Shown piece after piece: positions 1 through 64,000 of a stretch of DNA of 64,000 nt. Source of the stretch: Bradyrhizobium sp. CB1717 (lineage in GTDB: Bacteria > Pseudomonadota > Alphaproteobacteria > Rhizobiales > Xanthobacteraceae); NCBI RefSeq assembly GCF_029714325.1, contig NZ_CP121666.1:2790001-2854000 (forward strand). The letters are read 5' to 3'. The position numbers and the translations under genes are program-made. How positions within the stretch are numbered: the first letter of the stretch is position 1; each line of letters opens with the position of its first letter. A model generated the notes under the pieces. It made no database searches, was not told the DNA's origin, and was given only the letters and a program-made list of their open reading frames with translations.

Positions 1-82
1 AGAACGGGCCGCCGCCAATGCCGCTGAAGCCGCCGAGCAGGGCGATGACCAGAATGATCAGAATGATCGTACCGATTGACAT
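1..82 (-). CDS. DUF3309-like small membrane protein (3' part outside window)
   Basis: The reverse strand starts with ATG at 82-80 and reads MSIGTIILIILVIALLGG..., running off the left edge after 27 residues. A very short hydrophobic peptide beginning MSxGTIxLIILxxxLLG is characteristic of the DUF3309 family, tiny (about 50-60 aa) membrane proteins of unknown function common in rhizobia. A strong ribosome binding site (GGAGGA) lies 8-13 bases upstream of the ATG, which supports the start. A candidate stress-type promoter lies about 60 bases upstream. The C-terminal half is not visible, so the family call rests on the N-terminus only. Confidence 0.6.
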   Translation of the reverse strand, partial: MSIGTIILIILVIALLGGFSGIGGGPF

Positions 83-116
83 GCGAGTCTCCTCCAGCCC
101 TTGTGGAAAGGGTCGT

Positions 117-193
117 TTGCACCTGTCCCGTGTGCGAGGGCAACTTGCCGCAGGTTTTAAAGTTCCGGTTTTGAAACGGGGCGACAGGTGCAA
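117..193. repeat. 11-bp perfect inverted repeat with 55-bp spacer
   Basis: TTGCACCTGTC at 117-127 is exactly repeated in inverse orientation as GACAGGTGCAA at 183-193, in the divergent intergenic region between the DUF3309 gene and the polyhydroxyalkanoate-system gene. It could be a pair of operator half-sites or the base of a cruciform or RNA stem. No function can be assigned from sequence. Confidence 0.5.
142..166 (-). promoter_or_regulatory. Candidate EcfG/RpoE2-type promoter for the DUF3309 gene
   Basis: On the minus strand GGAAC (166-162) is followed after 16 bases by AGTT (145-142), which fits the rhizobial general-stress consensus GGAAC-N18/19-TT. The implied transcript start lies roughly 50 bases before the ATG at 82. 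The -10 box is imperfect relative to CGTT, so this is a moderate call. Confidence 0.4.
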
Positions 194-261
194 GTTGCAT
201 GGAACCTTTATGGTCGCGGCCGGCCTCACTAAGTAAGGATCAAGCAGCACGGGGCAGAGCC

Positions 262-579
262 ATGTCAGCACCGCTCGTCGTTTCCATTCCACACCGTCTC
301 GGCCGCGAAGAGGCGGTGCGCCGGCTGAAGTCCGGGCTTGGCCGCGCGGCCGCCAGCATTCCCGTGATGCAGGTCGAGGAGGAGCGCTGGAGCGGCGACA
401 GCATGAATTTCCGCATCCGCGCGCTCGGGCAGATCGCGACCGGTCAGGTCGACGTCGCCGACGATCACGTCAAGGTCCAGGTGGTCCTGCCGTGGCTGTT
501 GCAGCGCTTTGCCGAGATGGCGCAGGCGACCATCAAGAAGCGCGGGCAGTTGCTGCTGACCAAGGATGACGGAAAGTGA
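262..579 (+). CDS. Polyhydroxyalkanoic acid system family protein
   Basis: This 105-residue soluble protein matches the small polyhydroxyalkanoic acid system family (TIGR02610-like), which is found near PHA or carbon-storage genes and has no established biochemical role. Typical features are the N-terminal VxIPHxLGREEAxxRL segment and the C-terminal stretch PWLLQRFAEMAQATIKKRG. The ATG at 262 was chosen because it begins the family-like N-terminus; an upstream in-frame start at 199 would add 21 unlikely residues. It converges on treY with only 3 bp between the stop codons. A role in PHA granule metabolism is family-based inference. Confidence 0.75.
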   Translation: MSAPLVVSIPHRLGREEAVRRLKSGLGRAAASIPVMQVEEERWSGDSMNFRIRALGQIATGQVDVADDHVKVQVVLPWLLQRFAEMAQATIKKRGQLLLTKDDGK

Positions 580-582
580 GTT

Positions 583-3369
583 TCAGGCGCTCACGCGCTG
601 CCGCGCAGGCCTGATGGCGCTCGCTGCGCGGGCCGGAATGACGGCCGCCGGAAGATCACGGAAAGCCTGTGCGATCGGCAGTGCGTTGCCCGCAAGTCCC
701 GCCGCGGCATAGCCCGTGATATCGACGGTCGCGTCGAAGCCTTCGGATGCTGGCCATTCCCGGCCCGCTTGCGTGAACGGCGCAAACTGGCGTCCGACCA
801 CGACGATCGCGGCGGCGCGGCCGCGTCGACGGGCAAACGCGATGACGTGCTCGGCATGCGTGCCACGCACCTCCAGCTTCTGGTAGTCGCCTTGCGCGAA
901 AACGTCGGCGAGTTCGTTGCGCAGCTTGAGCAGCTGCCGCGTCCAGGCCAGCTTGAGCCGGCCGTCCGGCCAGGACTTGATCAGTCCGCTCCAGTCCGGC
1001 GCTTCCAGTGCCGTCAGCGCCGCCTGCCGCGCGGCAAAATCCACGGGGCGGCGGTTGTCGGGATCGACCAGCGAGAGGTCCCAGAATTCGGTGCCTTGAT
1101 AGACGTCGGGCACGCCCGGCAGCGTCGCCTTGAGCGTGAGCTGGCTCAGCGAGTTCAGCGCGCCGAGCAGCGCGACGCGGCGCGCCAGGGTCTGCAAAGC
1201 TTCCAGGAATTCACTTGACAGCGCGGCGTCGAGGATCTTTGCGATGAAGCTCTTGATGCCGCTCTCATAGGCTTCGTGCGGGTTGAGCCAGCTCGTCTCC
1301 TCCTTGCCCTCGCGCGCGGCCTTGAGCGCATAGGCCTGGATGCGTTCGACGAAGCTTGCATCAAGCGGTCCCTGCAGCGGCCAGGCGCCGAGCAGGGTCT
1401 GGTAGAGCATGTATTCGAACGTCGCCGACGGCGCGCGCAGATGGCCGTGGAGCGCAAGATGCGGCGCATTCAGGACCTTCCAGCGTGACACCGCGCTGGT
1501 CCATTCGCCGGGAATTTCGCTGAGTGCCGCGATCCGGGCGCGCGCGTCCTCGCCGCGCTTGGTATCGTGGGTCGCGGTCGCCGTCATCCCTTGCGGCCAC
1601 TCCCTGGCGCGCGCCCGCATCGCCTCGTGGAAGGCGGGAACGGTGAGGCCGGTGCTCGCGGGATCGCCGCCGACCTCGTTCAGCGCCAGCAGCCGGTGGA
1701 ACTGGTAGAACGCGGTGTCCTCCAGCGACTTCGCCATCACCGGCCCGGTGAACTGCTGCACCTTCAGCGCGAAGCGGCGCACGCGCGGCGTGCTGTGAGG
1801 GGGCCGGCCGGGCTTGAGCAGATCCATCGTCAGGGCATCGCGCAGGAAGTCGAAGATGCCTTCGTCCGCCGCGAACCATTCGGCGCGGGCGCGCGCGATG
1901 GTGTCCTCGATCAGCTTGCGGTCGTGCGCGGTCGCCCCGGCCGTGGTCAGATAGGTGCGATAGACCGGGAAATGCAGCACGTAGAGTTCGAGCGCCTGCC
2001 GCAGGCTGTCGGCCGAGAAGTCGCGCGTCGAATAATGCCCGTTGGCGATGCGCGCGAGCAGGCGCGTCAGCACGGTGAATTCGCTCGTCAGCAGCGTCTC
2101 CATCACGCGCCGCTTGGCCTCCTTGACGTAAGGCGCAAGCCGCGGTGGCCGGTTGCTGATCTGGCGCCAGGTTTCGTCCAGCGCCTCCAGCCCCTTGGCG
2201 TCGACCAGCACCTGCGTGATGACGTTCATCCACTCGTAGCCGGTGGTGCCCTGGACACCGGCGAAATGCGGCAGGCGCTCGTGCTCGCAGAGGATCTTCT
2301 CGATCACCGTATAGAACGGTTTTGTCTTGCCCTGCGCATCGCGCACCAGCCGACGCAGTCGCTGGCAATATTGCGCGGGATCGCGCAGCCCGTCGATGTG
2401 ATCGAGGCGGATGCCCTGCAGCTTGCCGTCGGCAACGAGCTGCTTCACCAGCCGGTGCGTGGCGGCAAACGTCGCGGGATCCTCGACGCGCAGGCCGGCG
2501 AGCCCGTTGACGTCGAAGAAGCGGCGATAGTTGATGTCGCTGGAGGCAAGCCGCCAGTGTCCGAGCTTGTAGTGCTGGCGCTCCAGCAGGTGATGCAGCG
2601 CCAGTGTCTGCGCGGGACGGTCCTTGGCGGCACGATAGGCGGCAAGACCGCGGCTGATGATGTCGGCGGCGCCTGCGATCTCCTTGAGCTCGGCCTTGAA
2701 GGCCGGCGCTTCCTTGCGGTTGGGCCGACGCAGCCCCGTATAGCGGGTTGCGAGCGCAAGCAGGCGCTTGCCTGCCTCTGTCTCGGCGGCGTCCGCCTCC
2801 TTCACGATCACGCGCAGTATTTCGCCATAGCGCTCCGGCGCGATCGGCAGGCGGTGCTCAAAATACCAGGCGGAAAGGCTGCCCTGCTCGGGATCATAGC
2901 GCAGCTCGATCTCGCCGCGCTCCAGCGCCTCGCCATAGGAGGAGCCGAGGATCGGCAGCAGCACGCCGCCGCGGGCGCGGTGGGGCAAGAGGTCCCAGTC
3001 GATGTCGAAGGCGACCGCGTGCGGCGAGGCTTGGCCCCATTCCAGCACATCCAGCCACCAGGGATTGTCTGCAAAGTGCACACCGACATGGTTGGGCACG
3101 AAATCGATGATGAGGCCGAGATCGTGCTTGCTGAGCGCCTCGCTCAGCCGCGCGAAGCCGGCTTCACCGCCGAGCTCGGGACTGAGCTGGCTGTGATCGA
3201 CGGTGTCGTAGCCATGCGTGGAGCCCTTGCGGGCCTTCATCACCGGTGAGGCGTAGAGATGTGTGATCCCAAGCGCCTTCAGATACGGCACGACGGCGGC
3301 AGCCTTGTCGAAGCCGAAATCTGCGGTGAGCTGAAGCCGGTAGGTCGCAAGCGGAATAGCGGGAGGCAT
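583..3369 (-). CDS. treY: Malto-oligosyltrehalose synthase TreY
   Basis: TreY isomerises the reducing-end alpha-1,4 bond of malto-oligosaccharides to an alpha,alpha-1,1 bond, making maltooligosyltrehalose for TreZ. The 928-residue length is in the usual TreY range. GH13 elements are in order: the N-terminal TYRLQL segment, DFVPNHVG near residues 89-96, the nucleophile region GIRLDHIDGL (319-328, Asp323), the acid/base Glu357 in VIEKIL, and the ATHDTKRGED region near residue 600. It is the last gene of the glgE-treS-glgB-glgX-treZ-treY operon. Its ATG lies 1 bp after the treZ stop, and the GGAGG ribosome binding site is inside the treZ 3' end, so translation is probably coupled. Catalytic residues appear intact. 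Confidence 0.95.
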   Translation of the reverse strand: MPPAIPLATYRLQLTADFGFDKAAAVVPYLKALGITHLYASPVMKARKGSTHGYDTVDHSQLSPELGGEAGFARLSEALSKHDLGLIIDFVPNHVGVHFADNPWWLDVLEWGQASPHAVAFDIDWDLLPHRARGGVLLPILGSSYGEALERGEIELRYDPEQGSLSAWYFEHRLPIAPERYGEILRVIVKEADAAETEAGKRLLALATRYTGLRRPNRKEAPAFKAELKEIAGAADIISRGLAAYRAAKDRPAQTLALHHLLERQHYKLGHWRLASSDINYRRFFDVNGLAGLRVEDPATFAATHRLVKQLVADGKLQGIRLDHIDGLRDPAQYCQRLRRLVRDAQGKTKPFYTVIEKILCEHERLPHFAGVQGTTGYEWMNVITQVLVDAKGLEALDETWRQISNRPPRLAPYVKEAKRRVMETLLTSEFTVLTRLLARIANGHYSTRDFSADSLRQALELYVLHFPVYRTYLTTAGATAHDRKLIEDTIARARAEWFAADEGIFDFLRDALTMDLLKPGRPPHSTPRVRRFALKVQQFTGPVMAKSLEDTAFYQFHRLLALNEVGGDPASTGLTVPAFHEAMRARAREWPQGMTATATHDTKRGEDARARIAALSEIPGEWTSAVSRWKVLNAPHLALHGHLRAPSATFEYMLYQTLLGAWPLQGPLDASFVERIQAYALKAAREGKEETSWLNPHEAYESGIKSFIAKILDAALSSEFLEALQTLARRVALLGALNSLSQLTLKATLPGVPDVYQGTEFWDLSLVDPDNRRPVDFAARQAALTALEAPDWSGLIKSWPDGRLKLAWTRQLLKLRNELADVFAQGDYQKLEVRGTHAEHVIAFARRRGRAAAIVVVGRQFAPFTQAGREWPASEGFDATVDITGYAAAGLAGNALPIAQAFRDLPAAVIPARAASAIRPARQRVSA

Positions 3370-3370
3370 G

Positions 3371-5122
3371 TCAACCTCCGAGGCGCCAGACCACCGACCA
3401 GGGCGGAAGCAGATCGCCGATCACGCCGCCCCAGATCGGCGTGCCCGCGCTGACGGTGGAGGTGATCTCGTGGTCCGACAGATTGGCCATGAGGCGCAGC
3501 GTCGTGCCGTCGCCCATGCGCCAATGTGCGCTGAGCAGGCCGTTGTCGGCCGCCTCGGCATCACCGAAGCTTGCGCCCTTCAGCCGCGGCATGATCTCCT
3601 TGCGGCGAAGCGCGAGCAGGTCACGCACCAAAGCGAGGCGCGCGTTCTGCTCCGGCGTGCGGCCGGTCCAGTCGAGCACAGCCGATTGCAGTGTTGCCGG
3701 ATCGAGCGGGTCGGGCACCTCGTCGCCGTATTTTTCGTAGGCCCAGGCATATTCCTGCTTGCGGCCCTTGCGCACGGCATCGGCAAGACCGCCCTGGAAA
3801 TCGCAGAAGAACGGGAAGGGGACCTTCGAGCCCCATTCCTCGCCCTGAAACAGCATCGGCACCATCGGCGCGAGCAGGGTCACTGCGAGCGCCGCCTCGA
3901 TCTGCTGCGGCGATGCCAGGCTCTCGAGCCGCTCGCCGAGCGGGCGATTGCCGATCTGGTCGTGGTTCTGCAGGAAATTGACGAAGGTCGCGGGCGGCAA
4001 CTCGCCGCTCGGCTCGCCGCGCGGCTTCTTGCCCCAGAATTCCGAGATCTCGCCCTGGTAGACGAAGCCGGAAGCGAGCGCGCGCGCGAGGTCCATGCGC
4101 GGGGTCTGGTAGTCGCCGTAGTAGCCGGCGAGCTCGCCGGTCAGCATCACGTGCCAGACGTGGTGGTAATCGTCGTTCCACTGTCCCCGATACTTTCCGT
4201 TCGGCGGCTCCTGTGCGGCGTCGAGCAGGCTGGCGCGGTTGTCGCCGTTCTCCAGCACGAGATGGATGTGCCGCCCCGTCGCCCTGGCGAGCTCGCCGGC
4301 GGCGACACTGAGGTCCTGCAGCATCGATTGTTCGCCGGGGACAGCCATGATGTGGTTGGCGGCATCCAGCCTCAGTCCGTCGAAGCGGTAGTCGGTCAGC
4401 CATGACAGCGCGTTCTCGACCGCGAAGGCGCGTACCTGCGGCAGCCGGTAGTCGATTGCGCTGCCCCAGGGCGTATGCGCGTCGGTGAAAAAGGTCGGCG
4501 CATAGCGGCCGAGATAATTCCCCTCGGGACCGAAGTGATTGTAGACGACGTCGAGGAACACCATCAGCCCGCGCAGATGCGCCTCGTCGATCAGCGTCTT
4601 CAGATCGTCGGGACGGCCATAGGCGCCGTCGGGTGCATACCATAGCACGCCGTCATAACCCCAGCCGCGGCGTCCAGCGAAATCGGCCAGCGGCATCAAC
4701 TCCAGCGCGGTGATGCCGGTCGCTGCGAGATGATCGAGCTTGTCGGTCATCGCGCGGTAGGTGCCTTCGCTCGTGAAGGTGCCGACATGGGTCTCGATCA
4801 GCACCGTCTCTTCCCAGGGCCGGCCGCGCCAATCCTGCGCGCGCCAGGCGAACGCGTCGTGATCGATCACCTCGCTTGGGCCGAACACGTCTTCAGGCTG
4901 GAAGGCCGAGGCTGGATCGGGCACGTCGATCTCGTCGTCGATCCTGAATTTGTAGCGGCTGCCAGGGGTGAGGCCGGCGATCTCGGTCACATACCAGCCG
5001 TCCTGTCGGCGCTGCATCGCGTGCCTGCGGTCGAGCAGAAGATCGACGCGGCGCGCGCCGGGCGCCCACAGCCGGAACGACACGCCATCCTTGGTCGGCC
5101 GTGCCCCGAAGGATGGCCTCAT
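3371..5122 (-). CDS. treZ: Malto-oligosyltrehalose trehalohydrolase TreZ
   Basis: TreZ releases free trehalose from maltooligosyltrehalose made by TreY; the pair converts glycogen-type glucan into trehalose. The 583-residue protein has an N-terminal beta-sandwich (FRLWAPGARRVDLLL, residues 16-30) and a GH13 barrel with VVYNHFGPEGNYLG (192-205), nucleophile Asp253 in FDGLRLDAANHI, acid/base Glu291 in LVLENGDNR and the NHDQIGNRPLGER motif. VYNHFGPEGNYL and the HDQIGNR motif are diagnostic of TreZ. It overlaps glgX by 4 bp (ATGA), indicating translational coupling within the operon. Confidence 0.95.
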   Translation of the reverse strand: MRPSFGARPTKDGVSFRLWAPGARRVDLLLDRRHAMQRRQDGWYVTEIAGLTPGSRYKFRIDDEIDVPDPASAFQPEDVFGPSEVIDHDAFAWRAQDWRGRPWEETVLIETHVGTFTSEGTYRAMTDKLDHLAATGITALELMPLADFAGRRGWGYDGVLWYAPDGAYGRPDDLKTLIDEAHLRGLMVFLDVVYNHFGPEGNYLGRYAPTFFTDAHTPWGSAIDYRLPQVRAFAVENALSWLTDYRFDGLRLDAANHIMAVPGEQSMLQDLSVAAGELARATGRHIHLVLENGDNRASLLDAAQEPPNGKYRGQWNDDYHHVWHVMLTGELAGYYGDYQTPRMDLARALASGFVYQGEISEFWGKKPRGEPSGELPPATFVNFLQNHDQIGNRPLGERLESLASPQQIEAALAVTLLAPMVPMLFQGEEWGSKVPFPFFCDFQGGLADAVRKGRKQEYAWAYEKYGDEVPDPLDPATLQSAVLDWTGRTPEQNARLALVRDLLALRRKEIMPRLKGASFGDAEAADNGLLSAHWRMGDGTTLRLMANLSDHEITSTVSAGTPIWGGVIGDLLPPWSVVWRLGG

Positions 5123-7197
5123 GGCGCCCCCGCGAAGGCGAGCACGGAGCGCGGCGGCGCCTTGCTGTCGCTTCCGGACGGGAAGTCGATGGTGTTCAGC
5201 TTGGCATCGGTCGTGTTCAGGATCTGCTGCCAGCTCTTGTATTCGGACATTTTGGGCAATTTGAATGCGATCTCTTCGGGGGCGGCGTTCAGGACGATAA
5301 AGATCGCGGCGCTGCCGGGTTCCATCGGCCCCATCACATAGGAGAGAAACCGCCCATCCGGGAATGTCCAGTCGCTCTCCGTCATCTCGTTACCTTCCGG
5401 CGTCAGCCACAGTGCGCCGTAGGAGACACCGTCCTTGGGGCGGCCGTCGAGCCAGCGATGGCTGCGAAGCTGCGCGAAGCGGCGGCGGATGTCGGCAAGG
5501 GCGGCGACGAAATCGACCATGTCCTCATCATCCTTGCCGAGATTGTCCCAGCCGACCCAGCCGACCTCATTGTCCTGACAATAGGCGTTGTTGTTGCCGG
5601 ACTGCGAATTGCCGACCTCGTCGCCGGCGAGGATCAGCGGGACGCCCTGCGCCAGCATCAGGCAGGCCAGCACGTTCCTGCGAAGCTGCCGCCGCAGCTC
5701 CAGGATGTTTGGATCGTCGGTCGGGCCCTCGACACCACAATTGTTGCTGTGGTTGTCGTTGGAGCCGTCGCGATTGTCCTCGCCATTGGCCTCGTTGTGC
5801 TTCTCGTTGTAGCTGAAGAGGTCGGCGAGCGTGAAACCGTCATGCACCGTGATGTGGTTGATGCTGGCGCGCGGCCGCCGTCCGTCGTGATTGAACAGGT
5901 CGGAGGACGCCGTCATGCGGCTGGAGATGTCGCCGATCAGACTGCCTTCGCCGCTCCAGTAACGGCGCATGGCGCTGCGATAGCGGTCGTTCCACTCCGA
6001 CCATTGCGAGGGGAAAGCGCCGACCTGGTAGCCGCCGAGGCCGAGGTCCCAGGGCTCGGCGACGAGCTTCACGGCGGCCAGCACCGGATCCTGGCGGATC
6101 GCGGTCAGAAACGAGCTGCCGCGATCAAAACCGTTCGGCCCGCGCGCGAGCGTGGTGGCGAGATCGAAGCGGAAGCCGTCGACATGACAGACCTCGACCC
6201 AGTAGCGCAGCGAGTCCATCACCATCTGCAGCACGCGCGGATGGGTGAGGTTCACCGACGAGCCGCAGCCGGTGAAATCGTCGTAATAGCGCGGGTTCTC
6301 GCGGTTGAGCCAGTAATAGGAGGCATTGTCGATGCCGCGATAGCACAGCGTCGGGCCGAGGTGGTTGCCCTCGGCGGTGTGGTTGTAGACGACGTCGAGC
6401 ATCACCTCGATGCCGGCATCGTGCAGGCGCGCCACCGTGGTGCGGAAGGAATCGAGCGCATTGTCCTGGGCGTAACGCGGCTCCGGCGCGAAGAAGGACA
6501 GCGAGTTGTAGCCCCAGTAATTGGCGAGCTTCTTCTCGACCAGGATGCGGTCGTCGACGAAGCTGTGGATCGGCAGCAGCTCGATCGTGGTGACGCCGAG
6601 CTTCTTGAGGTGCTCGATCATCGCCGGCGAGGACAGGCCGCCATAAGTGCCGCGGAGGTTCGGCGGCACGTCGTCGCGCTTCTGCGTCAGGCCCTTGACG
6701 TGAGCCTCGTAGATGATCGTGTCTTCCCACGGAATGTTCGGCCGGATCTCGCGCCGGCCCCAGTTGAAGGTCTCGTCGACCACGACGGCCTTGGGCATGC
6801 CGCGCGCATTGTCGCGCCGGTCGAACGACAGGTCCTCGCGTGGTGAGCCGGTGCGGTAGGCGAAATGCGCATCGCTCCAGACCAGCCGTCCGGCGAGCCG
6901 CTTCGCATAGGGGTCGAGCAGCAGCTTGTTGGCATTGAAGCGGTGGCCGTGCTCGGGCTCGTAGGGGCCGTGCACCCGGTAGCCGTAGAGCTGGCCTGGC
7001 GAGACGTCGTTGAGATAGCCGTGCCAGACGTCCTCGGTCCTTTCAGGCAGTTCGACGCGCTCGAGCTCGCGGCGGCCTTGGGCGTCGAACAGGCACAGCT
7101 CGACCTTCTGCGCGTTGGCAGAGAACAGCGCAAAATTGGTGCCGCGTCCGTCCCAGCTTGCGCCGAGGCGTGCGGGCGATCCGGCGGTCAGGCGCAT
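5119..7197 (-). CDS. glgX: Glycogen debranching enzyme GlgX
   Basis: GlgX hydrolyses alpha-1,6 branch points in glycogen or limit dextrin, giving linear chains suited to TreY. The 692-residue protein has an N-terminal CBM48-like domain (FALFSANAQKVELCLFD, residues 22-38) and a GH13 barrel with DVVYNHTAEGN (268-278), nucleophile Asp345 in VDGFRFDLATTL, acid/base Glu381 in LVAEPWDLG and a NHSNNCGVEGPT segment typical of GlgX. It starts 3 bp after the glgB stop and overlaps treZ by 4 bp. Its place between glgB and treZY fits a role in glucan-to-trehalose recycling. Confidence 0.95.
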   Translation of the reverse strand: MRLTAGSPARLGASWDGRGTNFALFSANAQKVELCLFDAQGRRELERVELPERTEDVWHGYLNDVSPGQLYGYRVHGPYEPEHGHRFNANKLLLDPYAKRLAGRLVWSDAHFAYRTGSPREDLSFDRRDNARGMPKAVVVDETFNWGRREIRPNIPWEDTIIYEAHVKGLTQKRDDVPPNLRGTYGGLSSPAMIEHLKKLGVTTIELLPIHSFVDDRILVEKKLANYWGYNSLSFFAPEPRYAQDNALDSFRTTVARLHDAGIEVMLDVVYNHTAEGNHLGPTLCYRGIDNASYYWLNRENPRYYDDFTGCGSSVNLTHPRVLQMVMDSLRYWVEVCHVDGFRFDLATTLARGPNGFDRGSSFLTAIRQDPVLAAVKLVAEPWDLGLGGYQVGAFPSQWSEWNDRYRSAMRRYWSGEGSLIGDISSRMTASSDLFNHDGRRPRASINHITVHDGFTLADLFSYNEKHNEANGEDNRDGSNDNHSNNCGVEGPTDDPNILELRRQLRRNVLACLMLAQGVPLILAGDEVGNSQSGNNNAYCQDNEVGWVGWDNLGKDDEDMVDFVAALADIRRRFAQLRSHRWLDGRPKDGVSYGALWLTPEGNEMTESDWTFPDGRFLSYVMGPMEPGSAAIFIVLNAAPEEIAFKLPKMSEYKSWQQILNTTDAKLNTIDFPSGSDSKAPPRSVLAFAGAP

Positions 7198-7200
7198 ATG

Positions 7201-9348
7201 TCAGCTTTCCGGAACGAGGAAGATCGCGGCGAGCGGCGGAATGGTGAGGCGGAGCTCGGGCGTCTTGCCGTCAACGGTCTGAACCTCGCCGATGTTCCCG
7301 ACATTGCTGCCGCCGTAATGGGCGGAGTCGGAATTGAACACCTCTTTCCACTTGCCGGCCAGGGGCACGCGAACGCGATAGCTGCGATAGACATTGGGGG
7401 AGAAGTTGACGATGACGAGGCATCGCGCGTGCTCGTCAAAGCCCTTGCGCAGCCAGGCGAACACGTTGCGGTTGGCATCATCGGTGATCAGCCATTCGAA
7501 GCCGGCCTGGTCGCAGTCCATCTGATGCAGCGCCGGGACCGCGCGGTAGAGCCGGTTGAGGTCGCGGATCAGTGCCTGGATGCCGGAATGCACCTTGTAT
7601 TCGAGCAGGTGCCAGTCGAGCGACTGGTCGTGATTCCATTCGCGGCTCTGCGCGATCTCGGCGCCCATGAACAGCAGCTTCTTGCCGGGGTGGCCGAACA
7701 TGAAGCTGTAATAGGCCCGCAAGTTCGCAAAGCGCTGCCATTCGTCGCCGGGCATGCGACCCAGGATCGAACGTTTGCCGTGCACGACCTCGTCATGCGA
7801 CAGCGGCAGGATGAAGTTTTCCGAGAACGCGTAGTGCAGGCCGAACAGGATCTCGCCGTGATGATGCTTGCGGTGGATCGGATCCTTGCTGATGTAGTTC
7901 AGCGTGTCGTGCATCCAGCCCATGTTCCACTTGTAGCCGAAGCCGAGTCCGCCGAATTCGACCGGGCGCGAGACTTGCGGCCATGCGGTGGATTCTTCCG
8001 CGGCCGTGGTCGCCTGCGGGAAGCGGGCAAAGACCTCCGTGTTGAAGCGGCGCAGGAAGTTGATCGCCTCGATGTTTTCGCGGCCGCCATACTGGTTCGG
8101 AATCCACGCGCCGGGTGGCCGGCTGTAGTCGAGATAGAGCATCGACGCCACCGCGTCGACGCGCAGGCCGTCGATGCCGTAGCGCTCCATCCAGAACAGC
8201 GCGTTGGACACCAGGAAGTTCGTCACTTCGGTGCGGCCGTAATTGTAGATCAGCGTGCCCCAGTCGAGGTGGCGGCCCTGGAGCGGGTTGGCGTGTTCAT
8301 AGAGCGCCGTGCCGTCGAAACTGCCGAGCCCGTGCGGATCGTCGGGGAAATGGCCGGGCACCCAGTCGAGCAGCACGCCGATGCCTTCGCGGTGGCAGGC
8401 ATCGACCAGCGCAGCGAAATCCTCAGGGCTTCCGAACCGGCTGGTCGGCGCATAAAGCCCGGTCGGCTGATAGCCCCATGAGCCGTCGAACGGATGCTCG
8501 CTCACCGGCAGGAATTCGAGATGCGTGAACCCCATGTCGCGGGCATAGGCCGGCAGCTGCTCGGCAAGCTCGCAATACGTCAGCCATTCATTGTTGTCCT
8601 TGCGCCGCCACGAGCCGAGATGGACCTCGTAGATCGACATCGGTGCCGACAGCGCGTTGATGCCGTCGGGCGCCGGGCGGGGCCGCGGCAGATGCGCCTC
8701 GTCGAGCACGATCGAAGCCGTCTTCGGCCGCACCTCGCTCGCAAACGCCATCGGATCGGATTTCAGCGGCAGCAGATGGCCGTGCGGGCCGACGATCTCG
8801 AACTTGTAGTGATCGCCGATCTTCGCATTGGGGATGAACAGCTCCCAGTACCCGCTGCCGCGCACCCGCATCGGATGACGCCGCCCGTCCCAGAAGTTGA
8901 AGTCGCCGACCACCGATACGCGCCGCGCATTCGGCGCCAGCACCACGAAGCCGATGCCGTCGACGCCGTCGAGCCGCATCGGATGGGCGCCGAGCTTGTC
9001 GTAGAGGCGCTGGTGGGTGCCTTCGCCGAGCAAATAGAGGTCGAAATCGGTGAGGATCGGCGGGAAGCGGTAGGCATCCTCGAATTCGACGACGTTGTTG
9101 CCGAATTTCGCGCGCAGCTGGTAGTGCTTCGAGCCGTTGGGCAGGGCGCCGATGAACAGGCCGGAGTCATGAACGCGGTCGAGCGGCGCGACCTCGCCAT
9201 GCTCGCCGACCGCCTCGACATTGGAAGCCTCGGGCAGGAAGGCGCGCACCACGCTCTTGCCGCCCTCGGGATGCAGCCCGAGATAGTGGAAGGGGTCGGA
9301 GTGGCGGCCCTCGATGATCGCGTAGGCTTCTGCTGGCAGTTTAGGCAT
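7201..9348 (-). CDS. glgB: 1,4-alpha-glucan branching enzyme GlgB
   Basis: GlgB transfers segments of alpha-1,4 chains to 6-positions, making branched alpha-glucan. The 715-residue product has the N-terminal module pair typical of long GlgB proteins (first about residues 10-110, CBM48 about 115-215), then the GH13 barrel with EVHLGSW (241-247), nucleophile Asp398 in [18 protein letters not shown], acid/base Glu451 in AAEESTAWP and [10 protein letters not shown] chose the ATG at 9348, which overlaps the treS stop by 8 bp. A GTG at 9366 would add six residues and is less likely. It probably branches glucan made by the GlgE route, since no glgA or glgC is present here. Confidence 0.95.
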
Positions 9349-12300
9349 GGGCTTCGCTCTCGGCACTGGACAGAATGCGAAGCAGTCCGGTCAGCGGCGC
9401 ATGGAGCCCCTCGGGCCGGTGGGACAGTTCGTACTCTACATCGTCGAACGCATGATCAAGCAGGAAAAACCTTAACAGGCCTTGCGCGGTTTGCGGATTG
9501 TCCGGCCACAGCCGCCGGTCGGTCATGGCCTCGCGATAGGCGTGCAGGAACGTCGTGGTGGCGCGTTCGCGCCATTCGCCGAGCGCGGCTGCAAGCCGGT
9601 CCTGTTCGTCGGAGGCGCCCGTGAGCGCCCGGTTGAGGGCGACGTTAACCGAAAGATCAATCGAGCGGATCAGCCCGGCGACGTCGCGCGCGGCCGGCAG
9701 CTTGCGCCGCTTGTCGGCCAGCGGCCGGCGCGGATTGCCGTCGAAGTCGATGATGAAGATGTCGTCCTTCACGATCAGAATCTGCCCGAGGCGGAAGTCG
9801 CCATGATGACGGATGTTCAACCCGCCGATGGCGGAAGGCAATAGTGCATTGAGGTGGTCGGGCAGGGCCGCGCGCGCTGCGCCGAGTTGGTCGATCAGCG
9901 GCCGGTCCGCCTCCCGCAGGCCATCGCGGCTGTTGGTCAGCTGCTCGAAAACGCGCTCGGCTCGCGCCTTGAGGTCGGAGACCCAGCGCCTGGCGTGTTC
10001 GGAGCCGATCGGCTCCGGAGCGAGATTGTCCGGCTTTGCCGCGGCCAGGGCGACATGCAACTCGGCAAGCCGCCGGCCGATCTGCGCGATGAAGTGCAGG
10101 TAGGGCGCCTGCTCCTGGGTCTCGCGCGGTGCCTCGCCCGCGGGCAAGACCCGCTGCTCGTCGATATAGCGATCGAGATAACCGGTGGTCACGGTCCAGC
10201 CGTCGCCCTGGTTCTCGACAAAGGCGTGCAGCACGCCGAGCGTGCTGCGCCGATCGTCCTCGACCAGCTCGACACTTCCGAGCAGCGCCGGCGTGTTGGC
10301 AAAGTGAGCCACCTCGGTGAGATAATGGCCGATCTCGATCTCGGGACTGGTGCCGCTTTCGAGCTGCCGATGGATCTTGACGACATACTGGTTGTCCACG
10401 AGCGCGGTGCTGTTGGACTGCTCGATCGCGCGGATGCGCTGGGGCTCCTTGATGGTGTAATCGGCGAACCGGCTGGTGGCTTTGAACTCCAGGCGTAGAT
10501 TGTTCTCGTCCACCACCAGGTTTTGCGACAGACCCCGCAGGAAAAGCCCGATGAAGATCTGCTCAGTCGCAACGTCGAGCAGCGTGCCCTCGCGCGCACC
10601 CTGGCGCACGGCGGCGAGCGCCTTCGGGTTGAAGCGTTCGCGGTCGAAGCGTACCCATTCGATCTGCAGCGGCAGCACGTAGCGCGTCTTGACGTCGTCC
10701 CGCGTGGTCTCGAAGAATGCGATCCAGGGCCTGTTGTCGCCGATATCGCTGAAAGGTACCGCCGAGGTCAGCGCTGTCTGGATGTGCTTGGGATTGTGCT
10801 CCGGATACCAGCGTGTCCTTGCCAAAAATCCCGGCAGCACGTCGCGCTCGAACACGCCGCGCTCGCGCGCGAGTGACACCCAGTTCGAATTGACCGGCAC
10901 GACCAGGGTCTCGAACTCCGGCACCGCGCGCGGCGTCACCGGCTCGGACTTGTCGCGCTCGGTGAGGTGGAACCAGTAGAAGCCGTAGGGCCCCAGCGTG
11001 ATCATGTAGGGCAGTTCGCCGATCGCCGGAAAGCGCGTCCGTCCGAGCATCTCCTGCGGGATGCGATCCTTCCACGGCGACAGATCGAGCTCGGTCGCCT
11101 GCGCGGCGCGCGAGAGATTGGCGACGCACAGGATCACCTCGTCGCGATACTGCCGGACATAGGCCAGCACGGCGCGGTTGGCCGGGCGGATGAAGGTCAT
11201 GGAGCCGCGGCCGAAGGCGAGCGTCGACTTGCGCACCGAGATCAGCCGCTTGGTGGCGCTGAGCAGCGAGGACAGGCTGCGCGACTGCGCCTCCACGTTC
11301 ACCGATTCATAGCCGTAGACCGGATCCATGATCAGCGGCGCGTAGAGGCGGGCCGGATCGCAGCGCGAGAAGCCGCCATTGCGGTCCGGGCTCCATTGCA
11401 TCGGCGTGCGCACGCCGTTGCGGTCGCCCAGATAAATGTTGTCGCCCATCCCGATCTCGTCGCCGTAATAGATGATCGGCGTGCCCGGGAAGGACAGCAG
11501 CAGCGAGTTCATCAGCTCGATCTTGCGGCGGTCGTTGTCCATCAGCGGCGCGAGGCGCCGGCGGATGCCGACATTGATGCGGGCGCGCGGATCGTTGGCG
11601 TAGGTGGTCCACAGATAATCGCGCTCGACGTCGGTGACCATCTCCAGCGTGAGCTCGTCATGATTGCGCAGGAACAGCGCCCATTGGCAGCTCGCCGGGA
11701 TATCAGGCGTCTGGCGCAGGATGTCGGTGATCGGGAAGCGGTCCTCCTGTGCGATCGCCATGTAGATGCGCGGCATCAGCGGGAAGTGATAGGCCATGTG
11801 GCATTCGTCACCGCGGCCGAAATATTCCTGCACGTCCTCCGGCCATTGATTGGCCTCGGCCAGCAGCAGCTTGCCCTTGGAATAGGAATCCAGTTCCGCG
11901 CGCAGGCGCTTGATGATCGCATGCGTCTCGGGAAGGTTCTCGTTCGAGGTGCCCTCGCGCTCGCAGAGATAGGGAATCGCGTCGAGGCGGAAGCCGTCGA
12001 CGCCGGCGTCCAGCCAGCGCTTCATCACCTGGATGAGCGCGCTGACCACGCGCGGATTGTCGAAATTGAGATCCGGCTGGTGCGAGAAGAAGCGGTGCCA
12101 GTAGAACGCGCCGGCCTCCGGATCCCAGGTCCAGTTCGACTTTTCCGTGTCGGTGAAGATGATGCGTGTGCCCTGGTATTTCTGGTCGGTGTCGCTCCAG
12201 ACATACCAGTTGCGGGCGCTCGAGCCGGGATGGCTGCGGCGCGCGCGCTTGAACCATTTGTGCTGGTCCGAGGTGTGGTTGACGACGAGCTCGGTGATGA

Positions 12301-12634
12301 CGCGCAAGCCGCGCTTCTGCGCTTCCTGGATGAAGCGCTTGAAATCCTTCATCGTCCCGAAATCGGGATTGACCGAGCCGTAGTCGGCGATGTCGTAGCC
12401 GTCGTCGCGGCCGGGCGAGGGGTAGAATGGCAGCAGCCACAGTGCGGTGACGCCGAGCTCCTGCAGATAGGGCAGCTTCTCGGTCAGCCCGGCGAAATCG
12501 CCGATGCCGTCATGGTTGCTGTCGGCAAAGGCCTTGACGTGGAGCTGGTAGATGATCGCGTCCTTGTACCAGAGCTCATCCACGATCTCGGCAGCCTCAA
12601 CTTTCTTGGTGTCGACGGAAGACAGAACATTCAT
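9341..12634 (-). CDS. treS: Trehalose synthase fused to maltokinase (TreS-Mak)
   Basis: The 1097-residue fusion has two enzymes. The N-terminal GH13 TreS interconverts maltose and trehalose: [10 protein letters not shown] (77-86), Asp218 in [10 protein letters not shown], Glu260 in [11 protein letters not shown] and Asp326 in [11 protein letters not shown]. The C-terminal part (about residue 620 onward) is a maltokinase (Pep2-like) of the aminoglycoside-phosphotransferase fold, with [14 protein letters not shown] and [16 protein letters not shown] carrying the catalytic and metal-binding Asp residues, giving maltose-1-phosphate. The ATG at 12634 was chosen for the AAGGGG ribosome binding site just upstream, 11 bp after the glgE stop. 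Fusion lets trehalose be channelled toward the GlgE substrate. Confidence 0.95.
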
Positions 12635-12645
12635 GGCGTGACCCC

Positions 12646-14592
12646 TTACGCCAGGCAGCGGAACAGGAGCGCAGGATCGCGGTCGGGATCGATACGCAAC
12701 CTGATCCCGCCCCACTCGATGCGGCACTGTTCGCCGGTGAGGAGGTTTTCGAGTGCCGTCACATGGTGTCGCTGTCCATCGGCGTCAACAGTGACGTCGC
12801 CGAGCGGCAGCCAGAATTCGCGCGCATGGCGCGAGAGCGCAATCACGACGACGACGGTGTTGGCGGGATCGGCCGCCTCCTTGGCGAAGGCGATCGTCTC
12901 GCCGTCCTCGATGCCGAGGAAGCGCAAGGCCGCAGTCTGCTGAAGCGCTGCGTTGTCGTTGCGGATGCGGTTGAGCGCGGCGATGTAGGGCTTGATGTTG
13001 CCGGGCGCGTTCCAGTCGCGCGTCTTGATCTGATACTTCTCGGAATCGAGATATTCCTCGTGGCCGGGAATCGCCTCGTGCTCCAGCAGCTCGAAGCCGC
13101 CAAAGATCCCGTAATTGCCCGATAGCGTCGCGGCCAGCGCGAGCCGTGATTTGAATATCCAGGGCTCGCCGCTCTGGAGATGATAGGGCAAGAGGTCGGC
13201 GGTGTTGACGAACAGGTTCGCCCGATAGAAGTCCCGCTCGGGATAGCCGGTCAGCTCGCCGAGATACTGCTCGAGCTCCCACTTCGCCGTGCGCCATGGG
13301 AAATAGCTGAAGGACTGCGCGAAGCCGAGCTTGGCAAGGCCCTTCATCAGCTTCGGCCGTGCAAAGGTCTTGGAGAACAGGATCACCTCGGGATGCCGGC
13401 GGCGGATGTCGCCGATGAGCCATTCCCAGAACGGAAGCGGCGCGGTGTCGTGATTGTCGATCGCGAAGATGGTGACACCATGGTCGATCCAGAACAGCAT
13501 GGCGTCGCGGAACGCATTCCACAGCCTGGTGCGATCGACGCAGCCGAAATCGGGGATGACGATGTCCGAATAGGGCCCCTCCGCGGTCCGCACCGAGCGG
13601 TCCGGCCGCCATTTGAACCATTCCGGATGCTGGGTCAGCCAGGGATGGTCCGACGAGCACTGCACGGCGAAGTCCAGCGCAAGCTCGAGCCCGTACTCGA
13701 GGCATGTGGCGACCAGCGCGCGGAAGTTTTCGATCGTGCCGAGCTCGGGATGCAGCGCATCGTGCCCGCCCTCTGCGGCGCCGATCGCATAGGGCGAGCC
13801 GGGATCGCCCTCGCTCGCCACCGGCGCGTCGTTGCGGCCCTTGCGGTGAGTGTGGCCGATCGGGTGGATCGGCGTGAAGTAGAGCACGTCAAAACCCATC
13901 GCGGCGATATCGGGCACGCGCGCAATGCAGTCGCGCAGCGTGCCGTGCCGGCCCGGGGCCTCGCCCTGGCTGCGCGGCATCATCTGGTACCAGGTGCCGA
14001 AGCGCGCTCTGTCGCGGTCGACGATCAGCGGGAAGAGCGGCGAGCGCGTCAGGTCGGGCCGCGACTGGCTCTCGGCCATGGCTTCGCCAAGCTCGGTCGC
14101 CAGCAGCGGGGTGACGTCGCCGGTCTGGAGATAATCCTCGCATTGCCTGATGATGAGCGCTGCGGCGTCCTGCCGCGCGCCATGTGCCTTGGTCAGCAGT
14201 CCGGCGCCCTCGATCGCATCGAGGCTGACATCGGCCCCGGTGCGCCGTTTTCGCGCGACGGCGTGCGACCAGGTCGCGAACGCGTCGGTCCAGGCTTCGA
14301 TCGCGTAGACAAATTGGCCGGGCTCAGCGGGCGTGAACGCGCCGGACCAGCGGTCATTGCCGTGAGGGGTCATCGGCTCGCTCCGCCATTCGCGGTCCTG
14401 CTCTCCTCGCCAGATCAGCGCGGCACTGATCACGGCGTCGCCATCGCGGTAGATGTCGGCCCAGACCTCGACGCGTTCGCCCGCGATCCGCTTCACGGCG
14501 AAACGGCCGCCGTCGATCAAGGGATAGACGTCTTCGATGAGGAAAGCGCTGCCGGCTGCGGCACTCTCGACAGTTTGAATTGTCTTGTTCAC
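12646..14592 (-). CDS. glgE: GlgE-like maltosyltransferase with substituted catalytic residues
   Basis: The protein resembles GlgE (alpha-1,4-glucan:maltose-1-phosphate maltosyltransferase), which extends glucan from maltose-1-phosphate. Diagnostic parts are the N-terminal DUF3416-like domain, [15 protein letters not shown] (241-255), [16 protein letters not shown] (311-326), [10 protein letters not shown] (388-397) and [20 protein letters not shown]. Odd point: canonical GlgE has R-x-D-N at the nucleophile strand and A-E-A-F at the acid/base strand, whereas here the text is FAIDN (Asp379 kept, Arg lost) and FSKTF (Glu replaced by Lys408, codon AAG at 13371-13369). It may be catalytically impaired or altered. 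The GTG start at 14592 is the best fit to family length but has no strong ribosome binding site; longer in-frame starts reach 14784. It is first in the operon, next to treS-maltokinase. Confidence 0.85.
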
Positions 14593-14662
14593 GGTGATGC
14601 CATTGACAAGAAAGCAGGAGCCCGTTTCCCTTGTCGGGAACCCACGCTTGGTACCATTATAG

Positions 14663-14688
14663 AAAGCCGCTTGTGTGTCATTGGTTCC
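14663..14688 (-). promoter_or_regulatory. Candidate EcfG/RpoE2-type promoter for the glgE operon
   Basis: On the minus strand GGAAC (14688-14684) is followed after 17 bases by CTTT (14666-14663), fitting GGAAC-N18/19-TT and one base from CGTT. It lies about 70-95 bases before the GTG start of glgE. Its -35 box forms half of the palindrome GTTCCC-TG-GGGAAC (14684-14697), shared with the divergent promoter toward malQ. Confidence 0.45.
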
Positions 14689-14692
14689 CTGG

Positions 14693-14718
14693 GGAACGGC
14701 AAGCGCAGTTTGCGAGTT
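14693..14718 (+). promoter_or_regulatory. Candidate EcfG/RpoE2-type promoter for malQ
   Basis: GGAAC (14693-14697), 17 bases, then AGTT (14715-14718) fits the GGAAC-N18/19-TT general-stress consensus of rhizobia and is one base from CGTT. It sits about 80 bases before the malQ ATG and back to back with a similar site on the other strand. Confidence 0.45.
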
Positions 14719-14796
14719 ACCCCTGACTAACCTCTTCCGCGACCTAGTTAAAATCCCTGCCCTTGGCCAAACCATGGCCTGCAAGCTGCGTGCCGA

Positions 14797-16758
14797 ATGG
14801 ATCTTTTAGCTCAAGCCCGGATCAAGGGCGTTCAGTCCGAATTCATTGACGCCCTCGGCAAGCTGCGGGTCACCGCGCCCGAGGCGCTCAAATCCATCCT
14901 CGATGCCCTGCCAGAGAAGCGGGTCTACCGCTTCGTCAGCGGGCCGGTCGTGGTGCGCGCCCTGGGACATCCGCGCACTGAACTGGCGGCAACCGGGACG
15001 CCGCCGCTGCAATGGAAGATCACCGGGAACGGCAATGTGATCGCGCAGGGCGAGACGCGCGAGCCGGTCATCGCCTGGCCCGCCGGCCTGCAGCTCGGCT
15101 ATCACCGCCTGACGCTGACCGATGCCGGGGGCGCGACCGAAGACGTGCCGATGATCGTGGCGCCCGAGCGCGCCTTCGGCGGCGATTTCGATCGCGGTTG
15201 GCTGCTCGCCGTGCAGCTCTACAGCGTTCGCTCCGACCGCAACTGGGGCATCGGCGATTTCACCGACCTCGCCGGTCTGGTCCGGCTCGCCAAGCAACTC
15301 GGCGCCGACGGCGTCGGCCTCAATCCGCTGCACGTGTTGTTCGACGATCAGCCGGCCGATTGCAGCCCCTATTCGCCGAACAGCCGGCTGTTCCTCAATC
15401 CGCTCTATATCGACGTCGAGGCGATCCCGGAATTTTCCGCCGATCTCGTCCCCGATGCGGCCGCGACCGCCGCGCGGCTGCGTGAAGGCGACCGCGTGCC
15501 CTATGCCGACATGGCGGCCCTGAAATGGCTGGCCTTGCGCGCCGCCTTCAACAGCTTCGTGACGAGCGCGAGCGCGGCACGCCGCAAGGAGTTCGACGCC
15601 TTCCGCGTCGCCCGTGCGCCGCTGTTGTCCCGCTTTGCCTGCTTCGAGGTGCTGCGGCATCGCTTCAACCGGCCATGGTGGGAATGGCCGTCTGAATGGC
15701 AACAGCCGGACGAAGCCAAATGCGCCGAATTGCGCGATGGTGCCGACAAGCGCGATGTCGAGTTCGTCGAATTCGTGCAATGGACGGCCGACAGCCAATT
15801 GCATGCCGCCAAGGAGCTGGCCGGCCAGCTCGGCATGCGCGTCGGGCTCTATCTCGACGTCGCCGTCGGCGTGCAGTCCAACGGCTTCGATGCCTGGAAC
15901 GAGCAGACCGCGATTTCCCGCCACCTCGCCGTTGGCGCCCCGCCCGACGTGCTCAACACCATCGGCCAGGACTGGGGTCTCGCCGGCTTCAATGCCGGCG
16001 GCCTGGAGGCGCAATCCTTCGTGCCGTTCGCCCACATGCTGGCGGCCTCGATGCGCCACGCCGGCGCCATCAGGCTTGACCACGTGCTCGGCTTGAAGCG
16101 GCTTTATCTGGTGCCGCGCGGCTTCAAGCCGGACAACGGCGCCTATGTGCAGATGCCGTTCGAGGCGCTGCTCGCCGCGGTGGTGCGCGAGAGCGCGGCC
16201 CACAAATGCATCGTGATCGGCGAAGACCTCGGTACCGTGCCGGAAGGCTTTCGCGAGACCATGCAGGATTTCGGCATCTGGTCCTATCTCGTCATGATGT
16301 TCGAGCGCGACGATAGCGGCCATTTCCGCAATATCGATCACTACCGGCCCAACGCGCTGGTGACGCTGAACACGCATGATTTGTGCACCTATGCGGGCTG
16401 GCGTTCCTTCAGTGATCTCAAGATGAAGCGCTCGCTCGGGCTCGATCCCGGCGAGAACGACCAGGCCCGCTGGGATGCGCTCGGTGCGCTCGACGAGATT
16501 TTGCGGCAGAACGGCATCAATGCCAACGACCTCTATTCGGTGCTCGCCTTCCTGTCGCGCACGCCCTCGCGCCTGCTTGCGGTGTCCATGGAAGATCTGC
16601 TCGGCGTGATCGACCAGCCCAACATTCCCGGCACGATCGACGAGCATCCGAACTGGCGTCAGCGCCTTCCGGTCGCGCTCGACAAGATCGCCTCGAAGGT
16701 CGATCTCACGGCCTTGCGAGCGGCAACGCGGGAACGTTCCCTGACCGGCGGGAGTTGA
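14797..16758 (+). CDS. malQ: 4-alpha-glucanotransferase MalQ (GH77)
   Basis: MalQ disproportionates malto-oligosaccharides, moving glucan segments between acceptors and supplying longer chains and glucose. The 653-residue protein has an N-terminal extension with a beta-rich domain (about 1-130), then the GH77 barrel: LYSVRSDRNWGIGDF (141-155), PYSPNSRLFLNPLY (191-204), nucleophile Asp428 in IRLDHVLGL, acid/base Glu476 in IGEDLGTVP and the third Asp in TLNTHDLCTYAG. It is divergent from the glgE operon, shares its regulatory region, and is followed after 30 bp by the GH15 gene. Confidence 0.93.
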   Translation: MDLLAQARIKGVQSEFIDALGKLRVTAPEALKSILDALPEKRVYRFVSGPVVVRALGHPRTELAATGTPPLQWKITGNGNVIAQGETREPVIAWPAGLQLGYHRLTLTDAGGATEDVPMIVAPERAFGGDFDRGWLLAVQLYSVRSDRNWGIGDFTDLAGLVRLAKQLGADGVGLNPLHVLFDDQPADCSPYSPNSRLFLNPLYIDVEAIPEFSADLVPDAAATAARLREGDRVPYADMAALKWLALRAAFNSFVTSASAARRKEFDAFRVARAPLLSRFACFEVLRHRFNRPWWEWPSEWQQPDEAKCAELRDGADKRDVEFVEFVQWTADSQLHAAKELAGQLGMRVGLYLDVAVGVQSNGFDAWNEQTAISRHLAVGAPPDVLNTIGQDWGLAGFNAGGLEAQSFVPFAHMLAASMRHAGAIRLDHVLGLKRLYLVPRGFKPDNGAYVQMPFEALLAAVVRESAAHKCIVIGEDLGTVPEGFRETMQDFGIWSYLVMMFERDDSGHFRNIDHYRPNALVTLNTHDLCTYAGWRSFSDLKMKRSLGLDPGENDQARWDALGALDEILRQNGINANDLYSVLAFLSRTPSRLLAVSMEDLLGVIDQPNIPGTIDEHPNWRQRLPVALDKIASKVDLTALRAATRERSLTGGS

Positions 16759-16788
16759 ACAGCCGGGGCTTCCCAGGCTCGTACGACA

Positions 16789-18588
16789 TTGACGCAGAGG
16801 ATCGAGGACTATGCGCTGATCGGCGACTGCGAGACCGCGGCGCTGGTCGGGCGCAACGGCTCGATCGACTGGCTGTGCTGGCCGGCCTTCGATTCCGATG
16901 CCTGCTTTGCCGCGATCCTCGGCAACCGCAAGAATGGCCGCTGGCTGGTTGCGCCAAGCGAGGACGTCACCGCGATCTCGCGCCGCTATCTCGGCAATAC
17001 CCTCATCCTTGAAACGCGGTTCGAGACCAAAAGCGGCACGGTCGCGTTGATCGACTTCATGCCGCCGCGCGGCAAGGCGTCCGACATCGTGCGTCTGGTC
17101 CGCGGCGTCGGCGGCACCGTCAAGATGCGAATGGAGCTCATCATCCGCTTCGGCTTCGGGGTGGACATCCCCTGGGTGCGGCGGATCGATCATTCCTTGC
17201 TTGCGGTCGCCGGCCAGGACATGACGGTGCTGCGCACGCCGGTCGAGACCCGCGGCGAGGATCTGACCACGGTGTCAGACTTCGAGGCGAGGGCAGGCGA
17301 GACCATTCCCTTCGTGCTGACCTACGGTCCCTCGCATCTCGAGCCGCCCGGGCCGATCGATCCTGAGGTCGCGCTTAAGGAGACCGAGAGTTTCTGGCAG
17401 GATTGGTGCAGCCGTTGCACCCGCGACGGCGAATATCACGACCTGATCGTGCGCTCGCTGATCACGCTGAAGGCGCTGACCTTCGCCCCCACCGGCGGCA
17501 TCGTCGCCGCGCCGACGACGTCGCTGCCGGAGAAGCTCGGCGGCGGCAGGAATTGGGACTACCGCTTCTGCTGGCTGCGCGATGCCACCTTCACGCTGCT
17601 GGCGCTGATGAACTCGGGCTACACCGAGGAAGCTTCGGCTTGGCACAATTGGCTGCTGCGCGCGGCCGCCGGCTCGCCGTCCAACATGCAGATCATGTAC
17701 GGCATCTGGGGCCAGCGGCGGCTGCTGGAATGGGAAGCAGCCTGGCTCGCCGGTTATGAGGGCGCGCGGCCGGTCCGTGTCGGCAATGCCGCGCATGCGC
17801 AGCTCCAGCTCGACGTCTACGGCGAGCTGATCGACGCCTTCCACCAGTCGCGCATGGCCAAGCTGAAGCTCGACGAGGAGAGCTGGGCACTGGAATGCAA
17901 CGTGCTCAACCATCTCGCCGAAGTCTGGGATCGGCCCGACCACGGCATCTGGGAGCGGCGCGGGCAGCCCCGGCACTACGTCTTCTCGAAGGTCATGACC
18001 TGGGTCGCCTTCGACCGCGGCGTCAAGAGCGCCGAGACGTTTGGCTTCAAGGCGCCGCTGCTGCATTGGCGCACCTTGCGCGAAGCCATTCATTGCGACG
18101 TGTGCAACAACGGATTCGATGCTGAAGAAAACGCTTTCGTCGAGTCCTACGGCTCAAAACTGCTCGATGCGAGCGTGCTACTGTTGCCCGCCGTCGGCTT
18201 CCTGCCGGCGGAAGACCCGCGCATCCGCGGCACCATCGCGGCCGTTGAGAAGTGCCTGATGCGCGATGGTTTCGTGCTGCGGCACGATCCGCGCGAAGTG
18301 CCCGCGGGCCAGCCGCCGCTCGAAGGCGCGTTCCTCGCCTGCAGCCTGTGGCTGGCTGACGCCTATGTGCTGTCGGGCGATCTCGACAAGGCACAGGTCT
18401 TGTTCGATCGCGTGGTTGGCGTTGCGAACGATGTCGGGCTACTCGCCGAAGAATACGACTCCGCGGCCCAGCGCCAGACCGGCAACTTCCCGCAGGCGCT
18501 GACCCACATCGCACTGATCAACACGGCGCATAATCTGTCGGCGGCGAGGCAGAGAAGCGAGAAGCCGGCGATGCAGCGGTCGAAGTAA
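16789..18588 (+). CDS. Glycoside hydrolase family 15 protein (glucoamylase/trehalase type)
   Basis: GH15 enzymes are (alpha/alpha)6-barrel hydrolases releasing glucose from alpha-glucans or, in the actinobacterial subgroup, from trehalose. This 599-residue protein begins RIEDYALIGDCETAALV, which is typical of the bacterial subgroup. It has the hallmark GGGRNWDYRFCWLRDA around residues 245-260 and the C-terminal catalytic-base region LLAEEYDSAAQRQTGNFPQA near residue 555. The start is a TTG at 16789, chosen because the family N-terminus begins there. With malQ just upstream and trehalose genes opposite, a trehalase or maltooligosaccharide hydrolase role is likely; substrate cannot be settled from sequence. 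Confidence 0.85.
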   Translation: MTQRIEDYALIGDCETAALVGRNGSIDWLCWPAFDSDACFAAILGNRKNGRWLVAPSEDVTAISRRYLGNTLILETRFETKSGTVALIDFMPPRGKASDIVRLVRGVGGTVKMRMELIIRFGFGVDIPWVRRIDHSLLAVAGQDMTVLRTPVETRGEDLTTVSDFEARAGETIPFVLTYGPSHLEPPGPIDPEVALKETESFWQDWCSRCTRDGEYHDLIVRSLITLKALTFAPTGGIVAAPTTSLPEKLGGGRNWDYRFCWLRDATFTLLALMNSGYTEEASAWHNWLLRAAAGSPSNMQIMYGIWGQRRLLEWEAAWLAGYEGARPVRVGNAAHAQLQLDVYGELIDAFHQSRMAKLKLDEESWALECNVLNHLAEVWDRPDHGIWERRGQPRHYVFSKVMTWVAFDRGVKSAETFGFKAPLLHWRTLREAIHCDVCNNGFDAEENAFVESYGSKLLDASVLLLPAVGFLPAEDPRIRGTIAAVEKCLMRDGFVLRHDPREVPAGQPPLEGAFLACSLWLADAYVLSGDLDKAQVLFDRVVGVANDVGLLAEEYDSAAQRQTGNFPQALTHIALINTAHNLSAARQRSEKPAMQRSK

Positions 18589-18607
18589 GGGGGGCAGCGC
18601 TCTCACT

Positions 18608-18753
18608 GTTCCCTCCCCCCTTGCGGGGGAGGGGCAGGGAGGGGGCCACACGGGGATTCTCTCCGTCGCGCCCCCCTTGGTGCGTCGTCAACAACCGGCA
18701 CATTTTCCTGGGCCACCCCTCTCCCTAGCCCTCCCCCGCAAGGGGGGAGGGAA
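18608..18753. terminator. Long inverted repeat between convergent operons (terminator-like)
   Basis: GTTCCCTCCCCCCTTGCGGG at about 18609 and its continuation are repeated in inverse orientation at about 18711-18753, giving arms of roughly 40 bp with few mismatches. Each arm is itself a G/C-rich hairpin (CCCTCC...GGAGGG). It lies between the convergent GH15 and HAD genes and probably works as a bidirectional terminator. It belongs to the same broad class as the hairpins at 32378 and 60708. Confidence 0.6.
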
Positions 18754-18797
18754 CGCACCTCCGTTGGGGCGCTAGTCGAGTCTCGTTCTAACAGGCC

Positions 18798-19610
18798 TCA
18801 GCCCACCCCATTCCGCTTCAAGATCATCTCCATCGCCTCGGCAAAACCGTCCTGCTCGTTGCTCCCTGTGACGTGGGTCGCCTCGTCCTTGACGTTGTCG
18901 GCGGCATTGCCCATCGCGATCGAGGTGCCGCTGACGCGGAACATCGGGAGGTCATTCTGCATGTCGCCGATGGTGGCGACGGCGTCGGTCGAGATGTCGA
19001 GGCGCCTGGCCATGGCCTCGACGAAGGTGCCCTTGTTGAAGCCGGGCGGCGTGATGTCGAGATAATAGGTCTGCGAGCGCACGGCGGTGGCCGCGCTGCC
19101 GAGCGCCTCCTGCATCGCCTTCTCGCACGCGGCGAGCCCGGCCGCATCGGCGCTGGCGCCGACGATCTTGCAGGCGCTCGAAAGATACGGCGAGAAATCC
19201 GTGATGATGGTCGGATCGGAGCGGATCGTATGCTGCTCGTGCGCGACGTATTTACCGCTTGGATTGTCGATCAGCCATTTGTCGGTGGTGAACAGCCAGA
19301 TGTCGGCGCCGTAGTCGCGGAGGATCTGCAAAGAGCGCTCGGCGGCGCCCGGCGGAATCAGGTGCTGCTCGACCGGCCGCATCTCGGGATCGACGATCGA
19401 GGAGCCGTTGAACGGGCCGACCGGCAACCACAGCGCCAGCGGCTCGATCAGGAAACGCATGCCGATCGCGGGACGGCTGGAAGTGATGGTGAACCCGATG
19501 CCGGCCTGGTGCAGCCGCTGCACTGCGCTCCGCGCGCGCTCGGTCAGCGTCTTGTCCTTGGTCAGCAGCGTGCCGTCGACGTCGGAGACCACGAGTGAGA
19601 TAGGAGTCAT
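18798..19610 (-). CDS. Cof-type HAD-IIB phosphatase
   Basis: This 270-residue cytosolic phosphatase belongs to the HAD-IIB (Cof) group acting on sugar phosphates and related metabolites. Motif I is DVDGTLL (Asp10 nucleophile, Asp12), motif II lies in TSSRP, and the C-terminal GDMQNDLPMF (motif IV) and NAADNVKDEATHVTGSNEQDG segments are typical. It overlaps gntK by 4 bp (ATGA) and is the last gene of the pentose phosphate operon. Clearing a dead-end sugar phosphate of that pathway is a contextual inference; the substrate is unknown. Confidence 0.85.
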   Translation of the reverse strand: MTPISLVVSDVDGTLLTKDKTLTERARSAVQRLHQAGIGFTITSSRPAIGMRFLIEPLALWLPVGPFNGSSIVDPEMRPVEQHLIPPGAAERSLQILRDYGADIWLFTTDKWLIDNPSGKYVAHEQHTIRSDPTIITDFSPYLSSACKIVGASADAAGLAACEKAMQEALGSAATAVRSQTYYLDITPPGFNKGTFVEAMARRLDISTDAVATIGDMQNDLPMFRVSGTSIAMGNAADNVKDEATHVTGSNEQDGFAEAMEMILKRNGVG

Positions 19611-20149
19611 GGCAGAACCTTGGGTATTGCCGCGCCCAGCTTCAATTGCCGCACGATGCCGTCCACGATCGCCTCGACGGTCTCGTCGATCGAGACGGTG
19701 AGGACGTGCTCGCCCGCTTCCGGCGGCTCCAGCGTGTCGAACTGGCTCGTCAGCAGCCCTGGCGGCATGAAATGGCCCTTGCGCTGCGCGAGCCGCTCGG
19801 CGATCAGCTCTTTCGTCCCCTTCAGGAAGATGAAGCGGACGTCATCGCGTCCGCGCAGCAGCACGTCGCGATAGGTATGCTTCAACGCCGAGCAGGCGAT
19901 GATGACATGTTCGCCGCGTCCACACACCCGCTCGATCTCGTCGGCGATGGCGTTGAGCCAGGGCCAGCGGTCCTCGTCGGTGAGGGGATGTCCGGCCCGC
20001 ATCTTTTCGACGTTGCTGGCGGGGTGGAAGCTGTCGCCGTCCTCAAAGCGCCAGCCGAGCCGCTCGCCGAGCGCCCCTGCAACCGTGCTCTTGCCCGAAC
20101 CCGACACGCCCATCACGATCAACGCACAAGGTGCTTCAACGCGGCCCAC
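19607..20149 (-). CDS. gntK: Gluconokinase GntK
   Basis: Gluconokinase phosphorylates gluconate to 6-phosphogluconate, feeding gnd or the Entner-Doudoroff route. The 180-residue protein has a P-loop GVSGSGKST (14-22), the DGDSFHP substrate loop, ACSALKHTYRDVLR-like sequence and FLKGTKELIAERLAQRKGHFMP, all typical of GntK/IdnK. The start is a GTG at 20149 with a strong GGAGGA ribosome binding site, overlapping the end of pgl by 14 bp; the longer open frame reaching 20236 has no family similarity upstream. It is translationally coupled to pgl and to the HAD gene. Confidence 0.92.
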   Translation of the reverse strand: MGRVEAPCALIVMGVSGSGKSTVAGALGERLGWRFEDGDSFHPASNVEKMRAGHPLTDEDRWPWLNAIADEIERVCGRGEHVIIACSALKHTYRDVLLRGRDDVRFIFLKGTKELIAERLAQRKGHFMPPGLLTSQFDTLEPPEAGEHVLTVSIDETVEAIVDGIVRQLKLGAAIPKVLP

Positions 20150-20885
20150 GAATTTCCTCCGGAAGCGCGGCCCTGTCGACCAGCCAGACGGTCTCACCAT
20201 TCGAGCGCGCGCGTAAGGCCGGCAGATTCTCGCCATTGAGGAGGCGCGTCAAGATCGGCTGCTTGTCGTGCCCGGCTATCTCGAACAGCATTTCGCGGCA
20301 GGAGGCCAGAGCGGGCAGGGTGAGCGAGACCCGCGGCACGAAGGGCGCGACGTTCGCCTTGGGAACGCCGACGACCCAGCGCCGGGTCTCCTCAATCTCG
20401 GGAAAGCCGGGAAACAGCGAGGCGGTGTGGCCGTCCGGGCCTGCACCCATCAGGACCAGGTCGAACAGCGGCCGCGCCGGATCGAGCTGGTCTGCGCCAT
20501 AGAAGGCCTGCAGCTCGCGCGCATAGGCCTCTGCGCCGGCATCGGGATTCCCGGCCGTGGTCGGGATGGGATGGATATGGCCGGCAGGCGCATTGCGATC
20601 GAGAAATGCCGCCCGCGCCACCGCCATGTTGTTGAGAGGATCGCTTTCAGGCACGAACCGCTCGTCGCCGATGAACCAGTGCACGCGGTCCCACGGGATT
20701 TTGTCGCGCCAGGCGTCGCTGCCGAGCAATTGATAGAGCCTTTTCGGGCTGGATCCGCCGGTGAGGCAGATCGCGATACGCCCGGGATTGGCGCCGATCC
20801 GCGCCATCACCCGTTCGGCTGCGGCCTGCGCCAGCGCCTCGGCATCGGCTGCGACGATCAGCTTCGGCTGTCCGGCCGCAATCAC
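20136..20885 (-). CDS. pgl: 6-phosphogluconolactonase
   Basis: Pgl hydrolyses 6-phosphogluconolactone to 6-phosphogluconate, the second step of the oxidative pentose phosphate pathway. The 249-residue protein (DevB type) has LTGGSSPKRLYQLL (41-54), VHWFIGDERFVPESDPLNN (68-86) and GAGPDGHTASLFPG, the substrate-binding motifs of the family. Its ATG overlaps the zwf stop by 4 bp, and gntK starts inside its 3' end, so zwf, pgl and gntK form a tightly coupled unit. Confidence 0.94.
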   Translation of the reverse strand: MIAAGQPKLIVAADAEALAQAAAERVMARIGANPGRIAICLTGGSSPKRLYQLLGSDAWRDKIPWDRVHWFIGDERFVPESDPLNNMAVARAAFLDRNAPAGHIHPIPTTAGNPDAGAEAYARELQAFYGADQLDPARPLFDLVLMGAGPDGHTASLFPGFPEIEETRRWVVGVPKANVAPFVPRVSLTLPALASCREMLFEIAGHDKQPILTRLLNGENLPALRARSNGETVWLVDRAALPEEIRGPR

Positions 20886-22393
20886 GAAAATTTCCGCCAG
20901 CTTCGCCCGTCGCGCCGGAGCAGCTCGTCGGCGCAGGCGGGGCCGTCGCTGCCGGCTTCATAGGTCTCGATGCCGTTGGTGCCCTCGCTTTTCCAGGCAT
21001 CCAGGAACGGCTGCACGGCCTGCCATCCGGCCTCGATGCCGTCGGCGCGCTGGAACAGGATGTTGTCGCCAATCATGCAGTCGTAGATCAGCGTCTCGTA
21101 GCCGGTCGAGGGATCGGCCCGGAAATAGTCGCCGTAGCGGAACTTCATCTCGACGCCGTCGATGGTGATGCTCGGTCCCGGGATCTTCGCGTTGAACTGC
21201 AGCTCGATGGTCTCGGTCGGCGCGATGCCGATGGTGAGGAAGTTCTGCGACAGGCGGTCGACGTCCGTGCCCGAAAACATCGACAGCGGCGCCTGCTTGA
21301 ACTTGATCGCGACTTCGGTGCGCTTGTGACCCAGCGCCTTGCCGGTGCGCAGGTAAAAGGGGACGCCGGCCCAGCGCCAATTGTCGATCATCAGCTTGAG
21401 TGCGACAAAGGTCTCGGTGGTGCTGTCGGGCTTGACGTCCTCGGTCTTGCGGTAGTCCGTGATCGCATCGTCGCCGACGCGGCCGGCGAGATATTGCGCG
21501 CGCACCGAATTCTTCAGCGCCTCTTCCCGGCTTGGCTGCTGGATCGATGTGAGGACATCGGCCTTCTCGGAGCGCACGGAATGTGCGTCGAAGCGTGCGG
21601 GGGGCTCCATCGCCACAAGCGACATCAGCTGGAACAGATGGTTCGGCACCATGTCGCGCAGCGCGCCGGTGGCGTCGTAGAAGCCGCCGCGATGGCCGAC
21701 GCCGAGCTTCTCCTCCACGGTGATCTGGATGTGGTCGATGTGGTTGCGATTCCAGATCGGCTCGAACATGCCGTTGGCAAAGCGCAGCACCAGGATGTTC
21801 TGCACCGTCTCCTTGCCGAGGTAATGATCGATCCGGTAGATCTGGTGCTCGTCCATGATCTTGAGCAGTTCGCCGTTCAGCGCACGGGCCGAGGCGAGAT
21901 CGGTGCCGAACGGCTTCTCGATCACGAGGCGCCGCCAGGCGCCGTTCTCCTTCATCATGCCGGTGCGGCCGAGCTCGCGGGCGGTCGGCGCGAACGCGGC
22001 GGGCGGCGTTGCCAGATAGAACAGCCGGTTGCCGCCGGTGTCCTGCGCGCATTCCAGCGAATCCAGATGCTCGCGCAAGCGGTCGAAGGATGGGGGATCC
22101 TTCGGATCAGCCTCGACGAAGGTCACGCATTCCAGCAGCTTCTTTGCGATGTCGTCGTCCACAGGACGGGTCGCGAACTGATGCAGTCCCTTCAGCAGGC
22201 TGTCGCGCAGCTCGTCATCCGACTGGCCCCTGCGGGCCACGCCGACGACGCAGAATTTTTCCGGCAGCAGGTGCTCCGCTGCCAGATTGTAGAGCGACGG
22301 CATCACCAGGCGATGGGTGAGATCACCGGTGACGCCGAAGATGACGAAGGCGCAGTTTTCCGGCTTGCGCTTGGCTTGCGGGTCTTTTGTCAC
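20882..22393 (-). CDS. zwf: Glucose-6-phosphate 1-dehydrogenase
   Basis: Zwf oxidises glucose-6-phosphate to 6-phosphogluconolactone and makes NADPH. The 503-residue protein has the dinucleotide-binding GVTGDLTHRLVMPSLYNL (20-37), the substrate and catalytic motif RIDHYLGKE (187-195), and VAMEPPARFDAHSVRSEK. Its length is typical. It follows gnd with a 28-bp gap and overlaps pgl by 4 bp. It belongs to an operon carrying the full oxidative branch plus transaldolase and phosphoglucose isomerase, consistent with cyclic pentose phosphate flux. Confidence 0.96.
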   Translation of the reverse strand: MTKDPQAKRKPENCAFVIFGVTGDLTHRLVMPSLYNLAAEHLLPEKFCVVGVARRGQSDDELRDSLLKGLHQFATRPVDDDIAKKLLECVTFVEADPKDPPSFDRLREHLDSLECAQDTGGNRLFYLATPPAAFAPTARELGRTGMMKENGAWRRLVIEKPFGTDLASARALNGELLKIMDEHQIYRIDHYLGKETVQNILVLRFANGMFEPIWNRNHIDHIQITVEEKLGVGHRGGFYDATGALRDMVPNHLFQLMSLVAMEPPARFDAHSVRSEKADVLTSIQQPSREEALKNSVRAQYLAGRVGDDAITDYRKTEDVKPDSTTETFVALKLMIDNWRWAGVPFYLRTGKALGHKRTEVAIKFKQAPLSMFSGTDVDRLSQNFLTIGIAPTETIELQFNAKIPGPSITIDGVEMKFRYGDYFRADPSTGYETLIYDCMIGDNILFQRADGIEAGWQAVQPFLDAWKSEGTNGIETYEAGSDGPACADELLRRDGRSWRKFS

Positions 22394-22421
22394 GAATTGT
22401 CGGCCTTCGCTTGTCTACTTG

Positions 22422-23420
22422 TTACTTCGGTTTCGAAGCGCCCGGCTGCTTCGGCTCCTTGTGGCCGCCGAAACCCGCGCGCATGGCGGAGAGAATTTTT
22501 TCGGCGAAGGTGTGTTCCTTGCGGGAACGGAAACGTGTGTAGAGCGCCGCGGTCAGGACTTCGGCCGGCACGGCCTCGTCGATCGCGGCATTCACGGTCC
22601 AGCGTCCTTCGCCGGAATCCTCCACGAAGCCCGAATACTCCGACAGAAGCGGGCTGTCGGCGAGCGCGGTCGAGGTGAGGTCGAGCAACCAGGATGGAAT
22701 CACGCTGCCGCGCCGCCACACTTCGGCGATGTCGGCGAGATCGAAATCATAGCGATGATCCGCCGGCAGGGCGTCGATATTGGCGTTCTTGAGAATGTCG
22801 AAACCTTCGGCATAGGCCTGCATCAGGCCGTATTCGATGCCGTTGTGGATCATCTTGACGAAGTGCCCGGCGCCGACGGGGCCGGCATGGATGTAGCCCT
22901 GCTCGATGCGGGGATCGCGCCCCTCGCGTCCTTCGGTGCGCGGAATGTCACCGGCGCCGGGCGCGAGCGCAGCGAAGATCGGATCGAGCCGGTCGACCAC
23001 GGCCTTCTCGCCGCCGATCATCATGCAGTAGCCGCGGTCGAGGCCCCACACGCCGCCCGACGTGCCGACGTCGACATAGTGGATGCCGCGCGCCTTCAGC
23101 GCCTTGCCGCGGCGGACGTCGTCCTGCCAGAAGGTGTTGCCGCCGTCGATGATGACGTCGCCCTCCTGCATCACGCCCGCGATGGTGTCGATCGTCGTCT
23201 CGGTGATGCGCCCCGCGGGCAGCATCACCCAGGCCGTGCGCGGACGCTCGAGTTTGGAGATGAACTCTTCCAGAGTCGCCGAGCCGACTGCGCCGTCTGC
23301 CGCAAGGCCCGCGACGGCCTTGGCGTCCTTGTCGTAGACCACGGTCGAATGTCCCTGGCGCATCAAGCGGCGAACGATGTTGCCGCCCATCCGGCCGAGG
23401 CCGATCATGCCGAGTTGCAT
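22422..23420 (-). CDS. gnd: 6-phosphogluconate dehydrogenase, decarboxylating (short type)
   Basis: Gnd converts 6-phosphogluconate to ribulose-5-phosphate and CO2. This 332-residue protein is the short Gnd type (the common long form is about 470 residues), which often prefers NAD. It has an N-terminal Rossmann motif [14 protein letters not shown], the substrate-binding [10 protein letters not shown] and [11 protein letters not shown] motifs, and [19 protein letters not shown] with the catalytic Lys. The gap to tal-pgi is 13 bp and to zwf 28 bp. Cofactor preference is family inference. Confidence 0.93.
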
Positions 23421-23433
23421 GTGAAAGATTCCC

Positions 23434-26283
23434 TTAATTCAGTGCGTCGTTGAGCGCCGCGTTGAGCGCCGCGAGACCTTTCTTGAGCCCGCCCTTCAGG
23501 TGGACACGCAGTGCGCGCCGCCCGCGCTCGGTGAGCACGTCGAAATCGCCGCGCGCCTGCGCCGCCTTGATCACGCCGAAGCTCGCCTTCTGGCCCGGCA
23601 CCGCCAGGTCCTTGGCGTCGTCGGCGGTGATCTGGAGGAACACGCCGCTGTCGGGCCCGCCCTTATAGGCCTGCCCCGTGGAGTGCAGGAAGCGCGGGCC
23701 GAACTCGGCACAGGTCGCGACATGCCGCTTCTCGCGCACCTCGATCCGCATCGCCTGCAGGGCATCGATGGTGGCCTTGTCGCGCGCGATGTAGCCGAGC
23801 AGGGCGACGTAGTCGCCCTCGCCCGAGCGCGACAGATGCGCCTTCAGCCAGGAGGTGAGGTCGCCATTGGCGCCGGCGGCGCGCAGCGCCGTGGCGTTGG
23901 CCTCGTCGGTGTAGAGATCGGCTTCCTTGGTGCTGACCACCGGCTCTTCTGCCGGCAGCTTGCCGGTCTTCTCGAACGACGCCGTGAGCTCGCGGGTCTT
24001 GATCTTGGCCGCTTCCACGTCGGGCTGGTCGAACGGGTTGATGCCGAGGATCGAGCCCGCCACCGCCGTCGCCAGCTCGAAGCGGAAGAACTCCTGGCCG
24101 AGATGGTCGATCGACTTCATGACGATGCGCACCACGGGATGGCCGGCCGCTTCGATCGCGGCAAGCTGGGAGTCGTGTGCAGCGTCAGCTTCGCCGTCGA
24201 TGCGGATGTCGATGAAGAAGCGATCATTGCCGTAGACCGAAGGATCGCCCAGCGGCTCGCCGTCGATCGGGATCAGACCCTTGCCCTCCTTGCCGGTCGA
24301 TTCCGCGATCAGCTGCTCGGCCCAGGCGCCGAAATCGGCGATCTTCTTCGAAGACAGGATCGTCACCTTGTCGCGGCCTTCGAGCGCGGCCAATCCCATG
24401 GCAAGGCCGAGCTGCACGCCCGGGTTTTCGGACGGCGGCACGTCCGGCCCGCAGGAGCGGGCCATGGAGAGCGCGTGCTTGACGAAGGTCTTGACGTCGA
24501 TGCCGGCAGTTGCCGCCGGCACCAGACCGAACGGCGAGAGCACCGAATAGCGCCCGCCGATCGAGGGCTCGCCATGGAAGATGCGGGCATAGTTCAGCGT
24601 CTTCGCCGCCTTCTCCAGCGACGAGCCGGGATCGGTCACCGCGATGAAACGATGGCCGGTCATCACCTTCGGCCCGACCGCCTTGGCAACTTGATCATGG
24701 AAATAATCCTTCATCGCGTTCGGCTCGGTGGTGCCGCCGGACTTGCTGGAGACGATGAACACGGTGTTGGCGATGTCGATCTTGTCTTCCATCGCCCGCA
24801 CCTGCGCGGGATCGGTGGAGTCAAGCACGTGCAGCTTGGGGAAGCCCGGCTTCTTGCCAAAGGTCTCGGCCAGCACCTCGGGTCCGAGGCTCGATCCGCC
24901 CATGCCGAGCACGACGGCGTCGGAGAATTTCTGGCCCTTCACGCGGCCCGCATAATCCTCGTAGTCGGCAACGTCCGCCTTGGCGGCGCTGTCGAGCCAG
25001 CCGAGCCATTTGTCCTCGTCGGTGCCGGTCCAGACCGATTTGTCGCGCTGCCAGAGCCTGCGGATTTTTGCCGAGGCACGCCATTCCTCGGTGCTCTTGG
25101 CGACAGCCTTGCCGAGGCCGTCGCCGAGCGAAAGCTGCTGGCGATCGAGCGCCGGCCCGAGCACGGTGGCGCGCTTGTGGGCGACCGCGCCGTAGAGCTT
25201 GTCGGCGGCATCCGCAAACAGCTTGACACCGTCCCTGACCAGCTCCTCGGTGATCGCATCCAGCGAGATGCCGGAGCGCTCCAGCTCCTCCAGCACGCGC
25301 CTTGCGTCCTCGACATTCTCTTCCAGGCTGTCGCGCGGCTTGCCGTGGTCGCGGAACGCATCCAGCGTTGCCGGCGGCACGGTGTTGATGGTGTCGGGGC
25401 CGATCAGTTCCTCGACATAGAGGACGTCGCTATAGTCCTTGTTCTTGGTGCCGGTTGACGCCCACAGCATGCGCTGCGGCTTGGCGCCCTTGGCGGCGAG
25501 CTTCTCCCAGCGCGGACCCGAGAACAGGCGCTTGTAATCCTGGTAGGCGACTTTGGCATTGGCGATTGCGACCTTGCCTTTCAGCGCGGCGAGCCGCTCC
25601 TTCTCGGACGGATCGTTGGCGCGCGCGATCTTCTCGTCGAGCTGCTTGTCGACCACCGAGTCGATGCGGCTGACGAAGAAGCTCGCCACGCTGGCCACGT
25701 GCGACGGATCGCCGCCGCCGGCGACGTATTTTTCGAGACCCGCCAGATAGGCCTCCGCCACCTCGAGATAGACCGCCTTGGAGAACAGCAGGGTGATGTT
25801 GATGCTGATGCCGTCGCCGATCAGCGTCTCGATCGCCGGCAGGCCCTCGGGCGTCGCCGGCACCTTCACCATCAGGTTCTTGCGGCCAACATCCTTCCAC
25901 AGCCGCCGTGCCTCAGCGACGGTGCCGGCGGTGTCCATCGCCAGATAGGGCGAGACTTCCAGGCTGACATAGCCGTCACCGCCTTTGAGGCGGTCATAGA
26001 CCGGGCGCAGCACGTCGGCGGCATTCTGGATGTCCTCGACCGCGACGGCCTCGAACAGGTCGGCCACGGTCCGGTCGCCGCGCTTCAGCGCCTTGCCGAT
26101 CGGGGCGTCGTATTCGTCCGAACTGCCGATCGCCTTCTCGAAGATCGACGGGTTCGAGGTGACGCCCTTGACGCCATCGGTGTCGATCAGCCGCTTCAGG
26201 TCGCCCTTGGCGATGAAACCGCGGGCCAGGAAGTCCAGCCAGACGGCCTGTCCGTGCTTTTCCAGTTCTTTGACGGGATTCAT
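23434..26283 (-). CDS. Bifunctional transaldolase / glucose-6-phosphate isomerase
   Basis: This 949-residue fusion joins transaldolase (about residues 1-365) to glucose-6-phosphate isomerase (about 375-949), as in many Rhizobiales. The transaldolase half has [20 protein letters not shown] and the Schiff-base lysine region [17 protein letters not shown]. The isomerase half has [19 protein letters not shown] and [20 protein letters not shown] for phosphosugar binding. It is the first gene of the operon, reconnecting pentose phosphate products to glucose-6-phosphate upstream of zwf. The ATG at 26283 has a GGAGA motif somewhat far upstream. The fusion allows cyclic oxidation of hexose phosphate. 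Confidence 0.94.
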
Positions 26284-26594
26284 GATGCTTATTTATCTCC
26301 AAGCCTGCGGGCGAGGGGTTCCCGCGCCGGTCCTGACGCGCTATCCTCTAGCTTACATGCACCCGGGAGGGAACCAATCAAGGGTCTGAGCGTCATACTC
26401 TCAGTGTAACTCCGTCGCGATCATGGCGATCCAGGCGGCAGTGGCTGTGTTGCGTAAAAAGTCGTTGGCCGGAAAGGTTCGGCCGAGGTCTCGTTGCGTA
26501 ACGTCTGTCGGCCGCTGCACAGCGTGTCGTCAGCAGATTCCGGTCTGCCCGATCGTTGGTGAACCGGTCGCGAATGGCCATGCTGGGGGAAAGC
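26284..26594. other. Divergent intergenic region, tal-pgi / STM3941-like gene
   Basis: This 311-bp non-coding stretch should hold promoters for the pentose phosphate operon (minus) and the STM3941-like gene (plus). The only recognisable signal is a weak plus-strand GGAAC-N16-CGTC (26370-26394), one base from the EcfG consensus but about 200 bases before the gene. Open frames here are short and unconvincing. Confidence 0.4.
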
Positions 26595-27266
26595 ATGCAA
26601 GTACATCCTGACGGCCCTCCGCCCGCCGTCTCCGACAGCCCGCAATCGAACACGCCGACCGTGCGTATCGATGTGCCCTACGATCTCGAAATCAATCAAT
26701 GCGCCACGCGCTTGCGACTGCTGGTCGCGGCGGGGTTCGCGATGATCCTGTTCAGCGCCAGCCTCGCCTTCGACTGGTGGGACAGCCTCGGCGATTACGA
26801 CACGACGGTCGGCTATACCGGCGTTGCGGTATTCGGCCTGATCACCGGCTGGCTGATCTGGCTCCTTCCCGGCGAACGTGGACCGGTGGTGATCGTCACC
26901 CCCTACGGCATCCGCGATCTCCGCATCGGCAATGAATTTCTGCTGTGGGAGTCGATTGCGGAGATTTCGGCCGAGGAGCGCCGCGGGCACAGATTGATCG
27001 TGCTGACGCCGACGCCGGCGTTGCAGCGGCAGCTCTCCTCTATTCGCGGCAGGAGGCGGGCGACATTGCGCGGCGCGCGGGACGATCGGATCGCCATTTC
27101 CACCGAGGGACTGGCGACCGATTTTGATACATTGCTGCGCGCTTGCCGCGAGTGCCATGCCGCCAGCGATGCACGCACCGCATTGCGGCGAGACCGCGAT
27201 CAAGGCACGCAAGGCTCGGGTGCACAAGGCTCCGGTGCACAAGGCTTGGCCGCACAAGCGTCATAA
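26595..27266 (+). CDS. STM3941-like two-TM membrane protein
   Basis: This 223-residue protein of unknown function has two predicted membrane helices (about residues 40-61 and 71-94), followed by a soluble domain containing PYGIRDLRIGNEFLLWESIAEIS and RLIVLTP. The pattern G-I-R-D-x-R-I...W-x-S...I-S...R-x-I-V-L is shared with the protein at 35532-36101, and both resemble the STM3941 family. The ATG at 26595 has GGGGGA upstream; earlier in-frame ATGs at 26574 and 26580 are possible. The C-terminus ends in a Gln-Gly-Ser-Gly-Ala repeat encoded by a 15-bp tandem repeat. Function unknown. Confidence 0.6.
   Translation: MQVHPDGPPPAVSDSPQSNTPTVRIDVPYDLEINQCATRLRLLVAAGFAMILFSASLAFDWWDSLGDYDTTVGYTGVAVFGLITGWLIWLLPGERGPVVIVTPYGIRDLRIGNEFLLWESIAEISAEERRGHRLIVLTPTPALQRQLSSIRGRRRATLRGARDDRIAISTEGLATDFDTLLRACRECHAASDARTALRRDRDQGTQGSGAQGSGAQGLAAQAS
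27213..27257 (+). repeat. 3 x 15-bp tandem repeat in the 3' end of the STM3941-like gene
   Basis: Three 15-bp units (GGCTCGGGTGCACAA and two variants) lie end to end and encode the low-complexity tail G-S-G-A-Q. Such in-frame repeats can vary in number by slippage, so tail length may differ among strains. Confidence 0.7.
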
Positions 27267-27388
27267 AGCTGCCGCCGGCTGACGCCTATGCTGCACCGCC
27301 GGATGAGCCGATCCCCGGTAACGCCCGGATGTGGCGGCCGAGTGACATTTGCTGGAAATGAGCGAAGATATACATAGATTCGCATAAA

Positions 27389-27408
27389 GAACAGGCAGGT
27401 GCCTGTTC
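27389..27408. repeat. Palindrome upstream of prkA
   Basis: GAACAGGCA-GG-TGCCTGTTC is a perfect palindrome with 9-bp arms and a 2-bp centre, about 100 bp upstream of the prkA promoter and 160 bp before the start codon. It could be an operator for a dimeric regulator or a hairpin in the 3' region of the preceding transcript. No regulator can be named. Confidence 0.5.
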
Positions 27409-27506
27409 GTAACTCACCCGGTTGCCTACGTTGTGCGTTGCGTCGAGTCGGCCCCCGGGTGTCCAATGATCGTCATGTGCTCACGCTGATTCGAGACGCG
27501 GCCTGA

Positions 27507-27532
27507 GGAACGGTCCGGTAACTGCTTTCGTT
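27507..27532 (+). promoter_or_regulatory. EcfG-type general-stress promoter of the prkA operon
   Basis: GGAAC (27507-27511), exactly 17 bases, then CGTT (27529-27532) is a perfect match to the alphaproteobacterial EcfG promoter consensus GGAAC-N16/17-CGTT. It lies 34 bases before the prkA ATG, a normal distance for a short leader. This predicts induction of prkA-yeaH-spoVR by the general stress response, parallel to the RpoS control of yeaGH in enterobacteria. Confidence 0.75.
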
Positions 27533-27566
27533 TCAGCTTGTAGCGGAACTCACGCGGAGAGGGATC

Positions 27567-29510
27567 ATGTACAACGATTCTCTATTCAACGCTTTCGCTC
27601 GGTCGTTCGAGGCGAGAAGCCAGCACGACATGTCGATGGCGGAATATCTGGAATCGTGTCGAAGCGATCCCATGAAATACGCAAACGCGGCCGAGCGACT
27701 GCTAGCAGCGATCGGCGATCCGCAGACGATTGACACGGCCAAGGACCCACGCCTTGGCCGTATTTTTTTGAACCGCACCATCCGCACCTATCCGGCCTTC
27801 GCCGGCTTCTACGGCATGGAAGAAACCATCGAGCGTATCGTCGGTTTCTTCCGGCACGCGGCGCAGGGCTTAGAGGAGCGCAAGCAGATCCTCTATCTGC
27901 TCGGTCCGGTCGGCGGCGGCAAATCCTCGCTCGCCGAACGACTCAAGTCGCTGATGGAAGTGCAGCCGATCTACGTGCTCAAGGCCGGCGACGAACTCTC
28001 GCCCGTGTTCGAAAGCCCGCTCAGCCTGTTCGATCCCGATCATCTCGGGCCGATGCTGGAGGAGAAATACGGCATTCCGCGCCGCCGTCTCACCGGCCTG
28101 ATGAGCCCGTGGTGCTACAAGCGGCTGGAAGCCTTCGGCGGCGATATCTCGCAATTCCGCGTCGCCAAGATCCAGCCGTCGCGGCTGCGCCAGATCGCGG
28201 TCTCCAAGACCGAGCCTGGTGACGAGAACAACCAGGACATCTCGTCGCTGGTCGGCAAGGTCGACATCCGCAAGCTCGAGACCTACGCGCAGAACGATCC
28301 CGACGCCTACAGCTATTCCGGCGGCCTCAATCGCGCCAACCAGGGCATCCTTGAATTCGTCGAGATGTTCAAGGCGCCGATCAAGATGCTGCACCCGCTG
28401 CTCACCGCAACGCAGGAAGGCAACTACATCGGCACCGAGAACATCGGCGCGATCCCGTTCACCGGAGTCATTCTCGCGCACTCCAACGAGGCGGAGTGGG
28501 CGAGCTTCAAGGCCAACAAGAACAACGAGGCCTTCATCGACCGCATCTGCGTGATCAAGGTGCCGTATGTCCTGCGGTTCACCGAGGAGCAGAAAATCTA
28601 CGAGAAGCTGATCCAGGGCTCCGAGCTCGCCTCTGCGCCCTGCGCGCCGGCGACGCTGGAGACGATGGCGCGGTTCTCGGTGATGTCGCGCCTGCGCAAG
28701 CACGAGAATTCCACGGTGTTCGCCAAGATGCGGGTTTATGACGGCGAAAGCCTGAAGGAATCCGATCCGAAGGCGCGCAGCGTCCAGGAATATCGCGATG
28801 CTGCCGGCGTCGACGAGGGCATGGACGGCGTCTCCACCCGTTTTGCCTTCAAGATCCTGGCCGCGACCTTCAACCACGATCCGCAGGAGGTCGCCGCCGA
28901 CGCCGTGCACCTGATGTACGCGCTGGAGCAGTCGATCCGCCGTGAGCAGCTCCCCGAGGAAACCGAAAAGCGCTACCTTGAATTCATCAAGGCGGAGCTT
29001 GCGCCGCGCTATGCCGAGTTCATCGGAAACGAGATCCAGAAGGCTTATCTCGAATCCTACTCGGATTACGGCCAGAACCTGTTCGACCGCTACGTCGACT
29101 ACGCCGATGCCTGGATCGAGGACCAGGACTTCAAGGATCCCGACACCGGACAACTCCTTGATCGCGATCTCTTGAACCAGGAGCTGACCAAGATCGAGAA
29201 ACCGGCCGGCATCGCCAATCCGAAGGACTTCCGGAACGAGGTGGTCAAGTTCTCGTTACGGGCCAGGGCCCAGAATAGCGGCAAAAATCCGACCTGGACC
29301 TCCTACGAGAAGATTCGCGATGTGATCGAAAAGCGGATATTCTCTCAGGTCGAGGACCTGCTTCCGGTCATCTCCTTCGGGTCGAAAAAGGACGGCGAGA
29401 CGGAGAAGAAGCACGGCGAGTTCGTCGCACGCATGGTGGAGCGCGGCTACACCGAGCGTCAGGTTCGCCGGCTCGTCGAATGGTACATGCGCGTGAAGCA
29501 GGCCGGTTGA
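27567..29510 (+). CDS. prkA: Serine protein kinase PrkA (YeaG family)
   Basis: PrkA/YeaG proteins carry an N-terminal AAA ATPase domain and a C-terminal kinase-like domain, and act in stress and nutrient-limitation responses. The 647-residue product has Walker A GPVGGGKSS (113-121), the conserved early segment FFGMEETIERIV-like FYGMEETIERIV (81-92), ILAHSNEAEW and DRICVIKVPYVLR, and a C-terminal region ending REVRRLVEWYM-like. Length is typical. It is the first gene of the conserved prkA-yeaH-spoVR operon and is preceded by a perfect EcfG promoter. Targets are unknown in this organism. Confidence 0.95.
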   Translation: MYNDSLFNAFARSFEARSQHDMSMAEYLESCRSDPMKYANAAERLLAAIGDPQTIDTAKDPRLGRIFLNRTIRTYPAFAGFYGMEETIERIVGFFRHAAQGLEERKQILYLLGPVGGGKSSLAERLKSLMEVQPIYVLKAGDELSPVFESPLSLFDPDHLGPMLEEKYGIPRRRLTGLMSPWCYKRLEAFGGDISQFRVAKIQPSRLRQIAVSKTEPGDENNQDISSLVGKVDIRKLETYAQNDPDAYSYSGGLNRANQGILEFVEMFKAPIKMLHPLLTATQEGNYIGTENIGAIPFTGVILAHSNEAEWASFKANKNNEAFIDRICVIKVPYVLRFTEEQKIYEKLIQGSELASAPCAPATLETMARFSVMSRLRKHENSTVFAKMRVYDGESLKESDPKARSVQEYRDAAGVDEGMDGVSTRFAFKILAATFNHDPQEVAADAVHLMYALEQSIRREQLPEETEKRYLEFIKAELAPRYAEFIGNEIQKAYLESYSDYGQNLFDRYVDYADAWIEDQDFKDPDTGQLLDRDLLNQELTKIEKPAGIANPKDFRNEVVKFSLRARAQNSGKNPTWTSYEKIRDVIEKRIFSQVEDLLPVISFGSKKDGETEKKHGEFVARMVERGYTERQVRRLVEWYMRVKQAG

Positions 29511-29523
29511 GGCGGATGAGAAA

Positions 29524-30807
29524 GTGGCCATTCACATTATTGACAGGCGCCTGAATCCAGGCGGCAAGAGTCTTGAGAACCGTCAGCGGTTCTTGCGTCG
29601 GGCCAAATCCCTGGTGCAGGGCGCCGTCAAGAAGACCTCGCAGGAACGAGACATCAAGGACGTCCTGGAGGGTGGTGAGGTCACGATCCCGCTCGACGGC
29701 ATGCACGAGCCGCGTTTCCGCCGCGAAGGCGGAACGCGCGACATGGTGCTGCCCGGGAACAAGAAGTTTGTCGAGGGCGACTATCTGCAGCGCTCCGGCC
29801 AGGGCAGCGCCAAGGATTCCGGTCCCGGCGAAGGCGACAGCGAGGACGCCTTCCGCTTCGTGCTGTCCCGTGACGAATTCGTCGATCTCTTCCTCGACGA
29901 CCTCGAGCTGCCGGATCTCGCCAAGCGCAAGATCGCGCAGACCGAGAGCGAGGGCATCCAGCGCGCCGGCTACACCACGTCGGGCTCGCCCGCCAACATC
30001 TCGGTGAGCCGCACGGTGAAGCTCGCGCTGGCGCGCCGCATCGCGCTCAAGCGTCCCCGCAAGGAGGAGATCGAGGAGCTGGAAGCCGCGATCGCCGCCT
30101 GCACCGACGAGGACGAGCGTACCGAGCTCATCGCCCAGCTCGAAGCGCTGAAAGCGAAGTCCAAGCGCATTCCGTTCATCGATCCGCTCGACATCCGCTA
30201 CCGCCGCTTCGAGATGGTGCCGAAGCCCGTCGCGCAGGCCGTGATGTTCTGCCTGATGGACGTCTCCGGCTCGATGTCCGAGCACATGAAGGACCTCGCC
30301 AAGCGCTTCTACATGCTGCTCTACGTGTTCCTGAAGCGCCGCTACAAGCATGTCGAGATCGTCTTCATCCGTCACACCGACCGCGCCGAAGAAGTGGACG
30401 AGCAGACCTTCTTCTACGGCCCGGCCTCGGGCGGCACGCTGGTCTCCAGCGCGCTGCAGGCGATGCACGAGATCGTGCGCGAGCGTTTCAATCCCTCGGA
30501 CTGGAACATCTACGCCGCGCAGGCCTCCGACGGCGACAATTCCTATTCCGACGGCGAGCTCACGGGGCTGCTGCTGACCGACAAGATCCTGCCGGTCTGC
30601 CAGTTCTTTGCCTATCTCGAGGTCGGGGAATCCGGCGGCAGCGCCTTCGATCTCTCCGACTCCTCGCTCTGGACCCTCTACGAGCGCCTGCGCAACAGCG
30701 GCGCACCGCTCTCGATGCGCAAGGTCTCCGAGCGCAGCGAGATCTTCCCGGTGTTCCACGACCTGTTCCAGCGCCGCGACACTGCTCAGGAGAAAGCCGC
30801 TCCATGA
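29524..30807 (+). CDS. yeaH: YeaH/YhbH family protein (DUF444, VWA-like)
   Basis: This 427-residue DUF444 protein always accompanies PrkA and is thought to work with it, though no activity is established. It begins IIDRRLNPGGKSLENRQRF, typical of the family, has a charged helical middle (180-215), and a C-terminal von Willebrand A-like domain with MIDAS-type DVSGS (246-250) after FCLM, plus the SGGT segment. It starts with GTG at 29524, 13 bp after prkA, and overlaps spoVR by 4 bp, so the three genes are co-translated. Confidence 0.93.
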   Translation: MAIHIIDRRLNPGGKSLENRQRFLRRAKSLVQGAVKKTSQERDIKDVLEGGEVTIPLDGMHEPRFRREGGTRDMVLPGNKKFVEGDYLQRSGQGSAKDSGPGEGDSEDAFRFVLSRDEFVDLFLDDLELPDLAKRKIAQTESEGIQRAGYTTSGSPANISVSRTVKLALARRIALKRPRKEEIEELEAAIAACTDEDERTELIAQLEALKAKSKRIPFIDPLDIRYRRFEMVPKPVAQAVMFCLMDVSGSMSEHMKDLAKRFYMLLYVFLKRRYKHVEIVFIRHTDRAEEVDEQTFFYGPASGGTLVSSALQAMHEIVRERFNPSDWNIYAAQASDGDNSYSDGELTGLLLTDKILPVCQFFAYLEVGESGGSAFDLSDSSLWTLYERLRNSGAPLSMRKVSERSEIFPVFHDLFQRRDTAQEKAAP

Positions 30808-32342
30808 CGGAACGTTTGTTCGAAGGCGCGGATTGGGATTTTCGCACCTTGCAGCGTATCACCGATGCCTGCGAAGAGGTGGCGTTGAAGGATCTCGGGC
30901 TCGACGTCTATCCGAACCAGATCGAGGTCATCACCGCCGAGCAGATGCTGGACGCCTATTCGTCGGTCGGCATGCCCTTGTTCTACAAGCACTGGTCCTT
31001 CGGCAAGCATTTCGCCTTCCACGAGGCCTCTTATCGCAAGGGCCTGATGGGCCTCGCCTATGAGATCGTGATCAACTCCTCGCCCTGCATCTCCTATCTG
31101 ATGGAGGAGAACACGGCGACGATGCAGACGCTGGTGATCGCGCACGCCGCCTTCGGCCACAACCATTTCTTCAAGAACAACTATCTGTTCAAGCAGTGGA
31201 CCGACGCCGACGGCATCCTGGACTATCTCGACTTCGCCAAGAACTACGTCATGCAATGCGAGGAGCGCTACGGCCGCACCGAGGTCGAGCGCACGCTCGA
31301 CGCCGCGCATGCGCTGATGTCGCACGGCATCGACCGCTATCCCGGCAAGAAGAAGCTGGATCTGCGCGCCGAGGAGAAGCGGGCAGGGCGCAGGCGCCAG
31401 CACGAGGAAGAGGTCTTCAACGATCTCTGGCGCACCGTGCCTGCCGGCAAGAGCAAGAGCCGTTCGACGCTCAGCATCGAGCGGCGCCGCAAGCTGCTCG
31501 GCCTGCCGCAGGAGAACCTGCTCTATTTTCTGGAGAAGAGCGCGCCGCGCCTAGCGCCCTGGCAGCGCGAGCTGCTGCGGATCGTCCGCCACATCGCGCA
31601 ATATTTCTATCCGCAGAGCCAGACCAAGGTGATGAACGAGGGGACGGCGACTTACGTCCACTATCGCATCATGACCCAGCTGCACCAGCAGGGGCGCATC
31701 ACCGACGGCAACTTCCTCGAATTCCTGGGATCGCACACCAACGTGGTGTTCCAGCCCGAATTCGACGATCCGCGCTTCTCGGGCTTCAACCCCTATGCGC
31801 TCGGCTTCGCAATGATGCAGGACATCGAGCGCATCGTCACCAGTCCGGAAGACGAGGACCGCGAATGGTTCCCCGACATCGCCGGCAAGAACGACGTGAT
31901 GGGCGTGCTGCGCGACGTCTGGGCCAACTACCGCGACGAGAGCTTCATCGGCCAGTTCCTGAGCCCGAAGTTGATGCGGCACTTCCGCATGTTCCATCTC
32001 CACGACGATCCCGAGGAGCGCGCCGGCATCCGCGTCGATGCCATCCACGACGAGCGCGGCTTCCGCCGCGTGCGGCGCGAATTGGCGCGGCAGCACGATG
32101 TCGGCTACATCGACGCCAATATCGAGGTGGTCGACGTCGATCTCTCCGGCGACCGCCGCCTGATCCTGCATCATCGCGTCATCAAGGGCTCGCAGCTCAA
32201 CGAGACCGACACCAAGCGCGTGCTGCAGCACCTGGCCGATCTCTGGACCTACGACGTCGCGCTGATCGAGGTCGACGCCAACGACAAGGTTTTGCGCGAA
32301 TATGTAGTGAGCCCGCGTCCGATCCCGGCGGCGGTGGCCTGA
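30804..32342 (+). CDS. SpoVR family protein (YcgB-like)
   Basis: This 512-residue SpoVR family protein takes its name from a Bacillus sporulation gene, but its role in non-sporulating bacteria is unknown; it is the constant third member of the prkA-yeaH-spoVR operon. Recognisable parts are FYKHWSFGKHFAFHE, EINSSPCISYLMEEN-like NSSPCISYLMEEN, HAAFGHNHFFKNNYLF and the FYPQSQTKVMNEGTATYVHY segment, rich in conserved His and Glu suggestive of a metal site. The ATG overlaps the yeaH stop (ATGA). The downstream gene is convergent, after repeat-rich DNA. Confidence 0.93.
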   Translation: MTERLFEGADWDFRTLQRITDACEEVALKDLGLDVYPNQIEVITAEQMLDAYSSVGMPLFYKHWSFGKHFAFHEASYRKGLMGLAYEIVINSSPCISYLMEENTATMQTLVIAHAAFGHNHFFKNNYLFKQWTDADGILDYLDFAKNYVMQCEERYGRTEVERTLDAAHALMSHGIDRYPGKKKLDLRAEEKRAGRRRQHEEEVFNDLWRTVPAGKSKSRSTLSIERRRKLLGLPQENLLYFLEKSAPRLAPWQRELLRIVRHIAQYFYPQSQTKVMNEGTATYVHYRIMTQLHQQGRITDGNFLEFLGSHTNVVFQPEFDDPRFSGFNPYALGFAMMQDIERIVTSPEDEDREWFPDIAGKNDVMGVLRDVWANYRDESFIGQFLSPKLMRHFRMFHLHDDPEERAGIRVDAIHDERGFRRVRRELARQHDVGYIDANIEVVDVDLSGDRRLILHHRVIKGSQLNETDTKRVLQHLADLWTYDVALIEVDANDKVLREYVVSPRPIPAAVA

Positions 32343-32377
32343 GGGGGGAACAACACAGCGAGATGCGTGTCGACGTG

Positions 32378-32522
32378 CCCTCTCCCCTTGCGGGAGAGGG
32401 CAGCGATGCAGGTAGATGCAAGCTCACTGGGGGCGAGGGGTATCTCTCCGCAATTTCCCGTGTCGATAGAGACCCCTCATCCGGCGCTTCGCGCCACCTT
32501 CTCCCACAAGGGGAGAAGGAAG
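32378..32522. repeat. Rhizobial GC-rich intergenic element with hairpins
   Basis: The element starts with the hairpin CCCTCTCCC-CTTGC-GGGAGAGGG (32378-32400) and ends with CCTCATCCGGCGCTTCGCGCC and CTTCTCCCACAAGGGGAGAAGG (to about 32522). This resembles mosaic intergenic elements (RIME-like) known in Rhizobiales. It lies between the convergent spoVR and DUF1801 genes and could terminate both transcripts. Confidence 0.6.
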
Positions 32523-32548
32523 GAATTCGAAGCTGCATAACGGTTGAT

Positions 32549-32989
32549 CTACGCCGGCTGCTTCCTGGCCGGCTTCTTCCTGGACGCATTCAGCTCCACC
32601 GCCGCGCGGATCAGCGCCTTCAACGCCTTCTCGTTGATCTTGTCGCCCTCGCGAATATCGATCGCGCGGCGCACATTGCCGTCGAGGCTGGAGTTGAACA
32701 GGCCCGCGGGATCGTCCAGCGCCGCGCCCTTGGCAAAAGTCAGCTTCACCACTTCCTTGTAGGTCTCGCCGGTGCAGATGATGCCGTCGTGCTCCCACAC
32801 GGGAACGCCGCGCCATTTCCATTCCTCGACGACGTCAGGGACGGCCTGCTTGATCAGGCCGCGGATCCGCGCCAGCATCTCGCCGCGCCAGTCGCCGAGC
32901 TCCCTGATGCGGCCGTCGATCAATTTGGAGGGCGAGGCGCCATCCGTCTTCGTCGCGCTGCTCTTCTTTGCGGTCACGGCCTTCTTCAT
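32549..32989 (-). CDS. DUF1801 domain protein
   Basis: This 146-residue cytosolic protein carries a DUF1801 (YdhG-like) domain: IRELGDWRGEMLARIRGLIKQ, EEWKWRGVPVWEHDGIICTGETYKEVVKLTFAKGAAL and a Lys-rich tail. Function is unknown; these proteins often sit beside ArsR-type regulators and SRPBCC proteins, as here. The ATG at 32989 was chosen for its AGAGG ribosome binding site; the frame is open further upstream but that part overlaps the membrane-protein gene. It is the last gene of the ArsR/SRPBCC/membrane/DUF1801 group, 2 bp after the preceding stop. Confidence 0.85.
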   Translation of the reverse strand: MKKAVTAKKSSATKTDGASPSKLIDGRIRELGDWRGEMLARIRGLIKQAVPDVVEEWKWRGVPVWEHDGIICTGETYKEVVKLTFAKGAALDDPAGLFNSSLDGNVRRAIDIREGDKINEKALKALIRAAVELNASRKKPARKQPA

Positions 32990-32991
32990 GA

Positions 32992-33210
32992 TCACGCCTC
33001 TTGCCGCGCGCCGTCGCGGTGGCCGAGATAAGGCAGCGCGAACAGATACAGCCCGGTCGCCAGCAACGGAATGAGTGGTACGAGTGCAAGCAGGCCGATC
33101 CAGACGGCCTGGAGTTGCATGGTCATGGCGACGATGTTGGCGATGACCGCGACCGTGAACGCCATCGACAGCCAGCGATGAATCTGCCGAATCCATATGT
33201 GCGTGCTCAT
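32992..33210 (-). CDS. Small two-TM membrane protein
   Basis: This 72-residue protein has two hydrophobic segments (about residues 13-34 and 36-60) with a short polar tail, so it is probably an inner-membrane protein. I cannot assign a family. An excellent ribosome binding site (AAGGAGA) sits just before the ATG, and the gene is tightly packed with DUF1801 (2 bp) and 42 bp from the SRPBCC gene, supporting a real gene within that operon. Confidence 0.7.
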   Translation of the reverse strand: MSTHIWIRQIHRWLSMAFTVAVIANIVAMTMQLQAVWIGLLALVPLIPLLATGLYLFALPYLGHRDGARQEA

Positions 33211-33252
33211 TGGGATCTCCTTTGGAAAATGTATGGAAGAGACGCCGGCGAG

Positions 33253-33672
33253 CTACTCAGCCCGCGCCAGCAGTTCGTCCAGCTTGGCGAAAAACTGCTT
33301 CCAGCCGGCATGCGCGCCGCCATAGGCCTGCTTCTGCGTCGGGCTGAAGCCCGCCTGCTCGACGCGCAGATGCGTGCCCGCGCCCGTCGGCGTCAGCGTG
33401 AAGGTCACGACGCTCTTCAAATCGAACGCCGCGTCCTCATGCGAGAAATTCCAGGTATAGGCGAGCGTCTTCTGCGGCTCGATGGTCAGCACCTCGCAGT
33501 CCAGCACGCCGCCCCATTCGCCGCGCAGGTTGAAGCGGTGACCGACCTGGGGCTTGAAGTCGTTCTTCATCAGCCATTCCTCGATCAGATGCGGCTGCGT
33601 CAGCGCGCGCCAGAGCCGCTCGGCCGGGAAGGCGAACTCGCGCTCGACGACGACGGATCGTGTTTCGGTCAT
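33253..33672 (-). CDS. SRPBCC / AHSA1-like domain protein
   Basis: This 139-residue protein has the Aha1-C-terminal-like START fold: VVVEREFAFPAERLWRALTQPHLIEEWLM, WGGVLDCEVLTIEPQKTLAYTW and VTFTLTPTGAGTHLRVEQAGF. Members bind small hydrophobic ligands or have unknown roles; bacterial copies are very often encoded with an ArsR-type repressor, as here. The ATG overlaps the ArsR stop codon by 4 bp, so the pair is translationally coupled. Confidence 0.88.
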   Translation of the reverse strand: MTETRSVVVEREFAFPAERLWRALTQPHLIEEWLMKNDFKPQVGHRFNLRGEWGGVLDCEVLTIEPQKTLAYTWNFSHEDAAFDLKSVVTFTLTPTGAGTHLRVEQAGFSPTQKQAYGGAHAGWKQFFAKLDELLARAE

Positions 33673-33992
33673 TGGTCCATCCTCTTCAGGAGATCATCGA
33701 GAGCGTCGAGCCGGTTCTGCCAGAAGCCGGTCATCTGGCTGGTCCAGTCGACCAGTGGGTTGAGCGCGCCGGGTTGCGCGCTGTAGTGCGTCTGGCGTCC
33801 CTCGTGGCGGTCGCGCACCAGGCCCGCCTGCTTCAGCGCGCCCAGATGTTTCGAGACCGCCGGCTGGGAAACGCCGGAGCGTAGCGTCAGTGCCCCGACC
33901 GTCTGCTCGCCCTCGCGGCACAGCCGCTCGAAGATCGCCCGCCGGGTCGGATCGGCAAGCGTCCTGAACAGGAGGTCGTGGGCGGCAGACAC
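33669..33992 (-). CDS. ArsR-family winged-helix regulator
   Basis: This 107-residue ArsR/SmtB-fold repressor starts DLLFRTLADPTRRAIFERL and has the recognition region SGVSQPAVSKHLGALKQAGLV. The usual ELCVCD metal motif is absent (only a single Cys in ERLCREGEQ), so it is probably not a metal sensor but of the type paired with SRPBCC proteins. The start is GTG at 33992. Immediately upstream lie two ATAAC-N6-GTTAT palindromes, probable binding sites for autoregulation. Confidence 0.9.
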   Translation of the reverse strand: MSAAHDLLFRTLADPTRRAIFERLCREGEQTVGALTLRSGVSQPAVSKHLGALKQAGLVRDRHEGRQTHYSAQPGALNPLVDWTSQMTGFWQNRLDALDDLLKRMDQ

Positions 33993-34000
33993 GGTTGATC

Positions 34001-34043
34001 CATAACTCGGAGGTTATGGGTTTATTCATAACCGCAGGGTTAT
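34001..34043. promoter_or_regulatory. Two operator-like palindromes ATAAC-N6-GTTAT
   Basis: ATAAC-TCGGAG-GTTAT (34002-34017, extended to CATAAC/GTTATG at 34001-34018) and ATAAC-CGCAGG-GTTAT (34028-34043) share the same arms and spacer length and start 26 bp apart, about 2.5 helical turns. They lie directly in front of the arsR-type gene, which is the usual place for autoregulatory operators. Binding is inferred, not shown. Confidence 0.65.
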
Positions 34044-34099
34044 AGATAAGTCAAGGGGGGTTGGAGGGAAATGGCTATCGCTCGCGCAACTCCTCCGCC

Positions 34100-34184
34100 G
34101 TCATTGCGAGCGTAGCGAAGCAATCCAGAATCCCACCTCGGAGACAGTCTGGATTGCTTCGTCGCAAGAGCTCCTCGCAATGAC
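34100..34184 (+). repeat. Palindromic repeat copy 1 (A-B orientation, 85 bp)
   Basis: This is the first of 13 copies of one element in the window. It begins GTCATTGCGAG and ends CTCGCAATGAC. Its two halves are inverted repeats of each other except that the left arm (A, 30 nt) lacks 7 bases present in the right arm (B, 37 nt). It can fold into a long hairpin. It lies between the arsR-type gene and the DsrE-like gene. Confidence 0.85.
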
Positions 34185-34212
34185 GGTGGATGCGGTGACG
34201 CCTCCCGCAACG

Positions 34213-34662
34213 CTAGGGCCGCAAATACAGATACCCCTGTGACTGCAGCTCGGCCAACCTGACCACGCCGCCCTTCTCCGCGCTGACGAAGCCGGGGAGC
34301 AGATCCGTCAGCGTGACGTTCTGCGCCTTCATGGTGTTGCCGCAGGCGGCGAGCTCGACGCCATCCCTGGAGAATTCGCCGACGCGCTTGCTGATGTCGG
34401 GGTTGGCCTGTGCCGAGTGAAACGCTTTCAGCGCCGGCCCGTGGATCACCAGCGCGATCGTCACGTTCGCCGGTCCACCAACGCCGTCGATGTGGTTCTG
34501 GATGTTGCCGAGCACGAAATTGACCTTCTCGGCGTCGCTGAGGTGATAGACGACTTTCAGCTTGTTCGACGGTGGAGCCTCGGTCGCGGCCTTCGCGCGG
34601 GAGGCGCCCAGCGCCGCACCCAATGCCGACACGGCGCTCCACAGGATGTTACGGCGGTTCAT
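34213..34662 (-). CDS. Exported DsrE/DsrF-family protein
   Basis: This 149-residue protein has an N-terminal signal with twin Arg (MNRRNILWSA...SRAKA-A), probably Tat-type, then a DsrE-like domain: KVVYHLSDAEKVNFVLGNIQNHID, VTIALVIHGPALKAF and GVELAACGNTMKAQNV with the single conserved Cys. DsrE-like proteins act in sulfur transfer or are of unknown role; exported versions are common in proteobacteria. The ATG at 34662 has GGGAGA upstream. The next gene upstream, 39 bp away on the same strand, encodes another exported protein. Confidence 0.82.
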   Translation of the reverse strand: MNRRNILWSAVSALGAALGASRAKAATEAPPSNKLKVVYHLSDAEKVNFVLGNIQNHIDGVGGPANVTIALVIHGPALKAFHSAQANPDISKRVGEFSRDGVELAACGNTMKAQNVTLTDLLPGFVSAEKGGVVRLAELQSQGYLYLRP

Positions 34663-34701
34663 GGCAGTCTCCCTGGATTGCCTGATTTTGCCGGACACAT
34701 A

Positions 34702-35322
34702 TCACTTGTGGCGCAGTGCCGCGAGTTCCTTGCGGTCGGTCACGAGCGAAGCGCATTCGCTTGCGTCGGTGCGATCGAGACGGAAGATCCCGTCGTCGGC
34801 GCCGGCGACCAGCGATCGCTCGGCATCGTCGTCCGGCTTGTTGTTCTGCCAGACCCTGACCCGCGCGAGGCGCACGATCGCCGACTTGTCGTCCTTGGAG
34901 AGCGCAACGCCGATGCCGCCGCCCTCGCAGTCGACGCCGCAGCCCAGGCGGGTTTCGGTGCCGTCCTTGGTGAACACGGCGTGGTTACAGGAGCCGCTGG
35001 AATCGAAATCGCCGCTGCGGTGGCGATACCTGAAGCCGAGGCGGAACGAGTTGTGGAGCTGCTTGTCCTCCTTGTCGACCTCCGCCGAGATCAGCAGCTT
35101 CATCGACGCGACCTTCTGCTTCGGGTGCCGCGCCAGATGCTCGGCGTCGTAACGGCGGACGAAGCAGGCATAGGCCTTGTCGCCGGGCCTGCCCGCATAC
35201 ATGCGCGCGTTGAAGGTGTCGGCCTCGGCCTTGGTGGCCTCACGGATGTCGTCGGCCTCCTCGGCCCGGGCGGCGCCGACGAAGCCGGCAAGGACAAGCG
35301 GAAGGATGAGGGCAAGCTTCAT
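34702..35322 (-). CDS. Exported hypothetical protein, Cys-rich
   Basis: This 206-residue protein starts with a clear Sec signal (MKLALILPLVLAGFVGAARA) and continues with a soluble, charged domain with six Cys (in YACFVRR, GSCNHA, LGCGVDCEG, SECASL and nearby), suggesting disulfides in the periplasm. I do not recognise a family. It is probably co-transcribed with the DsrE-like gene downstream; no other clue to function is visible. Confidence 0.7.
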   Translation of the reverse strand: MKLALILPLVLAGFVGAARAEEADDIREATKAEADTFNARMYAGRPGDKAYACFVRRYDAEHLARHPKQKVASMKLLISAEVDKEDKQLHNSFRLGFRYRHRSGDFDSSGSCNHAVFTKDGTETRLGCGVDCEGGGIGVALSKDDKSAIVRLARVRVWQNNKPDDDAERSLVAGADDGIFRLDRTDASECASLVTDRKELAALRHK

Positions 35323-35531
35323 GATCGCACCGGGGCGTGTGAACCGTCGTCCATCCGCAACGCGCGGGGTGGCAGCCGGCTGGCATTTAGTCGCGGGCGG
35401 AAAGTCCTGCGTTCAAGTGTTCCTGGCCGCCCGCCTTGCGGGCAGCCTCACGCAAGGTTCCCGCTTTAACAATTTGGAAGGAGGGGCGCTGGTAAACCCC
35501 TGGTTGTTGCAGATGACTGGTGGCGGTCAGA

Positions 35532-36101
35532 ATGTCCGTAACTCAGAGCTTGCCCAACCTTGCGATCGGCTATTCCCTTCCGCGGCTGTTCTGGTTGCTG
35601 GGAGCCGGCCTGTTGGCGACGCTGCTGTGCGGCGCGCTCGCATTCAGCTGGCACTATGGCAAGGACATCGCCACGATCCAGATCGCGCTCAGCTATTTCG
35701 GCGTCGTGTTTTTCGGCCTGGCCACCTGCAGGACGCTCTGGACGTTGATCTCCGCCAGGGAGCCGGTCCTCTTCATCACCCGTATCGGCATTCGCGACAC
35801 CAGGATCGCCGATGACACCATCTCGTGGCGATCGGTGAGGGACATATCGATCTTTCGGTATCGCAGCCAGAGGATCGTCGTTCTTCAGGTCGATCCTCTT
35901 CTCGCCGAGCGGTTCGAAGGCGGCTTTCTGAAGCGCGTCTTGTCGCTGCTGAACAAGCCCATTGGTGCGGACGGCGTGCTCGTCACGGGCGGCCTGACCG
36001 TGGACGGCGAAACGCTGTTCGAGACCTGCAAGCAATACTGGACGGCCGGACGGCTGGCCTATACTGGTCGCGCCGCAGCCGAGCCCGAGCCTGTCAGCTA
36101 G
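35532..36101 (+). CDS. STM3941-like two-TM membrane protein (second copy)
   Basis: This 189-residue protein has two predicted membrane helices (about 16-36 and 48-68) and a soluble domain with RIGIRDTRIADDTISWRSVRD and SQRIVVLQV. The same G-I-R-D-x-R-I...W-x-S...I-S...R-I-V-L pattern occurs in the protein at 26595-27266, so the two are distant paralogues of the STM3941-like group. Start at ATG 35532; GTG at 35520 is an alternative. Function unknown. Confidence 0.65.
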   Translation: MSVTQSLPNLAIGYSLPRLFWLLGAGLLATLLCGALAFSWHYGKDIATIQIALSYFGVVFFGLATCRTLWTLISAREPVLFITRIGIRDTRIADDTISWRSVRDISIFRYRSQRIVVLQVDPLLAERFEGGFLKRVLSLLNKPIGADGVLVTGGLTVDGETLFETCKQYWTAGRLAYTGRAAAEPEPVS

Positions 36102-36408
36102 TCCCGGCCGCAGCCGAGGCGGACCGCGTTGCCTTCACGAAACACTGCGTGTTGGCAGTCGCCGCATGCGTGACGCGTTCAACTCGCTTCCACGCGCAGA
36201 GCGGAGCGAGGCGGCCTGGTTCCATGTGCGGCCTTAGTCGAACCTCAAGCCAGGAAGGTTCAATCGGCGCGGGCCTTCGTTTTTTGGGAACTCGATGCTG
36301 TCAGCCATTCGACATTGTCCCCGTTCGTCGATGTGATAGCCTTCACAGGCGATTGCTTTTGGCAGTCGTAGAGTGGGGCCGCCTCTCGTCGCGCGTGGAG
36401 TCCCCGCA
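36102..36408. other. Intergenic region before the cyclase gene
   Basis: In these 307 bp I see no convincing gene. A 63-codon minus-strand frame (36234-36425) overlaps the cyclase start and has no recognisable similarity. No clear promoter motif was found; the cyclase promoter should lie here. Confidence 0.4.
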
Positions 36409-37974
36409 ATGGGCGAAATTCGCAACTTCAGATCCGGAAATCAGGACGGGCAGCCTCCACACGGCCCCATGCCTCGTCGTCTCGCGGCGATCATTGTCGG
36501 CGACATCGCTTCCTACAGTCGCATCATGCAGGCCGACGAGGAGGGAACGCATGTCCGCGTCAAGCGGATCGAGCGGGATATCATCCAGCCCAGCATCGTC
36601 GAGCATCATGGCACGCTGGTGAAGACGACGGGCGACGGCTTTATCGCCATCTTCGATAGCCCGGTCGAGGCCGTTCGATGCAGCATCGTCATCCAGCAGA
36701 ATCTCATCGGCCGCAACGCCCCGCTTCCCAAGCATTCACGGCTCGAATACCGGATTGGCGTCAATCTCGGCGACGTCATCGTGGAGCCGGACGACGTCTA
36801 CGGCGACGGCGTCAACATCGCCACACGCATCGAAGGCATCGCGGAGCCCGGTCAGGTCTATATCTCGGGTGCGATCTACGAGCAGATCAAGCACAAGGTC
36901 GTATGCGGCTATGAATCGCTCGGGGACCGCAAGGTCAAGAACATCACCGATCCGGTGCGCGTCTATCGCGTGCTGCCGGACGCAGACGCAGTCGGCAGGA
37001 CGCGCGGCCGGCGCGAGAACATCCTGCTCTTTCTTCTGATCATGGCATTGCTGGTGATTGCCGGCTACGTGCTTTGGTACGTGCTGGTGCAGCACCGCAG
37101 CCAGGTGGGGCAACAGGCTGCCGCTCCTCCGGTCGCGGTGCCGTCAGCTTCGCCGATGCCGCAATCCGTTCCGTCGCTACCGAGCCCGGCGGTACCGGCG
37201 CCTCAAGCCGCACCCGCGGCTTCGCCGTTGCCCACAACGACGCCATCGCCCGCAGCATCGCCTTCACCATCTCCGGCATCCGCTCCATCGGTGACGGCGG
37301 TCCAAGAACCCGAGATGATCGCCATTCGCGGCGGCAGCTTCGCCATGGGAAGCAATGACGATCCGACGGAACGCCCGGTCCACCAGGTCACGATCAAGCC
37401 GTTCTCGATCGGCAAATATCCGGTGACCGTGCAGGAGTGGAACGAATGCGCCGCTGCAAAGGCGTGCTCCTTCACGGCCACCGGCAAAGACGACGCGCCC
37501 GTCAGCAATGTGAGCTGGACCGACGCGCAACAATATGTGGCGTATCTCTCCCAGGCGACGAAGAAGCCGTATCGGCTTCCGAGCGAAGCCGAATGGGAGT
37601 ACGCGGCGCGCGGCGGAACGCAGAGCAAGTATTGGTGGGGTGACAAGCTTCAGCCGGGCATGGCCGGCTGCAAGGATTGCGGCAACCTCGCCAGCGAGCA
37701 GCCGGCGAAGGTCGGCAGCTTCAAGCCAAACCCGTTCGGCCTGTACGACATGGGCGGCGGGATCGACCAGTGGGTCGAGGATTGCTGGCACAAGAGCTAT
37801 CAAGGCGCGCCCGGCGACGGCTCGGCATGGACCGGCGCCGACTGCTCCTCGCACGTGCTGCGCTCAGGCTCTTGGAAGAACGATTCCCGATATGTGCGGC
37901 CATCCAACCGCGATGGTTACGACACCAATGTCCGTTATCCCACGCATGGATTCCGCGTCGCGCTCAGTCCGTAA
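36409..37974 (+). CDS. Membrane nucleotide cyclase fused to periplasmic FGE-like domain
   Basis: This 521-residue protein has three parts. Residues about 22-190 are a class III adenylate/guanylate cyclase domain with the metal-binding Asp32 (GDIASYS) and Asp76 (KTTGDGF), the base-contacting Lys72 and Asp129, and Asn136 and Arg140 (VYGDGVNIATR), so it looks competent. A single TM (about 204-226) and a Pro/Ala/Ser-rich linker (about 235-295) follow. Residues 302-518 are a sulfatase-modifying-factor/FGE-like domain (MIAIRGGSFAMGS, HQVTIKPFSIGKYPVTVQEW, YRLPSEAEWEYAARGG, GFRVALS). The active-site Cys pair of true FGE is missing in LRSGSWKNDSRY; other Cys (CKDC) suggest structural disulfides. The ATG at 36409 has GGAG upstream. 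It probably forms an operon with the DUF4399 gene 17 bp downstream. Confidence 0.88.
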   Translation: MGEIRNFRSGNQDGQPPHGPMPRRLAAIIVGDIASYSRIMQADEEGTHVRVKRIERDIIQPSIVEHHGTLVKTTGDGFIAIFDSPVEAVRCSIVIQQNLIGRNAPLPKHSRLEYRIGVNLGDVIVEPDDVYGDGVNIATRIEGIAEPGQVYISGAIYEQIKHKVVCGYESLGDRKVKNITDPVRVYRVLPDADAVGRTRGRRENILLFLLIMALLVIAGYVLWYVLVQHRSQVGQQAAAPPVAVPSASPMPQSVPSLPSPAVPAPQAAPAASPLPTTTPSPAASPSPSPASAPSVTAVQEPEMIAIRGGSFAMGSNDDPTERPVHQVTIKPFSIGKYPVTVQEWNECAAAKACSFTATGKDDAPVSNVSWTDAQQYVAYLSQATKKPYRLPSEAEWEYAARGGTQSKYWWGDKLQPGMAGCKDCGNLASEQPAKVGSFKPNPFGLYDMGGGIDQWVEDCWHKSYQGAPGDGSAWTGADCSSHVLRSGSWKNDSRYVRPSNRDGYDTNVRYPTHGFRVALSP

Positions 37975-37991
37975 GTGCTGGAGGGGATTTG

Positions 37992-38435
37992 ATGAAGATC
38001 ATTTTTTGCGCCGCATTGGCGGCGGCGATCGCATTGCCTTCCGGCGGAGCCTACGCGCAAGGCAAGACCGCGCCCAAGGACGCCAAGCTCTATTTCATCA
38101 GCCCGCGTGACGGGCAGAAGGTTCGCGGTGCATTCTGGGTCCGGTTCGGCTTGCGCAACATGGGCGTGACGCATGCCGGCGACGACTACCAGAACGCCGG
38201 CCATCATCATTTGCTGGTCGACGTGAACGATCCCATCGATCCCAAGGAGCCAATTCCGCAGGACAAGTCGCATCTGCACTTCGGCGCCGGGCAGACCGAA
38301 ACCCAGCTCGAACTTGCACCCGGAACGCACACGCTGCAACTGGTGCTCGGCGACGCCAAGCACTATCCGTTCGAGCCGCCCATCGTGTCCGAGAAGATCA
38401 CCATACGCGTCAGGCAACCAGTTGCCGGCAAGTGA
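37992..38435 (+). CDS. Exported DUF4399 protein
   Basis: This 147-residue protein has a signal peptide (MKIIFCAALAAAIALPSGGAYA) and a DUF4399 domain: AKLYFISPRDGQKV, GVTHAGDDYQNAGHHHLLVD with a His cluster, KSHLHFGAGQTET and LAPGTHTLQLVLGDAKHYPF. The function is unknown; the conserved His residues suggest metal binding. It follows the cyclase gene by 17 bp on the same strand, and its stop codon directly abuts that of korB in the palindrome TGATCA. Confidence 0.85.
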   Translation: MKIIFCAALAAAIALPSGGAYAQGKTAPKDAKLYFISPRDGQKVRGAFWVRFGLRNMGVTHAGDDYQNAGHHHLLVDVNDPIDPKEPIPQDKSHLHFGAGQTETQLELAPGTHTLQLVLGDAKHYPFEPPIVSEKITIRVRQPVAGK

Positions 38436-39491
38436 TCAGCGCAGGCTGGCGTTGATCTTGTCCAGCACCGCCGAGCCCGGGCAGAGCGTGTCCGCTTCCA
38501 GCGTGTTGAGCGGGGTCTCGATCGTGTTGAGGTGCTCGTGCAGGTCCTCCGCGTCGGGGTCGACATAGAGCAGGCCGGTGACGATCTGGCCCTTGGCGGC
38601 GTGTTTCGCGAGGAAGGTCTGAGCGCCGAGACGATCGTGCGGATCGTAGTCCGCGTCGATCTTGCGCAGCGCGATCTTGCTGCCGTCATGCTGCTCGACC
38701 ACCTGCACCGTGCCCGGCGCGTAGTCCACCGCGATCGGATCGCGGCCGACCAGCACGTCGAGCCGGTTCACGGCGTCATTGTGCTCGCGGACATAGTCGA
38801 AGCTCTTGGTCGAGCCGGCGTGGTTGTTGAAGGCGATGCAGGGGCTGATGACGTCGATGAAGGACGCGCCCTTGTGGCCGATCGCGGCTGCGATCAGCGG
38901 CACCAGCTGGCTCTTGTCGCCGGAGAACGAGCGCGCCACGAAGGTTGCGCCGAGCTGCAGCGCGATCGCGACGAGGTCGATGGCGTTGTCGGTGTTGGTG
39001 ACGCCCTTTTTGCTCTTCGAGCCGCGGTCGGCGGTGGCCGAGAACTGGCCCTTGGTCAGGCCGTAGACGCCGTTGTTCTCGACGATATAGGTCATGTTGA
39101 CGCCGCGCCGGATCGAATGCGCGAACTGGCCGAACCCGATCGAGGCGGAATCGCCGTCGCCGGAGACGCCGAGATAGATCAGGTCGCGGTTGGCGAGGTT
39201 GGCGCCGGTGAGCACGCTGGGCATTCGCCCGTGCACGGAGTTGAAGCCGTGCGAATTGCCGAGGAAATAGTCCGGCGTCTTCGACGAGCAGCCGATGCCG
39301 GAGATCTTCGCCACCCGATGCGGCTCGATCGAGAGCTCGTAGCAGGCCTCGATGATCGAGGCCGTGATCGAATCGTGGCCGCAGCCTGCGCACAGCGTCG
39401 AGATCTTGCCCTCGTAGTCGCGATGCGTGTAGCCGAGCTCGTTCTTCTTCAGGCCCGGATGATGAAATTTCGGCTTGGCAATATAGGTCAT
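38436..39491 (-). CDS. korB: 2-oxoacid:acceptor oxidoreductase, beta subunit (KorB-like)
   Basis: The beta subunit binds thiamine diphosphate and an Fe-S cluster in enzymes that oxidatively decarboxylate 2-oxoacids to acyl-CoA. The 351-residue protein has LCAGCGHDS with the CxxC ligands near residue 34, ISGIGCSSKTPDYF, and the TPP motif GDGDSASIG followed by ENNGVYGLTKGQ. It overlaps korA by 4 bp and is third in the order korC-korA-korB. 2-Oxoglutarate is the likely substrate from family resemblance; pyruvate cannot be excluded. Confidence 0.88.
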   Translation of the reverse strand: MTYIAKPKFHHPGLKKNELGYTHRDYEGKISTLCAGCGHDSITASIIEACYELSIEPHRVAKISGIGCSSKTPDYFLGNSHGFNSVHGRMPSVLTGANLANRDLIYLGVSGDGDSASIGFGQFAHSIRRGVNMTYIVENNGVYGLTKGQFSATADRGSKSKKGVTNTDNAIDLVAIALQLGATFVARSFSGDKSQLVPLIAAAIGHKGASFIDVISPCIAFNNHAGSTKSFDYVREHNDAVNRLDVLVGRDPIAVDYAPGTVQVVEQHDGSKIALRKIDADYDPHDRLGAQTFLAKHAAKGQIVTGLLYVDPDAEDLHEHLNTIETPLNTLEADTLCPGSAVLDKINASLR

Positions 39492-41335
39492 GACACGGCC
39501 TTGCGGAGCGGGGTCACCTTGAGGTGATCCTGGTGGTCGCCAATGGCTTTTGCGATGTAGCGGGCGGTAATCGGTGAGCCGTCGTAGTGCACGATCGGAA
39601 CGAGCCGGACGGGATCGATGCCGTTCTCGTTGACGATGAGTTGGCGGAGCTGGCTGTCGCGGTTCTGCTCGACGACATAGACGAAGTCGTGCTCGGCGAG
39701 GAAGCTCGCCACGCTCGAATGGAACGGGAAGGCGCGGATGCGCAGGCGATCGAGCTGATGGCCGCGCGTCTCCAGCAGGCCGATCGCTTCGTCCATCGCC
39801 GGTGAGGTCGAGCCGAAATAGATCACGCCATACTTGGTCGGCCGTTCCGCATTGGCCTGCAGCGGCCGCGGCACCAGATCCTGCGCGGTCTCGAACTTGC
39901 GCACCAGGCGCTGCATGTTGTCGGCATAGACGGTGCCTTCCTCCGAGTACCGCGCATAGCGGTCGCGCGAGGTGCCGCGGGTGAAATAGGAGCCCTTGGT
40001 CGGATGTGTGCCGGGATAGGTGCGATAGGGGATGCCGTCGCCGTCGACGTCGAGATAGCGGCCGAAGTCGCGGCCTTCTTCCAGCATCTCCGCCGTCATG
40101 ATCTTGCCGCGGTCATATTGCCGGGCGTCATCCCACTTCAGCGGACGGCAGAGCCGGTGGTTCATGCCGATGTCGAGGTCGAGCATCAGGAAGATCGTGG
40201 TCTGGAGACGCTCGGCGAGATCGAAGGCGGCCGCCGCGAATTCGAACGCTTCGGCCGGATCTTCCGGGAACAGCAGCACATGCTTGGTGTCGCCATGCGA
40301 GGCATAGGCGCAGGCGATGATGTCGCATTGCTGGGTGCGGGTCGGCATGCCCGTGGAGGGGCCGGCGCGCTGGATGTTCATGATCACGGCCGGAATCTCG
40401 GCGAAATAGGAGAGGCCGATGAACTCCGTCATCAGGGAGATGCCGGGGCCCGAGGTTGCAGTGAAGGCGCGTGCGCCGTTCCAGGAGGCGCCGATGACGA
40501 TGCCGATCGAGGCCAGCTCGTCCTCGCCCTGCACGATGGCGTATTTCGCCTTGCCGGTCTCCGGATCGTGCCGGTACTTCTGGCAATGGGCGGTGAAGGC
40601 CTCCGCCACCGACGAGGACGGCGTGATCGGATACCACGCGCACACGGTGGCACCGCCATAGACCGCGCCGAGCGCGGCGGCGCTGTTGCCCTCGATGAAG
40701 ATGCGGTCGCCGACCTTGTCGGACTTCTTCACCCTGAGCCCGATCGGGCATTTCAGATTCTGCAGCGCCCAGTCGCGGCCGAGATGCAGCGCGTGGACGT
40801 TGGAGGAGAGCAGCTTCTCCTTGCTCTTGTACTGCTCGCCGATCAGCTGCTCGATCAGCTTCGGGTCCATGTCGAGCAATGCCGACAGCGCGCCCAAATA
40901 GATGATGTTCTTGAACAGCTGGCGCTGGCGCGGATCTGTATAGGTCGAGTTGGTGATCGCGGTGAGCGGCACGCCGATCACGGTGATGTCGTCGCGAAAC
41001 TTGGTCGACGGCATCGGCTTGGTGGAATCGTAGAACAGGTAGCCGCCGGGCTCGATGCCGGCGACGTCCTTGTCCCAGGTCTGCGGGTTCATCGCCACCA
41101 TCATGTCGACGCCGCCGCGGGCGCCGAGATGGCCGTCTTCCGTCACGCGCACCTCGTACCAGGTCGGCAGGCCCTGGATGTTGGATGGGAAGATGTTGCG
41201 CGGAGACACCGGCACGCCATGGCGCAGGATCGCACGCGCGAACATCTCGTTGGCGCTGGCCGAGCCCGAGCCGTTGACGTTGGCGAAACGGACGACGAAG
41301 TCGTTTACGCTGCTGATCGGCTTTTTGTCGGACAT
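39488..41335 (-). CDS. korA: 2-oxoacid:acceptor oxidoreductase, gamma-alpha fused subunit (KorA-like)
   Basis: This 615-residue protein fuses an N-terminal gamma domain (residues about 10-190, with ANVNGSGSASANEMFARAI and LGARGGVDMMVAMNPQTW) to the alpha subunit (about 200-560, with NSAAALGAVYGGATVCAWYPITPSSS, GEDELASIGIVIGASWNGARA and TSGPGISLM), as in two-subunit KorAB enzymes. The ATG at 41335 lies inside korC (31-bp overlap), and its stop overlaps the korB start, so all three are coupled. The role is oxidative decarboxylation of a 2-oxoacid, probably 2-oxoglutarate. Confidence 0.9.
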   Translation of the reverse strand: MSDKKPISSVNDFVVRFANVNGSGSASANEMFARAILRHGVPVSPRNIFPSNIQGLPTWYEVRVTEDGHLGARGGVDMMVAMNPQTWDKDVAGIEPGGYLFYDSTKPMPSTKFRDDITVIGVPLTAITNSTYTDPRQRQLFKNIIYLGALSALLDMDPKLIEQLIGEQYKSKEKLLSSNVHALHLGRDWALQNLKCPIGLRVKKSDKVGDRIFIEGNSAAALGAVYGGATVCAWYPITPSSSVAEAFTAHCQKYRHDPETGKAKYAIVQGEDELASIGIVIGASWNGARAFTATSGPGISLMTEFIGLSYFAEIPAVIMNIQRAGPSTGMPTRTQQCDIIACAYASHGDTKHVLLFPEDPAEAFEFAAAAFDLAERLQTTIFLMLDLDIGMNHRLCRPLKWDDARQYDRGKIMTAEMLEEGRDFGRYLDVDGDGIPYRTYPGTHPTKGSYFTRGTSRDRYARYSEEGTVYADNMQRLVRKFETAQDLVPRPLQANAERPTKYGVIYFGSTSPAMDEAIGLLETRGHQLDRLRIRAFPFHSSVASFLAEHDFVYVVEQNRDSQLRQLIVNENGIDPVRLVPIVHYDGSPITARYIAKAIGDHQDHLKVTPLRKAVS

Positions 41336-43104
41336 GTCGAACCTGCGTGGGTCATATCGATGAAATATTTCTGCATGTCCCAGGCTCCGGTGGGACAGCG
41401 CTCGGCGCACAGCCCGCAATGCAGGCAGACATCCTCGTCCTTCACCATCACGCGCCCGGTCTTGAGATCGGACGAGACGTAGAGGTCCTGGTCCGGGCGC
41501 GGCGAGGGCGCCTTCAGGCGCTGGCGCAGATCGTCTTCCTCACCATTGTCGGTGAAGGTGATGCAGTCCATCGGGCAGATGTCGGCGCAGGCGTCGCACT
41601 CGATGCAGAGCGAGGTCGAGAACACGGTCTGGACGTCGCAGTTCAGGCAGCGCTCGGCTTCGCCCAGCGCGAGCTTGACGTCGTAGCCAAGCTCGACCTC
41701 GGCGCGGATGTCCTTCAGCGCGATGACCTTGTCGCGATGCGGCACCTTGAAGCGCTTGTCGTTGGAGATGTCGTTGTCATAGCTCCATTCGTGGATGCCC
41801 ATCTTCTGCGAGGAGATTTGCACCTCCGGCAGCGGGCGCTCGGTGATGTCCTCGCCCGACAGCATCTTGTGGATCGACAATGCGGCGTCATGGCCGTGTG
41901 CCACCGCCCAGATGATGTTCTTCGGCCCGAACGCGGCGTCGCCGCCGAAGAACACTTTCGGGTTGGTCGAGACGAACGTCTTCGGATCGACCTTCGGCAT
42001 GTGCCATTTGTCGAACTCGATGCCGCAATCCTGCTCGATCCAGGGAAAGGCGTTCTCCTGCCCGACCGCGACCAGCACGTCATCGCAGGGAATGGTCTGA
42101 TCGGGGTCGCCCGAAGGCACCAGATTGCGGCGGCCTTTGGCGTCGTATTCGGCTTTGACGTGCTGGAAGCTGACGCCGATCAGCTTGCCGGCGACATGCT
42201 TGAAGGCAACCGGCACCATGTAGTTGAGGATCGGGATATCCTCGTGGAGCGCGTCTTCCTTCTCCCAGGGCGAGGCCTTCATCTCCTCGAAGCCGGAACG
42301 CACGACCACCGTGACCTTCTCGCCGCCGAGCCGGCGCGCGGTGCGGCAGCAATCCATCGCGGTGTTGCCGCCGCCGAGCACGATGACGCGCTTTCCGATC
42401 TTGTCGACATGGCCGAACGACACGTTGGCCAGCCACTCGATGCCGATATGGATGTTCGCGGCGGCCTCTTTTCGGCCGGGGATGTCGAGCTCGCGGCCGC
42501 GCGGCGCGCCGGAGCCGACGAAGATCGCGTCAAACTTGTCTGCGAGCAGCGACTTCATGCTCTCGATGCGATGGCCGCCCTTGAAGTCGACGCCGAGACC
42601 CAGGATGTAGCCGGTCTCCTCGTCGATCACGGAATTGGGCAGGCGGAATTTCGGGATCTGCGAGCGCATCATGCCGCCGGCTTCGGGGTCGCCATCGAAC
42701 ACGGTGCAGTGATAACCGAGCGGCGCGAGATCGCGCGCCACGGTGAGCGAGGCCGGGCCGCCGCCTACAAGGGCAACACGCTTGCCGTTCTTCGGTGAGG
42801 GCTTCGGCAGGCGCTGCTTGATGTCGTCCTTGAAGTCGGCGGCGACGCGCTTGAGGCGGCAGATCGCGACCGGATTGTCCTCGACGCGTCCGCGGCGGCA
42901 CGCCGGTTCGCATGGACGATCGCAGGTGCGTCCCAGAATTCCGGGAAACACGTTCGATTTCCAGTTGATCATATAGGCGTCGCTGTAGCGCCCTTGTGCG
43001 ATCAGTCGGATGTATTCGGGAACCGGGGTGTGTGCAGGACAGGCCCACTGGCAATCGACTACTTTGTGAAAGTAGTCGGGGGCCGCGATATCGGTCGGTT
43101 TCAT
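41305..43104 (-). CDS. korC: FAD/NAD(P) Fe-S oxidoreductase subunit (GltD-like, KorC-like)
   Basis: This 599-residue flavoprotein resembles the glutamate synthase small subunit. N-terminal Cys motifs (CQWACPAHTP; RTCDRPCEPACRRG) form Fe-S sites, VALVGGGPASLTVARDLAPLGY binds FAD, VIVLGGGNTAMDCCRTARRLG binds NAD(P), and the C-terminus adds a 2[4Fe-4S] ferredoxin module (CIECDACADICPMDC and CLHCGLCAERCP). With korAB behind it, the set matches the three-subunit 2-oxoglutarate:NADP oxidoreductase described in Azoarcus, where such a subunit links the oxidation to NAD(P). Direction of electron flow here is inferred. Confidence 0.85.
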   Translation of the reverse strand: MKPTDIAAPDYFHKVVDCQWACPAHTPVPEYIRLIAQGRYSDAYMINWKSNVFPGILGRTCDRPCEPACRRGRVEDNPVAICRLKRVAADFKDDIKQRLPKPSPKNGKRVALVGGGPASLTVARDLAPLGYHCTVFDGDPEAGGMMRSQIPKFRLPNSVIDEETGYILGLGVDFKGGHRIESMKSLLADKFDAIFVGSGAPRGRELDIPGRKEAAANIHIGIEWLANVSFGHVDKIGKRVIVLGGGNTAMDCCRTARRLGGEKVTVVVRSGFEEMKASPWEKEDALHEDIPILNYMVPVAFKHVAGKLIGVSFQHVKAEYDAKGRRNLVPSGDPDQTIPCDDVLVAVGQENAFPWIEQDCGIEFDKWHMPKVDPKTFVSTNPKVFFGGDAAFGPKNIIWAVAHGHDAALSIHKMLSGEDITERPLPEVQISSQKMGIHEWSYDNDISNDKRFKVPHRDKVIALKDIRAEVELGYDVKLALGEAERCLNCDVQTVFSTSLCIECDACADICPMDCITFTDNGEEDDLRQRLKAPSPRPDQDLYVSSDLKTGRVMVKDEDVCLHCGLCAERCPTGAWDMQKYFIDMTHAGSTCPTKSRSAA

Positions 43105-43345
43105 TCCTACCCTGTCCGCGCAGGCCCAAAGACCCCCGCGGCCTTTTCTTGAGCTTGGCGAGCGCTTTAGCGCGCTTCGATCCGGTTTCTGAATGACGTC
43201 ATTGGGTTAGCTTATTAGAACCATTCCGAAGCACAACGGCAAATTTGGGTGATCACCGCCTTTCATGGGAGCTGCGCGTACACAGCATTAACGCGCCGCG
43301 CGCAGCAATGCGGCGGTGCAATATGTTGCAATGCGGATGGCTGCT

Positions 43346-44023
43346 TCAGCCGTGCGCGATATCGCTCTTCGCGAGGTCCCACATCAGGCAGTAGGTGCCG
43401 ACCGAGACCGGAAGCGGGAAGGGAGATGCGGCGGGACCGGTAAAGCGCTCGGCGATGACAGCCGAGACTGCGCCGACGTGGGTGCCGTCGATCAGCACGA
43501 ACCAGTCGCGCGCGCCCTCGTTGCGCATCGCCGGCATTCCCGCCGTCACGCCCGACAATTCGGGCTCACTCTCGAGCAGATGCATCGAGATGATGCCGGC
43601 GTGCTTTTCCAGTGCCAGCTTTTCTTGCAGTGCATCACGCCACGGTGCGGCATTGTCGGGCGTCGGCCGCAGCCGCACCACGCCGAGCGCCGTCCCACGC
43701 CCGGTGCCATTGCTGATCGTGATGCGCGCGACCACGCGCAGCATGTCCTTGAAACGCGCCATGGTCTGCCGTGACCAGTCGGTCGGATTGGCGAGCCGCG
43801 CCTTGTAGGCGGGGCTGTCGAGCACGTCGAGCGTCGCGGTCGAATAGAGGCAGAGATACTTTGGATTGGCGGCGTGCGCGACATAGCGCCGCGCTTCCAG
43901 GAAACCCTCGATCGCGACGCGCTCTTCCAGATGCTCGCGATCGTACCAGCGATTGAACTCGGCCTCATCTGAAGCGTCGATGTTCATCGACGTCAGCAGC
44001 ATGCCTTTCCCGGCGAGCGGCAT
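43346..44023 (-). CDS. Hypothetical protein, EthD/ABM-like fold suspected
   Basis: This 225-residue cytosolic protein has two similar-looking halves: an N-terminal segment EAEFNRWYDREHLEERVAI-EGFLEARRY, typical of dimeric alpha-beta barrel (EthD/DUF4286-like) domains, and a C-terminal segment with ALEKHAGIISMHLLESEPEL. I cannot name a precise family. The ATG at 44023 has AAGGAC at a good distance; the frame is open to 44107 but that part overlaps an intergenic repeat. It lies downstream of pip, separated by about 145 bp. Confidence 0.6.
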   Translation of the reverse strand: MPLAGKGMLLTSMNIDASDEAEFNRWYDREHLEERVAIEGFLEARRYVAHAANPKYLCLYSTATLDVLDSPAYKARLANPTDWSRQTMARFKDMLRVVARITISNGTGRGTALGVVRLRPTPDNAAPWRDALQEKLALEKHAGIISMHLLESEPELSGVTAGMPAMRNEGARDWFVLIDGTHVGAVSAVIAERFTGPAASPFPLPVSVGTYCLMWDLAKSDIAHG

Positions 44024-44109
44024 TGTTCTTGTCCTTCCCATTCCAACCCTCATGGTGAGGAGGCGCGTCGGCGCCGTCTCGAACCATGAAGGCCCCCGCT
44101 GCAGCATCT

Positions 44110-44160
44110 CGGCCTTTCATCCTTCGAGACGCGCGCGAAGGGCGCTCCTCAGGATGAGGG
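44110..44160. repeat. Fragment of a second intergenic repeat family
   Basis: TTTCATCCTTCGAGACGCGC followed by GAAGGGCGCTCCTCAGGATGAGG resembles parts of the 128-bp element at 51506-51633 (shared TCATCCTTCGAG and CCTCAGGATGA). Internal inverted symmetry (TCATCCT/AGGATGA) suggests a small hairpin that could end the pqq-pip transcript. Confidence 0.5.
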
Positions 44161-44169
44161 GATAGATCC

Positions 44170-45156
44170 TTATCGCGGAATCTTCGAAGCAAGATCCGCG
44201 ATCGACTTCATGACCGCGTCCCTTACGCCGCCATCATAGAGCGAATGCCCGGCTTCTTCCACGATGCGAATCTCGGAACCGGGCCAGACTCCTGCAAGCG
44301 CGTGCGATGTCTCGGGCGGGCACAAGAGGTCATAGCGACCCTGGACGATGATGCCGGGAATGCCTTCGAGCATCCCCGCATTCTGCAGCAGCTGGTCTGC
44401 GGTCATGAAGCTGTCGTTGAGGAAGTAATGCGCTTCCATGAACGGGGTCGCCGGCAATGTGCGCCAGACGTTCAGCGCGGCGAGGTCGAGCCGTGTCTTT
44501 GCAGGCTTGTGCTCGGACAAGATGCGCTCGGTGTCGTGCCAGGCCTTCGCCGACGGGCCATGCACGGCCGGGTCGGTATCGAGGATACGGCGCCAACAGG
44601 CGTCGACCGGCTGGTCGCGCTCTTCTAGCGGCAGCACGCTGAGGAAGTCCTCGTACAGCGCAGGATAGAATTGCGACAGGCGCGTCGTGAAGGCCGTCAC
44701 GACCTCGGCCCGCGTGCCCAGGAAGGTTGCGCGGAGCGCGAGACCTAAGACGCGCTCGGGATGCGCCTCTGCATACGCCAGCGCCAGCGTCGCGCCCCAG
44801 GAGCCGCCGACCACCAACCAGCGCTCAAAGCCGAACTTCTCACGGATCTTCTCCATGTCCGCGACCAGGTGCGCCGTGGTGTTGTGCTCGCGCGAGCCCT
44901 TGGGCCGGCTGCGGCCGCAGCCGCGCTGGTCGAACAGAACGGCGCAGAAACGGTCGGGATCGAACAGCCGGCGATGGTCGGGCTGGCAGCCGCTGCCAGG
45001 CCCGCCGTGCAGGTAGACCGCAGGGATGCCGTCGGCGCGGCCGACGCTCTCGACATAGAGCTCATGGCCGTCGCCGACATCGAGCATGTCGGAGGTCAGC
45101 GGCGCAAAGGGGTCGGCACGCCTGACCGCTGTGCCTGCGTCGGCGTCAGGCGTCAT
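44170..45156 (-). CDS. pip: Proline iminopeptidase (alpha/beta hydrolase)
   Basis: Pip removes N-terminal proline from peptides. The 328-residue protein has the oxyanion segment HGGPGSGC (50-57), DQRGCGRSRP, the nucleophile Ser119 in VVGGSWGATLALAYA, and the catalytic His in EEAGHSLYDGG near the C-terminus, which together are diagnostic of the S33 proline iminopeptidase family. The ATG at 45156 overlaps the end of pqqE by 11 bp, so it is translated with the pqq operon. That coupling suggests, but does not prove, a link to PqqA peptide turnover. Confidence 0.9.
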   Translation of the reverse strand: MTPDADAGTAVRRADPFAPLTSDMLDVGDGHELYVESVGRADGIPAVYLHGGPGSGCQPDHRRLFDPDRFCAVLFDQRGCGRSRPKGSREHNTTAHLVADMEKIREKFGFERWLVVGGSWGATLALAYAEAHPERVLGLALRATFLGTRAEVVTAFTTRLSQFYPALYEDFLSVLPLEERDQPVDACWRRILDTDPAVHGPSAKAWHDTERILSEHKPAKTRLDLAALNVWRTLPATPFMEAHYFLNDSFMTADQLLQNAGMLEGIPGIIVQGRYDLLCPPETSHALAGVWPGSEIRIVEEAGHSLYDGGVRDAVMKSIADLASKIPR

Positions 45157-46339
45157 TCTCGGATTCCAGGGTGCCGCCGGCGAAGTTGCGGTAGAGGAAG
45201 CGGTTGGTCTCGCCCTCGGCCTCGCGCTCGGCCTGCTTGAAGATGGTCTCGTGCAGTGGCGACAGCGCGCAGGCCGGATCGGTGTTGGCGGCATCGCCCG
45301 TCAGCGCAAAGGCCTGGCAGCGGCAGCCGCCGAAATCGATCTCGCGGAATTCGCAAGACTTGCACGGCTCCTTCATCCAGCCGGTGCCGCGATAGCGGTT
45401 GAAGGCCTCGGAGTTCTGCCAGATCCAGGCGATCGAATGGTTGGAGCGCACCGATTCGAAATCGAGCCCGGTGATGCTCTCGGCGGCGTGGCAGGGCAGC
45501 ACCTTGCCGGCGGGCGAGATGTTGAAGAACTGCCGGCCCCAGCCGCCCATGCACTTCTTCGGCCGCAATGCGTAATAGTCGGGAACGACGTAGTCGATGG
45601 TCAGCCGGCCCTTCAGCCGCTCGCGCGCCTCCTCGACGAGGCGGGTGCACTCATCGAGCTGCGCCACGGTCGGCATCAAGGCGGCGCGGTTCTTCAGCGC
45701 CCAGCCGTAATATTGGACATTGGCGACCTCGAGCCGGTCGGCATCGAGATCGATCGCCATCTGGATGACGTCAGGAAGCTGGTGCAGGTTCTGCCGGTGC
45801 ATCACCGCGTTCACGGTGAGCGGCAGGTCGAGCTCGCGCGTCCATTTCGCGACTTCGAGCTTCTTGCGATGGCCGTTCTTGTAGCCGGCGACGCGATCGG
45901 CAAGGCCTTCCTCGACGCCCTGGAAGGAGATCTGCACATGGCAGAGCCCGGCGTCGGCGAGATCGCTGAGCTTGTCGCGCGTCAGCAGCACCGCCGAGGT
46001 GATGAGATTGGTGTAGAGACCGGCGTCGCTGGCATGCTTCACCAGCTCGACGAGATCTTTCCGCGCCGTGGGCTCGCCGCCGGAGAAATGCACCTGGAGT
46101 ACGCCGATCTCGGCGAGCTCACTCAGCACTTTCTTCCACTCGTCCGTCGTCAGCTCCTTGCCCGAGCGATCGAGCTCAACGGGATTCGAGCAGTAGGGGC
46201 ATTGCAGCGGGCAGCGATGCGTGATCTCCAGCAGCACCGCGAGCGGAATCCCAAAAGTCTCCGCCGTCGAGCGCTGCTTCTCCAGCACCGCGAGGCTGTC
46301 GCTCATCCCGGGCGGGATGTTGCCGAGCACGTCGCTCAT
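45146..46339 (-). CDS. pqqE: PqqA peptide cyclase PqqE (radical SAM)
   Basis: PqqE forms the carbon-carbon bond between the Glu and Tyr side chains of PqqA, the first step of pyrroloquinoline quinone synthesis. The 397-residue protein has the radical SAM cluster Cys43-x3-Cys47-x2-Cys50 (HRCPLQCPYC), FSGGEPTARKD, and a C-terminal SPASM region with CMGGWGRQF, LPCHAAESI and CKSCEFREIDFGGCRCQAF for auxiliary clusters. It overlaps pqqD by 4 bp and pip by 11 bp. Confidence 0.97.
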   Translation of the reverse strand: MSDVLGNIPPGMSDSLAVLEKQRSTAETFGIPLAVLLEITHRCPLQCPYCSNPVELDRSGKELTTDEWKKVLSELAEIGVLQVHFSGGEPTARKDLVELVKHASDAGLYTNLITSAVLLTRDKLSDLADAGLCHVQISFQGVEEGLADRVAGYKNGHRKKLEVAKWTRELDLPLTVNAVMHRQNLHQLPDVIQMAIDLDADRLEVANVQYYGWALKNRAALMPTVAQLDECTRLVEEARERLKGRLTIDYVVPDYYALRPKKCMGGWGRQFFNISPAGKVLPCHAAESITGLDFESVRSNHSIAWIWQNSEAFNRYRGTGWMKEPCKSCEFREIDFGGCRCQAFALTGDAANTDPACALSPLHETIFKQAEREAEGETNRFLYRNFAGGTLESENDA

Positions 46340-46647
46340 GACGTTTTCTCCCGGGCCTCGGTGAGGAAGCCCTTGTCGGCGAGATCCTGCAGCATGGCGA
46401 TGACGTCGGTGAGGATCGCCTCGCGCGGTGCGGCGTATTTCGCGGCCAATTGATCGGCGACGTCGCCGACATTGCGCTCGCCGTCGCAGAGCTGCAGGAC
46501 TTCGACTGCGATCTCGTCCGGCGCCAGCACCCGCTCCGGCGCCAGGATCACCCAGACTTGTCGCGTCTCGTCATATTTCAGCTTGGCATGCCGCGGCAGC
46601 ACGGGGCGGCTTGCCTCGCTGACGCTGATGTTCCGCGGCCCGGCCAT
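46336..46647 (-). CDS. pqqD: PqqA-binding chaperone PqqD
   Basis: PqqD binds the PqqA peptide and presents it to PqqE. The 103-residue protein has the family core RPVLPRHAKLKYDETRQVWV-I-LAPERVL and LCDGERNVGDVADQLAAKY. Here it is a separate gene, not fused to pqqC as in some methylotrophs. The ATG at 46647 has GAGGAG just upstream; it lies 24 bp after pqqC and its stop overlaps the pqqE start. Confidence 0.95.
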   Translation of the reverse strand: MAGPRNISVSEASRPVLPRHAKLKYDETRQVWVILAPERVLAPDEIAVEVLQLCDGERNVGDVADQLAAKYAAPREAILTDVIAMLQDLADKGFLTEAREKTS

Positions 46648-46671
46648 CGCTGCTCCTCTCAACTCGCCTAC

Positions 46672-47451
46672 TTAGTTTTCTTTGGGCACGAACGCGCCCG
46701 GCGGAATGTTGCCTTCGACATAGGCGTGCTGGAGCGCATCTAACTGCACCCACAGCACGTTGGTCTTGAAGATCAGCGCGTTGCATACGAGCGCGCGCTG
46801 CTCCGGCGTCGTGGCATGCGCCTTGACGTAGTCGAGCGCGAAATTGGCATCGCGCGGCGCCTGCGTCAGTCGCCGCTTGAAGTAGCTCATGATATCAGGA
46901 TTGACGAAGTCGTAATGCTCCAGCATGCCGGAGATGCGCTCTTCGTGCAGGTTCGGCGCGAACAGCTCGGTGAGCGAGGAGGCGATCGCTTCCAGCGGGC
47001 TTTTTTCGCGACAGTAATGGACGTAAGCCTCCACCGCGAACCGCGTCGCCGGCAGAATGCCTTCGGTCGATTCCACGTAAGCGGTGTCGAGCCCGAGCCC
47101 TTCGGTCAGCTTCAGCCAGCGCTCGATGCCGCCCTCGGAGCCGACATCGCCGTCATGGTCCTCGATGCGGTGGCGCCATTCCACGCGCGTGGCGCGGTCG
47201 CGGAAGCGCGAGATCACCACCGCGTCCTTGATCGGGATGGTGCTCTGGTAATAGTAGCGGTTGAGCGCCCAGGCCTGCACCTGGCCCTTGTTCAGCTTGC
47301 CGCCGTGCAAGAGCTTATGGAACGGATGCAGGCTGTGATAGCGCGTAGCTCCGATATGACGCAGCGTCGCCTCGAGCTCCTCGGCGCTGGTGAGCCTGAT
47401 GTCCTTGCCGATCGAGAGCGCGGTCATTCCAGTCATTGACGCGGCATTCAC
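46672..47451 (-). CDS. pqqC: Pyrroloquinoline-quinone synthase PqqC
   Basis: PqqC catalyses the final ring closure and eight-electron oxidation to PQQ without a metal. The 259-residue protein has RYHSLHPFHKLLHGGKLNKGQVQAWALNR split over residues 37-65, NRYYYQSTIPIKDAVVISR and the WRHRIEDHDG segment, all conserved in PqqC. A GTG at 47451 overlaps the pqqB stop (GTGA) and is the likely start; ATG at 47436 is an alternative. It is the third gene of the operon. Confidence 0.95.
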   Translation of the reverse strand: MNAASMTGMTALSIGKDIRLTSAEELEATLRHIGATRYHSLHPFHKLLHGGKLNKGQVQAWALNRYYYQSTIPIKDAVVISRFRDRATRVEWRHRIEDHDGDVGSEGGIERWLKLTEGLGLDTAYVESTEGILPATRFAVEAYVHYCREKSPLEAIASSLTELFAPNLHEERISGMLEHYDFVNPDIMSYFKRRLTQAPRDANFALDYVKAHATTPEQRALVCNALIFKTNVLWVQLDALQHAYVEGNIPPGAFVPKEN

Positions 47452-48377
47452 AGCACGATCTCCGTTCCATCCCCAGGTATCTGCCAGCCCGCTTGTTCGA
47501 CCGTTTTCCACTCGCTTGAGCCGGGCAGCAGCGCCGGGTTCGAGTTATTGATATGCAGAAATATCTTCCTGTCGATATCGAGATCGGCGAGCCGCGCGAT
47601 CGCGCCGTCGGCGCCGGACATCGCGACATGGCCCATGCTCTTGCCGGTCTTGTGGCCGAGCCCGGCCTTGATCATCTCGTCATCCTGCCAGACCGTACCG
47701 TCGAAGAACACCAGCGCCGCGCCGTCGATCTCGGCCTTCAGCGCGTCGGTGACCTCGGCGCAGGCGGCGATGAAGTAGAAGCACTTGCCGGTGGCCTTGT
47801 CGGTGATTTTCAGCCCCAGCGTATCGCCGTCGCCGGTCTCGCCGCCCGGATGGGCCTTGCCTTCCAGGTACCAGGCCGACTTGCCGGGCACGGCAAAGGG
47901 CCGCACCTCCAGCCCTGAGCGGGCGCCGTCAGGCAGCCGCGGCTCGAACGGCTCACTGACACCGATCGGCTGGCGCTTGACGTTCTTCTCGTTCAGCACG
48001 TTGAAGATGCTGTTGCTGGCAAGGATCGCCAGCACCTTTTCATGGGCATAGACCGTGAAGGGCGAACCTTCGCGCATCGACAGCAGGCCGGCCACGGCAT
48101 CGACCTCGCCGTTGGTCAGGATCACGCCCGCAACCGGCGTATGGCGCAGCGCGCCCGCCTTGGGATGCAGCTGCGGCGTGGCGTTCAATTGCTGGCGGAG
48201 ATCGGGCGAGGCGTTGATCAGGAACCAGTGCTCGCCATCGCCGCTGAAGGCAACCGAGGCCTGGGTTCGATGGAGTTCGTGTCCATAGCTGCGGGCCGCG
48301 CGGCAGCCCTCGCAACCGCAATTCCATTGCGGCACTCCGCCGCCGGCCCCTGCGCCCAGGACGACGACGCGAAGCAT
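47448..48377 (-). CDS. pqqB: PqqB
   Basis: PqqB is a metallo-beta-lactamase-fold protein now thought to hydroxylate a tyrosine-derived intermediate in PQQ synthesis. The 309-residue product starts VVVLGAGAGGGVPQWNCGC, contains FLINASPDLRQQL, GVILTNGEVDAVAGLLSMREG and FFDGTVWQDDEM, all conserved in the family. The ATG has AGGAG upstream. It is separated from pqqA by 129 bp with several possible short stems, a place where pqqA is often expressed more than pqqB-E. Confidence 0.95.
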   Translation of the reverse strand: MLRVVVLGAGAGGGVPQWNCGCEGCRAARSYGHELHRTQASVAFSGDGEHWFLINASPDLRQQLNATPQLHPKAGALRHTPVAGVILTNGEVDAVAGLLSMREGSPFTVYAHEKVLAILASNSIFNVLNEKNVKRQPIGVSEPFEPRLPDGARSGLEVRPFAVPGKSAWYLEGKAHPGGETGDGDTLGLKITDKATGKCFYFIAACAEVTDALKAEIDGAALVFFDGTVWQDDEMIKAGLGHKTGKSMGHVAMSGADGAIARLADLDIDRKIFLHINNSNPALLPGSSEWKTVEQAGWQIPGDGTEIVL

Positions 48378-48507
48378 GATCCGTCTCCTGGAGGGAACGT
48401 CGCGAGGTGGATCTCAGGCCGAGACAGTTTCGGACAAGGTTTCTGTCCCCCGGAAACGTATCGTGACCGCAAGAACCACCTGCGCAGAACGCGTACTCAC
48501 CAACCGC

Positions 48508-48588
48508 TCACTTGCGGGTAGCGCTCACATACATGTTGATTTCCATGCCACAGGGCACTTCGACGATCTTCGGGGCTTTCCAGGCCAT
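48508..48588 (-). CDS. pqqA: PQQ precursor peptide PqqA
   Basis: PqqA is the ribosomal precursor of PQQ. The 26-residue peptide begins MAWKAPKIVEVPCGMEINMY and carries the required E-x3-Y pair (Glu16 and Tyr20) that PqqE joins. It is too short for most gene callers. GGAGAG lies just before the ATG at 48588. The gene leads the pqqABCDE operon. In the 129-bp pqqA-pqqB interval, overlapping stems such as GGACA...TGTCC and GACAG...CTGTC (about 48421-48450) could attenuate readthrough; this is a weak inference. Confidence 0.96.
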   Translation of the reverse strand: MAWKAPKIVEVPCGMEINMYVSATRK

Positions 48589-48849
48589 TTGGCTCTCCAT
48601 TTTCGCGAAACCGGACGTATCCGCCCGCAGATAAAGTAATGCGGGCGGAAAAGTTCGCCAGTGAAATTTTCCCGACCTAGGTAGTAGGCCGGCGGGTTTG
48701 TTGCACCGCAAAGAGAGCGTATTGCGGCCGTAAAGATGAGCGAATGACATCCGCAAAATTGCCGATAGGTCGTGATCCCTGTCGGGATAAACCAGTTGTG
48801 AGTATAGAACGGCTTCCAATCGGCCACAGGCGACCCCATTGGATCAGGC

Positions 48850-49107
48850 ATGCCCAGATATTTCTTCAACACCCGTATCGGCGACGAATTGATCGTGGAT
48901 CCTGACGGCGAGGATCTGCGCAATCCCGATCGCGCCTGGGAGGTCGCCCGCCAGATGATCCTGGAGGTCCTGAAATCGGAAGGAACCCAGCCGGCGCTGC
49001 TGGAGGCGGTCATCGAGGTCACCGATTCCGACGGCGAGATCGTGCTGGAGTTTCCCTTCACCGAAGCCTTGCTGGACATGCCGGACCAGTCGGCGACAAG
49101 GCATTAG
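48850..49107 (+). CDS. DUF6894 family protein
   Basis: This 85-residue protein starts MPRYFFNTRIGDELIVDPDG and continues AWEVARQMILEVL, the pattern of the small DUF6894 proteins that are abundant, often in many copies, in Bradyrhizobium and relatives. The function is unknown. It is divergent from pqqA across a 261-bp region and is followed by a palindromic repeat. Confidence 0.8.
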   Translation: MPRYFFNTRIGDELIVDPDGEDLRNPDRAWEVARQMILEVLKSEGTQPALLEAVIEVTDSDGEIVLEFPFTEALLDMPDQSATRH

Positions 49108-49155
49108 CTCGACCAGTCCGCGACGCGGCAAGAGAGGCCCACCGCTCCCTCCACC

Positions 49156-49240
49156 GTCATTGCGAGGAGCCCTTGCGACGAAGCAATCCAGACCGCTTCC
49201 TCGGAGGCAGTCTGGATTGCTTCGCTGCGCTCGCAATGAC
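49156..49240 (-). repeat. Palindromic repeat copy 2 (B-A orientation, 85 bp)
   Basis: Starts GTCATTGCGAGGAGCCCTTG (arm B) and ends with GCTGCGCTCGCAATGAC (arm A), so it is inverted relative to copy 1. It lies between the DUF6894 gene and the amidase gene, about 76 bp before the amidase start. Confidence 0.85.
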
Positions 49241-49316
49241 GGAGGTATCCCTGCGAAATCCGCATGGCTTTGCCGCGTTCCCGGCGCTAAAAGACGCCGG
49301 TCATACGGAGCAAGCC

Positions 49317-50717
49317 ATGCAAGATCTCTGGCGCCTGTCGGCCGCCGACCTCGCCACCCTCGTCAGGTCCAAAAAGGTGTCCGCCAGGGAGGCCGCCAAG
49401 GCCGGCCTCGACCGCCTGGACGCGGTCAACCCCGCCCTCAACGCCGTGATCGACCACCGTCCGGAGGATGTGCTCAAGCAGGCCGACGCCGTCGATGCCG
49501 CTATTGGCCGGGGCGAGGACCCCGGCGTGCTCGCCGGCGTGCCCGTCACCATCAAGGCCAATGTCGACCAGGAGGGCTTTGCCACCACCAACGGCCTCAA
49601 GCTGCAGCGCGACCTGATCGCGCGCGAGGACAATCCGGTGGTCGCCAATTTCCGCAAAGCCGGCGCCATCCTGCTTGGCCGCACCAATTGCCCGGCCTTC
49701 TCCTATCGCTGGTTCACCACCAACCTGGTCCATGGCGACACCAAGAACCCGCGCGACGCCTCGTTGACGCCGGGCGGCTCCTCCGGCGGCGCCGGCTCGG
49801 CGGTCGCGGCCGGCATCGGCCATATCGCCCATGGCACCGACATCGCCGGCTCGATCCGCTATCCCGCCTATGCCTGCGGCGTGCACGGCCTGCGCCCGAC
49901 GCTCGGCCGCATCCCGGCCTTCAACCCGGTGCTGCCGGAGCGCCCGATCGGGCCGCAGATCATGGCGGTGTCGGGCCCGCTGGCCCGCACCGTGAACGAT
50001 CTGCGCATTTCGCTCGAAGCGATGTCCGCCCGCGACATTCGCGACCCCTGGTTCGTGCCGGCGCCGCTGGAAGGCCCGGCGCGGCCGAAGCGCGCCGCGC
50101 TCTGCCTCAATCCGAACGGCCTTGCCACGACGCCGGAGGTGAAGGCTGCGGTGAGCGATGCCGGCAAGCGGCTGGAGCGCGCCGGTTGGACCGTTGACGT
50201 CATCGAGGATACCCCGCCGATGCGCGAGGCGGTCGAGTGGCAGATCAAGCTCTGGCTCGGCGACGGCTATGAGGCGCAACTCGAAATGGCCGAGCGCGAA
50301 GGCGATCCCGGCGCGCTGGCGTGCCTGCGCGGCAACCGCGGCAGGGTCACGCCGATGGACCAGGCCAATTACGCCAAGGCGCTGACCCGAAGAGCCACGC
50401 TGACGCGTGACTGGATGCTGTTCTTCGAGAAATACGCCGTGCTGCTGACCCCGGTCTCCGGCGAATTGCCGTTCCCCGATCATCTCGACCGCAAGGACGA
50501 GGAGTCCTTCAAGCGTGTCTGGGAAGCGCAGCTGCCGCAGATCGCGATTCCGTTCATGGGCCTGCCGGGCCTCGTGGTCTCCACCGGCCTCGTCGGCAAG
50601 GCGCCCGTCGGCGTGCACATCGTCTCCGGCCGCTACCGCGAGGACCTGTGCCTGCTCGCGGGCGAAGCGATCGAGGCCGGCGGCGTGCCGCCGTCGCCGA
50701 TCGATCCCGTGGGTTAG
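49317..50717 (+). CDS. Amidase (amidase signature family)
   Basis: This 466-residue amidase-signature enzyme has the Ser-cisSer-Lys triad: Lys80 in GVPVTIKANVD, cis-Ser155 in TPGGSSGGAG and nucleophile Ser179 in GTDIAGSIRYPAYACGVHGLRP. Such enzymes hydrolyse carboxamides; the substrate cannot be deduced. No gatB/gatC partners are nearby and the length and context argue against GatA. The ATG at 49317 has GGAG upstream; the frame is open further upstream but runs through the palindromic repeat. The glutathione peroxidase gene starts 2 bp after its stop. Confidence 0.9.
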   Translation: MQDLWRLSAADLATLVRSKKVSAREAAKAGLDRLDAVNPALNAVIDHRPEDVLKQADAVDAAIGRGEDPGVLAGVPVTIKANVDQEGFATTNGLKLQRDLIAREDNPVVANFRKAGAILLGRTNCPAFSYRWFTTNLVHGDTKNPRDASLTPGGSSGGAGSAVAAGIGHIAHGTDIAGSIRYPAYACGVHGLRPTLGRIPAFNPVLPERPIGPQIMAVSGPLARTVNDLRISLEAMSARDIRDPWFVPAPLEGPARPKRAALCLNPNGLATTPEVKAAVSDAGKRLERAGWTVDVIEDTPPMREAVEWQIKLWLGDGYEAQLEMAEREGDPGALACLRGNRGRVTPMDQANYAKALTRRATLTRDWMLFFEKYAVLLTPVSGELPFPDHLDRKDEESFKRVWEAQLPQIAIPFMGLPGLVVSTGLVGKAPVGVHIVSGRYREDLCLLAGEAIEAGGVPPSPIDPVG

Positions 50718-50719
50718 CG

Positions 50720-51196
50720 ATGTCGGCGATTTACGACTTCAAGGCCAACTCGCTTGCCGGCGAGGAGGTGCCCATGCGCCGGTTCGAGGGACAGGTGCTG
50801 CTGATCGTCAACACCGCGAGCAAATGCGGTTTCACGCCGCAATATCGCGGCCTCGAGGATCTCTATCGCGATCTGTCGCCGCGCGGCTTTGCGGTGCTCG
50901 GCTTTCCCTGCAACCAGTTCGGTGCGCAGGAGCCGGGACAGGCGAGCGAGATCCAGGAATTCTGCTCGACCCATTACGACGTCACCTTTCCGCTGTTCGA
51001 GAAGATCGACGTCAACGGCGCCAATGCGCATCCCCTGTATGAGTACCTGAAACGTCAGCAATCCGGCCTGCTGGGGGCCTCCATCAAATGGAATTTCACC
51101 AAATTCCTGGTGGACCGTGCCGGCAAGGTGATCGCGCGCTACGCGCCGACGGCCCGGCCCGAAGGGCTGCGGAATCAAATCGAAACACTGTTGTGA
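50720..51196 (+). CDS. Glutathione peroxidase family protein (Cys type)
   Basis: This 158-residue peroxidase has the catalytic residues Cys36 (NTASKCGFTPQY), Gln66 (FPCNQFG), Trp124 and Asn125 (KWNFTKFL). A further Cys82 (EFCSTHYDV) is in the position of the resolving Cys of thioredoxin-dependent members, so reduction by thioredoxin rather than glutathione is likely. It follows the amidase by 2 bp and is followed by the DUF3297 gene after 11 bp, forming a probable three-gene operon. Confidence 0.93.
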   Translation: MSAIYDFKANSLAGEEVPMRRFEGQVLLIVNTASKCGFTPQYRGLEDLYRDLSPRGFAVLGFPCNQFGAQEPGQASEIQEFCSTHYDVTFPLFEKIDVNGANAHPLYEYLKRQQSGLLGASIKWNFTKFLVDRAGKVIARYAPTARPEGLRNQIETLL

Positions 51197-51207
51197 GCGA
51201 GACAATC

Positions 51208-51450
51208 ATGAGCGACGAATTTCCCGACCGCCTGTCGGTCGACCCGAACAGCCCGTACTACAACGCGGACATCCTGGCGCGCGACGTCGGCATCCGCTTC
51301 AAGGGCATCGAGAAGACCAATGTCGAGGAGTATTGCATCAGCGAAGGCTGGGTCCGCGTCACCGCCGGCAACGCCAAGGACCGCTACGGCAACCCGCTGA
51401 CCATCAAGGTGCATGGTCCGGTCGAGCCGTATTTCAGGGATAAGAAGTGA
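51208..51450 (+). CDS. DUF3297 family protein
   Basis: This 80-residue protein (DEFPDRLSVDPNSPYYNAD, RDVGIRFKGIEKTNVEEYC, GNPLTIKVHGPVEPYF) matches DUF3297, a small, widely conserved glutathione-peroxidase-linked family of unknown function in alphaproteobacteria. It is directly downstream of the peroxidase gene on the same strand, as seen in other genomes, so a linked role is possible. Confidence 0.85.
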   Translation: MSDEFPDRLSVDPNSPYYNADILARDVGIRFKGIEKTNVEEYCISEGWVRVTAGNAKDRYGNPLTIKVHGPVEPYFRDKK

Positions 51451-51505
51451 CGGCGAAGCCGTCATTGCAATGACGAAGAGGCGCCGCGCATCCAAATGCA
51501 TCACC

Positions 51506-51633
51506 GTCACCCTGAGGTGCTCGCCTCTTCGGCGAGCCTCGAAGGGCGACGGCCCGGCTGCACCTCGGCCGTTCATCCTTCGAGGCTCCCGGCGCGATGC
51601 TATTGCATCGCGCCACTCGCACCTCAGGATGAC
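51506..51633. repeat. 128-bp intergenic element with inverted termini (second family)
   Basis: The element starts GTCACCCTGAGGTGC and ends GCACCTCAGGATGAC; the termini are inverted repeats with one mismatch. Internal stems include CTCGCC-TCTTC-GGCGAG and GCGCGATGC-TATT-GCATCGCGC, and CCTCGAAGG / CCTTCGAGG pair across the middle. A fragment related to it lies at 44110-44160. It sits between the DUF3297 gene and tarD. Confidence 0.7.
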
Positions 51634-51682
51634 GGACAGATAGTCTGACGAACTTCCTCTCGACCACCGAAAGCCAACCCCC

Positions 51683-52852
51683 ATGTCCGTCCGCATCGTC
51701 GACGTCCGCGAGATCACAAAACCGATCTCGTCCCCGATCCGCAACGCCTATATCGACTTCACCAAGATGACGACCAGCCTCGTTGCCGTCGTCACGGACG
51801 TGGTGCGCGATGGCAAGCGCGTCGTCGGCTACGGCTTCAACTCCAACGGCCGCTACGGGCAGGGCGGGTTGATCCGCGAGCGTTTTGCTTCGCGTATCCT
51901 CGAAGCCGATCCGAAGTCGCTGCTGGATAGCGCGAGCGACAATCTCGACCCCGACAAGGTCTGGGCCGCGATGATGACCAACGAGAAGCCGGGCGGCCAT
52001 GGCGAGCGCTCGGTCGCGGTCGGCACCATCGACATGGCGGTGTGGGACGCGGTGGCCAAGATCGCCGGCAAGCCGCTGTTCCGCCTGCTCGCCGAGCGCC
52101 ACGGCGTCAAGGCCAATCCGCGCGTCTTCGTCTACGCCGCCGGCGGCTACTACTATCCCGGCAAGGATCTCTCGATGCTGCGGGCTGAGATGCGTGGCTA
52201 TCTCGACCGCGGCTACAACGTCGTCAAGATGAAGATCGGCGGCGCTGATATCGACGAGGACCGCACCCGCATCGAGGCGGTGCTGAAGGAGATCGGCAAG
52301 GACGCGCAGCTCGCCGTCGACGCCAACGGCCGCTTCAACCTCGAGACCGGCATCGCCTACGCCAAGATGCTGCGCGATTATCCGCTGTTCTGGTACGAGG
52401 AAGTCGGCGATCCCCTCGACTACGCGCTGCAGGCCGCGCTCGCCGAATTCTATCCGGGCCCTATGGCGACGGGCGAGAATCTCTTCAGCCACCAGGACGC
52501 CCGCAACCTCATCCGCTACGGCGGCATGCGCCCCGACCGCGACTGGCTGCAGTTCGACTGCGCGCTGTCCTATGGCCTGTGCGAATACCAGCGCACGCTC
52601 GAGGTATTGAAGACCTACGGCTGGTCCCCCAGCCGCTGCATCCCGCACGGCGGCCATCAGATGTCGCTCAACATCGCAGCCGGCTTGGGTCTCGGCGGCA
52701 ACGAAAGCTACCCCGACCTGTTCCAGCCCTATGGCGGCTTCCCGGACGGAGTCCGCGTCGAGAACGGCCACATCACCATGCCCGATCTCCCCGGCATCGG
52801 CTTCGAAGGCAAGTCCGATCTCTACAAGGAGATGAAGGCGCTGGCGGAGTAG
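51683..52852 (+). CDS. tarD: D(-)-tartrate dehydratase (enolase superfamily)
   Basis: TarD dehydrates D-tartrate to oxaloacetate. The 389-residue protein has exactly the length I recall for the characterised Bradyrhizobium enzyme, and the catalytic residues fall at the known positions: Lys182-x-Lys184 (VVKMKIGG), metal ligands Asp213, Glu239 and Glu265, and His322 (CIPHGGH). The N-terminal capping domain and C-terminal barrel are complete. No transporter or regulator for tartrate is adjacent; the gene stands alone between repeat elements. Confidence 0.93.
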   Translation: MSVRIVDVREITKPISSPIRNAYIDFTKMTTSLVAVVTDVVRDGKRVVGYGFNSNGRYGQGGLIRERFASRILEADPKSLLDSASDNLDPDKVWAAMMTNEKPGGHGERSVAVGTIDMAVWDAVAKIAGKPLFRLLAERHGVKANPRVFVYAAGGYYYPGKDLSMLRAEMRGYLDRGYNVVKMKIGGADIDEDRTRIEAVLKEIGKDAQLAVDANGRFNLETGIAYAKMLRDYPLFWYEEVGDPLDYALQAALAEFYPGPMATGENLFSHQDARNLIRYGGMRPDRDWLQFDCALSYGLCEYQRTLEVLKTYGWSPSRCIPHGGHQMSLNIAAGLGLGGNESYPDLFQPYGGFPDGVRVENGHITMPDLPGIGFEGKSDLYKEMKALAE

Positions 52853-52888
52853 GGGGCGCTGGGGTACGACGGCCGCGCCACCCATTCC

Positions 52889-52973
52889 GTCATTGCGAGC
52901 GCAGCGAAGCAATCCAGAGTCTTTCCGCAGAGACAGTCTGGATTGCTTCGTCGCGAGAGCTCCTCGCAATGAC
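52889..52973 (+). repeat. Palindromic repeat copy 3 (A-B, 85 bp)
   Basis: Same element as copy 1 and same orientation, starting GTCATTGCGAGCGCAGCGAA and ending CTCCTCGCAATGAC. It lies 36 bp after the tarD stop and opens a 1.28-kb island of repeats and one nuclease gene that fills the space between tarD and the malonyl-CoA decarboxylase gene. Confidence 0.85.
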
Positions 52974-53053
52974 GGTGGAGGGAGCGGTGTCCATACCTGT
53001 CCTTCACTCGTAGACAGCGGCAGGTGATTGTCGCAGGCGTTTCCACGCACTCC

Positions 53054-53138
53054 GTCATTGCGAGCGCAGCGAAGCAATCCAGAGTCTCTCCGCGGAGGCA
53101 GTCTGGATTGCTTCGTCGCAAGGACTCCTCGCAATGAC
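53054..53138 (+). repeat. Palindromic repeat copy 4 (A-B, 85 bp)
   Basis: Same element and orientation as copy 3, 80 bp further on. Its right end lies 68 bp before the start codon of the GIY-YIG nuclease gene, making it the left flank of that gene. Confidence 0.85.
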
Positions 53139-53206
53139 GTGACGAAAGCCTCGAAATCATCTCCTGGTTGTGGTATGGTAAAAGCTGCCTTCAGCCGAGT
53201 ACGATC

Positions 53207-53494
53207 ATGAAGCAGCCCTGCGTCTACATGTTCGCCAATCGCCGCAACGGGACGATCTACGTCGGCGTCACCTCCAATCCGCCGCGCCGCGCGTTCGTGC
53301 ATCGCGAGGGATTGGTAAAGGGTTTTTCATCGAAGTACGGCTGCAAGCTCCTCGTCTGGTACGAACTGCACGCCACGATGACGGATGCGATTACGCGCGA
53401 GAAGCAGATCAAGGGTGGCAGTCGGGCAAAGAAACTTGCGCTGATCGAGGGCCTCAATCCAGACTGGATGGATTTGTACGAGACGCTGATCTGA
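53207..53494 (+). CDS. GIY-YIG nuclease domain protein
   Basis: This 95-residue single-domain GIY-YIG endonuclease (UPF0213/YhbQ-like size) has the first strand CVYMFANRRNGTIYVGVTS containing the VYM...IYVG motif, the catalytic Arg in NPPRRAFVH, and the metal-binding Glu in DAITREKQIK, then NPDWMDLYE at the end. It appears complete. It is flanked by same-orientation copies of the 85-bp palindromic element (ending 68 bp before, starting 38 bp after) and is followed by a four-fold tandem amplification of that element. DNA targets are unknown; a link to the repeats is inferred from position. Confidence 0.88.
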   Translation: MKQPCVYMFANRRNGTIYVGVTSNPPRRAFVHREGLVKGFSSKYGCKLLVWYELHATMTDAITREKQIKGGSRAKKLALIEGLNPDWMDLYETLI

Positions 53495-53532
53495 CCGGCA
53501 GTAGCAAGTCGCGAGCCGCCGCCACACACTCC

Positions 53533-54115
53533 GTCATTGCGAGCGCAGCGAAGCAATCCAGAGTCTCTCCGCAGAGACAGTCTGGATTGCTTCGTCGCAA
53601 GGGCTCCTCGCAATGACGGTGGAGGGAGCGAGGGCCGTTGCGGACGTCCTGATCCGCGGCGAATGGCAGGTTGGGTACTCAAGCCGCCGCCACACGCTCT
53701 GTCATTGCGAGCGCAGCGAAGCAATCCAGAGTCTCTCCGCAGAGACAGTCTGGATTGCTTCGTCGCAAGGGCTCCTCGCAATGACGGTGGAGGGAGCGAG
53801 CGCCGTTGCTGACGTCCTGATCCGCGGCGAATGGCAGGTTGGGTACTCAAGCCGCCGCCACACGCTCTGTCATTGCGAGCGCAGCGAAGCAATCCAGAGT
53901 CTCTCCGCAGAGACAGTCTGGATTGCTTCGTCGCAAGGGCTCCTCGCAATGACGGTGGAGGGAGCGAACGCCGTTTCTGACGTCCTGATCCGCGGCGAAT
54001 GGCAGGTTGGGTACTCAAGCTGCCGACCCACACGCCGTCATTGCGAGCGCAGCGAAGCAATCCAGCGTCTCTCCGCCGGAGGCAGTCTGGATTGCTTCGC
54101 TGCGCTCGCAATGAC
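53533..54115 (+). repeat. Tandem array: palindromic element in a 168-bp repeat, 4 copies
   Basis: Copies of the element start at 53533, 53701, 53869 and 54037, an exact period of 168 bp. Each full unit is the 85-bp element (A-B orientation) plus an 83-bp spacer with GGTGGAGGGAGCGA...CGTCCTGATCCGCGGCG...GGGTACTCAAGC. The first three copies are nearly identical. The last (54037-54115) is 79 bp with two A arms, so it lacks the 7-base insertion of arm B. The array fills the 641 bp between the nuclease gene and malonyl-CoA decarboxylase; open frames across it are artefacts. Confidence 0.92.
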
Positions 54116-54135
54116 AGTCGGGAGCGCGCGTCCCC

Positions 54136-55488
54136 CTACGACAGCCGCATATCCAGCAGCCGCCGCCCTTCGCCCTTGAGCAGCTTCTTCACCGCACTCG
54201 ACGCCACGACCTCGCCGTCATTGGCGTAGGCCTCGTGGTTCTTCTCGATGTCGTCGAGGCGGTAGAGGTAGTTGACCATCACGCCGGCGGACTCGCGCAC
54301 GCCCTTCGGCGAGAGGTCGCCCAGCCAGTTGATGCGTTCCAGACGCGCGCCGTTGCCGAGATGGAAGCGGGCGACGGAATCGATTAGCCGGCCCTTGGGC
54401 GTGCGCGCCTTCAGGAAATAATAGGCGGCGAGCGGCTCCAGCACGCCGCGGAGCAGCGTCGTGGTCTCGGGGCTCTCGAACCATTTGGGATCGTCGAGGC
54501 GCTTGAGCACCTCGCGGTCTTCGTCGGGCAGCGGCAAATCCTTGTCCTGCTTCACCCATTGCATGAAGCCCGGCACCGGCGACAGCGTCACGAAGGTGTC
54601 GAGCTTCGGCGTCTCGCGGCGCAGCTCCTCCACCACCTGCTTGATCAGGAAGCTGCCGAAGGAGATGCCGCCAAGGCCGCGCTGGGTGTTTGAGATCGAA
54701 TAGAACACGGCAGTGCGCGCCTTCTCGATCGGAAGGTGCTGGCGATCGACGGCAAGCAGCGGCGCGATCGCGCCGGGGATGGTCTCGGTCAGCGCCACCT
54801 CGACGAAGATCAAGGGCTCGTCGACCATCGCCGGATGGAAGAAGGCGTAGCAGCGGCGGTCGACCGGATCGATGCGGCGGCGCAGATCGTCCCAGTCGGA
54901 GATCTCGTGCACGGCTTCGTAACGGATGATCTTTTCGAGGATGTTGGCCGGGGTCGACCAGTCAATCCTGCGCAGCACGAGAAACCCCCTGTTGAACCAC
55001 GAAGAGAGGAGATGCGAGACGTCGCGGTCGAGCGCGGCGAGATCGGTGTGCCCGTTCATCATCCCGAGCAGGTCGGTGCGCATGGCGACGAGATCGCCGG
55101 TGCCGCCGGGCGCGCGGTTGAGGCGGCGGATCAGCTCCTGACGCCGCGGCTCCGAGGCGAAATGCAGCGAGCTTGCGTCCTCGTCCGTCGGCTTGGCGCG
55201 CCACTTCTCGATCGCCGCCGACAGGCGTTCCCGGTCCGGCCCGAAATCGCGCACCAGCGCCTCGAAGAAGGCGCGGCGTCCCGCCGCATCCAGATCCCGG
55301 TAGAGATCGAGCACCTCGCGTGCCATCGCCGTGCCCGAGGCTTCGCCCCGGCCCGACAGCAGTGCGCCGCAGAGCGCGATCAGCCCGTCGGCGTCCTGTC
55401 TGGTGTCCGCGCTGTCGCCGCGGCGAAGCAGCGTGCGGCCGCGCTCGGAGATGGTGGCGAGCAGGTCGGAGAAGAAGGCGTTGGCCAT
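54136..55488 (-). CDS. Malonyl-CoA decarboxylase
   Basis: This enzyme (MatA/MLYCD family) converts malonyl-CoA to acetyl-CoA and CO2. The 450-residue protein has the N-terminal helical domain (residues about 1-150) and the C-terminal acetyltransferase-like domain with EVALTETIPGAIAPLL, the SISNTQRGLGGISFGSFLIKQV segment carrying the catalytic Ser, LDTFVTLSPVPGF, and the C-terminal NHEAYANDGEVVAS with the His. Rhizobia often carry matABC together; here no malonyl-CoA synthetase or transporter is adjacent, so it probably acts on intracellular malonyl-CoA. Confidence 0.93.
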   Translation of the reverse strand: MANAFFSDLLATISERGRTLLRRGDSADTRQDADGLIALCGALLSGRGEASGTAMAREVLDLYRDLDAAGRRAFFEALVRDFGPDRERLSAAIEKWRAKPTDEDASSLHFASEPRRQELIRRLNRAPGGTGDLVAMRTDLLGMMNGHTDLAALDRDVSHLLSSWFNRGFLVLRRIDWSTPANILEKIIRYEAVHEISDWDDLRRRIDPVDRRCYAFFHPAMVDEPLIFVEVALTETIPGAIAPLLAVDRQHLPIEKARTAVFYSISNTQRGLGGISFGSFLIKQVVEELRRETPKLDTFVTLSPVPGFMQWVKQDKDLPLPDEDREVLKRLDDPKWFESPETTTLLRGVLEPLAAYYFLKARTPKGRLIDSVARFHLGNGARLERINWLGDLSPKGVRESAGVMVNYLYRLDDIEKNHEAYANDGEVVASSAVKKLLKGEGRRLLDMRLS

Positions 55489-55648
55489 CTGGACTTTTCG
55501 AATCCGGTTTTGTGCGGTGCCGAAGCTTACACGGGATTTAGGCGGAAGCCGATCACAATCAAGCAGGGGAATTTTGTATCTTTAGTGGTGCCGTGCGTTT
55601 GGAGAATGCTGTCATGCCGGGCGAGGGCGGGGCATCCGGTGAAACACC

Positions 55649-55733
55649 GTCATTGCGAGGAGCCCTTGCGACGAAGCAATCCAGACTGCCGCTGCGGAAG
55701 GATTCTGGATTGATTCGCTGCGCTGGCAATGAC
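55649..55733 (-). repeat. Palindromic repeat copy 9 (B-A, 85 bp)
   Basis: Same element as copy 2 (starts GTCATTGCGAGGAGCCCTTG) with a few base changes in the right arm (TTGATTCGCTGCGCTGGCAA), so it is one of the more diverged copies. It lies in the 265-bp gap between the malonyl-CoA decarboxylase and AraC-type genes. Confidence 0.82.
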
Positions 55734-55753
55734 GGGTTGGGGGCACGGCTGCC

Positions 55754-56563
55754 TCACCCCTTCCCCGCAAACTCCGTCGGCGTCCGCCCCGTCACCTGAC
55801 GGAAAGCCGCCGAGAACGCCGGCACGCTGGCATAACCGAGCTGGGTCGCGAGCTGTTTCACCGACACGCTCGCGTCCGTCGATATCCGCTGGATCGCTGC
55901 CGCAATGCGGGCGCGCTGGCACCAGCTCTTGAAGCTCAGCTGCGTCTCGCTCGAGAACAGCCGCGACAGCGTGCGCGCGGAAGTTCCGACCTCGCGCGCC
56001 AGCGAGTCGATGTCGTGCAGGCCGGTGGGATCGTCGAGCACGATCATCGCAGCGCGGCGGCAGCGCGGCTCGCGCGGCAGCGGCACGAAGGTCGCGGAAT
56101 CCTCGGCCTGATGCAGTTCCAGCATCACCAGCCGCACCAAAAGCTCGGTGCGCTCCTCGGTATTCCGCGCGTCGAACAGGGCGAGGATCGCCTGGTTGAG
56201 CAGCGGCGAGACCCGGACCACGAATTCCCGGGTCAATCCCTGGTAACGCTTTTCGCGCTTGAGCCAGGCGAGGTCGAAATACAGCGTGCGCATCTCGATG
56301 TCGGCGAGCAGGTCGATGGCGTGCTCCAGACCGGCCGGCACCCAGACGGCCCGGTCCGGCGGCACCAGCCAGCGTCCCTCGGGCGTCGTCACCTGCATGG
56401 TGCCGCGTGCCGCGTAGATCAGCTGCGCCTCGCGGTGCAGGTGCGGGTCGATCCGCATGCCCTTGGGATAGTCGCGGGCGACCAGGTGCACGCCCGCGGG
56501 CGAGCGGTGGTTGCTCCGGACTTCCCGAAGGATTGGCGTTTCCAAGACAGTCATTGGCGGCAT
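55754..56563 (-). CDS. AraC-family transcriptional regulator
   Basis: This 269-residue regulator has an N-terminal cupin sensor domain (IDPHLHREAQLIYAARGTMQV, WLVPPDRAVWVPAGLEH) and a C-terminal double helix-turn-helix (LAREVGTSARTLSRLFSSET; VKQLATQLGYASVPAFSAAFRQVTGRTP). It is divergent from the MFS gene with only 51 bp between start codons, the typical arrangement for a regulator of an adjacent efflux pump. The inducer is unknown. Start ATG 56563; ATG 56554 also possible. Confidence 0.9.
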   Translation of the reverse strand: MPPMTVLETPILREVRSNHRSPAGVHLVARDYPKGMRIDPHLHREAQLIYAARGTMQVTTPEGRWLVPPDRAVWVPAGLEHAIDLLADIEMRTLYFDLAWLKREKRYQGLTREFVVRVSPLLNQAILALFDARNTEERTELLVRLVMLELHQAEDSATFVPLPREPRCRRAAMIVLDDPTGLHDIDSLAREVGTSARTLSRLFSSETQLSFKSWCQRARIAAAIQRISTDASVSVKQLATQLGYASVPAFSAAFRQVTGRTPTEFAGKG

Positions 56564-56614
56564 CCCGTCATGGGGAGGACATATAACTCATTTCGGAGCA
56601 GGAGAGGATTCGTA

Positions 56615-57787
56615 ATGAACAGCCCCAGCCGGGTCATCAGTTTCGTCAACGCAGGCCATTTCATCGACCACTATTCGATGCTGATCTTCGCCGCCGCGGT
56701 GATCATCATGGGCCCGGCGCTCGGCATGGCCTATTCGGAGCTGCTGCCTTACGCGACGCCGGGCTTCATCGCCTTCGGCGCCGGCTCGCTGCTCACCGGC
56801 TGGCTCGGGGACCGCTGGAGCCGCCGCCACATGATGCTGATCTTCTTCGTCGGCATCGGTCTCTCCATGATCTCGGTCGGCTTCGTGCAGACGCCGGTGC
56901 AGCTCGGCGCCGCGCTGCTCGCGATCGGCATCTTCGCCTCGATCTACCATCCCGTCGGCACCGCCATGATCGTGTCCTATGCCGACCGGCTCGGCCGCGA
57001 GATGGGCATCAACGGCGTCTGGGGCAATCTCGGCGTCGCTTCGTCCGCGCTGGTGACCGGCGTGATCGGTCAATATCTCGGCTGGCGCCTTGCGTTCATC
57101 GTTCCCGGCGTGGTCACGGTCCTGATCGGCATCGCGTTTGCGATGATGGTCGTGCACGAGGACCGCAAGGGCTCGAAGCAGGCGGCGGCGCAGGCGCGCG
57201 TGGCAAAACAGGACATGTGGCGCGTGATCCTGGCGCTGCTGATCGTGGTGATCGCGATCTCCACGACCTTCAACGCCGTCACCGTCGCGCTGCCGAAGCT
57301 CTTTGCCGAACGTCTCGCCGATCTGACCAAAAGCCCGGCGCTGCTAGGCGTCATCGCGGCCTGTGTCTACGTGTTCGGCGCGATGACGCAGTACACGATC
57401 GGCCGGCTGCTCGACCGTTACTCGCTGAAGACGGTAGCGCTGCCGCTGTCCTTCATGCTGGCGCCGTTCCTGTATCTCGCCGCGAGCCTGGATAACCTGC
57501 CGTTGATTCTGGTCTCGATCGGCATCGTCATGGGCGCGTTCGGCCAGGTCACGGTGAACGACGCCATGGTCGGCAAATACACCACGGAAGAATGGCGCTC
57601 GCGCGCCTATGCCGTGCGCTATTTCGTCGGCTTCACCGCGGCCGGCGCGTCCGTCGGCCTCGTCGCCTGGCTCTACGAGCAGGGCGGCTTCGTCACCATG
57701 CTGCACGCCTTCGCCGCACTCTGCCTGCTCGCGATCGCCGCCGCGCTGATCCTGCCGCGGGAGATCAGGACGCCGCAGGCGGCGTGA
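56615..57787 (+). CDS. MFS transporter (fosmidomycin-resistance-like)
   Basis: This 390-residue, about 12-helix major facilitator protein has the loop 2-3 motif GDRWSRRHMML and the segment IYHPVGTAMIVSYADRLGREMG, which resembles the Fsr group of drug exporters. The ATG at 56615 has a strong GGAGAGGA ribosome binding site. The divergent AraC regulator 51 bp away probably controls it. The substrate is not predictable. Confidence 0.87.
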   Translation: MNSPSRVISFVNAGHFIDHYSMLIFAAAVIIMGPALGMAYSELLPYATPGFIAFGAGSLLTGWLGDRWSRRHMMLIFFVGIGLSMISVGFVQTPVQLGAALLAIGIFASIYHPVGTAMIVSYADRLGREMGINGVWGNLGVASSALVTGVIGQYLGWRLAFIVPGVVTVLIGIAFAMMVVHEDRKGSKQAAAQARVAKQDMWRVILALLIVVIAISTTFNAVTVALPKLFAERLADLTKSPALLGVIAACVYVFGAMTQYTIGRLLDRYSLKTVALPLSFMLAPFLYLAASLDNLPLILVSIGIVMGAFGQVTVNDAMVGKYTTEEWRSRAYAVRYFVGFTAAGASVGLVAWLYEQGGFVTMLHAFAALCLLAIAAALILPREIRTPQAA

Positions 57788-57817
57788 GGGAGTAAGGCGG
57801 GCGGCTGCCTCCACATC

Positions 57818-58146
57818 GTCATTGCGAGGAGCCCTTGCGACGAAGCAATCCAGAATCTTTCCGCGGAGGGACTCTGGATTGCTTCGCTGCGCTCGCAATG
57901 ACGGGGGATGTGGCGGCCCCTTCCGCAACTCTCTCCACCGTCATTGCGAGGAGCCCTTGCGACGAAGCAATCCAGAATCTTTCCGCGGAGGGATTCTGGA
58001 TTGCTTCGCTGCGCTCGCAATGACGGGGGATGTGGCGGCCCCTTCCGCAACTCTCTCCACCGTCATTGCGAGGAGCCCTTGCGACGAAGCAATCCAGGAT
58101 CTTTCCTCGGAGGGCTTCTGGATTGCTTCGCTGCGCTCGCAATGAC
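57818..58146 (-). repeat. Tandem array: palindromic element in a 122-bp repeat, 3 copies
   Basis: Copies at 57818-57902, 57940-58024 and 58062-58146 (all B-A orientation, 85 bp) have an exact 122-bp period, with a 37-bp spacer GGGGATGTGGCGGCCCCTTC followed by CGCAACTCTCTCCACC. Most of the 621-bp gap between the MFS and antiporter genes is this array. This is a second, independent amplification of the same element with a different period and spacer from the array at 53533. Confidence 0.92.
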
Positions 58147-58326
58147 GGGGAAGGAGGCATCCTGCCCATGCCACCCATGATGCCATTCTGCCAGTGTTTT
58201 GCCCGACGGAGCAAGTCGTTTCGGCATAGCCGAAATTTCTGAAGCCTTTCAACGCCATTTCTACTGTGCATGGGGTTGTTTTCGCACTTTTTGTTTTCGC
58301 CGGTGAAACCGCGCCGTATCAGATTG

Positions 58327-58352
58327 GGAACCCGCTCCACCTCCCGCGGGTT
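58327..58352 (+). promoter_or_regulatory. Candidate EcfG/RpoE2-type promoter of the antiporter gene
   Basis: GGAAC (58327-58331), 17 bases, then GGTT (58349-58352) fits GGAAC-N18/19-TT and is one base from CGTT. The implied transcript start near 58360 supports translation from the ATG at 58409 rather than the GTG at 58361. Confidence 0.5.
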
Positions 58353-58408
58353 CTATTCCTGTGGCCCGGCAACCTCGCCGGGACAGCAAAAGGGGACAAG
58401 ACACCTGC

Positions 58409-60676
58409 ATGCAGTGGAGCCTGCTCCGACCGGTCGGCCTCGTCCCCGCGGTGCTCGTCCTCACCACCATTGCAGCGGGCGCCGAAGGCGGCAAATCGGC
58501 CGGCCCCGCCGAGTCCCTCCTGATTCTCCAGATCGTGCTGTTGATCGTCGTCGGCCGCGGTCTCGGCGAGATCATGCAGCGCATCGGCCAGCCCTCGGTG
58601 ATCGGCGAATTGCTCGCCGGCATCCTGCTCGGGCCGTCGCTGCTCGGCTGGCTCTGGCCGGAGGCGCAGCACGCCATCTTTCCCAAGACACCCGAGCAGA
58701 AGGCGATGATCGACGGCATCGCCCAGTTCGGCATCCTGCTGTTGTTGCTGCTGACCGGCATGGAGACCGATCTCAAGCTGGTCAGGAAGGTCGGCAAGGC
58801 CGCGATCGCGATCTCGATCGCCGGCATCGTCGTGCCCTTCGCCTGCGGCTTCCTGCTCGGAGAATTCCTGCCCGATGCGCTGCTGCCAAATCCGCAGCAG
58901 CGTCTGGTCGCCTCGCTGTTCATGGGCACCGCGCTGTCGATCTCCTCCGTGAAGATCGTCGCCGTGGTCGTCCGCGAGATGAATTTCATGCGCCGCGATG
59001 TCGGGCAGATCATCGTCGCGACCGCCGTGATCGACGATACCATCGGCTGGATCATCATCGCCGTCATTTTCAGCCTGGCCTCGCATAACACGCTGGATAT
59101 CGGCTCGGTGGCGAAGGCCGTGCTGGGCACGCTGGTCTTTCTCGCGGTCAGCTTCACCATCGGCCGCCGCCTGGTGTTCCAGCTCATCCGCTGGGCCAAC
59201 GATACGCTGGTCAGCACCGCGCCTGTCATCACGGTCATTCTGCTGCTGATGGGCACGATGGCGCTGATCACGCACCTGATCGGCGTGCACACGGTGCTGG
59301 GTGCTTTCGTCGCCGGCATCCTGGTCGGCGAGTCGCCGATCCTGACGCGGCAGATCGACGAGCGCCTGCGCGGCCTGATCTCGAGCTTCTTCATGCCGGT
59401 GTTCTTCGGTCTCGCCGGTCTTGCCGCCGATCTGTCGGTGCTGCGCGACCCCAATCTCCTGATGCTCACCGGCCTCTTGGTCGTGATCGCCAGCGTCGGC
59501 AAGTTCGGCGGCGCGTTCGTCGGGGGCACATTGGGCGGCCTGAACACTCGGGAGTCGCTGGCGCTCGCCAGCGGCATGAATGCGCGCGGTTCGACCGAGG
59601 TGATCATCGCGACCATCGGCCTGTCCATCGGCGTGCTCAGCCAGAACCTGTTCACGATGATCGTGACCATGGCGATTGTGACCACGATGGCGATGCCGCC
59701 GATGCTGCGCGCGGCGCTGGCCAGGCTGCCGATGAACAAGGAGGAGAAGGAGCGCCTCGAGCGCGAGGAATTCGAGAAGCGCGGCTTCGTCGCCAACCTC
59801 GAACGTCCCCTGCTGGCGGTCGACGAGAGCGTCAACGCCACCTTCGCCGCCCACGTCGCGGGTCTGATCGCCGGCATGCGCGGCCTGCCGATCACCGTGC
59901 TGCATGTCGGCAAGCGCGCCACCGAGCAGGAGGGGGGCCGCGACGGGGAGGAGAGCCATGAAGCCGTGGTGAAGCGGGCGGCCGAAACGGTCTCCGCCAG
60001 TAGCGATAGCGGTACCGGTAATGTCGATGTCGTCACGCGTGCGCGGCGCGCGGAGCTCAGCGAGGCCATCGCAGACGAGGCGCGCAAGGGCTTTGATCTC
60101 CTCATTGTCGGCGTCGACAAGGTCGCCGCCACAAAAGATCGCTTTGACCGGAAGATCGAGGACATCGCCGCGAAGTTCGAAGGACCGCTCGCGATCGTCG
60201 CGGCCAAAGGCAAGCATTTGAAGCAACCGATGCCGGAAGGACTCAACATCCTCGTTCCGATCTCCGGCAGCGGCGTCTCCAAGCGCGGCGCCGAGGTCGC
60301 GGTCGCGCTGACGCAGGCGGGATCAGGCTCGCTCCGGGTGATCTATGTGGCGACGACGCGGGACAAGGGCGCGCAACGCGGGGCCTCCCGCGGCCTTAGC
60401 CAGGAAACCGGTATCCTGAAGGACGCCAGCGATCTCGCTGCCCGTTACGATGTCGACATCACCACGACCTTGCGCGTGAACCGGGCGCCGGAGGCCGCGA
60501 TCCTGCGCGAGATCGACACCACCGATGCCGATCTCGTTGTCATGGGCGTCGACCGCATCCAGGGCAAGCATCTCTCCTTCGGCGGCGTCGCCGACACCGT
60601 GCTGAGGCAGTCGAAGGTCTCGGTGCTGCTGGTGTCGAGCGGCGAGGCACGGCAGACGTCGACGGAGAAGGCTTAG
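58409..60676 (+). CDS. CPA2-type cation:proton antiporter with two C-terminal Usp domains
   Basis: This 755-residue protein begins with a hydrophobic leader, then a Kef/CPA2 antiporter domain of about 12 helices (residues about 35-430, with IGQPSVIGELLAGILLGPSLLG and the ion-site region ATAVIDDTIGW). The cytosolic part has two universal stress protein-like domains (about 465-600 and 610-750; the second ends VDRIQGKHLSFGGVADTVLRQSKVSVLLV). The Usp domains may bind nucleotide and regulate transport. The ATG at 58409 was chosen; GTG 58361 would add 16 residues. A general-stress promoter candidate is upstream. Ion specificity (K or Na) is unresolved. Confidence 0.9.
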   Translation: MQWSLLRPVGLVPAVLVLTTIAAGAEGGKSAGPAESLLILQIVLLIVVGRGLGEIMQRIGQPSVIGELLAGILLGPSLLGWLWPEAQHAIFPKTPEQKAMIDGIAQFGILLLLLLTGMETDLKLVRKVGKAAIAISIAGIVVPFACGFLLGEFLPDALLPNPQQRLVASLFMGTALSISSVKIVAVVVREMNFMRRDVGQIIVATAVIDDTIGWIIIAVIFSLASHNTLDIGSVAKAVLGTLVFLAVSFTIGRRLVFQLIRWANDTLVSTAPVITVILLLMGTMALITHLIGVHTVLGAFVAGILVGESPILTRQIDERLRGLISSFFMPVFFGLAGLAADLSVLRDPNLLMLTGLLVVIASVGKFGGAFVGGTLGGLNTRESLALASGMNARGSTEVIIATIGLSIGVLSQNLFTMIVTMAIVTTMAMPPMLRAALARLPMNKEEKERLEREEFEKRGFVANLERPLLAVDESVNATFAAHVAGLIAGMRGLPITVLHVGKRATEQEGGRDGEESHEAVVKRAAETVSASSDSGTGNVDVVTRARRAELSEAIADEARKGFDLLIVGVDKVAATKDRFDRKIEDIAAKFEGPLAIVAAKGKHLKQPMPEGLNILVPISGSGVSKRGAEVAVALTQAGSGSLRVIYVATTRDKGAQRGASRGLSQETGILKDASDLAARYDVDITTTLRVNRAPEAAILREIDTTDADLVVMGVDRIQGKHLSFGGVADTVLRQSKVSVLLVSSGEARQTSTEKA

Positions 60677-60707
60677 CGAGGGGCTGTAGCCGCGCAGGCG
60701 GTGCGCC

Positions 60708-60731
60708 CCCTCTCCCGCTTGCGGGAGAGGG
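60708..60731. terminator. Hairpin after the antiporter gene
   Basis: CCCTCTCCCGC-TT-GCGGGAGAGGG is a perfect 11-bp stem with a minimal loop, 31 bp after the antiporter stop and between convergent genes. It has no U-tract, so it may be a repeat-derived terminator of the same class as at 32378 and 18608. Confidence 0.55.
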
Positions 60732-60789
60732 CTGGGGAGAGGCTATCTCCTCATTGGGGCATTCCCCTTTTCGCCGATCCCTCTCCAAC

Positions 60790-60867
60790 GTCATTGCGAG
60801 CGCACCGAAGCAATCCAGACTGTCTCCGCGGAAAGACTCTGGATTGCTTCGCTTCGCTCGCAATGAC
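60790..60867. repeat. Palindromic repeat copy 13 (A-A form, 78 bp)
   Basis: This copy starts GTCATTGCGAGCGCACCGAA and ends with GCTTCGCTCGCAATGAC. Both arms are of the A type, so it is shorter than the 85-bp form and nearly fully symmetric. It lies 22 bp after the RND gene stop (that gene is on the minus strand). Confidence 0.82.
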
Positions 60868-60889
60868 GATCGTGGTCGATAGCCGTTGT

Positions 60890-63800
60890 CTATCCTTTCA
60901 CCTCGGCCACCGGCTGCGGCTTCGGCGCCTTCTTCGACGCGCGCCAGTTCTCAAAGCGCTGCACCACCACGAAGAAGGCCGGCACGAACAGCACCGCGAG
61001 ACAGGTCGAGGCCAGCATGCCCGAGAACACCGTGATGCCGATCGACTTGCGGGCGCTGGCGCCGGCGCCGGTCGCGAGCACCAGCGGCACCACGCCGAGG
61101 ATGAAGGCGAACGACGTCATCAGGATCGGCCGGAAGCGGGCGCGCGCCGCCTCGATCGCCGACTCCAGGATCGGCTTGCCGTCGCGGCCGTGCAGTTCGA
61201 GCCCGACCTCGACGATCAGGATGGCGTTCTTCGCCGACAGCGCGATCAGGAGGATCAGGCCGATCTGGCAATAGAGGTTGTTGTCGATCTTGAGGCCGCT
61301 CAGGATCAGCATCGGTCCGATCAGCGACAGCGGCACCGCGAGGATCACCGAGATCGGCGCGTACCAGCTCTCATACTGGCCGGCGAGCACGAGATAGACC
61401 AGCAGCATGGCAAGCCCGAACACCCAGTAGATCTGGTTCGAGACCGCCTTCTCCTGGTACGACATCGCGGTCCATTCATAGCCGGTGCCGGGCGGCAGCG
61501 TCTTGTCCGCGATCTCCTCCATCAGTTGCAGCGACTGGCCGGAGGAGTAGCCCTGTGCCGGCAGGCCGATGATGGTCGAGGAGGGATAGAGATTGTAGAG
61601 GCTGATCAGCGACGGCCCCGTCGCCGGTGTGATCGTGGCGACGGTGCCGATCGGGATCATGTCGCCGTTCGAGTTGCGCACCTGCATGTTGGCGATGTCG
61701 CGCTCGGTGACGCGGAAGGCGGGATCGGCCTGCGTGTAGACCTGGAACACGCGGCCGAACTTGTTGAACTGGTTGACGTAGGACGAGCCGAGATAGGTCG
61801 ACAGCGCCGAGAACACCTGGTCGGTGGTCACGTGCAGCGTCTGGGTCTTGATGCGGTCGATCTCGACGTTGAATTGCGGCACCGAGGAACGGAACGAGGA
61901 CTGCACGCGCTGCAGCGCGCTCTGGCTCTGGCCGTTGGTGACCATTGCGCCGGTGATGGCCTGCAGCTTGGCGAAATCGCTGTTGCCGTCGCGCAGCTCG
62001 ACCTGCATCGAGAAGCCGGCGGCGTTGCCGATGCCCTGGATCGGCGGCGGCGGCAGCACGATGGTGCGCGCCTCCATGATCACGGCGAGCTTGTCGTTGA
62101 GGCCAAAGACCAGCGAGCGCAGATCCTCGCCGGGGCCTTTGCGTGCATCCCAATCCTTCAGGATGATGTAGGCGACGCCGGCATTGGCAAGGCTCGCGCT
62201 GCTGTCCAGCGCGGAGATGCCGGCGATGGTGATGACCTGCGCCACGCCCGGCGCATCCTTGATGATATCGCTGGCACGATCGAGCACCTTCTGGGTCCGC
62301 TCCAGCGAGGCGCCGTCGGGGAGCTGGATGGCGGCGATCAGATAGCCCTGGTCCTCGATCGGCAGGAAGCCGGTCGGCACTCGCGACAGGCCGTAGCCGC
62401 CGACCCCGATCAGCACCAAGGCGACCGCGACCGACACCGTGGCGTGCCGGACCAGGAAGGTGATCAGCCGCGTATAGCCGCGCTCGACCCGGTCATAGAC
62501 GTTGTTGAAGCCGCGATAGAAGAAGTTGCGCTGCTCCGGCGGCACCGTCGGCCGCAGCCATAATGCGCATTGCGTCGGCTTCAAGGTCGCCGCGTTGATG
62601 GCGGACAAGAGCGCGGTCGCCGCGATCACCAGCGCGAATTGCGAGTAGATGCGGCCTGTCAGGCCCGCGAGGAACGAGGCAGGCAAGAACACCGAGATCA
62701 GCACCAAGGTGATGCCGACGATTGGCGCGAACAGCTGGTCCATCGCCCGGATCGCGGCGTCGTGGCCGTTCATGCCTTGCTCGATGTTGTGCGCGGCGCC
62801 TTCCACCACCACGATGGCGTCGTCGACGACGATGCCGATCGCGAGCACGATCGCAAACAGCGTCGACATGTTGATGGTGAAGCCGAGCGCGGCCATCGCG
62901 GCGAACGCGCCGATGATGGTGACGGGCACGGTCGTCGCCGGCACCAGCATCGCGCGCCAGTCCTGCAGGAAGACCAGGATCACGACCAGCACCAGCAGGC
63001 CGGCCTCGATCAGCGTCATGTAGACCTCGTGCACCGAGGCCTGCACGAATTTGGTGGTGTCGAACGGCGTGTCGTATTTGATGCCTTCCGGGAAGCGCTT
63101 GGAGAGCTCGGCCATCTTCTTCTCGACCGCCTGCTCGACCTGGAGCGCGTTGGCGCCGGGCGACTGGAACACGCCGATGCCGGTGGCGGGCTGCTTGTTG
63201 AGCGAGAAGATCTGGCTGTAGGTCTGCGCGCCGAGCTCGACCCAGCCGACGTCGCGCACCCGCGTGACGTCGCCGCTGGTGCCCGTCTTGACGATGATGT
63301 TCTCGAACTGGGTGGTGTCGTCGAGCCGTCCGTTGACGTTGAGCGTGTACTGGAACGCCTGGCCCGGCGGCGTCGGCGGTGCGCCGACCTGGCCGGCGGA
63401 GACCTGCTGGCTCTGCTGCTGGATTGCGTTGATGACGTCCTGCGGCACCAGGCCACGGACTTGCAGCTTGTTCGGATCGAGCCACACCCGCATCGAATAT
63501 TGGCCGGCACCGAACACCGTGACGTTGCCGACGCCGGGCAGGCGGGAGAGCTCGTCGCGGATGTTGATGGTGGCGTAGTTGCTCAAATAGAGGCTGTCAT
63601 ACTTCGCCTCGGGCGAGGTCAGCGTCACGAACAGCAGGATCGCGGTCGATTTCTTCTGGACGGTGACGCCCTGGTTCTGCACCGCCTGCGGCAGCTGCGC
63701 CAGCGCGCTGGAGACACGGTTCTGCACCAGCACCTGCGCGAAGTTCAGGTCGGTGCCGATCTTGAAGGTGACGGTCAGCGTGTAGGTGCCGTCGGAGCCG

Positions 63801-64000
63801 CTGTAGGACTGCATGTAGAGCATGTCCTCGACGCCGTTGACCTGCTGCTCGATCGGCAAGGCGACCGTGTCGATCACGGTCTTGGCGCTGGCGCCGGGAT
63901 AGCGCGTGGTGACCTGCACCGTCGGCGGCACCACGTCGGGATATTGCGCGATGGCGAGGTTGAACAGCGCGACGCCGCCGATCAGGATCATCAGGAGCGC
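60890..64000 (-). CDS. RND multidrug efflux permease, HAE1 family (N-terminus outside window)
   Basis: This is a drug-proton antiporter of the AcrB/MexB type; 1036 residues are visible and only about 10-15 N-terminal residues are missing. The first helix (ILIGGVALFNLAIAQYPDV) leads into the periplasmic porter domain. The proton-relay residues are present: the Asp pair in IVVDDAIVVVEGAAHNIEQG and the Lys in LSAKNAILIVEVGLE. The C-terminus ends with a short Lys/Pro tail. The adaptor and outer-membrane partner genes would lie upstream, outside the window. Confidence 0.93.
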   Translation of the reverse strand, partial: ALLMILIGGVALFNLAIAQYPDVVPPTVQVTTRYPGASAKTVIDTVALPIEQQVNGVEDMLYMQSYSGSDGTYTLTVTFKIGTDLNFAQVLVQNRVSSALAQLPQAVQNQGVTVQKKSTAILLFVTLTSPEAKYDSLYLSNYATINIRDELSRLPGVGNVTVFGAGQYSMRVWLDPNKLQVRGLVPQDVINAIQQQSQQVSAGQVGAPPTPPGQAFQYTLNVNGRLDDTTQFENIIVKTGTSGDVTRVRDVGWVELGAQTYSQIFSLNKQPATGIGVFQSPGANALQVEQAVEKKMAELSKRFPEGIKYDTPFDTTKFVQASVHEVYMTLIEAGLLVLVVILVFLQDWRAMLVPATTVPVTIIGAFAAMAALGFTINMSTLFAIVLAIGIVVDDAIVVVEGAAHNIEQGMNGHDAAIRAMDQLFAPIVGITLVLISVFLPASFLAGLTGRIYSQFALVIAATALLSAINAATLKPTQCALWLRPTVPPEQRNFFYRGFNNVYDRVERGYTRLITFLVRHATVSVAVALVLIGVGGYGLSRVPTGFLPIEDQGYLIAAIQLPDGASLERTQKVLDRASDIIKDAPGVAQVITIAGISALDSSASLANAGVAYIILKDWDARKGPGEDLRSLVFGLNDKLAVIMEARTIVLPPPPIQGIGNAAGFSMQVELRDGNSDFAKLQAITGAMVTNGQSQSALQRVQSSFRSSVPQFNVEIDRIKTQTLHVTTDQVFSALSTYLGSSYVNQFNKFGRVFQVYTQADPAFRVTERDIANMQVRNSNGDMIPIGTVATITPATGPSLISLYNLYPSSTIIGLPAQGYSSGQSLQLMEEIADKTLPPGTGYEWTAMSYQEKAVSNQIYWVFGLAMLLVYLVLAGQYESWYAPISVILAVPLSLIGPMLILSGLKIDNNLYCQIGLILLIALSAKNAILIVEVGLELHGRDGKPILESAIEAARARFRPILMTSFAFILGVVPLVLATGAGASARKSIGITVFSGMLASTCLAVLFVPAFFVVVQRFENWRASKKAPKPQPVAEVKG

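Follow-up and report, generated by a model that had tools for sequence, protein, structure and literature searches.

The tarD-MCD interval

The window, by which we mean the whole 64-kb stretch of DNA analysed here, contains six copies of one palindromic dimer and one complete GIY-YIG open reading frame (ORF) in the gap between tarD and the malonyl-CoA decarboxylase gene (MCD), all on the forward strand. All six copies were read directly. The first two head-to-head dimers lie at about 52888-52974 and about 53053-53139, the second ending 67 bp before the ATG of a single-domain nuclease gene of the standalone Slx1-like or UPF0213-like kind (53207-53494; 95 aa; PF01541, E = 1.3e-13). Copy 3 (about 53532-53618) begins 37 bp past the stop codon and opens a tandem array. 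Copies 4 (about 53700-53786) and 5 (about 53868-53954) carry the tag TGTC, and copy 6 (about 54036-54115) is a near-perfect palindrome with arms that are 90% complementary and a DNA fold of -42.7 kcal/mol. All six copies are inverted pairs with their tags, either CGTC or TGTC, pointing outward.

The first-pass annotation had described six palindrome copies around a complete single-domain GIY-YIG gene, close bracketing of that gene and a 168-bp array starting from the right-hand copy. Direct re-reading and measurement bear out all three points, and TRF places the array of dimer plus spacer at 53514-54099 on the forward strand (period 168, 3.5 copies, 96% matches). The array looks like a later, ordinary tandem duplication of dimer plus spacer, which the nuclease need not have made. 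A second tandem array of the same dimer family occupies 57817-58150 of the forward strand (TRF period 122, 2.7 copies), and no nuclease gene was noticed alongside it. Eight Rfam matches to the region all fell under the gathering scores and are read as effects of palindromy. We abandoned the idea of conserved complementary arms in the inner loop of this family, because its halves are about as stable as their shuffles (mean -3.85 against -3.76 kcal/mol for 116 distinct halves, 38% of which beat their own shuffles).

The nuclease protein

PF01541 (GIY-YIG) is the sole Pfam domain of the window protein, and Pfam recovers no HUH transposase domain in it. Across 29 relatives, Y6, G19, R27, E64 and N83 are invariant, and Y17 and H31 are nearly so (numbering without the start Met). 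The gene is under strong purifying selection, with a dN/dS of 0.065 over 210 pairs of 21 close sequences from Bradyrhizobium and its kin. Slx1 enzymes, to which its nearest structurally solved relatives have been linked, cut branched DNA. The nearest solved structures by profile are the UPF0213 proteins 1zg2 (E = 2.5e-5) and 1ywl (E = 0.0074), and the accessible text of the 2006 GIY-YIG survey groups UPF0213 proteins with Slx1 (PMC1564403). Standalone Slx1-like or UPF0213 proteins (E. coli YhbQ, 1zg2, 1ywl) likewise have a single GIY-YIG domain and about 95 aa. Asn83, a candidate for the motif-E Asn, is invariant in the window's group, whereas the survey describes Slx1 members as devoid of the C-terminal Asn (PMC1564403).

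The structural relationship and the strong selection would both be expected of a host-serving, structure-specific Slx1-like nuclease, one that would maintain the genome by trimming or resolving REP hairpins and co-evolve with them but not move them. E. coli YhbQ, which is annotated as a DNA damage response nuclease, is in line with such a role, since no repeat common to its two flanks was found, unlike the bracketed window gene.

Identity of the repeat

The window repeat is a CGTC REP in the sense of Di Nocera et al. (2013; PMC3733652), as far as the accessible text of that paper describes the class. CGTC REPs are defined there by a CGTC tag, a stem opening with A-T pairs, a CCA tail and an arrangement in head-to-head dimers; they include Neisseria dRS3 and Rickettsia conorii RPE-4 and RPE-6, and Bradyrhizobium is a named host. 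The window's family shares the CGTC/TGTC tag, the A-T first stem pairs, the unpaired CCA tail and the head-to-head dimers. It differs in having a 5-bp outer stem and a long inner loop, whereas the stems described in that text are 8-9 bp and the loops 4-5 nt. Other families found beside GIY-YIG genes do fit the 8-9 bp stem and 4-5 nt loop, e.g. GTC-ATCCCCGC-GAAG-GCGGGGAT-CCA.

According to the accessible text, CGTC REPs were described in 2013 seemingly without a dedicated transposase, and its authors guessed that the CGTC transposase has vanished or that many enzymes serve these REPs (PMC3733652); here, a GIY-YIG partner was found. No report of GIY-YIG genes and REP elements as a joint system was found among the papers listed from the openly licensed PubMed Central literature, preprints excluded, and term look-ups in the main texts of RepRanger 2025, the 2018 HuH survey, the Coxiella MITE paper and the Bradyrhizobium REP paper had the same outcome. 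GIY-YIG, RAYT and REP element occur jointly in a single listed paper, where each has its own row in a gene table (PMC9465073). Literature matches to the letters of the repeat seemed unrelated by title.

Repeats and paralogues in the source genome

In the 9.23-Mb source genome the strict palindrome core has 190 matches and its reversed control 0, the half-element pattern GTCATTGCGAG-N(6-26)-GCAATCCA has 204 and 203 matches on the two strands, and 13 dimers of the family (core matches) fall within the window. Such a REP-rich host genome lends itself to an explanation by hitchhiking, in which the gene simply sits in an intergenic region full of REPs, where every other small gene would be bracketed too. 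PF01541 has five matches in this genome, namely one 688-aa frame, which we take to be UvrC and left out of the small-gene count, and four small genes. Hairpin repeats lie near both ends of all four small genes (matched against 464 kb of the genome's own sequence) and belong to four families: GTCGTCCTGGCGAAAGCCGGGACCC; CGTCATTCCGGGGCG...; TCATCCTTCGAGG...CCTCAGGATGACGG; and the window's CGTCATTGCGAG...GAAGCAATCCAG. The first three were met elsewhere in the 464-kb sample at about 2-4, 17 and 3 places, respectively, and the window's family was likewise found elsewhere in it. Four nucleases with four repeat families argue against mere hitchhiking. One paralogue (L001, C1:1146194-1146415) may be decaying because there is one in-frame TAG inside its PF01541 match; its hairpins remain.

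Bracketing in relatives and controls

Close homologues were taken as the best 80 of at least 551 relatives (59-94% identical) in a scan of genome contigs; their hosts are Bradyrhizobium, Sphingomonads, Methylobacteria, Rickettsia, Legionellales, Nitrospina, Deltaproteobacteria and Ca. Dependentiae. The 300 bp on each side of a gene were compared for a common repeat, and three of the 80 were dropped for short flanks. Enrichment of homologues next to the element had been set beforehand as a check, and within this best-80 set a common flank repeat was found in 74 of 77 close homologues, compared with 17 of the 484 remaining ORFs at these loci (E <= 1e-3). At a threshold of 1e-9 the counts were 67/77 and 5/484.

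A class-wide sample comprised 142 alphaproteobacterial genomes, about one per family and with the source genome included, in 49 of which a profile from 29 family members found matches. It yielded 93 loci (90 fetched matches and the three other source-genome loci; twelve weak or fragmentary rows were left out), 92 of them testable, and matches of at least 80 bits were termed strong. The flank repeat was present in 54 of 82 strong and 4 of 10 weak loci (58/92 in total) as compared with 6 of 136 control ORFs; at 1e-7, 44 strong and 4 weak loci remained and none of the controls. Loci in the samples of this analysis are not independent, several coming from one genome. Among ParE toxin genes, used as a small mobile control, only 1 of 28 had a flank repeat (two of 30 were dropped). 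Since control ORFs and ParE genes are seldom bracketed, hitchhiking is rejected as an explanation, and we regard it as extremely improbable. Further, the 190 cores against none in the reversed control, together with bracketing of relatives far above controls, indicate that palindrome and bracketing are not due to chance.

Bracketing extends beyond these samples and spans several bacterial phyla. Viral contigs, a set with some near-copies and with contigs that are possibly proviral or misassigned, had common flank repeats in 20/24 loci against 2/46 controls. In the phylum of a Nitrospina genome (60 genomes), the counts were 16/29 against 1/9, based on 30 fetched of the 46 matches listed, with one too short and two loci already among the close homologues. 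Among plasmid records (12 of 32 fetched), 8/12 were bracketed, including those of Neisseria, Aeromonas, Azospirillum, Sinorhizobium and the cyanobacterium Planktothrix; the four without a common flank repeat were from Photobacterium, Spirosoma and two Rhizobium plasmids. A common flank repeat was also not found at 28 of the 82 strong class-wide loci and 13 of the 29 Nitrospina-set loci.

Several individual loci deserve mention. On Planktothrix agardhii plasmid p1, the GIY-YIG gene (L320) has a gene for an MmeI-type restriction enzyme on one side and the DISARM gene drmA on the other. The Neisseria gonorrhoeae (L316) and Aeromonas caviae (L319) entries are classified as plasmids but, at 2.2 and 4.9 Mb, look chromosomal, and the nuclease gene is absent from their gene tables. 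Nine loci (L003, L203-L210) form a separate weak GIY-YIG clade, in which L003, L208 and L210 are bracketed by a common repeat of the type TCATCCTGAGC..GTCGAAGGATGA or similar. In the Nitrospina-phylum set, hairpins of the type GTCATTCTGAGCG..AGCGAAGAATCT or near to it bracket the GIY-YIG genes of L280, L281, L283, L291 and L293, so the CCA tail is not universal.

Architecture of the units

Many families have GTC-[arm-loop-arm']-CCA to the left of the gene and the inverse on its right. In several of 30 close loci inspected, two inverted half elements immediately flank the gene, with GTCATTGCGAG-loop-GAAGCAATCCAG before it and CTGGATTGCTTCG-loop-CTCGCAATGAC after it. With arms of at least 7, inward GTC-hairpin-CCA motifs on both sides were found at 22/82 strong, 1/10 weak and 0/78 close loci (controls for the three groups: 1/137, 0/19 and 0/520). 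With arms of at least 5, they were found at 15/82 strong, no weak and 53/78 close loci (controls: 0, 0 and 1/520). Both arm lengths pass over many loci, the longer one all of the close homologues and the shorter one most of the strong class-wide loci. With scrambled tags, no GIY group had more than a single both-sided match. A relaxed half-element rule, satisfied on both sides at 25/83 strong, 1/10 weak and 10/80 close loci (controls: 1/120, 0/16 and 7/507), was set aside as support.

Inverted hairpins within 75 bp of both gene ends occur at 81 of 225 loci (a few counted twice), and these 81 units measure 337-476 bp between their outer ends (median 398 bp). Such minimal units of a gene between inverted hairpins look selfish, which speaks against a host-serving nuclease.

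Pairing of nuclease clades with hairpin classes

Half elements were classed from DNA alone as class A (the window's), class B (8-bp stem, 4-nt loop) or class C (CTTG-type loop) and compared with a tree of 83 strong class-wide proteins, 35 of which were unlabelled and uncounted. Among labelled proteins, those of class A formed one clade in 98% of 200 bootstrap trees. The three hairpin classes required 8 changes on the tree compared with 17.9 when shuffled, and none of 200 shuffles was as low; enlarging the set to 108 rows (44 unlabelled) by adding 16 close homologues and the weak proteins of the class-wide sample gave 10 changes compared with 28.4. Proteins of class B and of class C are each spread over the tree, at 7 and 8 changes, and the pairing there is therefore only partial. 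That hairpin class follows the protein tree is a further point against hitchhiking.

Element abundance was also checked against nuclease presence. The first-pass annotation had named two outcomes as refuting, a lack of enrichment of homologues beside the element and an abundance unrelated to the nuclease family, and neither was observed. In the 142 alphaproteobacterial genomes, with element genomes defined by at least three copies of the three searched CGTC patterns, a strong nuclease was present in 25/33 element genomes as compared with 18/109 others (Fisher p = 5e-10; p = 3e-8 after log genome size). Of the genomes with an A-labelled nuclease, 7/7 contained at least one copy of the class A element, as did 3/36 whose strong nucleases did not include an A-labelled one and 3/99 without any strong nuclease; at least three copies were found in 6, 3 and 1 genomes of those groups. 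The class A element was also present in 18 of 20 genomes picked for holding relatives; in the two others, one flank carries a variant spelling (L103) and one an element of another kind (L120). No nuclease of at least 80 bits was found in 8 of the 33 element genomes (G045, G051, G081, G087, G093, G094, G105 and G137), which may be relics, assembly gaps or users of other partners. At least six copies of a searched CGTC element are present in G051, G081, G093, G105 and G137.

The units might instead be moved by another transposase, of the RAYT or IS kind, with the nuclease as cargo. Bradyrhizobium strains do carry GTAG REPs and tyrosine transposases as well, according to the accessible text of PMC3733652, but in the same text, apart from a handful of cases judged fortuitous, CGTC sequences were not found flanking transposase genes. 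Transport by another enzyme would also leave the cognate pairing of clades with the nuclease unexplained, and we consider it very unlikely.

Gain and loss of modules

The Bradyrhizobium tarD-MCD interval, which had been singled out for a check for empty sites, was read in 11 of 30 loci. The gene is present, with dimers on its flanks, in four intervals (source genome included). A lone dimer of the window's family occupies three others, and in one more such a dimer is accompanied by one from a different family. Of the remaining three, one has only a different-family dimer, one a variant dimer whose hairpins are longer, and one no dimer, only a piece resembling a right half. One locus in tarD-MCD context with a Bradyrhizobium-type gene (L059) comes from a record labelled Frankia sp. 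RB7, which is probably misnamed or contaminated.

Similar differences were observed between other relatives. In Azospirillum lipoferum 4B, a dimer-gene-dimer block fills the sufB-sufC gap of the suf operon; the gaps are short and contain neither the gene nor a CGTC REP in A. oryzae (95% identity), A. ramasamyi, B510 and A. argentinense, with a different inverted repeat in the gap of B510. Among Sphingobium plasmids, the unit is present in TomMM7A and TomTYG46, a single fused hairpin in TomTYG64 and TomTYG74, and neither in TomTYG72. Sinorhizobium meliloti Ak57 has a full unit and an upstream copy without the 5' part of the gene, which we read as an internal-deletion derivative; strain K101 carries one hairpin together with a degenerate half. 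In one genome of the Nitrospina set, near-identical units occur three times at a spacing of 562 bp. Comparison of the window with five relatives, and of the plasmids with one another, brought out no target-site duplication, the flanks being blurred by tens of bases, and no exact insertion ends were seen at the module-free sites compared in Azospirillum, Sphingobium, Sinorhizobium and Bradyrhizobium.

These observations bear on the host-serving explanation in both directions. A common location would suit a resident host gene, and tarD and/or MCD lies within about 2 kb of the gene in 18 of the 80 close homologues (best 80 of at least 551). However, the internal-deletion derivative, the threefold tandem units, the occurrence on viral contigs and the patchy presence of modules look selfish, and we judge the host-serving explanation to be rather improbable.

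Discussion

The partnership between GIY-YIG nucleases and CGTC REPs is well supported, and we have little doubt of it. The pairing is supported by bracketing, cognate clades, co-occurrence, module presence and absence between relatives, and purifying selection. It is likely that the window gene is the dedicated nuclease of its repeat family, in cognate, co-evolving pairs like those of RAYT and GTAG REPs. We infer that the most likely reason for the partnership is that the nuclease moves the repeats.

The first-pass annotation had likened the locus to REP-RAYT systems, and the likeness holds for architecture (74/77 and 58/92 bracketed) and for cognate pairing. Both REP-RAYT/REPIN and GIY-YIG systems consist of short tagged hairpins, often as inverted dimers, dispersed in genomes, and of a dedicated enzyme gene with its own REP class on both sides. 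They differ in that REP-RAYT combines a GTAG tag with an IS200/IS605-like tyrosine transposase, whereas the window combines a CGTC/TGTC tag with a 95-aa GIY-YIG nuclease, and in the size of the GIY-YIG units (about 340-480 bp). RAYT genes are for the most part passed on at a fixed locus. The GIY-YIG gene, too, keeps its tarD-MCD locus in part of Bradyrhizobium, and the dimers vary from one species to the next, which resembles RAYT and REPIN. Selfish DNA is also served by GIY-YIG nucleases in the case of GIY-YIG homing endonucleases and Penelope retroelements; unlike these, the window gene is intergenic between two intact ORFs, has one Pfam domain and is without a reverse transcriptase or an extra DNA-binding domain.

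If the nuclease moves the repeats, the autonomous form would be [GTC-hairpin-CCA]-gene-[TGG-hairpin-GAC], and the scattered short dimers would be the non-autonomous form with a spacer where the gene would be. The nuclease may recognise the hairpin when it is extruded or single-stranded, e.g. on the lagging strand, and would cut next to GTC/CCA; the released or broken DNA could then be copied to new places by host repair or replication.

More broadly, CGTC REPs and GIY-YIG units may represent a phylum-spanning class of tiny autonomous mobile elements of about 340-480 bp, whose movement would depend on a lone Slx1-like nuclease domain for cutting the ends of hairpins and on host repair for insertion, a proposition for which we see an even chance. 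If mobile, the units would be smaller than any autonomous insertion sequence known to us and would be, to our knowledge, the first bacterial mobility system run by a single GIY-YIG domain. Such a class would account for many of the commonest unexplained bacterial palindromic repeats, including dRS3 and RPE.

CGTC REPs are abundant in many bacteria and, according to the accessible text of PMC3733652, had no enzyme assigned to them in 2013. Our results suggest that a single-domain GIY-YIG gene is the missing enzyme of this common bacterial repeat class, and with a conserved cognate nuclease the question of the CGTC REP enzyme becomes directly testable. The pairing further points to a possible role for many standalone GIY-YIG genes and is relevant to a question posed in the accessible text of the 2006 survey, namely whether more GIY-YIG proteins are molecular parasites (PMC1564403). 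If the nuclease moves the repeats, it would be a second, independent invention of the REP-endonuclease strategy.
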